Virus record (IMG/VR): IMGVR_UViG_3300012920_000105
Location: 1-37,308 of that record
DNA length: 37,308 nt
Strand: one strand, 5' to 3'
From: a virus
Below are positions 1-37,308 of the stretch, one piece after another. The position numbers were made by a program, and so were the translations under genes. The stretch's first letter is position 1. Every line of letters begins with the position of its first letter. The notes under the pieces were generated by a model that was not told where the DNA came from, ran no database searches, and saw only the letters and a program-made list of their open reading frames with translations.

Positions 1-1
1 C

Positions 2-3000
2 GCGACTTTTGAAGGCTCAGTACAATCAACTAACTTTTTTACATCAACCAACTTAAACAATACTCAAGATACTGGCTTAGGTATTCCTAATGGCCAAAGA
101 TTAGGTTTTGATCAATCAGGTACTAGAAGTTGGACAATAAAAGCCGCGGGCGGAAACATTAACTTTTTCTCTGGTGATGGTAATGGAGGTTTAGTAACTG
201 ATTTAACAGATGGTCTTATAACTAACACCATAAACACAAGAAGTGGTGATCTAGATATTAAAACTAATTCAGTTAGTAGAGATGTAAGGTTCTACAATGG
301 TAATGGTAATGTTATGATGAGGGTTCAAGGTAAAGGAGCAATAATAGATCAAACTATTACCACAGGTTATCAAAACGAATTATCATGGAGACAAATAACT
401 CCTACTTATATTTATGATGCAACCGCGTCTCCTAATACACAATATTATTATCACAAAATAGCACGACTGTCTACAAACAGTGGTGTTTTAATGATAGAAT
501 ATTATGCTCAATCAGATGTAAATTATCCTAGATCCGCACACGGTAGATTTTCTGTAAGTACTTGGAATAATACAACTATAAATGTAAATCATCTTGAGTC
601 ACATGCTGCTTCTCCAATAGAGATATGTGTGTATGTTGATGATGATAGAAACATTTGGATAAAAGGTGATAATGTTGTTTGGGATAGTCGATTATTAGTA
701 AGAGCAGTTGTAGCGGGCAACGTTGATCTTTTTTATGGTACTGACACTGCTAAAACATTAACTCAACCATCTGGTTCTGTTAAAATACCAGCAGGGGTAA
801 GTAGAAGAATGAGTATAAGTGATGTTAGTAGCACAGCTAGTGGTTTCACACCTACTAGTAATTACGTAGGAACAAAGAAAATTATTGATCAATTAGAAGC
901 CAACTATATTTGTTCGTTAGGTGTTAATAAAGCAGCTGCGCATACAGTAAACCTTACTAGTTCAGTTGGTATTGGCGCTTCTATGGGAGATGTCAATGCT
1001 GCAGAGCTTGGACCAGGATATTTAAGTTTATCAAGAGATGATACAGCTAGTGCTAAGCAAATAATGTTTGAAAAAGACGATGCTGAACATAGTTATATTC
1101 AAACTGAGGCTACGTTACTTAGATTAGTTGCTGGTGCAAGTAAACATCTTTATATAGACACAAACAACGGTTCTTCAGGTATGTGGCGCTTTACAAGTAG
1201 TGGTATATTTCAATGGGGTGCTGGAAGAGGTAGTTTAACTTGGGATTCTGGTTATGCTAAAATACACTCAACTTCTTCAAACGAATTACATATAGGTACT
1301 GGTACCAATAGCGATTCTTTAAGACTTGCTGGTGATAGAATAGAAGATGATAAAGCTGCTTTAAGTTATCAATTAGGTGATGTAACTTTTGCTCAAAATA
1401 GAAATGAAAATGCGGCTCAAGACGGTACTAGTGGTTATCATAAAATGGTTGAAACTACTGCAACAAGAAGTGGTAAGGTTAGAGTTTGTTTTTCAGCTTA
1501 TATACAATCAGGTAGTTATTACTGGTCTTGGAGAATATTAAAAAGTGGTGGATCAGCTTACCATAAATCTAACAGCGTAACGTTTGGTTCTTCTCATGCT
1601 AATGGTAATGATGGCACTAATGCTGGTTCAGGTTATCAAGGTGGTTTAGCGTCTGGTCAGTCACATAGTGTTCACGCGTATAGAAATTATGAAGTTGATA
1701 TAAAAGATGTAGTTGCTGGTGAAACTATAGAAATTTGGATGGCAAGTAGTACCTCATCTGGTGGTAACGTAACTGGTAATGGACAATTCTTATACCTTAA
1801 AGACTTTAGGTTAAAATCACTAACACCTGTTATTAATAATATGGCTGTTGTTCCAGGTTCATTAGTAATAGATACATCATTAGCTGTAAGCTTACCAACA
1901 CATTATTCAGCTTTAGTTCTTGATGGTGCTTCTACTGGTGGTAGACAAAAAATACAGTTTTCTGTAGATGGAGAACAAAAAGCTTATATACAAAAAGATA
2001 ATAACGACGATTTAGTTTATTACATGCCATCTAATAAAAAACATATATTCTACGGTAGTGGTAGTGAAAGAGTAAATATAGGTGGTGATCTTTCGGTTGT
2101 AGGATCTACAGATCTCTTAATAACAGGTAGCAATAGAAGACTTCAGTTTACAAGCGGCAACGGTACTGTTAGAGCTGCTGCTAGTGGTGGTCATTTAATA
2201 TTCCAAACAAACGGTGCTAATGACGCTTTAGAATTAAAATCAAATCAAGATGCTGTATTTTCAGGAGCAGTTGGAATAGGTGTTGATCCAACAACAATGT
2301 TACATATAAATGGATCAGGTGATGCGATAAGAGTAGAATCAACAAACACAGGCGCTGGTGGTGCTCAAATAGATTTATTACACTTTACAACTTCACCGGC
2401 AGATGAAGATACCCATGGTATGATAAATATGGGTGGTTATTACACTGGCACAACATCTGTGTACGGTTCTCAAATATTAAGCAAATGGACTGATGTATCA
2501 GACAGACATAGTAGATTAGAATTTAAAACTTGTGATACAACGTTAAGTACAGTGTTAACGTTAGCGCATGATAAAAGTGCGAATTTTACAGGAAGTGTTA
2601 AAACAGAAGGTCCAGATGGTGGTTTAGTATTAAGAAGCTGGCAAGCAGGTGCAACTTACGGTATGCTAGGTACTGATAACATGACAAACTCTGAATATTC
2701 TGTATTAACCGATGGAACTCATACATTTCTTAGTGGCGGTAGTGGCGGTAATGTTTATATTAGAGGAGGAAATAATGCTAGTGGTCACCAATTAGTAGTT
2801 GGCTCTGGAGGCGCTGAATTTTATGGTGACAATTCAACAAGAGGTATAATAAGATCTGCTAAAAATATAGTTTCAAACTCTACTTACAACCTTATATCAA
2901 TGCACAGCACTAGAACTGTTAATGATTATGGTGGTTTAGGTAAAAACTATATTCAAATGAATCTAATAACACCTGGCGCCAGTACAACAGGTGGCAGTTC

Positions 3001-5065
3001 AGCTCATGGCTTTGGTAACTTCTCGTTAAATTTAGCTAATAATGGCTCTAATTCTAATATGGCTGAAGTTTTAAACATAACATCTGGTGGTTTTGCTAAA
3101 ATAAAAAATAGATTACAAGTTGGTGAAGCAGGTGGTACTAGTAATAATGGTAGATTAGATTTATTTGGAAGATATAGTACTGCAAAGCCAACGATATTCT
3201 TTAAAACAGATCACCCAAATAATTCTACGCAGTGGGACATGGCTCAAATACAAGGTGCTGATGGTGGTAATTATAATGGTCAATTATATTTTAAAGTAGC
3301 AAGTGGCACTGGGTCTGCTGGTAACGCTGCTAGTTTAGATACAGCTCTTTTTATAGACGACACTAAAGACGCAACTTTTTATGGTGTTGTTAATGCAACT
3401 AATTATAAAGGAACAGGAATAACTGCTTCTACTTCATGGACACCAACAACAAACTACTGGCAAGCAAATACACCATCTGGTTATATACAGATTGGTGCAA
3501 TGAACAGTGGTTACGCTCACATACAAACTGATAGAAGTCAATTTTACTTTAATAGAAAAGTAATAGTAGATAGTGGTCAAATATTTTCTTACGATGAAGA
3601 TTTATTGTTAGCTAGAGCTAATTCTAACGCTACGATTGTTTTAGGTGAAGATAGTAATAGTGGTTTACACGGCCATATAACATTAAAAGCTGGTGAGTTA
3701 AAAGGTATTGTTTATCAAGGCACTGAGGGATACTCAACACACTCTTTACAAGCTGTAACAAAAACTCACGCATCTTCAGGAGGTACACAGACACCGTTTT
3801 ATCAATGGTATACTATTAAAAACCCTGCTAGTTACAGTGCTCAAGGTTTAGCATCAAGTTTTAAAGTAAAAATATTTACAGGTGGTAAACACGCTACTGG
3901 ATCTACATATTCAGAATATTTAATAAGATGTAATAACGCTAATCATCATACTACTGCTGGTATGAGTACTGCTGAGGTTTTTAGTTTGTTTAGAGCAGGT
4001 TATACTCATGGTTATGGTGGTCAAACACAAGATGTAGATTGGTATTATAGAAATAATATAAGTAATAACGCAACTGGTCCATGGAATAATGGTGAAATAA
4101 TATTTAGATTAAAAAGAAACAATAGAGAACCTGTAGATGTCATTAGAATAGAACCTATAGGTGTTGATACTAGCACAGATTATATGCCAACGTTAGTATC
4201 ACATGGTGGTGGAACTGGTGCCACTGACAATAGACCAACATCAGATATAGTAGCTATAGATTTACAACACGCGGGCTTATGGAGAACGGATAATAATGAA
4301 GGTAGACTAATAATTGATATACATGGTAAAGGGTCAAACCAAGCTAATGAAATAGGTAGATTTGTAAATACGGCTAGTGGTGCAACTAGTAGTTATATGT
4401 ACATTGGTTCAACTAGTGGAACAGACTGGAGATTAGGTAAAGCTGTTTTTGGCACTGGGTCAAACTTTACTATAGCAAAACACTCTGGATCAACAGCTGC
4501 TATAAGTATAAATAGCAGTGGTAATGGTTATGTTGGTATTGGTGTTAACAGCGCTAATTATCCTCTAGAAATAAATGGTAACGTATATTCTTCAACTAGA
4601 GTTCAAGGTGGTAATACCTTAATAGGAACAAATGGAAGTTTTGCTTGTATTGGTTCAAACTCAGCATCTGTACCAATTGCTATTTCTAGAGATTTTAATC
4701 CATCAAGTTATCCAGATATAGTAATAAACGCTAACGGAACAGTAGCTTTTGGTAATTCTATAAGCATAACTGGTACTGTTACGGCTAGCTCAGATATTGT
4801 AGCTTATTCAGATGAAAGATTAAAAACAAACGTAAAAACATTAGATGGTTCTAAAGTTTATGACATGCGCGGTGTTAGCTTTGTTAAAGACGATAAAAAA
4901 GGTAGTGGTGTTATAGCTCAAGAGTTAGAAAAAATAGCACCTGAATTAGTAAACAATGATAGTGAGTTTAAATCGGTTGCTTATGGTAACATAACAGGTT
5001 ATTTAATTGAAGCAATAAAAGATTTAAAAGCAGAAGTAGAACAACTTAAAAAACAAATTAAATAA
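2..5065 (+). CDS. Tail fibre protein with C-terminal S74 intramolecular chaperone (5' partial)
   Basis: Receptor-binding fibre of the virion. The frame is open from base 2 with no stop, so the gene enters from the left; the ATG at 314 is internal and 1687 codons are visible. The body is Gly/Ser/Asn-rich with beta-repeat phrases such as VGIGVDPTTMLHINGSGD and YVGIGVNSANYPLEINGN, the usual style of S74-terminated fibres. The last ~85 residues are a Peptidase_S74 domain: SDERLKTNVK (Ser and Lys of the self-cleavage dyad at visible residues 1603 and 1608), GVIAQELEKIAPELV, then VAYGNITGYLIEAIKDL leading into a terminal coiled coil. In this family the domain trimerises the fibre and cuts itself off. 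The stop overlaps the next start (TAATG). The family call is secure; receptor specificity cannot be read. Confidence 0.93.
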   Translation, partial: ATFEGSVQSTNFFTSTNLNNTQDTGLGIPNGQRLGFDQSGTRSWTIKAAGGNINFFSGDGNGGLVTDLTDGLITNTINTRSGDLDIKTNSVSRDVRFYNGNGNVMMRVQGKGAIIDQTITTGYQNELSWRQITPTYIYDATASPNTQYYYHKIARLSTNSGVLMIEYYAQSDVNYPRSAHGRFSVSTWNNTTINVNHLESHAASPIEICVYVDDDRNIWIKGDNVVWDSRLLVRAVVAGNVDLFYGTDTAKTLTQPSGSVKIPAGVSRRMSISDVSSTASGFTPTSNYVGTKKIIDQLEANYICSLGVNKAAAHTVNLTSSVGIGASMGDVNAAELGPGYLSLSRDDTASAKQIMFEKDDAEHSYIQTEATLLRLVAGASKHLYIDTNNGSSGMWRFTSSGIFQWGAGRGSLTWDSGYAKIHSTSSNELHIGTGTNSDSLRLAGDRIEDDKAALSYQLGDVTFAQNRNENAAQDGTSGYHKMVETTATRSGKVRVCFSAYIQSGSYYWSWRILKSGGSAYHKSNSVTFGSSHANGNDGTNAGSGYQGGLASGQSHSVHAYRNYEVDIKDVVAGETIEIWMASSTSSGGNVTGNGQFLYLKDFRLKSLTPVINNMAVVPGSLVIDTSLAVSLPTHYSALVLDGASTGGRQKIQFSVDGEQKAYIQKDNNDDLVYYMPSNKKHIFYGSGSERVNIGGDLSVVGSTDLLITGSNRRLQFTSGNGTVRAAASGGHLIFQTNGANDALELKSNQDAVFSGAVGIGVDPTTMLHINGSGDAIRVESTNTGAGGAQIDLLHFTTSPADEDTHGMINMGGYYTGTTSVYGSQILSKWTDVSDRHSRLEFKTCDTTLSTVLTLAHDKSANFTGSVKTEGPDGGLVLRSWQAGATYGMLGTDNMTNSEYSVLTDGTHTFLSGGSGGNVYIRGGNNASGHQLVVGSGGAEFYGDNSTRGIIRSAKNIVSNSTYNLISMHSTRTVNDYGGLGKNYIQMNLITPGASTTGGSSAHGFGNFSLNLANNGSNSNMAEVLNITSGGFAKIKNRLQVGEAGGTSNNGRLDLFGRYSTAKPTIFFKTDHPNNSTQWDMAQIQGADGGNYNGQLYFKVASGTGSAGNAASLDTALFIDDTKDATFYGVVNATNYKGTGITASTSWTPTTNYWQANTPSGYIQIGAMNSGYAHIQTDRSQFYFNRKVIVDSGQIFSYDEDLLLARANSNATIVLGEDSNSGLHGHITLKAGELKGIVYQGTEGYSTHSLQAVTKTHASSGGTQTPFYQWYTIKNPASYSAQGLASSFKVKIFTGGKHATGSTYSEYLIRCNNANHHTTAGMSTAEVFSLFRAGYTHGYGGQTQDVDWYYRNNISNNATGPWNNGEIIFRLKRNNREPVDVIRIEPIGVDTSTDYMPTLVSHGGGTGATDNRPTSDIVAIDLQHAGLWRTDNNEGRLIIDIHGKGSNQANEIGRFVNTASGATSSYMYIGSTSGTDWRLGKAVFGTGSNFTIAKHSGSTAAISINSSGNGYVGIGVNSANYPLEINGNVYSSTRVQGGNTLIGTNGSFACIGSNSASVPIAISRDFNPSSYPDIVINANGTVAFGNSISITGTVTASSDIVAYSDERLKTNVKTLDGSKVYDMRGVSFVKDDKKGSGVIAQELEKIAPELVNNDSEFKSVAYGNITGYLIEAIKDLKAEVEQLKKQIK

Positions 5066-5715
5066 TGGCAGTACCATCATCAGGAACATTATCAATGTTA
5101 GATATAGCTCAAGAGTGCAAGCATGGTACTTATGGCAGCGGTAGTATTACTGGACCAATATCAATGTATAATCTTATTAATGGTGGTAATACAGGTGGAG
5201 CTGTAACTTCGGGTGAAACGTACCCTACTATAAACACAGCTAGTACAGCGCACCCATTAGATGCTGGTTTTGTACTTTTAACAACGGTAGTTGTAAATAT
5301 GGGTGGTGAAGCTCCTGGATCTTGTAACACTAGTTTACAAATGCACAATAATACTAATTTAAATTCAGCTATAACTGTTTACGTTAGAGGTGATTTAGAT
5401 GGTACTGGAAAAACAAATAGTACATTTTCAAAGCAAGATCAATATTATGAAACTACGCTAACAAGTACAGCTAGTGGTGCTCCAATAGATAAAGCTTGGG
5501 AAAGATTAGCTAAAGTTCATACTTATAATGGGCATAAGTATTACACTAATAGCTCTGGAACAACTAGATTAGCAAACGGAACTTATTATATAACATTTGC
5601 TGGCGCTAATTCACAAGGTTTATATTCTTGCCCTGGACCAGGTAATCAATCATTAAAAATAAAAGTTGTTATAACAAATACAACAACAACTCAAACAAAT
5701 GAATTAGGACAATAA
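5065..5715 (+). CDS. Fibre-associated virion protein, hypothetical
   Basis: 216 aa, starting in the TAATG overlap with the fibre stop and ending in the same kind of overlap with the next gene, so the three are probably translated together. It opens with MAVPSSGTLSMLDIAQE, an N-terminus often seen in small tail-fibre or tip proteins of environmental phages (from memory, unsearched). The rest is Thr/Ser/Gly/Asn-rich and predicted beta, without signal peptide or membrane helix. Likely an adhesin or fibre-tip component by context and composition; no enzymatic motif is seen. Confidence 0.75.
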   Translation: MAVPSSGTLSMLDIAQECKHGTYGSGSITGPISMYNLINGGNTGGAVTSGETYPTINTASTAHPLDAGFVLLTTVVVNMGGEAPGSCNTSLQMHNNTNLNSAITVYVRGDLDGTGKTNSTFSKQDQYYETTLTSTASGAPIDKAWERLAKVHTYNGHKYYTNSSGTTRLANGTYYITFAGANSQGLYSCPGPGNQSLKIKVVITNTTTTQTNELGQ

Positions 5716-6338
5716 TGGCACCAATACCATATCAATTTAGAGATTTTTACGGATACGATAAAGACGCTGTTAGCGGCACAGCACCAACAGGTGTTACTGT
5801 AAGCTCTAGCTCAATAAGTTGGAACGAGTTTAATAGACTAGGTAGCGTTAGTGGTGATGGTGGTGCTGGTATAACAGCTAGAGGTTTTGTACACTCTACA
5901 ACAAACACAAACCCCACAATAGGTGGATCTGGTGTTACTAATTCAGTACAAGGAAGTGGAACAGGATCTTTTCAAGCTGTGCTTACTGGTTTAAGTAATT
6001 GTACTACTGTTTATTTTAGAGCTTATGCTACTAACTTGTTTGGAACAACATATTCAAATGTAGACACAGCTCAAACAACACGTAGACCGCATGTGTTTAA
6101 GTTTGCTACAGGTAAGTTTGGTCATGCTTTAGTTTGTAGTAGCAGCAATACAGTAACTTATTATGCTCAATCTGATAATCAAATAGGTACTGTTATTCAG
6201 CTACAGCAACAAATTTATACTAACGCTACTTGTGGAGATACTGCACAACCAAGTGGTTTAGTATCTTTATCTGATGGTAGTCATAAAGGAAGGTGGACAG
6301 GTACTGGTTGGCAATCAGGATTTACAGAAAGTTGTTAA
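5715..6338 (+). CDS. Fibre-associated protein with Bacteroidota-type FN3-like domain
   Basis: 207 aa. Residues ~50-120 follow the FN3-like repeat common in Bacteroidota surface proteins: ITARGFVHSTTNTNPTI, then a GSGTGSFQAVLTGL segment, then TVYFRAYATNLFGTTYSN. The C-terminal ~80 residues form a separate module with a Cys before TVTYYA, a second Cys after IYTNAT and a terminal Cys; a similar ending is found on the hub protein at 22160-22432. No signal peptide, so probably virion-borne rather than host-exported. Its place after the fibre suggests a host-attachment role. The domain style points to exchange with Bacteroidota surface genes. Confidence 0.78.
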   Translation: MAPIPYQFRDFYGYDKDAVSGTAPTGVTVSSSSISWNEFNRLGSVSGDGGAGITARGFVHSTTNTNPTIGGSGVTNSVQGSGTGSFQAVLTGLSNCTTVYFRAYATNLFGTTYSNVDTAQTTRRPHVFKFATGKFGHALVCSSSNTVTYYAQSDNQIGTVIQLQQQIYTNATCGDTAQPSGLVSLSDGSHKGRWTGTGWQSGFTESC

Positions 6339-6349
6339 ATATAAAAAAC

Positions 6350-6904
6350 ATGGCTATAATAATAAACGATAACAGTATATATAAAGACGATATTATATTA
6401 ATGCACTCAGATGTTGCAATGTACGAAGAGTCCGCGGCTGATATAGTGTCAGAAAAAGGTGGAAACATATTAGAAATAGGTTTTGGTTTAGGTATATCTG
6501 CTAATAAAATACATAGTAATAATCCTGATAAACATGTTATAATAGAAATAGAAGAAGAAATATATAACAAAGCTTTACAATGGGCTAATGATAAAAACAA
6601 TGTAGAAGTTATATTAGGTGATTGGAAAACAACAATTAATGATATAACTGATAAATTTGATGGTATTTATATGGATGCTGATCAAGACGATACAGATGAT
6701 CTAGAGTCATTTTCTAATGACGTTAAAAGTATGTGTAACGAAGGTTGTATATTAGTTCAAACAGCATGGGGTATAAACAGTGATATACCTAGAAATAAAA
6801 ATACTTACAAAACGATAACATTAGATGATAACACTAAAAAGTGGTATAATGATGATACTTTAGATATAATTTACATCACATTAACTGATAACGAGTGGGT
6901 ATAA
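6350..6904 (+). CDS. Class I SAM-dependent methyltransferase, guanidinoacetate-methyltransferase-like
   Basis: 184 aa from the ATG at 6350, which lies after the previous stop in an A-rich leader; the upstream in-frame ATG at 6293 would overlap the FN3-like gene by 46 bases and adds residues unlike the family. SAM-binding motif I is NILEIGFGLGISA (39-51), the acidic strand-2 end is VIIEIEEEI (63-71), motif III region is ILGDWKT, and the motif IV strand is FDGIYMDADQDD (103-114). The LEIGFG motif and the HS..MYEESA lead-in resemble GAMT/RMT2-type enzymes, with YMDAD where GAMT has LYDTYP. The substrate is unknown. Position in the fibre locus suggests a virion protein or a host surface/metabolite target, which is inference. 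Confidence 0.85.
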   Translation: MAIIINDNSIYKDDIILMHSDVAMYEESAADIVSEKGGNILEIGFGLGISANKIHSNNPDKHVIIEIEEEIYNKALQWANDKNNVEVILGDWKTTINDITDKFDGIYMDADQDDTDDLESFSNDVKSMCNEGCILVQTAWGINSDIPRNKNTYKTITLDDNTKKWYNDDTLDIIYITLTDNEWV

Positions 6905-6938
6905 GTAAAAAACGTGAAAATAGCGTAATAATATAAAC
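6905..6938 (+). promoter_or_regulatory. Putative promoter-like AT-rich block before the pre-packaging genes
   Basis: This non-coding stretch between the methyltransferase and the next gene carries GTAAAAAACGTGAAAA followed by TAATATAAA. The same two words occur in the gap before the exit cassette at 33649-33690. Spacing between the words differs (15 versus 22 bases start to start), and the flavobacterial TANNTTTG -7 element is not clear, so promoter function is inferred only from recurrence and position at a module boundary. Confidence 0.3.
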
Positions 6939-6963
6939 ATAGAAATAACTTAAAAATAAAACA

Positions 6964-7335
6964 ATGGCATTACAAGGAAAATATAACTTTAAAGGTATAG
7001 ATATCTCAGAGGCTTATGTAAAGGTAGATTTAATTAACTACACCGCTAATTATAATCAACAAACTGTAGAAAAAACTGCTGCTAAGTATAACGAGGATGG
7101 GTCAATAAAAACTCCAGCTGTTAATGAACAACAATGGATAGAAAATAGCCCAACTCACTGGTCAGCTAAAGTATATAAAGACAAAGCAACTAGAGATGCT
7201 GATCCTACAAATTTTATTACCACTATATATGGTGATATGGAGTTAGCAAAAAATGCTGGAGCTAAAAATCCAGTACAACAAGCTTATGTTGCTATAAAAG
7301 CAATGGAAGAATACAAAGATTATACAGACGTATAA
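6964..7335 (+). CDS. Hypothetical phage protein (123 aa)
   Basis: Soluble protein without signal peptide, beginning MALQGKYNFKGIDISEAYVKV. Alternating polar/hydrophobic strands dominate the first half; the end is helical (AYVAIKAMEEYKDY). I recall similar short proteins near packaging genes of environmental phages but no function. It is the first gene after the putative promoter block and is separated by 26 bases from the coiled-coil gene that follows. A small structural or assembly role is possible; no motif supports more. Confidence 0.7.
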   Translation: MALQGKYNFKGIDISEAYVKVDLINYTANYNQQTVEKTAAKYNEDGSIKTPAVNEQQWIENSPTHWSAKVYKDKATRDADPTNFITTIYGDMELAKNAGAKNPVQQAYVAIKAMEEYKDYTDV

Positions 7336-7361
7336 TATATTAACAATTAAATTTAAATAAA

Positions 7362-7649
7362 ATGGAAAAAGACGTAAAAGTAGAGGACATCGCTCAAGAT
7401 GTAAACAAAGTTACTGATGAAGAATTAAAATCAATTCAGGAAAAAGTAGGTGAAATAAACCAAATGCAAATGCAAATAGGTGGTTTAGAAGTTCAAAAAC
7501 AAGCAGGTTTAGAGCAGGTTAAAGTTGCTCAAATGGATCTACAAGTAATTCAAAAAGATCTTGAAGAAAAATATGGTAAAGTTACTGTAAATATTCAAGA
7601 TGGAACTATAAAGCCTATAGAAGAAAATGAATCTGATAAGGAAGATTAG
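7362..7649 (+). CDS. Small coiled-coil protein (95 aa)
   Basis: Acidic, almost wholly helical protein; residues ~20-72 (LKSIQEKVGEINQMQMQIGG onward to KDLEEKYG) have heptad spacing typical of a coiled coil, followed by a short strand (KVTVNIQDGTI) and an acidic tail. Its start lies 22 bases after a TTAAC element that recurs before the scaffold, capsid and post-capsid genes. The last 23 bases overlap the next gene in another frame. Probably an oligomeric assembly or structural factor; no specific function is recognisable. Confidence 0.75.
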   Translation: MEKDVKVEDIAQDVNKVTDEELKSIQEKVGEINQMQMQIGGLEVQKQAGLEQVKVAQMDLQVIQKDLEEKYGKVTVNIQDGTIKPIEENESDKED

Positions 7650-7845
7650 TATAGGTAAAGATTACAAGAATGAAGCTATGCACTACTCCGTAGGCCAAGA
7701 GGTTTACGGAGGGCATACGATTTCTGAGATAGTTGAAACAGATACTAAGTTTAGTATTTTTATTGAAAAAGATAATAGCGTTATACCTTGGAAAGACTTT
7801 AACAAAAACATGGCTATAGCAGTTGAATATAATTTAGAGTATTAA
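7627..7845 (+). CDS. Small hypothetical phage protein (72 aa)
   Basis: Overlaps the coiled-coil gene by 23 bases and ends in a TAATG overlap with the GroES-like gene. The sequence (MNLIRKISIGKDYKNEAMHY, then VGQEVYGGHTISEIV) reads as a compact beta protein. Similar short proteins occur near phage head genes by recollection only. Overlaps on both sides support it as a coupled, genuine gene. Function unknown. Confidence 0.7.
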   Translation: MNLIRKISIGKDYKNEAMHYSVGQEVYGGHTISEIVETDTKFSIFIEKDNSVIPWKDFNKNMAIAVEYNLEY

Positions 7846-8423
7846 TGCAAGGCTTGTTTAATTTTATAATTAAACCTAAAGGAAAAAGATATAACAATAG
7901 TAATGATAATCTTATATTAAATACTAATATATCTAATCATTTAAATGTTAACAGAAACGCTATTGTTTTAGCAACACCTAAGGCTATAAAAACAAATATA
8001 AAAAAAGGTGACGAAATAATTGTTCATCATAATGTTTTTAGAGAGTGGTACAATGCTAATGGAAAAAGATCCAATAGTGGTAATTATATAAACGACGAAT
8101 TATATCATTGTAATTTAGATCAAATATATTTATATAAAGTAAATAAAAAATGGGTTGCTGTAGATGGTTATTGTTTTGTTTATCCTATAATTAATAAAGA
8201 TAAATTTAAAAACAGTATAGAAAAACCAAATGTTGGTATAGTTAAATATACTGATGGTGTTTTTAACAAAGGAGATTTAGTTGGTTTTAGACCTAATATA
8301 GAACATGAGTTTATTATAGATAATGAGCTTTTGTATAAAATTAACAACAATTTTATTTCAATTAAATATGAATATCAAGGAGACGAAAAAAAATATAATC
8401 CAAGCTGGGCAAAAAGCAGTTGA
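7845..8423 (+). CDS. Putative co-chaperonin-like protein, two tandem GroES-like units
   Basis: 192 aa. No family is certain, but two successive segments follow the GroES strand order. Unit 1 has FNFIIKPKG, a turn at NAIVLATP, KKGDEIIVHHNVF, and YINDELYHCNLDQIYLYK. Unit 2 has VAVDGYCFVYPI, a ~13-residue loop, NVGIVKYT, NKGDLVGF, and EFIIDNELLYKI ending FISIKYEY. These correspond to the GroES pattern of N-terminal strand, mobile loop, GxVVAVG, VGDxVxF and xxDGEExLxxxExDIxAxx. Phage co-chaperonins (T4 gp31, RB49 CocO) help the host chaperonin fold capsid protein, which would suit a gene just before packaging and capsid genes. Assignment is from pattern only; a structure prediction would settle it. 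Confidence 0.5.
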   Translation: MQGLFNFIIKPKGKRYNNSNDNLILNTNISNHLNVNRNAIVLATPKAIKTNIKKGDEIIVHHNVFREWYNANGKRSNSGNYINDELYHCNLDQIYLYKVNKKWVAVDGYCFVYPIINKDKFKNSIEKPNVGIVKYTDGVFNKGDLVGFRPNIEHEFIIDNELLYKINNNFISIKYEYQGDEKKYNPSWAKSS

Positions 8424-8637
8424 CGAATTAATTAAGGTTGCAAAAGAACCTATAGTTGACAGTGATGATGATATTAGTGCTGATAGATTAAAAAACGCAG
8501 CTGCAACTAAAAAGCTAGCTATATTTGATGCTTTTGAGATATTAACTAGAATACAAGAAGAAGAAGCTATATTGAACGATAAACCTTTAGAAACTAAAAA
8601 TAGTTTTAAAGGTTTTGCAGAAAGAAGATCTAAGTAA
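8368..8637 (+). CDS. Small helical protein upstream of terL; possible small terminase subunit
   Basis: 89 aa from the ATG at 8368 (MNIKETKKNIIQAGQKAVDE), overlapping the GroES-like gene by 56 bases; the earlier in-frame ATG at 8323 would add 15 hydrophobic, unrelated residues. The protein is helical and charged (SADRLKNAAATKKLAIFDAF, then EILTRIQEEEAIL) and ends in a basic tail. Its stop overlaps the terL start (TAATG). Position and size fit a small terminase subunit, the usual neighbour of the large subunit, but no DNA-binding motif is clear, so this remains a positional guess. Confidence 0.6.
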   Translation: MNIKETKKNIIQAGQKAVDELIKVAKEPIVDSDDDISADRLKNAAATKKLAIFDAFEILTRIQEEEAILNDKPLETKNSFKGFAERRSK

Positions 8638-10850
8638 TGTATAATCAAACATTATATAAAGTTATTGAGCCTATAAAAATTAATACCATAAAAAGGCTTA
8701 ACAAAAGTAAAAAATGGAAATATGGATACAATAAAGAACATGATATTGTCATTATATCAAAAACTGGTGAAATTGGTGAAATATATGAAATACAAAATCT
8801 TCGGATAGCATTACCAAAGCAACCAAAAAATATACACAAGTTTAAAACCAATAAATGGGAAGTAACAGAACAGCCCAAACCACTACAAAAAATCAAAACA
8901 ATATTTGATTGGAAAGAATACCCTAATAGTTTCAAAAGTCAATATATAGATTATATAGACGAAGAATTTAAAAGAAGAGAAGAAGGCTTTTGGTATTATA
9001 ATAAAAAAACCCCAACGTACTTAACAGGAACACACTACATGTATTTACAATGGAGTAAAATAGATGTGGGTAAACCAGATTTTAGAGAGGCAAACAGATT
9101 ATTTTATATATTTTGGGAAGCCTGTAAAGCTGATAGTAGATGTTATGGTATGTGTTATTTAAAAAATAGAAGATCTGGTTTTTCTTTTATGGCTTCTGGC
9201 GAAACAGTTAATTTAGCTACAATATCTAGTGATGCTAGATATGGTATACTTTCAAAAACTGGTCCTGATGCTAAAAAAATGTTTACTGACAAGGTTGTAC
9301 CTATATCAGTAAATTATCCTTTCTTTTTTAAACCGATCCAAGATGGTATGGATCGACCTAAAACAGAATTAGCATATAGAGTGCCGGCTAGTAAATTAAC
9401 TAGAAGAAAAATAGAACAAGGTAGTGGTGATGATGAACTTGAAGGTCTTGACACAACTATTGATTGGAAAAACACAGGTGATAATAGTTATGATGGTGAA
9501 AAACTAAAGCTACTAGTTCACGATGAAAGTGGTAAATGGGAAAGGCCAAATAATATTTTAAATAACTGGAGGGTTACAAAAACAACACTACGATTAGGTA
9601 GTAGAATTATTGGTAAATGTATGATGGGTTCTACAAGTAACGCGTTAGACAAAGGTGGTGATAATTTTAAAAAAATATATTATGACTCAGACGTTACAAA
9701 AAGAAACCGCAATGGACAGACTAGCTCGGGATTATATAGTTTGTTCATACCTATGGAGTGGAACTACGAAGGATTCATTGATTCTTATGGATTACCTGTA
9801 TTCGAAACGCCAGAAGAAGAGGTTAAAGGTCCATACAACGACTTTATTGACGTAGGTGTTATTGATCATTGGCAAAACGAAGCAGATGGTTTAAAAAATG
9901 ATCAAGATGCTTTAAATGAATTTTACAGGCAGTTTCCAAGAACAGAAGATCATGCGTTTAGAGATGAAACTCAAAATAGTATATTTAATCTAGTTAAAAT
10001 TTACGAACAAATAGATTTTAACAACGATTTTAAAAACTCTTCTATGGTTACAAAAGGTAGCTTTAAGTGGGATAGTGGAGTACAAGATACAAAAGTTATA
10101 TTTTATCCAGACTCACAAGGTAGATTTTTAGTAAGCTGGACACCAAGTTATAACTTACAAAATAATATTATATTTAAAAACGGATTAAAATATCCGGGTA
10201 ACGAGCACATGGGTGCTTTTGGTTGTGATAGCTATGACATATCAGGTACTGTAGATAATAAAGGTTCAAAAGGTTCTTTGCATGGACTAACTAAGTTTAG
10301 TATGGAAGATGCACCACCTAACCACTTTTTTTTAGAATATATAGCTAGACCTCAAACAGCAGAAACATTTTTTGAAGATGTTTTAATGGCTTTAGTATTT
10401 TATGGTATGCCATTACTTGCTGAAAATAACAAACCAAGGTTATTATATTATTTAAAACGTAGGGGATATAGAGGATACTCTATGAACAGACCTGATAAAA
10501 TATGGAATAAATTATCAGCAGCAGAAAAAGAAATAGGTGGCATACCTAATTCAAGTGAAGATATAAAACAAGCTCACGCTGCTGCTATAGAAACGTATAT
10601 ACAAAAATATGTTGGTTTAAACGAGGGTTTAGGCTGTGGTGATATGTATTTTAACAACACACTAAACGACTGGTCTAAGTTTAACATAAATAACAGAACT
10701 AAGTACGATGCTACCATAAGTTCTGGCTTAGCAATAATGGCTTGTAATAAAAACTTATACAAACCCGTTGCAGATAAATCAACTTTAGCAGTTAAATTTG
10801 GCTTATCTAAATACAACAATAAAGGAACAACATCGAAAATTATAGAATAA
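8637..10850 (+). CDS. terL: Terminase large subunit (packaging ATPase/nuclease)
   Basis: 737 aa. Drives DNA into the procapsid and cuts the concatemer. ATPase half: a deviant Walker A, KNRRSGFS (176-183), where a GKS/T would be expected; Walker B LKLLVHDE (290-297); coupling segment KCMMGSTSN (~327-335). The nuclease half has an RNase H-like layout: FGCDSYD with D531, a strand ending in LLAENNK with E596, and KYDATISSGLAIM with D691 as the likely third acid. FYRQFPRTEDHAF between the halves is typical of phage large terminases. It is directly followed by the portal gene with no gap. The call rests on motifs, order and size; the Walker A deviation is shared by several terminase families. Confidence 0.9.
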   Translation: MYNQTLYKVIEPIKINTIKRLNKSKKWKYGYNKEHDIVIISKTGEIGEIYEIQNLRIALPKQPKNIHKFKTNKWEVTEQPKPLQKIKTIFDWKEYPNSFKSQYIDYIDEEFKRREEGFWYYNKKTPTYLTGTHYMYLQWSKIDVGKPDFREANRLFYIFWEACKADSRCYGMCYLKNRRSGFSFMASGETVNLATISSDARYGILSKTGPDAKKMFTDKVVPISVNYPFFFKPIQDGMDRPKTELAYRVPASKLTRRKIEQGSGDDELEGLDTTIDWKNTGDNSYDGEKLKLLVHDESGKWERPNNILNNWRVTKTTLRLGSRIIGKCMMGSTSNALDKGGDNFKKIYYDSDVTKRNRNGQTSSGLYSLFIPMEWNYEGFIDSYGLPVFETPEEEVKGPYNDFIDVGVIDHWQNEADGLKNDQDALNEFYRQFPRTEDHAFRDETQNSIFNLVKIYEQIDFNNDFKNSSMVTKGSFKWDSGVQDTKVIFYPDSQGRFLVSWTPSYNLQNNIIFKNGLKYPGNEHMGAFGCDSYDISGTVDNKGSKGSLHGLTKFSMEDAPPNHFFLEYIARPQTAETFFEDVLMALVFYGMPLLAENNKPRLLYYLKRRGYRGYSMNRPDKIWNKLSAAEKEIGGIPNSSEDIKQAHAAAIETYIQKYVGLNEGLGCGDMYFNNTLNDWSKFNINNRTKYDATISSGLAIMACNKNLYKPVADKSTLAVKFGLSKYNNKGTTSKIIE

Positions 10851-13268
10851 ATGGCATTTAAAACAAAACCAAAAAGCTCTTTTCCAAGTCACGCTGTGTC
10901 GGATGCAGAAAAATCCAGCATGGAGTATGGCACCCAAGTTGGTCGTGCTATAGAAAACGAATGGTTTAAAAAAGATTCTGGTTCAACAAAATACTACAAT
11001 TCTAGACAACGATATAATGATTTAAGATTATATGCTAGAGGCGAGCAAAGTATACAAAAGTACAAAGATGAATTATCTATAAATGGTGATTTATCTTATT
11101 TAAATTTAGACTGGAAACCAGTACCTATTATACCTAAATTTATAGATATAGTAGTTAATGGTATATCTGATAGAACATATGAATTAAAAGCATACTCTCA
11201 AGATCCGTCTTCTTCTCAAAAAAGAACAGAGTATGTCAAAAGCATGCTAAAAGACATAAACAACAGAGAGTATTATGAAGCTGTTGAGTCACAATTAGGT
11301 ATACCCGCATTTAACAACGATCCTAGTCAGCTACCTAACGATGATGAAGAATTATCTTTACACATGCAGTTAGACTACAAGCAAAGTATTGAAATAGCAG
11401 AAGAAGAAGCGTTAAATAACGTTATGGATTTAAATGATTATGATTTAATTAAAAAACGATTAGATTATGATATATGTGTTTTAGGTATAGCTTGTGTTAA
11501 AAATACTTTTAATACAGCTGAGGGTATTAAAATAGAATATGTTGATCCTGCTAATATAGTTTATTCTTATAGCGAATCACCATACTTTGAAGATCTTTAT
11601 TACGTAGGTGAAGTTAAAAAAATAACTATAACAGAACTTAAAAAACAATATCCTTATCTTACCGACGAAGATATAAAAGATATAGAAAAATCTGGAGCTG
11701 CTAGTGAAGTATATAACAATTATAATGGACCTAGAGAAACTCAAGATAATTCAATAAGCATAATGTATTTTGAGTATAAAACGTATCAAAATCAAACATA
11801 CAAAATAAAACAAACTTCTAGCGGTGCTGATAAAGCTTTAAAAAAGGACGATCAATTTAACCCACCAAAAGACTCAAGAGCTAGGTTTCAAAAAGTAGAT
11901 AGAGCTATTGAAGTTTTATATTGTGGCGCTAAAATTATTGGTTATGATAAAATGTTAGACTGGGGTATGGCTGAAAACATGACTAGACCTGATTCAAATA
12001 TTACTAAGTGCCATATGTCTTATAATTTGGTTGCCCCTAGAATATACAAAGGTAAAGCTGAGTCTTTAGTTAGCCGTATGACTACTTTTGCTGATATGAT
12101 ACAGTTAACTCATTTAAAGTTACAACAAGTTTTATCACGTATGGTACCTGATGGTGTTTATTTAGATGCTGATGGTTTAGCTGAAATAGATTTAGGTAAC
12201 GGTACTAATTATAATCCACAAGAAGCTTTGAATATGTACTTCCAAACTGGTAGTATAATTGGTAGATCAATGACTCAAGATGGTGATTTTAATCAAGGTA
12301 AAGTTCCTATACAAGAACTACAATCAAGTTCTGGTAATGCTAAATTAGCTAGTTTGATAAACTCTTATAATCATTATATGCAAATGATGAGAGATGTAAC
12401 AGGATTAAATGAAGCAAGAGATGCTAGTATACCAGATAGAAACGCTTTAGTAGGTGTTCAAAAGTTAGCTGCTGCTAATAGTAACACAGCTACTAGACAT
12501 ATATTACAAGGTGGTTTATATTTAACATTAAAATTAGCTGAGTGTATATCTCTTAGAATATCAGATGTATTAGAATATTCAAATAGCAGAAACCAGTTCA
12601 TAAATTCTTTAGGTAGATTTAATGTAGCTACGCTTGACGAAATATCAGAACTTCATTTACATGATTTTGGTATATTTTTAGATTTAATGCCTGATGAAGA
12701 AGAAAAACAAATGTTAGAAAATAACATACAAATAGCTTTACAAAAAGAACAAATACATTTAGAAGATGCTATTGATATTAGAGAAATAAAAAATCTTAAA
12801 CTAGCAAACCAAATGCTAAAATTAAGAAGAAAACAAAAACAAGAAACTGATAGAGCTAATCAATTGCAAAATATTCAAGCTCAAACTCAATCAAATGCTC
12901 AAGCTGCAGAAGCTGCTGCTGCTGCTGATATGCAGAAGCAACAAGGTATAGCTGCTAGTAAAGTTCAAATAGCAGAAGCTCAAGCTCAATTTGATATACA
13001 AAAAATGGAAAGAGAAGCTGCAATTAAAAAAGAATTAATGCAGTTTGAATTTATGCTTAACATGAGGTTAAAAGAACAGGAAATGCGAGTGATTAATGAT
13101 AAAGATAAGTATAAAGAAGATCGTAAAGACGAAAGAACTAGAATACAAGCTAGTCAGCAGTCTGACATGATACAACAAAGAAAACAAAACTTACCAGCTA
13201 AAAAGTTTGAGTCTGCTGGCTTTGACAACTTAGGTGGTTTTGACTTGGAGCAATTTGAGCCAAGATAA
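10851..13268 (+). CDS. Portal protein
   Basis: 805 aa, starting on the base after the terminase stop. Forms the dodecameric channel vertex. The order terL-portal-scaffold-capsid and size match large portals of podovirus-like phages. Indicative segments are VPIIPKFIDIVVNGISDR (~100-117), MMRDVTGLNEARDASIPD (~509-526) followed by RNALVGVQKLAAANSNTATR, the usual portal helix region. Residues ~630-760 are a long Gln/Ala/Lys-rich coiled coil (LRRKQKQETDRANQ, QAAEAAAAADMQKQQ), which may form the barrel/crown projecting inside the capsid. No membrane segment or protease domain is present. Confidence 0.87.
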   Translation: MAFKTKPKSSFPSHAVSDAEKSSMEYGTQVGRAIENEWFKKDSGSTKYYNSRQRYNDLRLYARGEQSIQKYKDELSINGDLSYLNLDWKPVPIIPKFIDIVVNGISDRTYELKAYSQDPSSSQKRTEYVKSMLKDINNREYYEAVESQLGIPAFNNDPSQLPNDDEELSLHMQLDYKQSIEIAEEEALNNVMDLNDYDLIKKRLDYDICVLGIACVKNTFNTAEGIKIEYVDPANIVYSYSESPYFEDLYYVGEVKKITITELKKQYPYLTDEDIKDIEKSGAASEVYNNYNGPRETQDNSISIMYFEYKTYQNQTYKIKQTSSGADKALKKDDQFNPPKDSRARFQKVDRAIEVLYCGAKIIGYDKMLDWGMAENMTRPDSNITKCHMSYNLVAPRIYKGKAESLVSRMTTFADMIQLTHLKLQQVLSRMVPDGVYLDADGLAEIDLGNGTNYNPQEALNMYFQTGSIIGRSMTQDGDFNQGKVPIQELQSSSGNAKLASLINSYNHYMQMMRDVTGLNEARDASIPDRNALVGVQKLAAANSNTATRHILQGGLYLTLKLAECISLRISDVLEYSNSRNQFINSLGRFNVATLDEISELHLHDFGIFLDLMPDEEEKQMLENNIQIALQKEQIHLEDAIDIREIKNLKLANQMLKLRRKQKQETDRANQLQNIQAQTQSNAQAAEAAAAADMQKQQGIAASKVQIAEAQAQFDIQKMEREAAIKKELMQFEFMLNMRLKEQEMRVINDKDKYKEDRKDERTRIQASQQSDMIQQRKQNLPAKKFESAGFDNLGGFDLEQFEPR

Positions 13269-13269
13269 T

Positions 13270-13298
13270 TTTTAACTATTTAATTATATTATATTATG
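13270..13298 (+). promoter_or_regulatory. 29-nt AT-rich leader, copy 1 (before scaffold gene)
   Basis: TTTTAACTATTTAATTATAT continuing to TTATATTATG, ending in the scaffold start codon. A copy with two mismatches ends in the start codon of the gene at 16055. No Shine-Dalgarno sequence is present. Long near-identity between otherwise different genes suggests a shared signal such as a promoter -10 region, processing site or ribosome-loading leader; which of these is not decidable by eye. Confidence 0.45.
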
Positions 13299-14498
13299 GA
13301 AAATGAAAAACAAGAAGAGGTTGTTGAGCAAGAAGTAACTGAAACAAAAGCTGAAGAAGCTAAAGTTGAAGAGCCAAAAGCTGAAGAACCAAAAAAAGAA
13401 TCTAATCTACAAGATGACGGTTCTTACAAGTTAAACTTAAGTGAAACCGATAAAAACAAAAAAGATGCCTTACGGGAAGAAATCAAAGATGACGAAAAAA
13501 GTAATGAAGAAAAAATCGTCAAAGAAGAAAAAAATGAAGAAGTAGAAACTTCTGTCATTGAAGAAATAACTGATGAAGAAGAAGTTGTTGAAACAACTGA
13601 AGAGCCACCAGTTACAGAACAAAAAATAGAAGATTTAAAACCTTCTGAAGAAAAAACTCCAGAGATGGAACTACCTGAAAACGTTGAAAAACTCGTGAAG
13701 TTTATGAACGAGACTGGTGGAACGCTAGAGGATTATGTCAAACTCAACGCGGATTATTCTAAACTTGATGATGGTGTTTTATTAAACAACTACTATCAAC
13801 AAACAAAAGGTCATTTAACTCAAGATGAAATTAATTTTTTAATTGAAGATAAATTTAGTTTTGACGAAGAGGTAGATGAACCAAAAGACATAAAACGTAA
13901 AAAGCTTGCTTATAAAGAAGCGGTTGCTGAAGCTAGAGGCCATTTGGAAAATATGAAGGAAAAATATTACGATGATCTTAAGTTAGGATCAAAGTTACCT
14001 CCAGAACAACAAAAGGCAGTAGACTTTTTTAATCGTTATAATAAAGAGCAAGAACAGGCTAGTGAACTACAGCAAAAAGCAAAGCTACATTTTAACAAAG
14101 AAACTGATAAAGTTTTTAGTGATAACTTCAAAGGTTTTGATTTTAAAATTGGAGACAAGAAATATCGTTACAATGTTAAAGATGCTGCTAAAGTTAAGGA
14201 AAGTCAAAGTGATTTTATGAATATCTTTAAACCTTACATGGATAATGAAACAAGATTTTTAAAAAATGCTAGTGACTACCATAAAACATTATTTGCTGCA
14301 TCAAACGCTGACGCAATAGCTAATCATTTTTACGAACAAGGTAAAGCAGATGGAATAAAGCAGATGACTAGTGAAGCAAAAAATATAAAAATGGATGCTA
14401 GACAATCATCTCCTGTTGTTGATGCTGCTGGTACTAAAGTAAGAGTTATTAGTGGTGACGATAGTTCAAAGCTTAAAATTAAACTTAAAAACTATTAA
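13296..14498 (+). CDS. Capsid scaffolding protein (probable)
   Basis: 400 aa between portal and capsid genes. The first ~125 residues are extremely Glu/Lys/Val-rich and low complexity (VEEPKAEEPKKE, EEVVETTEEPP), expected to be disordered. The middle is helical (FMNETGGTLEDYVKLNADYS; KAVDFFNRYNKEQEQASEL). The C-terminus ends basic and hydrophobic (SSKLKIKLKNY), as scaffolds often do where they contact the capsid protein. Acidic composition, helicity and position are the evidence; no sequence family was recognised and no protease motif seen. A role in capsid assembly followed by removal is inferred from that class. Confidence 0.72.
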   Translation: MENEKQEEVVEQEVTETKAEEAKVEEPKAEEPKKESNLQDDGSYKLNLSETDKNKKDALREEIKDDEKSNEEKIVKEEKNEEVETSVIEEITDEEEVVETTEEPPVTEQKIEDLKPSEEKTPEMELPENVEKLVKFMNETGGTLEDYVKLNADYSKLDDGVLLNNYYQQTKGHLTQDEINFLIEDKFSFDEEVDEPKDIKRKKLAYKEAVAEARGHLENMKEKYYDDLKLGSKLPPEQQKAVDFFNRYNKEQEQASELQQKAKLHFNKETDKVFSDNFKGFDFKIGDKKYRYNVKDAAKVKESQSDFMNIFKPYMDNETRFLKNASDYHKTLFAASNADAIANHFYEQGKADGIKQMTSEAKNIKMDARQSSPVVDAAGTKVRVISGDDSSKLKIKLKNY

Positions 14499-14520
14499 TT
14501 AACATTAAAAATTAAAAATT

Positions 14521-15978
14521 ATGGCAAGTGTAAACTTTACTGGCCCTGCTGTCGGTGGTTTGGTATCACCAAGCTACACTAAAAACATTACTACTGGATC
14601 TTATTTAGATTTAGCTAGTTCTGCTGGACAAGGTTGGGCTCAACAATATCTGCCTGATTTATACGAAGCTGAAGTTGAAAGATATGGAGACAGATCTATT
14701 AGTGGATTCTTAAGTATGATCGGTGCAGAAGAAGCTATGACTGCTGACCAAGTTGTTTGGTCTGAGCAAGGTAGACTTCATTTAGCTTATAAAGCTACTA
14801 TCAACACTACAAGTGGTGTTGTTACTGCTGATTCAATTAAAGATATTGATAATCAATCAGGTTCTTCAATTGCTCACGCGGTAAGAAAAGGACAAACAGT
14901 TGTTTGTCAAATTACAACAGGTTCTGATGTTGTTGTTGCAAAAGCACAATGTACTGCTGGTATAGAAGCTGCAACTAACACACTAACATTACAACCTTTT
15001 GGAGCTGCTACATTTAAGGATTTAGCTAACGTTGCTGTTGCAAGTACAGCTGTTATTAAATTCTTTGTATACGGTTCTGACTTTGGAAAAGGAACTGGAG
15101 CTATGGAAGAATCAGTTGAAGCTGAGTTCAAGTCTTTTAGCAACAAACCTATCATTATTAAAGATAAGTATGTTGTTTCAGGATCTGACGCTTCTCAAAT
15201 TGGTTGGATCGAGGTTTCTGGTGAATCTGGACAAGGTGGATACTTATGGTATTTAAAATCTGCTGGTGATACAAGAAAAAGATTTGAAGATTACTTAGAG
15301 ATGTCAGTCGTTGAAGGTGTTAGCAAAAATGCTAGCTCTGTAGTAACTGGTACTGGTACTGAAGGTCTTTTCGAAGCTATCGAAAGTAGAGGTATGATCT
15401 CAGACAGCGGTATGTTTGATGGCGCTACTGATGATTTAGCTGATTTTGACGTATTAATTGGTGAATTAGACAAGCAAGGTGCTATTGAAGAAAACATGCT
15501 TTTCTTAGATAGATCTGCTAATCTAGCATTTGATAATATGTTAGCTGGTGCTAATAACTACCACTCAGCTGGTACTAACTATGGTGTATTTAATAACTCT
15601 GAAGATATGGCGTTAAACTTAGGTTTCAACGGATTTAGAAGAGGTTCTTATGACTTCTACAAATCTGACTGGAAATACTTAAACAACAAATCTACAAGAG
15701 GATTAATTAACGATGGTGCTACTGTTGGTAAAGTCGAAGGTGTTTTAATTCCTGCTGGAACTACAAACGTTTACGACCAAGGCATGGGCAAGAATATTAA
15801 CAGACCGTTCTTACACGTTAGATATAGAGCTTCACAAGCTGATGACAGAAAGATGAAATCATGGATCACTGGATCTGTGGGAGCAGCTACTTCTGCATTA
15901 GATGCTATGGAAGTACACTATCTATCTGAAAGATGTCTTGTTGTTCAAGCTGCGAATAATTTCGTATTATTCAGATAA
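14521..15978 (+). CDS. Major capsid protein
   Basis: 485 aa. Location after portal and scaffold, size and the absence of export signals identify the shell subunit; the HK97 fold is expected but not demonstrable by eye. Recognisable capsid-like stretches are YLPDLYEAEVERYGDRSISG (~43-62), GGYLWYLKSAGDTRKRFEDY (~240-259) and HYLSERCLVVQAANNFVLFR at the end. Codon use differs from neighbours: about ten of some twenty-two Phe codons are TTC, against about two of some twenty-four in the portal gene, consistent with selection for heavy expression. It begins 22 bases after a TTAAC element and is followed by a terminator-like hairpin, so its mRNA may be made in excess of downstream genes. Confidence 0.88.
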   Translation: MASVNFTGPAVGGLVSPSYTKNITTGSYLDLASSAGQGWAQQYLPDLYEAEVERYGDRSISGFLSMIGAEEAMTADQVVWSEQGRLHLAYKATINTTSGVVTADSIKDIDNQSGSSIAHAVRKGQTVVCQITTGSDVVVAKAQCTAGIEAATNTLTLQPFGAATFKDLANVAVASTAVIKFFVYGSDFGKGTGAMEESVEAEFKSFSNKPIIIKDKYVVSGSDASQIGWIEVSGESGQGGYLWYLKSAGDTRKRFEDYLEMSVVEGVSKNASSVVTGTGTEGLFEAIESRGMISDSGMFDGATDDLADFDVLIGELDKQGAIEENMLFLDRSANLAFDNMLAGANNYHSAGTNYGVFNNSEDMALNLGFNGFRRGSYDFYKSDWKYLNNKSTRGLINDGATVGKVEGVLIPAGTTNVYDQGMGKNINRPFLHVRYRASQADDRKMKSWITGSVGAATSALDAMEVHYLSERCLVVQAANNFVLFR

Positions 15979-15993
15979 TAACTATATAAAGTT

Positions 15994-16030
15994 GAGAGGG
16001 TGGTATACGTATCACCCCCTCCTCTTTATT
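15994..16030 (+). terminator. Terminator-like hairpin after the capsid gene
   Basis: GGGTGGTA (15998-16005) pairs with TATCACCC (16010-16017), one G-T wobble, around a TACG tetraloop of the UNCG class; beyond an A-C mismatch GAG (15994-15996) pairs with CTC (16019-16021). It is followed by CTCTTTATTTTAAC, a broken T-rich run. Placement 16 bases after the capsid stop suggests partial termination or 3'-end protection of capsid mRNA. Confidence 0.6.
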
Positions 16031-16057
16031 TTAACTTTTTAATTATATTATATCATG
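16029..16057 (+). promoter_or_regulatory. 29-nt AT-rich leader, copy 2 (before the post-capsid gene)
   Basis: TTTTAACTTTTTAATTATAT continuing to TATATCATG; 27 of 29 positions match the leader of the scaffold gene. It starts inside the T-rich tail of the capsid hairpin, so a transcript stopped there would leave this element to restart expression of the next gene if it is a promoter. Confidence 0.45.
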
Positions 16058-16807
16058 AAACAAAAAATAAAACAACCTGCTGCAAAACAGTGGGAAATAA
16101 AAGATAGGTTGTATCAATTAACAACCGAAAAAATACCAGTTACTCATATAGTAAAATCAAAAAATTTATATTATTTTGATGAAGAATCTGGTTATGAAAG
16201 AGAAATGAAATACTGTAAAAATCAAAAAACAGTATTCGTTGATGAAATGAAAGGACCTCAAAGATTAGGTCATATTATATTTAGAGATGGACTACTTTAC
16301 GTACCAAAAAACGAGGTAACATTACAAAAATTACTTTCGTTATATCACCCTGATGCTAATAGAAAATTTGCAGAAGTTGACAATGAAGTACAAGCAGAGT
16401 CAGATTTAGATATATTAGAATTAGAGATTGAAGCTTTAAATGCTGCAAAACAAATGGAAGTTGATCAAATGGAAGCAATATTAAGAACAGAGTTAGGTTC
16501 TAAGGTATCTAGCATGAAATCTAAGGAGCTTAAACGTGATTTGCTTATATTTGCTAAAAACAACCCGCAATTGTTCTTAGAACTCGCAAACGATGACAAT
16601 ATAAACATTAGAAATATGGGTATAAAAGCTGTTGAAGCTAGTATACTTACGTTGTCAAACGATCAAAGAACTTTTACTTGGACAAAAACAGGTAAAAAAA
16701 TAGTAACTGTTCCTTTTGATGAGAACGCTTACTCAGCTTTAGCTGCTTTCTTTAAAACTGATGAAGGTATAGAAATATACAAATCAATAGAAAAGAAACT
16801 AAAGTAA
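16055..16807 (+). CDS. Conserved-looking virion gene after the capsid gene, function unknown
   Basis: 250 aa, soluble, no signal peptide. Distinctive segments: YFDEESGYEREMKYCKNQ, GPQRLGHIIFRDGLLYVPKN, LQKLLSLYHPDAN (~100-112), a helical centre LELEIEALNAAKQMEVDQME, ELKRDLLIFAKNNPQLFLEL (~165-184), and the end SALAAFFKTDEGIEIYKSIE. I recall proteins with these phrases next to capsid genes of marine phages but no established role. Position between capsid and connector genes fits a head decoration, head completion or assembly factor. Isolated by hairpins on both sides, it may be its own transcription unit. Confidence 0.75.
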   Translation: MKQKIKQPAAKQWEIKDRLYQLTTEKIPVTHIVKSKNLYYFDEESGYEREMKYCKNQKTVFVDEMKGPQRLGHIIFRDGLLYVPKNEVTLQKLLSLYHPDANRKFAEVDNEVQAESDLDILELEIEALNAAKQMEVDQMEAILRTELGSKVSSMKSKELKRDLLIFAKNNPQLFLELANDDNINIRNMGIKAVEASILTLSNDQRTFTWTKTGKKIVTVPFDENAYSALAAFFKTDEGIEIYKSIEKKLK

Positions 16808-16812
16808 AAATA

Positions 16813-16844
16813 AATAGTCCGGGCCTTCGGGCCCTGAGACTATT
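16813..16844 (+). terminator. Strong cUUCGg hairpin between virion genes
   Basis: AATAGTC (16813-16819) pairs with GACTATT (16838-16844); inside, GGGCC (16821-16825) pairs with GGCCC (16830-16834) around TTCG, an extra-stable tetraloop. One base (C) and three bases (TGA) interrupt the stem. On the + strand it is followed by an A-run rather than a T-run, so it is not a canonical intrinsic terminator; RNA processing, stability or attenuation are alternatives. Confidence 0.5.
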
Positions 16845-16858
16845 AAATAAAAAAAAAT

Positions 16859-17911
16859 ATGGCTATAAACGTAAATACAGTATACAAAACAGTTTTGTCT
16901 ATCTTAAATAAGGAGCAAAGAGGATTTTTAACTCCTGATGAGTTTAATAAAATAGCCAAACAAGTACAATATCAATTACTAGATTTATCTTTTTATGAGT
17001 ATAATAAAATGTTAAATTTAGATACATTTGGTAGAACAAACGCTGGTTATGCTGATCTACCTAAAAAAACAAAAGAAAGAATAGAGGCTTTTTATAAAAC
17101 ACAAACTAAAACGTTAACATCTGGTAGCTTAGTTTTACCTAACGATATATACAAGCTAATAGATTTAAATATTGTAAACAAAACAATATCATTAGAAGAA
17201 ATAGATAAAAGTGAATTATCATATATATTATCATCTCCTTTAACAAAACCCACATCAGACTTTCCTGTATATTACAAAACAACAACATCTAACGGTGGAA
17301 CTACAATAGTTGTAGAGCCTAGTACATCTGACGATATATCAATAGACTATATAAAATTACCTACAGATCCTAGGTTTGGATATAGTAGAAATGCAACGTT
17401 TGGTACAAACGTGTATGATAAAAATCCATATATAGCTGATGGTTTAGTTTTAGGTAACGCTAGTATAGGTATAATATCAACAAATACTACTGATGGGATT
17501 AATGCTGCTGGCGCAGGTTATAGCGGTACTATTGGTGAAACATCAGGATTTACCACAAGTGGTAGTGGTGTTGGAGCAAACATAACTATAATAATAGATG
17601 GCAATACAGTAACTAGCGTAAAAATAAACTCTGCTGGATCAGGTTATAAGGTTGGTGATACCATAACTATAAGTAAAAATACTGGCACTCCAGCAATAGG
17701 TGGTTCTACAGACGTAGTCTTAACATTAAGAAATGAAGATATTTACAGCACAAGCACAAAAGGATCAACAGATTTTGAACTACATCCTTCTGAAGAAGCC
17801 GCGTTAGTTTTATCTATTTTATCAATGGCAGGTCTTGTAATGAAAGACCAAGTTATAACAAAACTAGGAGCAGATTATTTAGTAGCACAACAAAGAATTA
17901 AACAACAATAG
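16859..17911 (+). CDS. Head-tail connector/adaptor-like virion protein with inserted AGSGY beta domain
   Basis: 350 aa. The N-terminal ~190 residues (VYKTVLSILNKEQRGFLTPD; YQLLDLSFYEYNKM) and the C-terminal helix (FELHPSEEAALVLSILSMAG, ending AQQRIKQQ) read as one adaptor-type protein interrupted by a Gly/Ser/Thr-rich beta region at ~210-294. That region has two AG(A/S)GY phrases (AGAGYSGTIGETSGF and INSAGSGYKVGDTITI), a repeat seen in other phage and surface proteins. Position after the capsid and before the second connector gene suggests the first ring below the portal. Four to eight A residues before ATG and no Shine-Dalgarno define the start. Confidence 0.68.
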   Translation: MAINVNTVYKTVLSILNKEQRGFLTPDEFNKIAKQVQYQLLDLSFYEYNKMLNLDTFGRTNAGYADLPKKTKERIEAFYKTQTKTLTSGSLVLPNDIYKLIDLNIVNKTISLEEIDKSELSYILSSPLTKPTSDFPVYYKTTTSNGGTTIVVEPSTSDDISIDYIKLPTDPRFGYSRNATFGTNVYDKNPYIADGLVLGNASIGIISTNTTDGINAAGAGYSGTIGETSGFTTSGSGVGANITIIIDGNTVTSVKINSAGSGYKVGDTITISKNTGTPAIGGSTDVVLTLRNEDIYSTSTKGSTDFELHPSEEAALVLSILSMAGLVMKDQVITKLGADYLVAQQRIKQQ

Positions 17912-17913
17912 AT

Positions 17914-19092
17914 ATGGGATTATTAGAGACAACTACAGCTTTTCAGTATTATAATAAAACAAAACTATTTCAAGGCAGCGAAGGATCTGAAGTTAATTCT
18001 ATACCAAGATCTAAATTTATTTTTCCTGATGGTTTTTTATATAAACCTAAAAAAATATCTGATTTTACAGTTAAGTTAAATAATCAAGTTCAAGGATCTG
18101 ATAACTATACTTTCTCAATAGCAAACGGTATAGTTAGTATAACTTTTGTAAAAAAGACAGTTGATTATATAACAAGTAATTTATCTAGCACAGTAACTTT
18201 AGCAAACGAAGATGTTATAACTATATCTTTGCATAACGATGTTGTAGGTAACTATAGATATGTATCATTAAAAGATTTAGTAAGTAACTTTATGGTTGGT
18301 TATGTTGGTGATGGTAAATTAGTTAATTCTGTAAAAAGATCAGAAGTTTTATTTCATGCTAAAAGAATATTACAAGAATTTAACTACGATATAAATAGAA
18401 TAGAAAAAATACAAGAAATTGAAGTTCCACCATCACTTAGTATACCTATGCCTCAGGATTATGTAAACTATGTTAGGTTATCCTGGTTTGATAATGGTGG
18501 CATTGAACATATAATATATCCATCAAGATTAACTTCAAAACCTTCTCAGTCGATTTTACAAGACTCGGATTATGAATATTTATTTACTGATGAAAACTTG
18601 TTAACAGGTGAACCTCAAATATCAGAAAATTTTAAAGACTTTGATTTACACAACGTAAGCGGAGCTTTAAATTCTAATGATTATTTTTATAACCAAACAT
18701 ATCATACTGATAAAGTTGCTAATACAGGTTTAAGATATGGATTAGACCCTGAGGTTTCTCAACATAATGGGGTTTTTGTTATAGATGAATTAAATGGTAA
18801 AATATCTTTTAGCAGTGATTTAAAAGACAGAAGTATAACTTTTAAATACTTATCTGATGGTTTAGCTACTGACGATGAGATGAAGATACATAAGTTTGCT
18901 GAAGAAGGTATGTATAAAAGTTTAGTATTTAACATATTGTCAACAAGAGCTGGCGTTCCTGAGTTTATAATAAACAGATATAGAAAAGAAAGAAAAGCAG
19001 CGATGCGTAATGCTAAAATAAGGTTGTCTAACTTTAAATTATCTGAGATATCTCAAGTAATGAGAGGTAAGTCTAAACAAATTAAACATTAA
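17914..19092 (+). CDS. Tail connector (tail-tubular-like) virion protein
   Basis: 392 aa, two bases after the previous stop. Residues ~20-110 form an extra beta-rich segment (FIFPDGFLYKPKKISDFTVK; NYTFSIANGIVSITFVKK). From ~125 the protein follows a pattern I associate with podovirus nozzle/connector proteins: KRSEVLFHAKRILQEFNYDI, SLSIPMPQDYVNYVRLSWFD, then GKISFSSDLKDRSITFKYLS and a basic helical end KFAEEGMYKSLVFNILSTRA with RKERKAAMRNAKIRLSNFK. Gene order and size match the position of tail tubular protein A or P22 gp4-like adaptors, but homology is not proven from the sequence alone. Confidence 0.68.
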   Translation: MGLLETTTAFQYYNKTKLFQGSEGSEVNSIPRSKFIFPDGFLYKPKKISDFTVKLNNQVQGSDNYTFSIANGIVSITFVKKTVDYITSNLSSTVTLANEDVITISLHNDVVGNYRYVSLKDLVSNFMVGYVGDGKLVNSVKRSEVLFHAKRILQEFNYDINRIEKIQEIEVPPSLSIPMPQDYVNYVRLSWFDNGGIEHIIYPSRLTSKPSQSILQDSDYEYLFTDENLLTGEPQISENFKDFDLHNVSGALNSNDYFYNQTYHTDKVANTGLRYGLDPEVSQHNGVFVIDELNGKISFSSDLKDRSITFKYLSDGLATDDEMKIHKFAEEGMYKSLVFNILSTRAGVPEFIINRYRKERKAAMRNAKIRLSNFKLSEISQVMRGKSKQIKH

Positions 19093-19096
19093 TTAA

Positions 19097-22000
19097 ATGC
19101 CACAGTTAAAAAACATTTTCGTAAGAGGTAAGATGAATCAAGACCTTGATGAGAGGCTTGTACCAAAAGGCGAATATAGAGAGGGTCAAAATATACTTAT
19201 AACAAACAGTGAAGACTCTGATGTAGGTGCTATTGAAAATGCTTTAGGTAATAAATTAGCTTATGATGTTACTGAAGCTTGGAGATCTGATTTTGATAAT
19301 AAAAATGGTGAAGTTATAGGTGCTTATGTAGATGTTTCGAACAATAGAATATTTTGGTTTGTAACTACTTTTTCTGGTTTAACAGGTAAAAGTATTATAA
19401 ACATGGACAGAGCAAGTGTGGCAAATGGTGATATTTGTAAAATAATAATGAAAGAAGGATCTAATGCACCTGTTGTGTTAGTGAACGGACCTTTTTTAAA
19501 TTTTAGTAAAAACCATTTAATAACAGGTATAAATAGTATAGATAATTACTTATTTTTTACAGACAATTATAATCAACCAAGAGGTATTGATGTTGATTTA
19601 GCAAAAGAAAATCCTAGCTATTATAATTGTGAAGAAAAAATATCTGTAGCTAAAGTAGCACCATATCAAGCTCCTTTTTTAACAAATACAAGTGGCGCTG
19701 GTGATGGAACAACTCTTTTAACAACAAATCCTAGTGATCCAAATGGTATAAAATCAGATTATTTAAAAGACAGGTTTGTTAGATTTGGTTATAGGTATAA
19801 ATACGAGGATAATCAATACTCAATAATATCACCATTTACTCAAGTTGTATTTAAACCGTTAAATAACGGTTCACTAGCATATAACGCTAACCAAACAAAT
19901 AGCACCACAAACGAAGCTAAAGTTTCAACAAGCGTAAGAACAGTTGCTGAAAAAACAATAGTTGATATAATGGAAAACGCGTATGATAAAATTACAATGC
20001 GTATACCATTACCTAATGTAGACGAGTTTGCTACCTCAGATCCTGGAACAACATACAGTAATGATTTAAAATTAAAATCAATAGAAATAGTATTAAAAGA
20101 GTCTGACGGTATATCAATAAAAATAGTTGATGTAATAAATATAGCCGAAAAACAGCTAGAAACATCATCACCTTTTAAATCATACTCTATAACACCTGTT
20201 TCTGGAACAACATATTATAGGCAAACAATAGATTATATTTATAAATCTGAAAAACCTTTTAAAACTTTACCAGAAAGACAAACTATAAGAGTTAGTGATA
20301 AAATACCAGTTAGATCTAAATCACAAGAATTAGTATCTAACAGGTTAATATATGGTAATTTAACTTTAGGTTATGATTTACCAACAGATGAAGACGGTAG
20401 AAAAGGTATAAACTTTTTATTAAACAGTCAGGTTAAAGGCGCTAACGAAACAAACGCGACAACTGGTTTACTTCAGTATAATAAAAATGCTTATAAGTAT
20501 CACAATATAAAGCAAAGAAGAACGTATCAAGCTGGCGTTGTTTTATCAGATAGATTTGGTAGACAATCACCAGTTATATTATCTACAAATACAGACAGCG
20601 AGTTAACAGACACACATACTGTAGATGCTGTAAATACAAACTTTCACGAGCATGGGCCAAATAATTCGTACAGTTGGTCGCAATCAGAGGCTGGCGTTGT
20701 TGGTAAAGCTCTAAATATAGAGTTTAAAGACACTAGATTAGTTGAAGCTGTTAAAGCATACGCTACTGATAATCCAAATGGTTGGTTTTCTTGGAAACTT
20801 GTTGTTAAACAAACAGAGCAAGATTATTATAATGTTTATGGTTTTTCACCTGGTAATTCTTGGTCTACCGAAGGTATAACATCTACAACATTAAGTGGTG
20901 ATGTACAAATAATATCAGGTAGTATTGATACAACAACAAAAGGTAAAAGCTGGTTTACTTTATATGGTGATAATATAAATAAAATACCTAGATCTTTAAA
21001 TAAGGATACAGATATTAACAGAGAAGGTGTAACAAGTTCAGATGTAAAGTTATTTCCTAAAGTTGTTGGTGATGCAGGTGCTATATCTGAAAAATCTAAA
21101 AATGTTGGTGATATTCGTCAAGAGTATATTGATGTATTAAGCATTGGATCTGCTATTGATCAAGGTTTAGCTAGCCAAGCTAATATTAAAAATTATTTTG
21201 AATCTAGGTTAAGACCATACGGGTTTTTATTTAATTCTAATTCAAACCCACAAGTTGCTGAGTTACCAAATTTATTTACAGAACTAGCAGCTCCATCAAG
21301 CGCTCAAAACGTTTCAATAAATCCTTCTAATAGTGGAACTTTTCCATTTGGATACCCTCATGTAAACAATAGTAATTTAACTGTTTTTGAAACAAAACCT
21401 TTTGAATCTAAAATTGATATATTTTATGAAACATCTACTAGTGGTTTAGTAAATGATTTAAATTTATTAATGAACAACACTACTGGTGCACCAAGCGATA
21501 TAAGAATAGACGGTAACACAAGTGATAGTTTCTTTGAATCAGCTGCTAGTGGAACAACCATAGGAGTTTTAAGTGCAACACCTTCTGGTGGTCAAACTAT
21601 ATCAACTTTTCAAATATTAGGTATATCAAACGGCACAAATCAAAATGGTAGATTTACAGCTGTGTTAGATAGTGGAACTTGGTATTTAAAAACAAACGAT
21701 ACGTTTTTATTTAAAAACAATAGTGAAGATGTTTTTGTAGTAACAGTTAAAGCTATACAAGGTAACGGAACGTATGTTACTCAAGATATAACGATTAACT
21801 TAACAAATACTGCGCCATCAGCAACTAGCGTTTCGGCTACAGTAGCAAGTACAACATCTAACGGTACGTTTATAGTTTACGTTCCTGCTGTAAATGGATC
21901 AGCAAGAACTACGAACAACGATAATAAATCAGGTTTATCTGGAGCTTTATCTCAAGGTTTAGGTGGTAACAATAGTGGTATGTTTACGTTAACACAATCT

Positions 22001-22432
22001 CCAAATGGTAGATTTGTTTTAACAGCAAACAATACTTTTAATTATTCTAGTTTCTTTGGTCAAAACCTAACTTCTAAATCATTAACGCTAACAGTTACTG
22101 ATAACGGTGGTTTAACTGGCACAGCAACTATAATATTAAATCCTTCAACATCTAACGGTTTACAGGGTTGGGCTCACGGTGGTGCAACAACCGCTTGTAC
22201 TATGTTTTGTGATAATATGTCAACTACATATTATGGTATACAAGGATCAGGTACTGGTGTACCTAGTGATCAAAATGGTGTTTACACTGGTAACATTATA
22301 TATATAGACGCTACATTACAAAATAGATTAATGGCTAACAGCTCTGGTTATTTTGTAGACGCAAATGGAGCTCAGTTTGAAATAAACAACGGTGTAATAG
22401 GTTCAGGTTATCAAATTTGTCCAGAATGTTAA
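19097..22432 (+). CDS. Tail hub/stabilisation-like protein, N-terminal part, with cadherin-like domains
   Basis: 1111 aa. It begins PQLKNIFVRGKMNQDLDERL, PKGEYREGQNILITNSEDSD, the opening I associate with large tail hub/stabilisation proteins (P22 gp10 position) of marine phages. The first ~770 residues include a propeller-like, Tyr/Asn-rich body with YQAGVVLSDRFGRQSPVILS and KPFESKIDIFYETSTSGLVN (~763). Two cadherin/Ig-like beta domains follow (~815-905 and ~905-1018), the first ending TVKAIQGNGTYVTQDITINL and the second TLTVTDNGGLTGTATIIL. A Cys-bounded module (~1020-1111) ends GYQICPEC and resembles the tail of the FN3-like fibre gene. The next gene appears to continue the same ancestral protein. 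Confidence 0.7.
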   Translation: MPQLKNIFVRGKMNQDLDERLVPKGEYREGQNILITNSEDSDVGAIENALGNKLAYDVTEAWRSDFDNKNGEVIGAYVDVSNNRIFWFVTTFSGLTGKSIINMDRASVANGDICKIIMKEGSNAPVVLVNGPFLNFSKNHLITGINSIDNYLFFTDNYNQPRGIDVDLAKENPSYYNCEEKISVAKVAPYQAPFLTNTSGAGDGTTLLTTNPSDPNGIKSDYLKDRFVRFGYRYKYEDNQYSIISPFTQVVFKPLNNGSLAYNANQTNSTTNEAKVSTSVRTVAEKTIVDIMENAYDKITMRIPLPNVDEFATSDPGTTYSNDLKLKSIEIVLKESDGISIKIVDVINIAEKQLETSSPFKSYSITPVSGTTYYRQTIDYIYKSEKPFKTLPERQTIRVSDKIPVRSKSQELVSNRLIYGNLTLGYDLPTDEDGRKGINFLLNSQVKGANETNATTGLLQYNKNAYKYHNIKQRRTYQAGVVLSDRFGRQSPVILSTNTDSELTDTHTVDAVNTNFHEHGPNNSYSWSQSEAGVVGKALNIEFKDTRLVEAVKAYATDNPNGWFSWKLVVKQTEQDYYNVYGFSPGNSWSTEGITSTTLSGDVQIISGSIDTTTKGKSWFTLYGDNINKIPRSLNKDTDINREGVTSSDVKLFPKVVGDAGAISEKSKNVGDIRQEYIDVLSIGSAIDQGLASQANIKNYFESRLRPYGFLFNSNSNPQVAELPNLFTELAAPSSAQNVSINPSNSGTFPFGYPHVNNSNLTVFETKPFESKIDIFYETSTSGLVNDLNLLMNNTTGAPSDIRIDGNTSDSFFESAASGTTIGVLSATPSGGQTISTFQILGISNGTNQNGRFTAVLDSGTWYLKTNDTFLFKNNSEDVFVVTVKAIQGNGTYVTQDITINLTNTAPSATSVSATVASTTSNGTFIVYVPAVNGSARTTNNDNKSGLSGALSQGLGGNNSGMFTLTQSPNGRFVLTANNTFNYSSFFGQNLTSKSLTLTVTDNGGLTGTATIILNPSTSNGLQGWAHGGATTACTMFCDNMSTTYYGIQGSGTGVPSDQNGVYTGNIIYIDATLQNRLMANSSGYFVDANGAQFEINNGVIGSGYQICPEC

Positions 22433-22442
22433 AAATAAATAT

Positions 22443-23834
22443 ATGAGCGCAGTTATAGAAATTTCATATTTTAATTCGATAATATTAACAAGTGGTGTTG
22501 ACGGTGGAGGTCAAGCTGATGGCCAGTGGCACGTAGAAGAGTCAAGAATTAAAGGTGAGTTTAATGGTAAACAAATAGATTATGGTGCTAGAGCTCATTT
22601 AGTTGATGAAGAGTACGGTGAACAAAAAAGAACAAATGCTTTAATTCACAGTGGTATATATAATTCAAGAACAAAAATAAATGAATTAAATCAGTTTCCT
22701 GTTGGTGAGGATATAACTAGAGCAGTTGATATATCACAAGGTAGTATACAAAAACTACATGCAGAAGATACTAACTTAAATATATTTCAAGAAAATAAAG
22801 TTAATAGAGCTTTGATTGACAAAGACGCTATATTTACAGCTGAAGGTCAAGCTATAACAACTTCAGGTAAAAACGTAATAGGTCAAATAACACCTTACTC
22901 TGGTAAATATGGTATAGGTACACATCCTGAAAGTTTTGCTGTATTTGGTAATAGAAAATATTTTGCAGACAAAGATAGAGGTGTTGTGTGTAGATTATCA
23001 AGTGGAGCTGGTGGTGGTAGTGGTATAGAGCTAATATCACAATCAGGTATGAAGGACTTTTTTAAAGATAACCTCAAAGCGTGTAATAGAATATATGGGG
23101 CTTTTGACGAGCAAAAAGGTAAATACATAATATCTTTACAAGGAAGTGTTGATAGTGTTGATTTAAACATTAGTAGCTCAGATAATACAGGAAGCGCTAT
23201 ACTTATAGATCAAAGTGGTTATAGAACTTTATGCTACAGTGAAAGAGTAAAAGGTTGGACATCTTTCTTTACTTATAAGCCTACATTTGGTGTTAGTTTA
23301 GATAACGAATTTTATACATTTAATAAACACGATATGTATAAACACCATGATGATTCAGTTACAAGAGGTAATTTTTACGGTAAAAGTTTTCCAGATCCAG
23401 CTTATGTTAAATTTATTTTTAACGATCAACCTAATTTTGTTAAAACATTTTTAACTATAAATTACGAAGGAACTACAGGTTGGAGCATGGAAGAGTTTTC
23501 AACAGGTGGTAACAGTATAAGTGGTTATAATAGTTATGACGATGTTAACAACTCTTATGTTATACCAAAAGAAGGTACTTTAGTTGGAACTGATACTATA
23601 GGTTTTGTTAAAAAAGAAGGTTTTTACTTTTCCGAATTAAGAAACAAAGCTGTTGATTATTTTCAAGATGGTTCTCAATTTAATACAACTGGAGTTAAAG
23701 GTTATTATTCTGATGTTAAACTTCAGTACTGGATACCATCAGAAACATCGTCAGCTGATAAAGCAGAGCTATTTGCTGTAGGTTCAGAGGTATTAGGCAT
23801 AACACTAAGAGCTCCAACAACAAATAAAAAATAA
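22443..23834 (+). CDS. Tail hub/stabilisation-like protein, C-terminal part
   Basis: 463 aa in a different frame, ten bases after the previous stop; an in-frame stop at 22398-22400 limits upstream extension. It carries QKRTNALIHSGIYNSRTKIN, ISQGSIQKLHAEDTNLNIFQ, KYGIGTHPESFAVFGNRKYF and ERVKGWTSFFTYKP, phrases that I recall downstream of the FESxxDIxYETSTSG segment in single-polypeptide homologues. So it probably pairs with the preceding product in the virion hub. C-terminal ~100 residues are Gly/Asn-rich beta. No enzymatic motif. The split is inferred from memory of the family and would need alignment. Confidence 0.7.
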   Translation: MSAVIEISYFNSIILTSGVDGGGQADGQWHVEESRIKGEFNGKQIDYGARAHLVDEEYGEQKRTNALIHSGIYNSRTKINELNQFPVGEDITRAVDISQGSIQKLHAEDTNLNIFQENKVNRALIDKDAIFTAEGQAITTSGKNVIGQITPYSGKYGIGTHPESFAVFGNRKYFADKDRGVVCRLSSGAGGGSGIELISQSGMKDFFKDNLKACNRIYGAFDEQKGKYIISLQGSVDSVDLNISSSDNTGSAILIDQSGYRTLCYSERVKGWTSFFTYKPTFGVSLDNEFYTFNKHDMYKHHDDSVTRGNFYGKSFPDPAYVKFIFNDQPNFVKTFLTINYEGTTGWSMEEFSTGGNSISGYNSYDDVNNSYVIPKEGTLVGTDTIGFVKKEGFYFSELRNKAVDYFQDGSQFNTTGVKGYYSDVKLQYWIPSETSSADKAELFAVGSEVLGITLRAPTTNKK

Positions 23835-24437
23835 ATGAAATTAAATGAAATAAATAAACAAGCTGAAAATAACCCTTTATCAAAAAAAGAATTAAAAAAA
23901 CAGTTTGTTAAAAAAACTAAAGAATTAGGTATAAAACACACCTTTAACTTTGATGAAGCATACGAGATAGGTCAAGAGCTTGTGAGAAGACAAACTTTTA
24001 GAAATAAAATAGTTGATTTTGAAAACAAGTTAAATAATTCAGGCGTTGCTTTATCACAAAAAGAAATACACGAAAAAAATCCAGTAAAACATAGTTTTGC
24101 TGACGGGTGTTATGTAAGGGAAATATTTAACCCTGCTGGTGAATTGTTAGTTACTAAAATACATAAAAAAGAACATCCATTTTTTCTTATGAAAGGTAAA
24201 ATGTCAATATTAACTGAAGAAGGTGTTAAACATATACAAGCACCTCATCATGGTATAACAAAACCAGGGACAAAAAGAGTTATATATACTCACACTGATT
24301 GTGTGTTTGTAACTGTTCATGCTACTGATAAAACAAATGTAGCTGAAATAGAAAATGAAGTTATAGCTAAAGACTTTAATGATCCAGCTATATCTTTAGA
24401 AGAATTTAAACAATTAACAAAAAATAAAAAAATATGA
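23835..24437 (+). CDS. Cupin (RmlC-like) fold protein
   Basis: 200 aa starting on the base after the hub stop. The N-terminal ~90 residues are basic and helical. Residues ~94-165 form a cupin barrel: HSFADGCYVREIFNPAGELL, KIHKKEHPFFLMKGKMSILT, IQAPHHGITKPGTKRVIYTH and CVFVTVHATDKTN. The H...H-F-x-x-x-x-G spacing fits a cupin motif 1 with possible metal ligands His in KIHKKEH, and motif 2 is PGTKRVIYTHTDC. Cupins range from enzymes to structural binding domains, so no reaction is assigned. It overlaps the next gene by ATGA. Its place in the tail module suggests a virion or assembly function. Confidence 0.72.
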   Translation: MKLNEINKQAENNPLSKKELKKQFVKKTKELGIKHTFNFDEAYEIGQELVRRQTFRNKIVDFENKLNNSGVALSQKEIHEKNPVKHSFADGCYVREIFNPAGELLVTKIHKKEHPFFLMKGKMSILTEEGVKHIQAPHHGITKPGTKRVIYTHTDCVFVTVHATDKTNVAEIENEVIAKDFNDPAISLEEFKQLTKNKKI

Positions 24438-25102
24438 GTTTTATAGCAGTAGCAGTAGGAGCCGCGACATTAATAGGTGGTGTAGCCAGTGGGGCTATGG
24501 CGGCTGGTCAAGCTAGAAAAAATAGAAAAGCAGCGAAAGCAGCAGGTGATAAAATAGATATGTTAGAAGGATCTAGACAAAAAGTTATTGATCCTTTTGC
24601 AGGTATGACTAGTTTAGACTCTATGTTAAGTAATCAGTTTGATAACTTACAAGTAGCAACTGGTACAGCTGAGTTTGAAAGAGAAATGTCTGATGTTAAT
24701 TTAGCTAACATGACGGATCAAGCATTAAGGTTTGGCTATGGTGGTGGTGGAGCTACAGCTTTAGCTTTCGGAGCTAATAGAGCTACTAGACAAATAGCTA
24801 ATACCATAGGTCAACAAGAGGCTAAAAACGCTATGCTAAGAGCGCAAGGTGCGCAAGATTTAATGGCTGCTAGGATGGGTGAAGCAAGAAGAATACAAAG
24901 TGCTAGAGCTCAAGGAGCTGCTTATATGTTTGAAACTCAAGAAAACAGAGATATGGCTAGGTTAGATAGATTAGCTGGCCAACAAACAGGTTACCAAACA
25001 AACGCAAATAATTTACAAGCTCAATCAGCTTCAATATTTGGATCAGTTGTTCCAAATGCTTTGTCTGCTTATGGAAACGCTGGTGGAACATTTGGTGTTT
25101 GA
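24434..25102 (+). CDS. Small internal virion protein (probable)
   Basis: 222 aa, starting in an ATGA overlap with the cupin gene. The first ~25 residues are a hydrophobic Ala/Gly helix (SFIAVAVGAATLIGGVASGA) followed by AAGQARKNRKAAKA, a membrane-inserting layout rather than a cleaved signal. The rest is Ala/Gln/Arg-rich helix (RATRQIANTIGQQEAKNAML; RAQGAQDLMAARMGEARRIQ). Size, hydrophobic start, helicity and position before two large virion proteins resemble T7 gp14-type ejected proteins that form a pore in the host envelope. This is analogy, not detected homology. Confidence 0.65.
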   Translation: MSFIAVAVGAATLIGGVASGAMAAGQARKNRKAAKAAGDKIDMLEGSRQKVIDPFAGMTSLDSMLSNQFDNLQVATGTAEFEREMSDVNLANMTDQALRFGYGGGGATALAFGANRATRQIANTIGQQEAKNAMLRAQGAQDLMAARMGEARRIQSARAQGAAYMFETQENRDMARLDRLAGQQTGYQTNANNLQAQSASIFGSVVPNALSAYGNAGGTFGV

Positions 25103-25122
25103 TAATAAATAAATAAAATAAT

Positions 25123-26808
25123 ATGGCTTTAAATATAGAAAAATTTGATCCTAATATAAAATCACCCGGTATTAACAAAGCTACAGGTGCTTATGCCCGT
25201 GGTGATGTCGCTGGTGTTGCTGATTGGACTGTAGTAAGTAAAAACATACAGGATTCAATAGATGAAGCCGGTAAAGTTATTGCCGCAGACCTTCAGGAAG
25301 CTAAAACACTTACAGATAATTTAATGGCTGCTAAAGAAGATGCTCAGTTAGCTATTGATAAATTTGGTGAACAAAATATAAATTCTTTTACAAACGCAAC
25401 TGATGATATATTATCTAGCGTTATGTCAGACATGCAACAAGATACTGATAAATTAACTAAAGAAAGAAAAGGGTTTCTAGGTATTGGGCAAAGAGATGCA
25501 AGAGACGAAAGTGAAATAACATTTAAAGATTTAACAAGAAGACAGAAAAAAGAAGCATTAGACAGGCTAAACAATTTAAAGCTGTTAAAACAAAACGTAG
25601 AAGCTCCATTAACAAACTGGACAAGTAACGATCCAGCAGATTTAAACTGGGCTAATATTGCTAAAAATCCTAAAGCTAAAGAATTTTATCATCATTTAAT
25701 AGTTGAAGGTGGTGAATATGAGGTTAGTTTTACAAATGAAAAAGGTGAAAAATCTTCAGGTGGTTATATTAAATATGAAGTAGATGGTGAAACAAAATAT
25801 CTTAGTAACATAGAGTTAGCTGGAGCTAAAGAAATGTTTACAGGCGCTGGTGAATTAAAAGAAAGCGTTTTTAGCGTACTTGATGAAAATGCCAAATTAA
25901 TTAGCAGTGACGCCGCAAGATTTCAACAAGATAATAATATAGAAGATTTTGATTATGAAGAAAACATAAACATGAAGGTTAATAGCGTATTAGCAGATAA
26001 ATCTAATTATGAATTTATATTTAATAATTTAACTGATCCTAAAAATAGAGAAGTAGCTTATACAGGTTCTGAAGAACAAGTTAATGAAGTTAAAAATTAT
26101 ATGTATGAATATATTTCAGACAAAGTTGGCCAAGAAAGAACTAAAAAATCAGATATTGTTCCAGAAGGTATGACAAATATTGGTGGTACAAATTATGATC
26201 AAGCAATAATAAAAAGAGCAAAACAATATAACCAAGTTATACAAAGTTTAGTAGCTGATCCAGAGGGTGAAGAATACTCACCTGAAAACCCAATGCCTAA
26301 GTTTGATGGCGCATTTAAGCAAGTTAGAGATGGTCAAAAAGAAACTAGTAAAAATTTAAATCAAGCTATGGAAACATATATAGGTGAAGATAAATTTATG
26401 GGTAGATTCTGGTATAACTTTTCAAATCAACTAAATGGTTTAATAGATAAATTTAACAATGGTGATGATTTAACTAAAAACGAAAAAGCAGTTGTTGATG
26501 CTTATAATAATCATCTAGGTGGATTTGATGAAAAAGTAAACTTAAGACAATATATTGAGCCTAGTGTTTTAGAAGAAGGTACTCAAGTTAACTATGATAG
26601 AAATAAAAAAATAGTTACAATGACACTAAATAATGGTCAAGTTGAAAACTTTAATTTAAGGTTTCCAGCACAAAGAAAAAAATTCTTTGAAAAAATGATG
26701 GAGGGTAGAAATTTAGATGCTTTAGATGGTGGTTTCTTAATAGAACATTTTTATGATAAAGGCAATGTTAAATTTGACGACCTAGACGAATCAAAACCTC
26801 AACTATAA
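25123..26808 (+). CDS. Virion structural/internal protein, unknown family
   Basis: 561 aa, acidic, largely helical. It begins ALNIEKFDPNIKSPGINKAT; residues ~40-130 are long helices (SIDEAGKVIAADLQEAKTLT, NATDDILSSVMSDMQQDTDK), and ~195-240 contain a short beta unit (YEVSFTNEKGEKSSGGYIKY). The end has a second beta hairpin (NKKIVTMTLNNGQVENFNLR). No signal peptide, membrane helix or catalytic motif was seen. It lies between the small internal protein and the 2277-aa protein, the place of T7 gp15-like core proteins, so an internal or ejected virion role is plausible. Confidence 0.65.
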   Translation: MALNIEKFDPNIKSPGINKATGAYARGDVAGVADWTVVSKNIQDSIDEAGKVIAADLQEAKTLTDNLMAAKEDAQLAIDKFGEQNINSFTNATDDILSSVMSDMQQDTDKLTKERKGFLGIGQRDARDESEITFKDLTRRQKKEALDRLNNLKLLKQNVEAPLTNWTSNDPADLNWANIAKNPKAKEFYHHLIVEGGEYEVSFTNEKGEKSSGGYIKYEVDGETKYLSNIELAGAKEMFTGAGELKESVFSVLDENAKLISSDAARFQQDNNIEDFDYEENINMKVNSVLADKSNYEFIFNNLTDPKNREVAYTGSEEQVNEVKNYMYEYISDKVGQERTKKSDIVPEGMTNIGGTNYDQAIIKRAKQYNQVIQSLVADPEGEEYSPENPMPKFDGAFKQVRDGQKETSKNLNQAMETYIGEDKFMGRFWYNFSNQLNGLIDKFNNGDDLTKNEKAVVDAYNNHLGGFDEKVNLRQYIEPSVLEEGTQVNYDRNKKIVTMTLNNGQVENFNLRFPAQRKKFFEKMMEGRNLDALDGGFLIEHFYDKGNVKFDDLDESKPQL

Positions 26809-26812
26809 AAAC

Positions 26813-29800
26813 ATGTACGAATTAAACGGATATTTTTACTCGCTGCAAGAAATACAAGAAGCGGCTGATAGAGATGGCATGAGCTTGCAAGAGTTTATAG
26901 ACACTAAAGGTTTAAAACCCACCGCTGAAACTTCCCAAAAAATAAAACAAAGACAAGAAGAACCAAATGGTTTTATGAAAATGGTAAACTCTGTTGGAGA
27001 GTATATTATGGGTAAGCCTGGTGATCTTAGTACAGCTTGGAATAACGGTGTTATAATAGCAGATGGTTACGATGCTACTAATGAAGCATTTGGCATAGCT
27101 GGTAATGAAAATTACACAATGACAGATGATCAAGCTAGAGGTTTTGCAAAAGCACTTAAATCAAGAGGTGATCTAAAAGAAATAAAAGGTATGAACGATT
27201 GGAATAAATCGTTTGATGAATTTGTAGAAGAGGATAGAAGATTAGCTGAAGAAGGTAAAATTGATGATTGGGGTGATCTTGGTAGAAATGTAGTTGGTGC
27301 AGTTGTTGCTACTGTAAAACACGGTCCTGGAGCGTTGTTAAGTGTAATGGCTCAGTCTATATCTAGTGGTTTAGATGATGATATACTTATGAAAGCTGGT
27401 GGTGTTGGTTTAACTTCAGCTGGTACTATGGCCGCTGTTACAGCTGGTCCAGATCCTACAGATGTAGTTACAGCGCCTGGCACATTTTTAACTACAGCTT
27501 GGGGTACTATGAGTTACGAAGTTGAGGTTATAAATACTTTTGCAGATTTAATACAAGAAGATTTAGGCCCTAATCCTACCACAGAACAAATACACGCTTA
27601 TTTTGAAGACGCTGAAAAGTTAAAAAGCTTAAAAAATAGATCAAGAGCTAGAGGCGGAACTATAGCAGCTTTTGAAATGGCTGGTTTTAAAGGTGGTAGT
27701 AAAGCGGCAAGCGCTGTTGCTACCGCTACAAAAGGTGGTAGGGTTGCTAAAACAGTAGTTGCAGGTACAGCGTCTGGTGCCACTGAGATTCCATTTAGTT
27801 CTGCTGGTGAATATTTTGGTCAAGTTGCAGCTGGTCAAGAAACAGATTTAAAAGAGGTTATGCTAGAAGGTTTAGCTGGTTTAGGTACTGCACCAGCTAG
27901 TGCAGCTATAGGCGTAACAAGTTCTTTTTTGAAAAAACCTGTTTATAAAAATAAAGGTAAAATAACAACAAAAGAAGATATATCAGACTTTTTAAACGAA
28001 GCAGATGATGCTGATATTATACTATCTGAGTTTGATATAAAAAATGACCCAGATTTACTTAATCAATATAATGATAAAAAAAGAAGAGCTTTTATTGCTT
28101 CTAAAATAGATGAAAGAATAACTGATAAAAACGATATTCAAGCGGTTGTAGATCTTGAAATACAACTAGAAGAGTTGTCAGGTAATAAGACACACAGTGG
28201 TAAAGAAAAGATTAAAGAAATAAAAGCTCAAATAGACGAAATAAGAGGTAAATACGCTACAACAGGTAGATTAAGTAATGAAGCTAGAGCAAGAGTAGAA
28301 AGTAGATCTATAATATCTGAAGGTTTGATTGATCAAAATTTTGAAGCTAACATGCAGTTTGCTAAAAAAACAGCACCACTATATAGACTTAATATAGTAG
28401 ATGATTTAACAAACGATCAAATAATAGAAAAATACGGAAAAGATAAAGACGGTGCTAACGGTTTTATTGATGGTAATGAAATAATAATAAATAAAGAAGT
28501 TGCAAAAAGAACAATAGAAGGTGGTAATACAGCTAATCATGAGTTATTACATGGTATAATAAATGCTAGTGGTAAAGCAGATAAAATAAATCAATCATTA
28601 ATAAATGAGTTCTTAGAGGTTGTAGGTCAAGAGGGTAGAGATGCTATAAACAAAAGAATACAAGACAATAGTGACGTATACACAGATGAGTATATGAATA
28701 AATTTAAAGATGAATATTTTACAATATTTTCTGATGCTATAGCCAATGGTGATGTTAAGTTTAATGAAACGGTTTTTACTAAACTAAAAGACATTATAAG
28801 AAGATTATTTCAAAATGTAGGTTTATCAAAAGTTGATTTTGAATCTGGTCAAGGTGTGTATAACTTTTTAAAAGACTACAATAGAAGTATACATAAAGGT
28901 GCTTTATCAAAAGGTATAAAAAGATCTACTTCAGGTGATGCCGCTGTAAATTCAGCTAGATTATCATTGTCAAGAAAAGTTGATGATAAAAAAATAGAAA
29001 CAGATTTTAAATCTAGACTTGATCAATTTACAGGACCAGCGGAGCAAAGAAAATACGCAAGTGATGCTGAATTTAAACAGTCACAAGATTTTGCAAATGC
29101 AGCGTTAGCATTAGAAGAAGATCCAGCTGTGCTTAAAAAAATAGAAAAAGAATTTATAAGGTATAATGTAACTCCAACAGCAGAAAAAATATCTGACGCA
29201 TCAAGAATATTATCAGAAAAATTTATTAAGACATTTGATGCTAGTAAAAATAGTTTGTTTGGTTGGGCTATGGGTAAAACACCTGTTTTAACAAAAGCTG
29301 TTAATACAGTTATAAAAGACGAAACTAAAAGACCTGACGCCACAGCAACTTCAATAGATCAGACATTTGGCGAAGATCAAACTACTATTGATATAGCTGA
29401 TGATACAGATATTAACGACGTTATACAGAATAATATAGATGGTGACAATTTAGCACCAAGATCTAAAGTTGGTCAAAATACTAAATTATTAGGTAAAAAA
29501 TTATTTGATACAGATTTAGTAAAAACAATAAAAGATAAAGCAACAGAAGTATTAGGTAAAGATTACGATGTAACTAGTGATGAGTTTATTAAATTTGTTA
29601 AAGATGAATTTAATAAAACAATAAGACCTGTTATACAGAAAAAAGTTGGTAGAGAAGCTGCATTTAGACAGTTTATAGAAGAAAATATAAACACAGATGG
29701 TAACCCTTTTCAAGAAGGTAATATATCATTAGCTGATTTAGTTCAAATGGAAAAAATGAACGACAATAAGGTGTTTATAGAAGAAATAGAAAGAAATATT

Positions 29801-32800
29801 AGTCCTAAAAAAGTAGATGCCGCGGTGTCAGCTAACAAGTTACCAAAAGACACTAACAGATTATCTGGTCCTACATTATACAAATACGCTTCACCCAGCG
29901 TGGATGATGTTGTTAATTTCTTTTATGATCAAAACGTAGGAGCTTCTACTAGAGGAACTAGAAGAGATCGTTTTTATTTAAACATGGGTATAAGAGCTAT
30001 GTTTGATATGTTGGTTACACAAGCTAGAGAGTCTGGTGTGGCTCAAAAGGATGTTGCTAAATTAGCTAAAAAGTTAGACGTACCACAAAATATTAGGTTT
30101 AGTAAAAGTAGTACTTATACAAAAGTAAACACTAAGCAGCTTGCTAATATGTTTAACAAGAAGTTTAAAAAAGTAGAGTATTATGATGTAAGTACTAATA
30201 TTGAAAGATACGCTAATGATATAGTTGAAGTAGCTAAAATATTTGAAGAAAAATACGGTGCTGGCTTTTTAGGTTTATCTATGATAAATAACAAAAAAGG
30301 TTTAAAAATAAACACTGAGCAAAGAAACCAAATAAAAGAAATATTAAAAAGAGAACTACCTAATATAAGTAAAAGAAACTCTGAGTATGCTAAAACAAAG
30401 TTTGATAAAAAATTAATTAAAAAATACCAAAACCAACCAGAGAAGCTAAAAGTTATCAATAAAAGAAACATGATGCTTCATAAAGAGTTTTGGCAAACAG
30501 TTAGAGATATAGTTTCAAAAGATAAATCTAAAGTAGTACCTTTATTACACATGTTAGAAATATCACAAAACGAAGGTAGCCATATACAAAGGTTAGGTGC
30601 TGAATATATTGGTGGTCATGTAGATATAAATCAAGTAGAACATTTTGAGCACGCTTTACAAAACGCTAATACATACAGGATGTTAATGGATGCAGCTGTA
30701 AATCAAAGTAGAAATAATTTTGATAAAACATATGAAGCTACTGTAAAAAATTATAAAATAATAGGTTTACCCAACGCTGACAACAATATACTAAATGCTA
30801 CTGATTTTAAAAACAAAATGTCTTTAGATCAATCATGGAGTGTTTTTGAAAACAATTGGTGGCAAAGATATTTTAACGAGGTTGTAGGTAAAGCTGGAGG
30901 TATAAACCCTGTTAACTTAGTAACTTTAGATGGTAAAACTTTTGCTGAAGAGTTTGGTGTTGATATATATGGTAGAAAAAGTAATTTAGCTATAGAGCAG
31001 GCTAAAAATAAAGTAAAAACAAAATATCCTGATGTACTTAAATTTAGTAAATCAAGACCTAATAATAAAATATTAAATGATCTAAATGATTATGATACCG
31101 CTTTACGTAATGCTAAAAACGTAAATGCACCTAAAAAAGGTATTAGTATATTTGACTTTGATGATACTTTAGCTACAACAAAAAGTAAAATTATAGTAAC
31201 TATGCCTGACGGTAAAGTTAAGAAAATAACACCAGCGGAGTTTGCTAAACAACATAGTAATTTAGAGCAACAAGGTGCCACATTTGATTTTAACGAGTTT
31301 AATAAAGTTGTTGATGGTAAACCAGCTTTAGCATCTAAAAAACTAGAAAAAGCAATTAAAAAGTTTGGTAATAAAGACGTTTATGTTTTAACAGCAAGGC
31401 CACAACAATCAGCAGAAGCTATATATGAGTTTTTAAAAGGTATAGGATTAGAAATACCTTTAAAAAATATTACAGGTTTAGAAAACGGTACACCACAAGC
31501 TAAAGCAAACTGGGTTGTTGGTAAAGCAGCTGAAGGTTATAATGATTTTTATTTTACAGATGATGTGTACAAAAATGTTAAAGCTGTACAAGATGCGCTT
31601 GAGCTACTTGATGTTAAATCAAAATCAAGAATAGCTTATGTTGATAGAGTAACGAAGCTTGATAAAGATTTTAATGACATAATAGAAGCTAAAACAGGTA
31701 TTGCAGCTGAAAAAGAATATAGCCAAGCTAAAGCTAGAGCTGTAGGTTCTAATAAAGGTAGATTTACATTTTTTATACCACCATCAGCAGAAGACTTTGT
31801 AGGTTTATTATATAATACGCTTGCTAAAGGTAAGCTTGGTGATAATCAAATGGCTTGGTATAAAAAGAACTTATTAGATCCATGGGCTAGAGCTAATGCT
31901 AATATATCAAGAGAGCGAATACAATTAATGAACGATTATAAAGCGCTTAAAAAACAATTAGGCGTTGTTCCAAAGAATTTACAAAAAGCTATACCAGGTG
32001 AACCATATACTAGAGAGCAAGCTGTAAGGGTTTACATATGGGATAAACAAGGTATGACTATACCTGGTTTAAGTAAAACTGATTTAAAAGATTTAAATGC
32101 TTTTGTAAATAAAAATAAAGATTTACAAATTTTTGCAGATCAATTAATAAATATACATAAAGATGATGGTTACGCATCACCTAATTCAGGTTGGCTAGCA
32201 GGAACTATAACTACAGACATACAAACTAGTATAGGTACTCAAAAAAGAGTTAAACACTTAGCCGAATGGCAGCAAAACGCTGATATTATATTTTCTGAAA
32301 AGAATTTAAATAAAATGGAAGCTGCATTTGGTAAAGCTCATAGAACAGCTTTAGAAGGTATACTAAAACGTATGAAAACTGGTATAAACAGAAGTTTTGC
32401 TAGCGACGGTATAACAGGACAGGTTACAGACTGGTTGACAAATAGTATAGGTACTATAATGTTTTTTAATACAAGATCCGCTTTGTTACAAACAATATCA
32501 GCTGTAAACTTTATTAACTTTAAAGATAATAATATATTTAAAGCTGGTAAAGCTTATGCTAATCAACCACAGTTTTGGTCAGATTTTATGACACTAATGA
32601 ACTCTGATTTCTTAGTTGATAGACGTAGAGGATTAAGAATAAATGTAAACGAAGCAGATATTGCTAACATGGCAAGGGAAAGTGGTGCAAGAGGTGTTAT
32701 AAGTAAAATGCTTGAAATAGGATTTTTACCTACACAGATAGCTGATAGTTTTGCTATTGCTTCAGGTGGTGCTACGTTTTATAGAAATAGAATAAAAACA

Positions 32801-33646
32801 TATACTAAACAAGGTTTGTCAGAAGCTGATGCTAAGAAAAAAGCTTTTAATGATTTTAGAGAAATAGCTGAAGAATCGCAACAGTCTAGTAGACCTGATA
32901 GAATATCCGCTCAACAAGCTGGTCCATTAGGTAGAATAATACTAGCGTTTGGTAACACGCCAATGCAATATGCTAGATTAATAAAGAAAGCTGCTTCTGA
33001 TCTTAAAAACAGAAGGGGTGATTGGAAAACAAATGTTTCTAAAATAGTATACTACGGTGCTGTACAAAATTTAATATTCAATGCTTTACAACAAGCTATA
33101 TTTGCTATAGCATTTGGAGACTCTGACGAAGATAAAGAAGAAGAAAAATATTTAAGTATAGCCAACGGTATGGCTGACTCATTGTTAAGAGGTGTTGGTA
33201 TCGCTGGTGCATTTGCATCTGTAGGTAAAAACGTTATAATGAGAATTATTGATGAATCAGAAAAACCTAATCCAAAGTATGAAAAAATTAGCTTTGAGTT
33301 AGCTAGAGTATCACCTCCAATATCATCTAAATTATCAAGATTAAATCAAGCTGGTAGATCTTTACAATGGAATAAAGATGAGATGATGCAAAAAGGTTTA
33401 TCATATGATAATCCTGCTTGGCTAGCAGCCGCGAACGTTATATCTGCGGCTACAAATATACCTTTAGACAGGTTGATTAAAAAAATGACTAACGTTATAG
33501 ATGCTACAGGTCAAGATGTTGAAACATGGGAAAGATTAGCATTACTAGGTGGTTGGCAAAAATGGGAGTTAGATATGGAAGACGATAGAAAAAAGAAAAA
33601 AACAAATAATAAAAAGAAAAAAGCCGGACCAACTAGAATATTTTAA
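26813..33646 (+). CDS. Giant virion (ejection) protein with zincin-like and HAD-like domains
   Basis: 2277 aa, the longest complete gene here. The N-terminus has a short module, LNGYFYSLQEIQEAADRDGM. Hydrophobic Ala/Gly stretches lie at ~160-215 and ~355-375. A zincin-like site, ANHELLHGII, has H576, E577 and H580, with E634 in DEYFTIFSDAI as a possible third ligand. A HAD-like domain spans ~1443-1600: IFDFDDTLA (D1448, D1450), YVLTARP (T1527), QAKANWVV, and YFTDDVYKN (D1583, D1584). RFTFFIPPSAEDFVGLLYN (~1648) starts a C-terminal part typical, by memory, of huge phage virion proteins. A hydrophobic helix near 2085-2102 and a Lys-rich tail (RKKKKTNNKKKKAG) close it. It is probably packaged and ejected with DNA, like T7 gp16; peptidase and phosphatase activities are untested. 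Confidence 0.8.
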   Translation: MYELNGYFYSLQEIQEAADRDGMSLQEFIDTKGLKPTAETSQKIKQRQEEPNGFMKMVNSVGEYIMGKPGDLSTAWNNGVIIADGYDATNEAFGIAGNENYTMTDDQARGFAKALKSRGDLKEIKGMNDWNKSFDEFVEEDRRLAEEGKIDDWGDLGRNVVGAVVATVKHGPGALLSVMAQSISSGLDDDILMKAGGVGLTSAGTMAAVTAGPDPTDVVTAPGTFLTTAWGTMSYEVEVINTFADLIQEDLGPNPTTEQIHAYFEDAEKLKSLKNRSRARGGTIAAFEMAGFKGGSKAASAVATATKGGRVAKTVVAGTASGATEIPFSSAGEYFGQVAAGQETDLKEVMLEGLAGLGTAPASAAIGVTSSFLKKPVYKNKGKITTKEDISDFLNEADDADIILSEFDIKNDPDLLNQYNDKKRRAFIASKIDERITDKNDIQAVVDLEIQLEELSGNKTHSGKEKIKEIKAQIDEIRGKYATTGRLSNEARARVESRSIISEGLIDQNFEANMQFAKKTAPLYRLNIVDDLTNDQIIEKYGKDKDGANGFIDGNEIIINKEVAKRTIEGGNTANHELLHGIINASGKADKINQSLINEFLEVVGQEGRDAINKRIQDNSDVYTDEYMNKFKDEYFTIFSDAIANGDVKFNETVFTKLKDIIRRLFQNVGLSKVDFESGQGVYNFLKDYNRSIHKGALSKGIKRSTSGDAAVNSARLSLSRKVDDKKIETDFKSRLDQFTGPAEQRKYASDAEFKQSQDFANAALALEEDPAVLKKIEKEFIRYNVTPTAEKISDASRILSEKFIKTFDASKNSLFGWAMGKTPVLTKAVNTVIKDETKRPDATATSIDQTFGEDQTTIDIADDTDINDVIQNNIDGDNLAPRSKVGQNTKLLGKKLFDTDLVKTIKDKATEVLGKDYDVTSDEFIKFVKDEFNKTIRPVIQKKVGREAAFRQFIEENINTDGNPFQEGNISLADLVQMEKMNDNKVFIEEIERNISPKKVDAAVSANKLPKDTNRLSGPTLYKYASPSVDDVVNFFYDQNVGASTRGTRRDRFYLNMGIRAMFDMLVTQARESGVAQKDVAKLAKKLDVPQNIRFSKSSTYTKVNTKQLANMFNKKFKKVEYYDVSTNIERYANDIVEVAKIFEEKYGAGFLGLSMINNKKGLKINTEQRNQIKEILKRELPNISKRNSEYAKTKFDKKLIKKYQNQPEKLKVINKRNMMLHKEFWQTVRDIVSKDKSKVVPLLHMLEISQNEGSHIQRLGAEYIGGHVDINQVEHFEHALQNANTYRMLMDAAVNQSRNNFDKTYEATVKNYKIIGLPNADNNILNATDFKNKMSLDQSWSVFENNWWQRYFNEVVGKAGGINPVNLVTLDGKTFAEEFGVDIYGRKSNLAIEQAKNKVKTKYPDVLKFSKSRPNNKILNDLNDYDTALRNAKNVNAPKKGISIFDFDDTLATTKSKIIVTMPDGKVKKITPAEFAKQHSNLEQQGATFDFNEFNKVVDGKPALASKKLEKAIKKFGNKDVYVLTARPQQSAEAIYEFLKGIGLEIPLKNITGLENGTPQAKANWVVGKAAEGYNDFYFTDDVYKNVKAVQDALELLDVKSKSRIAYVDRVTKLDKDFNDIIEAKTGIAAEKEYSQAKARAVGSNKGRFTFFIPPSAEDFVGLLYNTLAKGKLGDNQMAWYKKNLLDPWARANANISRERIQLMNDYKALKKQLGVVPKNLQKAIPGEPYTREQAVRVYIWDKQGMTIPGLSKTDLKDLNAFVNKNKDLQIFADQLINIHKDDGYASPNSGWLAGTITTDIQTSIGTQKRVKHLAEWQQNADIIFSEKNLNKMEAAFGKAHRTALEGILKRMKTGINRSFASDGITGQVTDWLTNSIGTIMFFNTRSALLQTISAVNFINFKDNNIFKAGKAYANQPQFWSDFMTLMNSDFLVDRRRGLRINVNEADIANMARESGARGVISKMLEIGFLPTQIADSFAIASGGATFYRNRIKTYTKQGLSEADAKKKAFNDFREIAEESQQSSRPDRISAQQAGPLGRIILAFGNTPMQYARLIKKAASDLKNRRGDWKTNVSKIVYYGAVQNLIFNALQQAIFAIAFGDSDEDKEEEKYLSIANGMADSLLRGVGIAGAFASVGKNVIMRIIDESEKPNPKYEKISFELARVSPPISSKLSRLNQAGRSLQWNKDEMMQKGLSYDNPAWLAAANVISAATNIPLDRLIKKMTNVIDATGQDVETWERLALLGGWQKWELDMEDDRKKKKTNNKKKKAGPTRIF

Positions 33647-33648
33647 CG

Positions 33649-33690
33649 GTAAAAAAAAGTGAAAACAAGTGATATTAAAATAATATAAAG
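33649..33690 (+). promoter_or_regulatory. Putative promoter-like AT-rich block before the exit cassette
   Basis: The 53-base gap after the giant virion gene has GTAAAAAAAAGTGAAAAC, then TAATATAAAG 10 bases before ATG. It shares GTAAAAAA, GTGAAAA and AATAATATAAA with the gap at 6905-6938. The gap is among the longest in the window and precedes a functional change from virion to envelope genes. Promoter function is inferred. Confidence 0.33.
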
Positions 33691-33699
33691 ACTTAACAT

Positions 33700-34878
33700 A
33701 TGAGACATTTGCTATTTATACTATTTATGCTGTTTAGCGTTAATACTAACGCGCAGTTTTTAAAAGACGTATATAAAGATTTTTTAAAGTATGGTACTTT
33801 TTACGCTGCTGGTAACATAGAAAATGCACAAGCAGTACAACCAAACTACTTTATACGCACAAACCCAGATGATTTTTATGGTATACCACAAGTTGAAGAT
33901 AGAGCTAATTATCATCCATTTAATTATAGATATGGCTTAGGTATACGTAAATTAGCTAGATTTGATTATGAAGTAAAACCTGGAACTTTTTGGACAGGTG
34001 ATAATAAAAAAGAAAAACAAGTTGGTTTATCAGCTCCTACATCAGCAGTGCAAGGTTTAGAATATATGTTGCATTGGGAGAAAGAAAGACACAACGGCAA
34101 TGAGTTTACTAATAAAAGATTATTTGTAAGACATACAGGTGATTATCACATAGCTAAATTTGAGGCTAGAGAAACTGGTAAAATAGATTTTGAATACATG
34201 TCTGGTGAAATAAGAGCCAGGTTACCTATTGGTAAGAAGTTTAGCATATCAGCAGGGGCAATATATAGAACACATCAACGCCCTTACGGTTATAATCCTG
34301 TAGAAATATGGTTAAACGAAATGAACGAAGATGGTACAGCTGCCAACCCATGGTATACTCTTGGTTATGAATATGGTTATTTAGATATATATTATAGCCA
34401 AACAGATCAAAATGGTGTTAACTACTTTGATTGGTATTGGATTAATGAAGCTGGAGATATTGTTGCTTATACTGATCGTGATTTTAGAGACAGAGTGATG
34501 CCTAGATTATTAAACAGATATAACAAAGAAGCATGGGCTGATCTTGAAGCTTTTGGTGAAGTTGCACCTATTATAGGTTTTGACTTTTACCATTATAAAT
34601 CTAAATTTTGGCTTCACGCGTATGGCAGTTGGATATTACCTTATCACAAATACATACAAGGTAATGAAGACTTTAGTTATTTACACAGAAACAGTTGGGG
34701 TAAAGGTGGACATAATAATTTGCTTGATGGAGAGCAATGGAGTGATTATCAAGCGGGTATGGTATTTGGTGTAAAACTTAGCAAATCAATAGGAGTATTT
34801 ATTGAAGGTGAATATACTAAATTCTGGGACTCAGAAATGTTTAACTCTAACTTTGGAATTAATTACACGTTTAGATAA
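33700..34878 (+). CDS. Exported outer-membrane-type beta-barrel protein (probable)
   Basis: 392 aa. A Sec signal peptide is clear: basic start MRH, core LLFILFMLFSV, and NTNA|QF as the cleavage site with Gln at +1, as is common in Flavobacteriia. The mature part has alternating aromatic strands (RARLPIGKKFSISAGAIYRT; IIGFDFYHYKSKFWLHAYGS; GVFIEGEYTKFW) and ends INYTFR, an aromatic near-terminal strand like barrel proteins. No plug, TonB box or T9SS domain. It is the first gene of the cassette and overlaps the lipoprotein gene by TAATG. A phage-encoded envelope protein could alter receptors, block superinfection or aid release; the sequence does not decide. Confidence 0.75.
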   Translation: MRHLLFILFMLFSVNTNAQFLKDVYKDFLKYGTFYAAGNIENAQAVQPNYFIRTNPDDFYGIPQVEDRANYHPFNYRYGLGIRKLARFDYEVKPGTFWTGDNKKEKQVGLSAPTSAVQGLEYMLHWEKERHNGNEFTNKRLFVRHTGDYHIAKFEARETGKIDFEYMSGEIRARLPIGKKFSISAGAIYRTHQRPYGYNPVEIWLNEMNEDGTAANPWYTLGYEYGYLDIYYSQTDQNGVNYFDWYWINEAGDIVAYTDRDFRDRVMPRLLNRYNKEAWADLEAFGEVAPIIGFDFYHYKSKFWLHAYGSWILPYHKYIQGNEDFSYLHRNSWGKGGHNNLLDGEQWSDYQAGMVFGVKLSKSIGVFIEGEYTKFWDSEMFNSNFGINYTFR

Positions 34879-35417
34879 TGAAAAAATTATTATACATATT
34901 AACATTATTTTTAATATTAGGATGTTCAAAAGAAGAAGAAGTAATTTTAGAACCTGTTTTTGAAATTGCTTTAGATGGTCAATCATTTGATCCATATGAA
35001 AGATACTCTGTAGTTACTAGCTACGCTGGAGAAAAATGGGTTGATAATAACCTTAAAAAGATTTTTATACTATATCTTCAAATAGATGATGGAGATCCAA
35101 GATTAGATAGACAGCATTTTGCTTTATATTGTCTAGATTCAGATGCTGACGACGATGGGTCTTTATTAGATGTAGGAACTTATACATGGGAAAACCCAGA
35201 CAACAAATACGCTGGTGTAGAAATACCAGGTGATCAAGAGTATATTGTATGGAACGAAGTAATAGTATCTAAGGTAAATACATTAATAGATTTAACAGCT
35301 GAAGGAGAATTTTTTAATCCTTTTATTCAAAGAACTATGACTGTATCTATGAAGCTTGAAAATTTTCCAATTGGTATTGATATAAATTCTACGCCATATG
35401 GTTATTTAATTGATTAG
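34878..35417 (+). CDS. Lipoprotein with surface-export signature
   Basis: 179 aa. Signal peptide MKKLLYILTLFLILG followed by C16 in a LILGC lipobox for signal peptidase II. The next residues are S-K-E-E-E, matching the K/S plus two-acid lipoprotein export signal described in Capnocytophaga and Flavobacterium, so it is predicted to be displayed on the host surface. The mature domain is beta-rich and acidic (LDSDADDDGSLLDVGTYTWE; RTMTVSMKLENFPIGI) and unassigned. It is translationally coupled to the barrel gene. Options are superinfection exclusion, receptor masking, or an outer-membrane partner for lysis (o-spanin-like), though surface display argues against a periplasmic spanin. Confidence 0.78.
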   Translation: MKKLLYILTLFLILGCSKEEEVILEPVFEIALDGQSFDPYERYSVVTSYAGEKWVDNNLKKIFILYLQIDDGDPRLDRQHFALYCLDSDADDDGSLLDVGTYTWENPDNKYAGVEIPGDQEYIVWNEVIVSKVNTLIDLTAEGEFFNPFIQRTMTVSMKLENFPIGIDINSTPYGYLID

Positions 35418-35419
35418 TT

Positions 35420-35722
35420 ATGGAAGAATTATCAGAAAAGTCACAAGTAAAACTTGACATTAAAACATTAATAGGTATAATCATAGGTATTATATCTGTA
35501 GCTGGTATATGGTTTGATCTAACAGCAAAGATAAGCGCTATTGATACCACACTTGTTAGATTAGAATATAACCAAACATTAAACGATGAGTTTAGGATTA
35601 AATGGCCTCGTGGTGAAATGGGTGCGTTACCTGATGATGCTAAACAAGATTTAAGAATAGAATATTTACAAGATGATGTAAAAAAACTACAAGAAATAAT
35701 TGAAGAATTAAAAGAGAAATAA
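35420..35722 (+). CDS. Single-pass membrane protein with C-terminal coiled coil, paralogue A
   Basis: 100 aa. A short hydrophilic N-terminus (EELSEKSQVKLDIKTL) leads to one membrane helix (LIGIIIGIISVAGIWF, ~17-32), a linker with RIKWPRGEMGALPDD, and a terminal heptad helix (YLQDDVKKLQEIIEELKEK). It is two bases after the lipoprotein stop. The next gene shares its layout and VxLDxKTL, GI...GxWFxL and QDDV motifs, so the two are a tandem duplication. The layout suits an inner-membrane spanin subunit or a holin-like protein; neither can be proven. Confidence 0.75.
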   Translation: MEELSEKSQVKLDIKTLIGIIIGIISVAGIWFDLTAKISAIDTTLVRLEYNQTLNDEFRIKWPRGEMGALPDDAKQDLRIEYLQDDVKKLQEIIEELKEK

Positions 35723-35723
35723 A

Positions 35724-36005
35724 ATGGCAAAGCAAATAGGTGAAGAAACTAAAGTAACACTAGATTTAAAAACGTTAGGCACAATAGCTGTTGGTATAGC
35801 TGCTTTGGTTGGCATGTGGTTTGCTCTGCAAGCTGATATAGCTCTTGCTAAAGAATTACCTGAGCCTGTTATTGATAGAACTGAGTATGATCTAAAAGAC
35901 GAGTTGATCCGTCAGACCATAATGGATACTCAAGATGATGTGGAAGAAATAAAAGAAAGTCTAGAAAAGATAGACGAAAGATTATACGAACTTCAAAAGA
36001 AATAA
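35724..36005 (+). CDS. Single-pass membrane protein with C-terminal coiled coil, paralogue B
   Basis: 93 aa. N-terminus KQIGEETKVTLDLKTL, membrane helix LGTIAVGIAALVGMWFAL (~18-35), linker KELPEPVIDRTEYDLKDELI, then coiled coil DTQDDVEEIKESLEKIDERL. It is one base after paralogue A. Divergence outside the shared motifs, particularly the lack of the WPRGEMGALP linker, suggests the copies have distinct jobs, possibly holin and inner-membrane spanin or two partners of one complex. It is followed two bases later by the exported thioredoxin-like gene. Confidence 0.75.
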   Translation: MAKQIGEETKVTLDLKTLGTIAVGIAALVGMWFALQADIALAKELPEPVIDRTEYDLKDELIRQTIMDTQDDVEEIKESLEKIDERLYELQKK

Positions 36006-36007
36006 AA

Positions 36008-36418
36008 ATGAAATACTTAATTTTAATTTTAATTCCATTTATATCATTTTCACAAGTAGATGTACCTGATGAGTATTGGATAAATGATAGTGATTTTGAA
36101 GATAAAATAAACGTTAAAGAAGCTTTTGGTGATGATAACAACCTTCCTGTTGTTGTTGAGTTTTGGGCTAAATTTAACGAGGCTAATTGCCTTGCTGATT
36201 GGGACAAGATAGAAAACGCTATATATTATAGAGTTGATATATCTAAAGCTCCTACAGCTAAAAAGAAATATAAAGTCCGTATGGCACCTACTGTTATATT
36301 ATTTAAAGATGGTATAAAGGAAGACGTGTGGAAAGCAGGGTTAGATCTTGTATTACCTGCAGACTTAGAAGAAATACAAGAAGCAATCAACGAAGTCAAT
36401 ACGGCTTCTAAATTTTAG
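36008..36418 (+). CDS. Exported thioredoxin-fold protein lacking the CxxC active site
   Basis: 136 aa. Signal peptide MKYLILILIPFISFS, cleaved before Q16. The mature part follows the thioredoxin order: VVVEFWAKFNEANC (48-61), a helix and strand to YYRVDISKAPTAKKKYKVR, MAPTVILFKDG with the conserved cis-Pro at P94, and a final helix LEEIQEAINEV. Where thioredoxin has W-C-G-P-C there is F-N-E-A-N, so both redox cysteines are missing; the only cysteine is C61. A disulfide oxidoreductase role is therefore unlikely and a binding or chaperone role in the periplasm more likely. Position between membrane coiled-coil and peptidase genes links it to lysis or envelope remodelling. Confidence 0.78.
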   Translation: MKYLILILIPFISFSQVDVPDEYWINDSDFEDKINVKEAFGDDNNLPVVVEFWAKFNEANCLADWDKIENAIYYRVDISKAPTAKKKYKVRMAPTVILFKDGIKEDVWKAGLDLVLPADLEEIQEAINEVNTASKF

Positions 36419-36424
36419 AATAAT

Positions 36425-36460
36425 ATGTGTCCATTTTGTCCAATTTGTATTTGTAAATAA
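36425..36460 (+). CDS. Candidate 11-codon Cys-rich mini-ORF
   Basis: ATG to TAA encodes MCPFCPICICK, with four cysteines spaced C-P-x-C-P-x-C-x-C. The DNA has a repeated TGTCCA unit. It fills almost the whole gap between the thioredoxin-like gene and the M15 peptidase, and its stop is two bases before the peptidase start. It could be translated as a metal-binding peptide or act as a leader; chance cannot be excluded at this length. Confidence 0.35.
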   Translation: MCPFCPICICK

Positions 36461-36462
36461 TT

Positions 36463-36924
36463 ATGAGTAACATAAGTAAACACGTTAGTTATAAAGAAGG
36501 TGTGTATAGCATAACCGCTTTAAGGCTTGGTTTAAAAAATGATCCCTCTGATGATCATTTAAAAAATATGAAGCTTATTGCAGAAAAAGTATTTGAACCT
36601 CTTAGAACGCACGTAGGTGGTCCTATAAAGATAAATTCATTTTATCGTGGACCAGAACTTAACGCTGCTATTGGTGGGTCAGCAAAATCTCAACATTGTC
36701 ACGGACAAGCAATGGATATTGATGACACTTATGGTCACATGTCTAACGCTGCTATGTTTGACTGGATAAAAGCAAATTTAGATTACGATCAGATGATATG
36801 GGAATTTGGCACAGATCAAAATCCAGACTGGGTACATGTTAGTTATGTGCATCCAGACGAAAATAGAAAAAGATGTTTAAAAGCTTATCGTGAAGACGGT
36901 AAAACTAAATATATGGTAATATAA
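36463..36924 (+). CDS. M15-family zinc peptidase, probable endolysin
   Basis: 153 aa, one catalytic domain with no signal peptide or wall-binding domain. The motif SQHCHGQAMDID (76-87) matches S-x-H-x-x-G-x-A-x-D, giving zinc ligands H78 and D85; WVHVS supplies the third ligand H125, and E114 in IWEFG is a possible catalytic acid. INSFYRGPELNAAIGG is the usual preceding strand-loop. M15_3 enzymes cleave peptide bonds in peptidoglycan, often as phage endolysins. Without an export signal it would need a holin, which the two membrane proteins just upstream could provide. The stop overlaps the next start (TAATG). Confidence 0.88.
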   Translation: MSNISKHVSYKEGVYSITALRLGLKNDPSDDHLKNMKLIAEKVFEPLRTHVGGPIKINSFYRGPELNAAIGGSAKSQHCHGQAMDIDDTYGHMSNAAMFDWIKANLDYDQMIWEFGTDQNPDWVHVSYVHPDENRKRCLKAYREDGKTKYMVI

Positions 36925-37067
36925 TGGGAAAAATAAGTGGACCTTGCAAAGCCGCTGCAAAAAGAAAATTTAAGGTATGGCCTAGTGCTTATGCTTCGGG
37001 ATGGGGTGTAAGATGTACTAAAGCTGGTGGACCTGCTAAATTTGGTGGCGGTAAAAAGAAAAAGTAA
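36924..37067 (+). CDS. Tiny basic protein with KFKVWPSAYAS motif (47 aa)
   Basis: Starts in a TAATG overlap with the peptidase stop. It reads MGKISGPCKAAAKRKFKV, then WPSAYASGWGVRCTKAGG, and ends in GGGKKKK. The C-K-A-A-A-K-R-K-F-K-V-x-P-S-A-Y-A-S phrase recurs in small phage proteins by recollection and is not low-complexity noise. Two cysteines (8 and 31) and a Lys tail suggest nucleic-acid or metal binding; this could be an internal, DNA-associated virion protein. Function unknown. Confidence 0.7.
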   Translation: MGKISGPCKAAAKRKFKVWPSAYASGWGVRCTKAGGPAKFGGGKKKK

Positions 37068-37068
37068 C

Positions 37069-37203
37069 ATGAAAAAAGATAAAAAGTTTAAACCACATAA
37101 AATGTACTGTAAAGATGGTAGCGTTAAAAACGCTAAAACATTTGAAATGCATTTAGCTTTTAAGAAAAAAGGTTGTGGTCATACACCAATAAAAAAGAAG
37201 TAA
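37069..37203 (+). CDS. Tiny basic Cys-containing protein (44 aa)
   Basis: Begins one base after the previous stop. The sequence starts MKKDKKFKPHKMYCKDGS and ends KKKGCGHTPIKKK, with two Cys and four His among many Lys. The stop overlaps the next start in TAATG. The Cys/His content would permit metal binding, but no known zinc-finger spacing is met. Same type as its neighbours on both sides. Confidence 0.62.
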   Translation: MKKDKKFKPHKMYCKDGSVKNAKTFEMHLAFKKKGCGHTPIKKK

Positions 37204-37308
37204 TGGCTAAAGCGTATAGAGGAGTTTTAAAAGCTCGTATAAATAAACTATACGGTGGTGATGTTACTTGTAGTAAAGTTAAAAAGTTAAAGTCTCGTAA
37301 AGATGCTA
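37203..37308 (+). CDS. Small basic protein, 3' partial
   Basis: Opens in a TAATG overlap and stays open to the right edge; 35 codons are visible (AKAYRGVLKARINKLYGGDV, then TCSKVKKLKSRKDA). It is Lys/Arg-rich with one Cys, matching the style of the two genes before it. The full length and function cannot be judged. Confidence 0.6.
   Translation, partial: MAKAYRGVLKARINKLYGGDVTCSKVKKLKSRKDA

Follow-up and report, generated by a model that had tools for sequence, protein, structure and literature searches.

How do phages of the Bacteroidota break the outer membrane of their hosts? This step is poorly known, and one survey reports that the spanins of Bacteroidetes phages are all of the unimolecular type (PMC12596118). 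The virus record IMGVR_UViG_3300012920_000105, analyzed here over its 37,308 nucleotides (the window), raises this question anew, as it ends in a compact run of envelope genes and a lysin. The right edge of the window is the end of the linear virus record, and the run is therefore cut there. As the best explanation of the locus as a whole, we propose that the window holds the left and middle portions of a late cassette for host exit (lysis), a reading that we judge to have about an even chance of being correct. Its carriers are marine phages, probably of Bacteroidota, with marine Flavobacteriia as the probable hosts. A constant three-gene envelope module with a changing lysin is a concrete candidate for the outer-membrane step in such phages, and one that is testable gene by gene.

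The cassette lies between positions 33700 and 37067, and all features described here are on the + strand. Ahead of it is the gene for a polyvalent protein of 2277 aa (26813 to 33646; phrog_32588, E 6.6e-28), which also stands upstream of the barrel gene in most related podovirus contigs. After a gap of 53 bases comes an exported outer-membrane beta-barrel of 392 aa (33700 to 34878), followed by a lipoprotein of 179 aa (34878 to 35417; gap of -1), two membrane coiled-coil proteins, CC1 (35420 to 35722; gap of 2) and CC2 (35724 to 36005; gap of 1), an exported thioredoxin fold (36008 to 36418; gap of 2), a Cys-rich mini-ORF (36425 to 36460; gap of 6), and an M15 peptidase of 153 aa (36463 to 36924; gap of 2). 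A Lys-rich protein of 47 aa (36924 to 37067; gap of -1; phrog_27331, E 1.1e-7) overlaps the M15 stop; it is a frequent M15 companion and follows M15 in loci L125 and L132 too. Next to it is a second Lys-rich ORF of 44 aa with 2 Cys (37069 to 37203), described from its sequence only. In relatives, a further lipoprotein and a 71-72 aa protein with two transmembrane domains (TMDs) lie beyond the position of the right edge. Every gene named in a first-pass annotation of this DNA is present, and the gene set it drew up, from barrel to M15 with neighbors separated by -1 to 6 bases, is real. Scans of the window gave 4 terminator-like sites versus 1.1 expected, promoter sites below the shuffled expectation, and no tRNA genes.

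Gene neighborhoods show that the cassette is conserved. Barrel, CC, and thioredoxin genes (the triad) were adjacent in 106 of 106 testable loci and had a murein hydrolase nearby in 87 of 103, counted as nonredundant loci, which are not independent lineages and were collected using genes of the cassette itself. The lysin itself varies: M15 in 74 loci, a phrog_3000/33083 type in 10, PG-binding plus Amidase_2 in 2, and Amidase_2 in 1, while 16 of the 103 had none of the four searched lysin types nearby. Gene order is kept across dozens of contigs, more than chance would give, which supports the first-pass view of these genes as one cassette. That annotation had also called for a comparison of M15 neighborhoods, and the peptidase alone in variable contexts was not seen: among the 93 M15 contexts that extend far enough upstream, a CC gene was present in 89, the thioredoxin in 77, and the barrel in 74, although the search queries behind these contexts were proteins of the cassette itself, a choice that favors co-occurrence. 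The triad also occurs in phage contigs of 40-214 kb where a search for a homolog of this phage's terminase found none; such contigs are often fragments, and the absence is weak evidence for the shorter ones. Among named phages with related terminases (elemo, phi38:1, Gundel_1, and Manatee Spring podovirus), the stretches loaded had no cassette-type mini-ORF, and neither the elemo nor the Manatee record yielded the barrel. The persistence of the triad alongside exchangeable lysins suggests a role in host exit, with the outer-membrane step as the simplest assignment, and the cassette looks like an unrecognized part of host lysis in these phages.

What might the triad proteins do? The barrel has a signal peptide in its sequence and an antiparallel, porin-like barrel fold in its AlphaFold model (pLDDT 75); its structure matches are outer-membrane porins (OmpG, Z 12.1; CymA, Z 11.9). 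A Pfam search gave no match, and the closest BFVD protein was A0A516LKJ4 (E 2.6e-25). Phages are known to encode outer-membrane barrels, such as lambda Lom and the porins and barrel proteins in BFVD, but the cassette barrel is of a different family and sits in a fixed three-gene module. Its homologs occur in viral contigs; those from bacterial genomes were all on contigs within MAGs, several of which carry clear phage genes, and so they give no host assignment. The barrel, lipoprotein, and thioredoxin had no match in sequenced phage genomes, and isolates thus provide no host either. All 40 of 40 thioredoxin family members match PF00085, with which they share the fold and a conserved cis-Pro loop region. 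Unlike PF00085 proteins in general, the cassette family has a signal peptide, and the catalytic CxxC is lost throughout, with FNxxN conserved in place of WCGPC, including in the window. By sequence, this is a thioredoxin fold that would lack redox activity of the usual CxxC kind.

The two CC proteins each have one N-terminal TMD, seen by hydropathy in relatives as well, and a predicted coiled coil, which is acidic in CC2. CC1 carries the motif EFRIKWPRGEMGALPDD and belongs to phrog_20984 (E 5.9e-13); a CC1 homolog sits two genes before M15 in the SAR11 phage HTVC027P (Pelagibacter). The alignment (43% over 37 aa) indicates that CC1 and CC2 are paralogs over the N terminus and TMD with the same layout, and many cassettes have a single CC gene. 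CC2, the triad member in the window, matched neither spanins nor holins significantly, and its PHROGs families are labeled unknown. The M15 protein is, judging from its sequence, an endolysin (PF08291, E 2.2e-13; phrog_894, E 7.3e-28), with conserved zinc-site residues in SxHxxGxAxD (as SQHCHGQAMD) and WVH. It shares family, active-site residues, size, and lack of a signal peptide with M15 endolysins of HTVC027P and Bacteroides phages, with at most about 47% identity to sequenced phages; what sets it apart is its place beside the triad and a microgene.

We propose that M15 is the endolysin of a late host-exit cassette and that the triad would span three layers, with the barrel placed in the outer membrane, CC2 tethered to the inner membrane and reaching into the periplasm with its coiled coil, and the redox-dead thioredoxin also periplasmic, a placement that rests on signal peptides and one TMD. 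The three proteins would then probably make up, or assemble, a complex across the envelope that works with the endolysin in disrupting or joining the membranes, a step done elsewhere by spanins. To this lysis role and physical complex we give even chances. The closest parallel is the two-component spanin Rz/Rz1 of phage lambda, in which an inner-membrane coiled-coil protein and an outer-membrane partner are encoded beside the endolysin (PMC6139136). The cassette may likewise pair a predicted membrane coiled coil with an outer-membrane partner by the endolysin, but here the fixed partner would be a porin-like barrel and a periplasmic thioredoxin fold is added; relatives also carry a small Tyr/Asn/Ser/Pro-rich lipoprotein downstream, beyond the window. 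No cassette protein matched the PHROGs spanin families significantly. The cassette also has the place, and would have the role, expected of unimolecular spanins in Bacteroidota phage lysis, but no complete cassette protein in the window combines a lipobox with a C-terminal TMD; the sole lipobox protein (34878-35417) has no C-terminal hydrophobic stretch, and the right part of the cassette is outside the window. In the literature, as far as it was covered, we found no named system of the barrel-CC-thioredoxin kind. It is tempting to see in the triad a trans-envelope lysis machine of a new class, one that replaces spanins and works with any lysin, its M15 version tuned by a 4-Cys microprotein whose +1 frame is a signal peptide in many phages; this broader idea is speculative, and we regard it as doubtful.

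The lipoprotein might seem the natural outer-membrane spanin, but we reject it as a general rule because it is optional. It accompanies the barrel in 11 of 93 barrel contexts, and so it is an optional passenger and not a fixed partner of the barrel; the first-pass annotation had spoken of an envelope-modifying pair. It has no significant family match in PHROGs or Pfam, and its best PDB fold match is not distinctive (model pLDDT 84; LpqH, Z 8.0). Relatives with 57-79% identity are found at other positions and in other phages.

Could the barrel, lipoprotein, and thioredoxin instead alter the host surface, blocking superinfection or hiding receptors, and stand beside the lysin merely as late genes? 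Lom and the BFVD barrels are precedents for phage-encoded outer-membrane proteins, and the lipobox LILGC is followed by SKEEE, an acidic motif that we take to be a surface-export signal as in surface lipoproteins of Bacteroidota. However, the triad is constant while the lysins change, unlike typical variable morons, and the lipoprotein is the variable part. The exclusion function suggested at first has no family match pointing to it; the sole hint comes from a lipoprotein in related cassettes, absent from the window, whose match to Cor is not significant (E 0.098). We consider a surface role rather unlikely. A support role is improbable: a porin-like barrel and an inactive thioredoxin could help the infected host or the phage in solute uptake or folding of exported proteins, and the barrel's best fold matches do include the solute channels CymA, OmpG, and NanC. 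Thioredoxin folds can also serve as chaperones. Against this stands the adjacency to lysins across lineages.

It is also possible that CC1 and CC2 are a class III-like holin/antiholin pair that releases M15, with the barrel and thioredoxin serving another purpose. They are paralogous, have one N-terminal TMD each, and are close to the lysin, and CC1 has a weak match to holin family phrog_1296 (E 0.0072), as do 2 of 43 CC members. We hold such a pair to be unlikely; many cassettes make do with a single CC gene, and by anatomy the 71-72 aa 2-TMD protein of relatives is the better holin candidate, though one without a family match. In 43 of 103 loci a holin-like 2-TMD gene is near the triad; in L217, L225, and L228 it comes directly before the barrel. 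The expectation of a holin among the M15 neighbors thus finds a candidate downstream in relatives, beyond the edge, and none recognizable in the window itself.

The mini-ORF, which the first-pass annotation listed without recognizing a gene family, encodes MCPFCPICICK in the window, 11 aa with 4 Cys. From family and control scans, it belongs to a real, unannotated gene family of Cys-rich microproteins of 11-19 residues, predicted to be translated. Of 74 complete M15 cassettes, 53 carry it, all but one as a single copy, versus 2 of 24 loci without M15, a link to M15 that may reflect shared ancestry. Mycobacterial poly-cysteine leader peptides are likewise very short, Cys-rich ORFs. A leader-peptide attenuator is disfavored here because the mini-ORF's position moves among cassettes, even to after M15 where there is no fixed downstream gene.

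In many other phages, a like peptide lies in a frame one base off the signal peptide of an exported protein. Is the mini-ORF then only an out-of-frame shadow of signal-peptide DNA? Of 148 distinct copies, 88 share DNA with a frame that has its own ATG and nearly always encodes a signal peptide; a further 23 lie across an open frame that lacks an ATG of its own. Recoding two overlapping signal peptides gave chance 4-Cys ORFs in 14% and 32% of trials. However, 37 copies, the window's form included, stand alone, and recoding the window's barrel or the DKxxHF lipoprotein gave none (0/20000 each). The spread of one per cassette is more even than would be expected (P 0.0009, without correction for relatedness). 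In the two largest stand-alone groups, small samples of 7 and 5 sequences grouped by Cys spacing only, pN/pS at non-Cys codons was 0.28 and 0.11 versus 2.3 and 2.4 in the +1 frame, which argues for purifying selection on the peptide sequence of stand-alone copies. Pure chance is ruled out by the scans, per-cassette counts, and selection, and a shadow origin is rejected for stand-alone copies, overlapping ones excepted; we regard it as quite unlikely overall. Within the proposed lysis cassette, the peptide would be a cytosolic microprotein tied to the M15 form, and metal-linked or thiol-linked tuning of lysis is a guess only. Annotation of many virus genomes can miss a conserved Cys peptide of 11-19 aa, whose DNA in some cases also encodes a signal peptide, and this microgene is a clean case for the study of very short genes and overprinting.

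The genes that run from position 33700 to the right edge of the window form a real unit. They encode, in order, the barrel protein, a lipoprotein, two membrane coiled-coil proteins (CC1, 35420..35722, and CC2, 35724..36005), a thioredoxin fold, an 11-residue Cys-rich ORF, an M15 peptidase (36463..36924) and Lys-rich small ORFs, and the tight packing described in the first-pass annotation holds, with intergenic gaps of −1 to 6 bases. The comparison of M15 neighborhoods that it proposed bears the unit out: among 93 contexts that extend 3.5 kb or more upstream, the coiled-coil gene is present in 89, the thioredoxin in 77, the barrel in 74 and all three in 69, rates that are somewhat inflated because the loci were gathered by searches with cassette genes. 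Less affected by this is the fixed order of the barrel, coiled-coil and thioredoxin genes (here, the triad), which adjoin one another in all 106 loci with enough flank: 76 have the order barrel-coiled coil-thioredoxin, 16 have two coiled-coil genes and the remainder are rearranged. The lipoprotein, previously listed among the members, proved to be optional, occurring in 11 of 93 barrel contexts and also away from the barrel.

The barrel has a signal peptide and no Pfam match, and its predicted fold matches outer-membrane porins; its clear relative in BFVD is an unnamed viral protein. Two earlier descriptions were confirmed, an exported thioredoxin fold without redox cysteines (PF00085 is matched by 40/40 family members, and FNxxN replaces WCGPC across the whole aligned family) and paralogous CC1 and CC2, each with a single N-terminal transmembrane domain (TMD) and a predicted coiled coil. 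CC1 carries a conserved motif, EFRIKWPRGxMGxLPxD, that a SAR11 phage also encodes two genes upstream of its M15 gene. The M15 peptidase itself lacks a signal peptide and is a typical phage endolysin.

How might the triad act? Where a barrel locus has 4 kb or more of downstream sequence (103 loci), the nearby lysin is M15 (74 loci), a phrog_3000/33083-type endolysin (10), an enzyme combining PG-binding and Amidase_2 (2) or an Amidase_2 (1), and 16 loci have none of these four types nearby. The best explanation for a triad that stays fixed while its murein hydrolases are exchanged is a step of exit common to these phages. The simplest reading is that this is the outer-membrane step, since the parts of the triad would sit in the outer membrane, periplasm and inner membrane. 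A homologue of the window terminase was not found in eight of the contigs that carry these barrel loci, with lengths of 40 to 214 kb, so the triad is most likely common to more than one phage lineage. At 43 of the 103 loci a 2-TMD holin-like protein lies close by, immediately upstream of the barrel in L217, L225 and L228 (L-numbers denote viral contig loci carrying cassette relatives); a family search with it gave no match, so calling it a holin is a guess from anatomy. L225 also encodes a PAP2-superfamily phosphatase (PF01569; 5328-5975) between thioredoxin and lipoprotein, and L206 and L224 have ORFs of similar size.

Among known systems, the closest in kind are two-component spanins (PMC6139136) and unimolecular spanins, the sole type reported in Bacteroidetes phages (PMC12596118). 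Of the complete cassette proteins in the window, none is a unimolecular spanin by definition, and the resemblance of CC2 to an i-spanin is confined to layout. We therefore file the whole as a variant of the phage lysis cassette whose new parts are the triad and the Cys-rich microgene.

The thioredoxin gene has a terminator-like stem-loop at its end (36392-36408), and the microgene (MCPFCPICICK, 36425-36460) lies immediately 3' of it. In 187 nonredundant loci, tiny 4-Cys ORFs number 103 on the coding strand versus 13 on the opposite strand, compared with 7-12 and 19-23 in shuffled sequence. When all viral contigs were scanned for the peptide signature alone, without regard to neighborhood, the patterns returned 94, 21 and 60 stretches; for 87, 21 and 54 of them, respectively, a cassette gene lies no more than 3 kb away. 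Complete M15 cassettes number 74: a single bona fide copy is present in 52, two copies in 1 and none in 21; copies occur in only 2/24 loci without M15. Position varies: the microgene may follow the thioredoxin gene, lie on either side of the barrel gene or follow M15.

Many copies are overprinted. Of 148 distinct copies, 88 overlap an open frame that is shifted by one base and has an ATG of its own. What this frame encodes is almost always a signal peptide, belonging to a small QITHVLAVT-type lipoprotein, to the barrel, to a DKxxHFaaG protein or to other exported proteins. A further 23 copies overlap another open frame, one without ATG. Random recoding of two overlapped signal peptides yielded a 4-Cys ORF in 14% and 32% of trials, so overlapping copies could partly be by-products. 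The remaining 37, including the window's form, stand alone, and a few of these are probably chance. Stand-alone copies were grouped by Cys spacing alone; at non-Cys codons, the two main groups (small samples of 7 and 5 sequences) have pN/pS of 0.28 and 0.11 in the mini frame; the +1 frame gives 2.3 and 2.4. On these small samples, then, selection acts on the peptide itself. A zinc- or thiol-linked role is a guess, prompted only by the four cysteines and the neighboring zinc enzyme. The DKxxHFaaG lipoprotein family (phrog_26616, phrog_29588) is overprinted in L333, L345, L351 and others, and several loci lack an in-frame ATG for its signal peptide. The QITHVLAVT-type lipoproteins, rich in Tyr/Asn/Ser/Pro, adjoin many cassettes (L127:8269-8775, L078:1122-1511, L012:4003-4440); those scanned had no family match except a non-significant one to Cor (E 0.098).

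The window covers the whole of a linear virus record (37,308 bases). The terminase it encodes shares 61% identity with that of a podovirus from Manatee Spring and 32-44% with those of Flavobacterium, Cellulophaga and Tenacibaculum phages, which makes a host in Bacteroidota most likely. Relatives have a small lipoprotein downstream of M15; one of them is L132, on whose contig the terminase is 96% identical to the window's. In L012, L021 and L125 the 2-TMD protein (71-72 aa) comes next. The completeness of the lysis set cannot be judged from the window, which ends before these positions. Runs of small Lys/Arg-rich proteins lie between M15 and the downstream lipoprotein in L021, L125 and L132. 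Upstream of the barrel, residues 1433-1627 of the 2277 aa polyvalent protein (26813-33646) match a polynucleotide-kinase PHROG, and in L220, L224 and L225, from other lineages, the triad or lipoprotein has close by a free-standing protein of 176-189 aa that aligns to the polyvalent protein. A GroES-like co-chaperonin ORF (7845-8423; phrog_13932) lies shortly upstream of the terminase, as it does in elemo and phi38:1.
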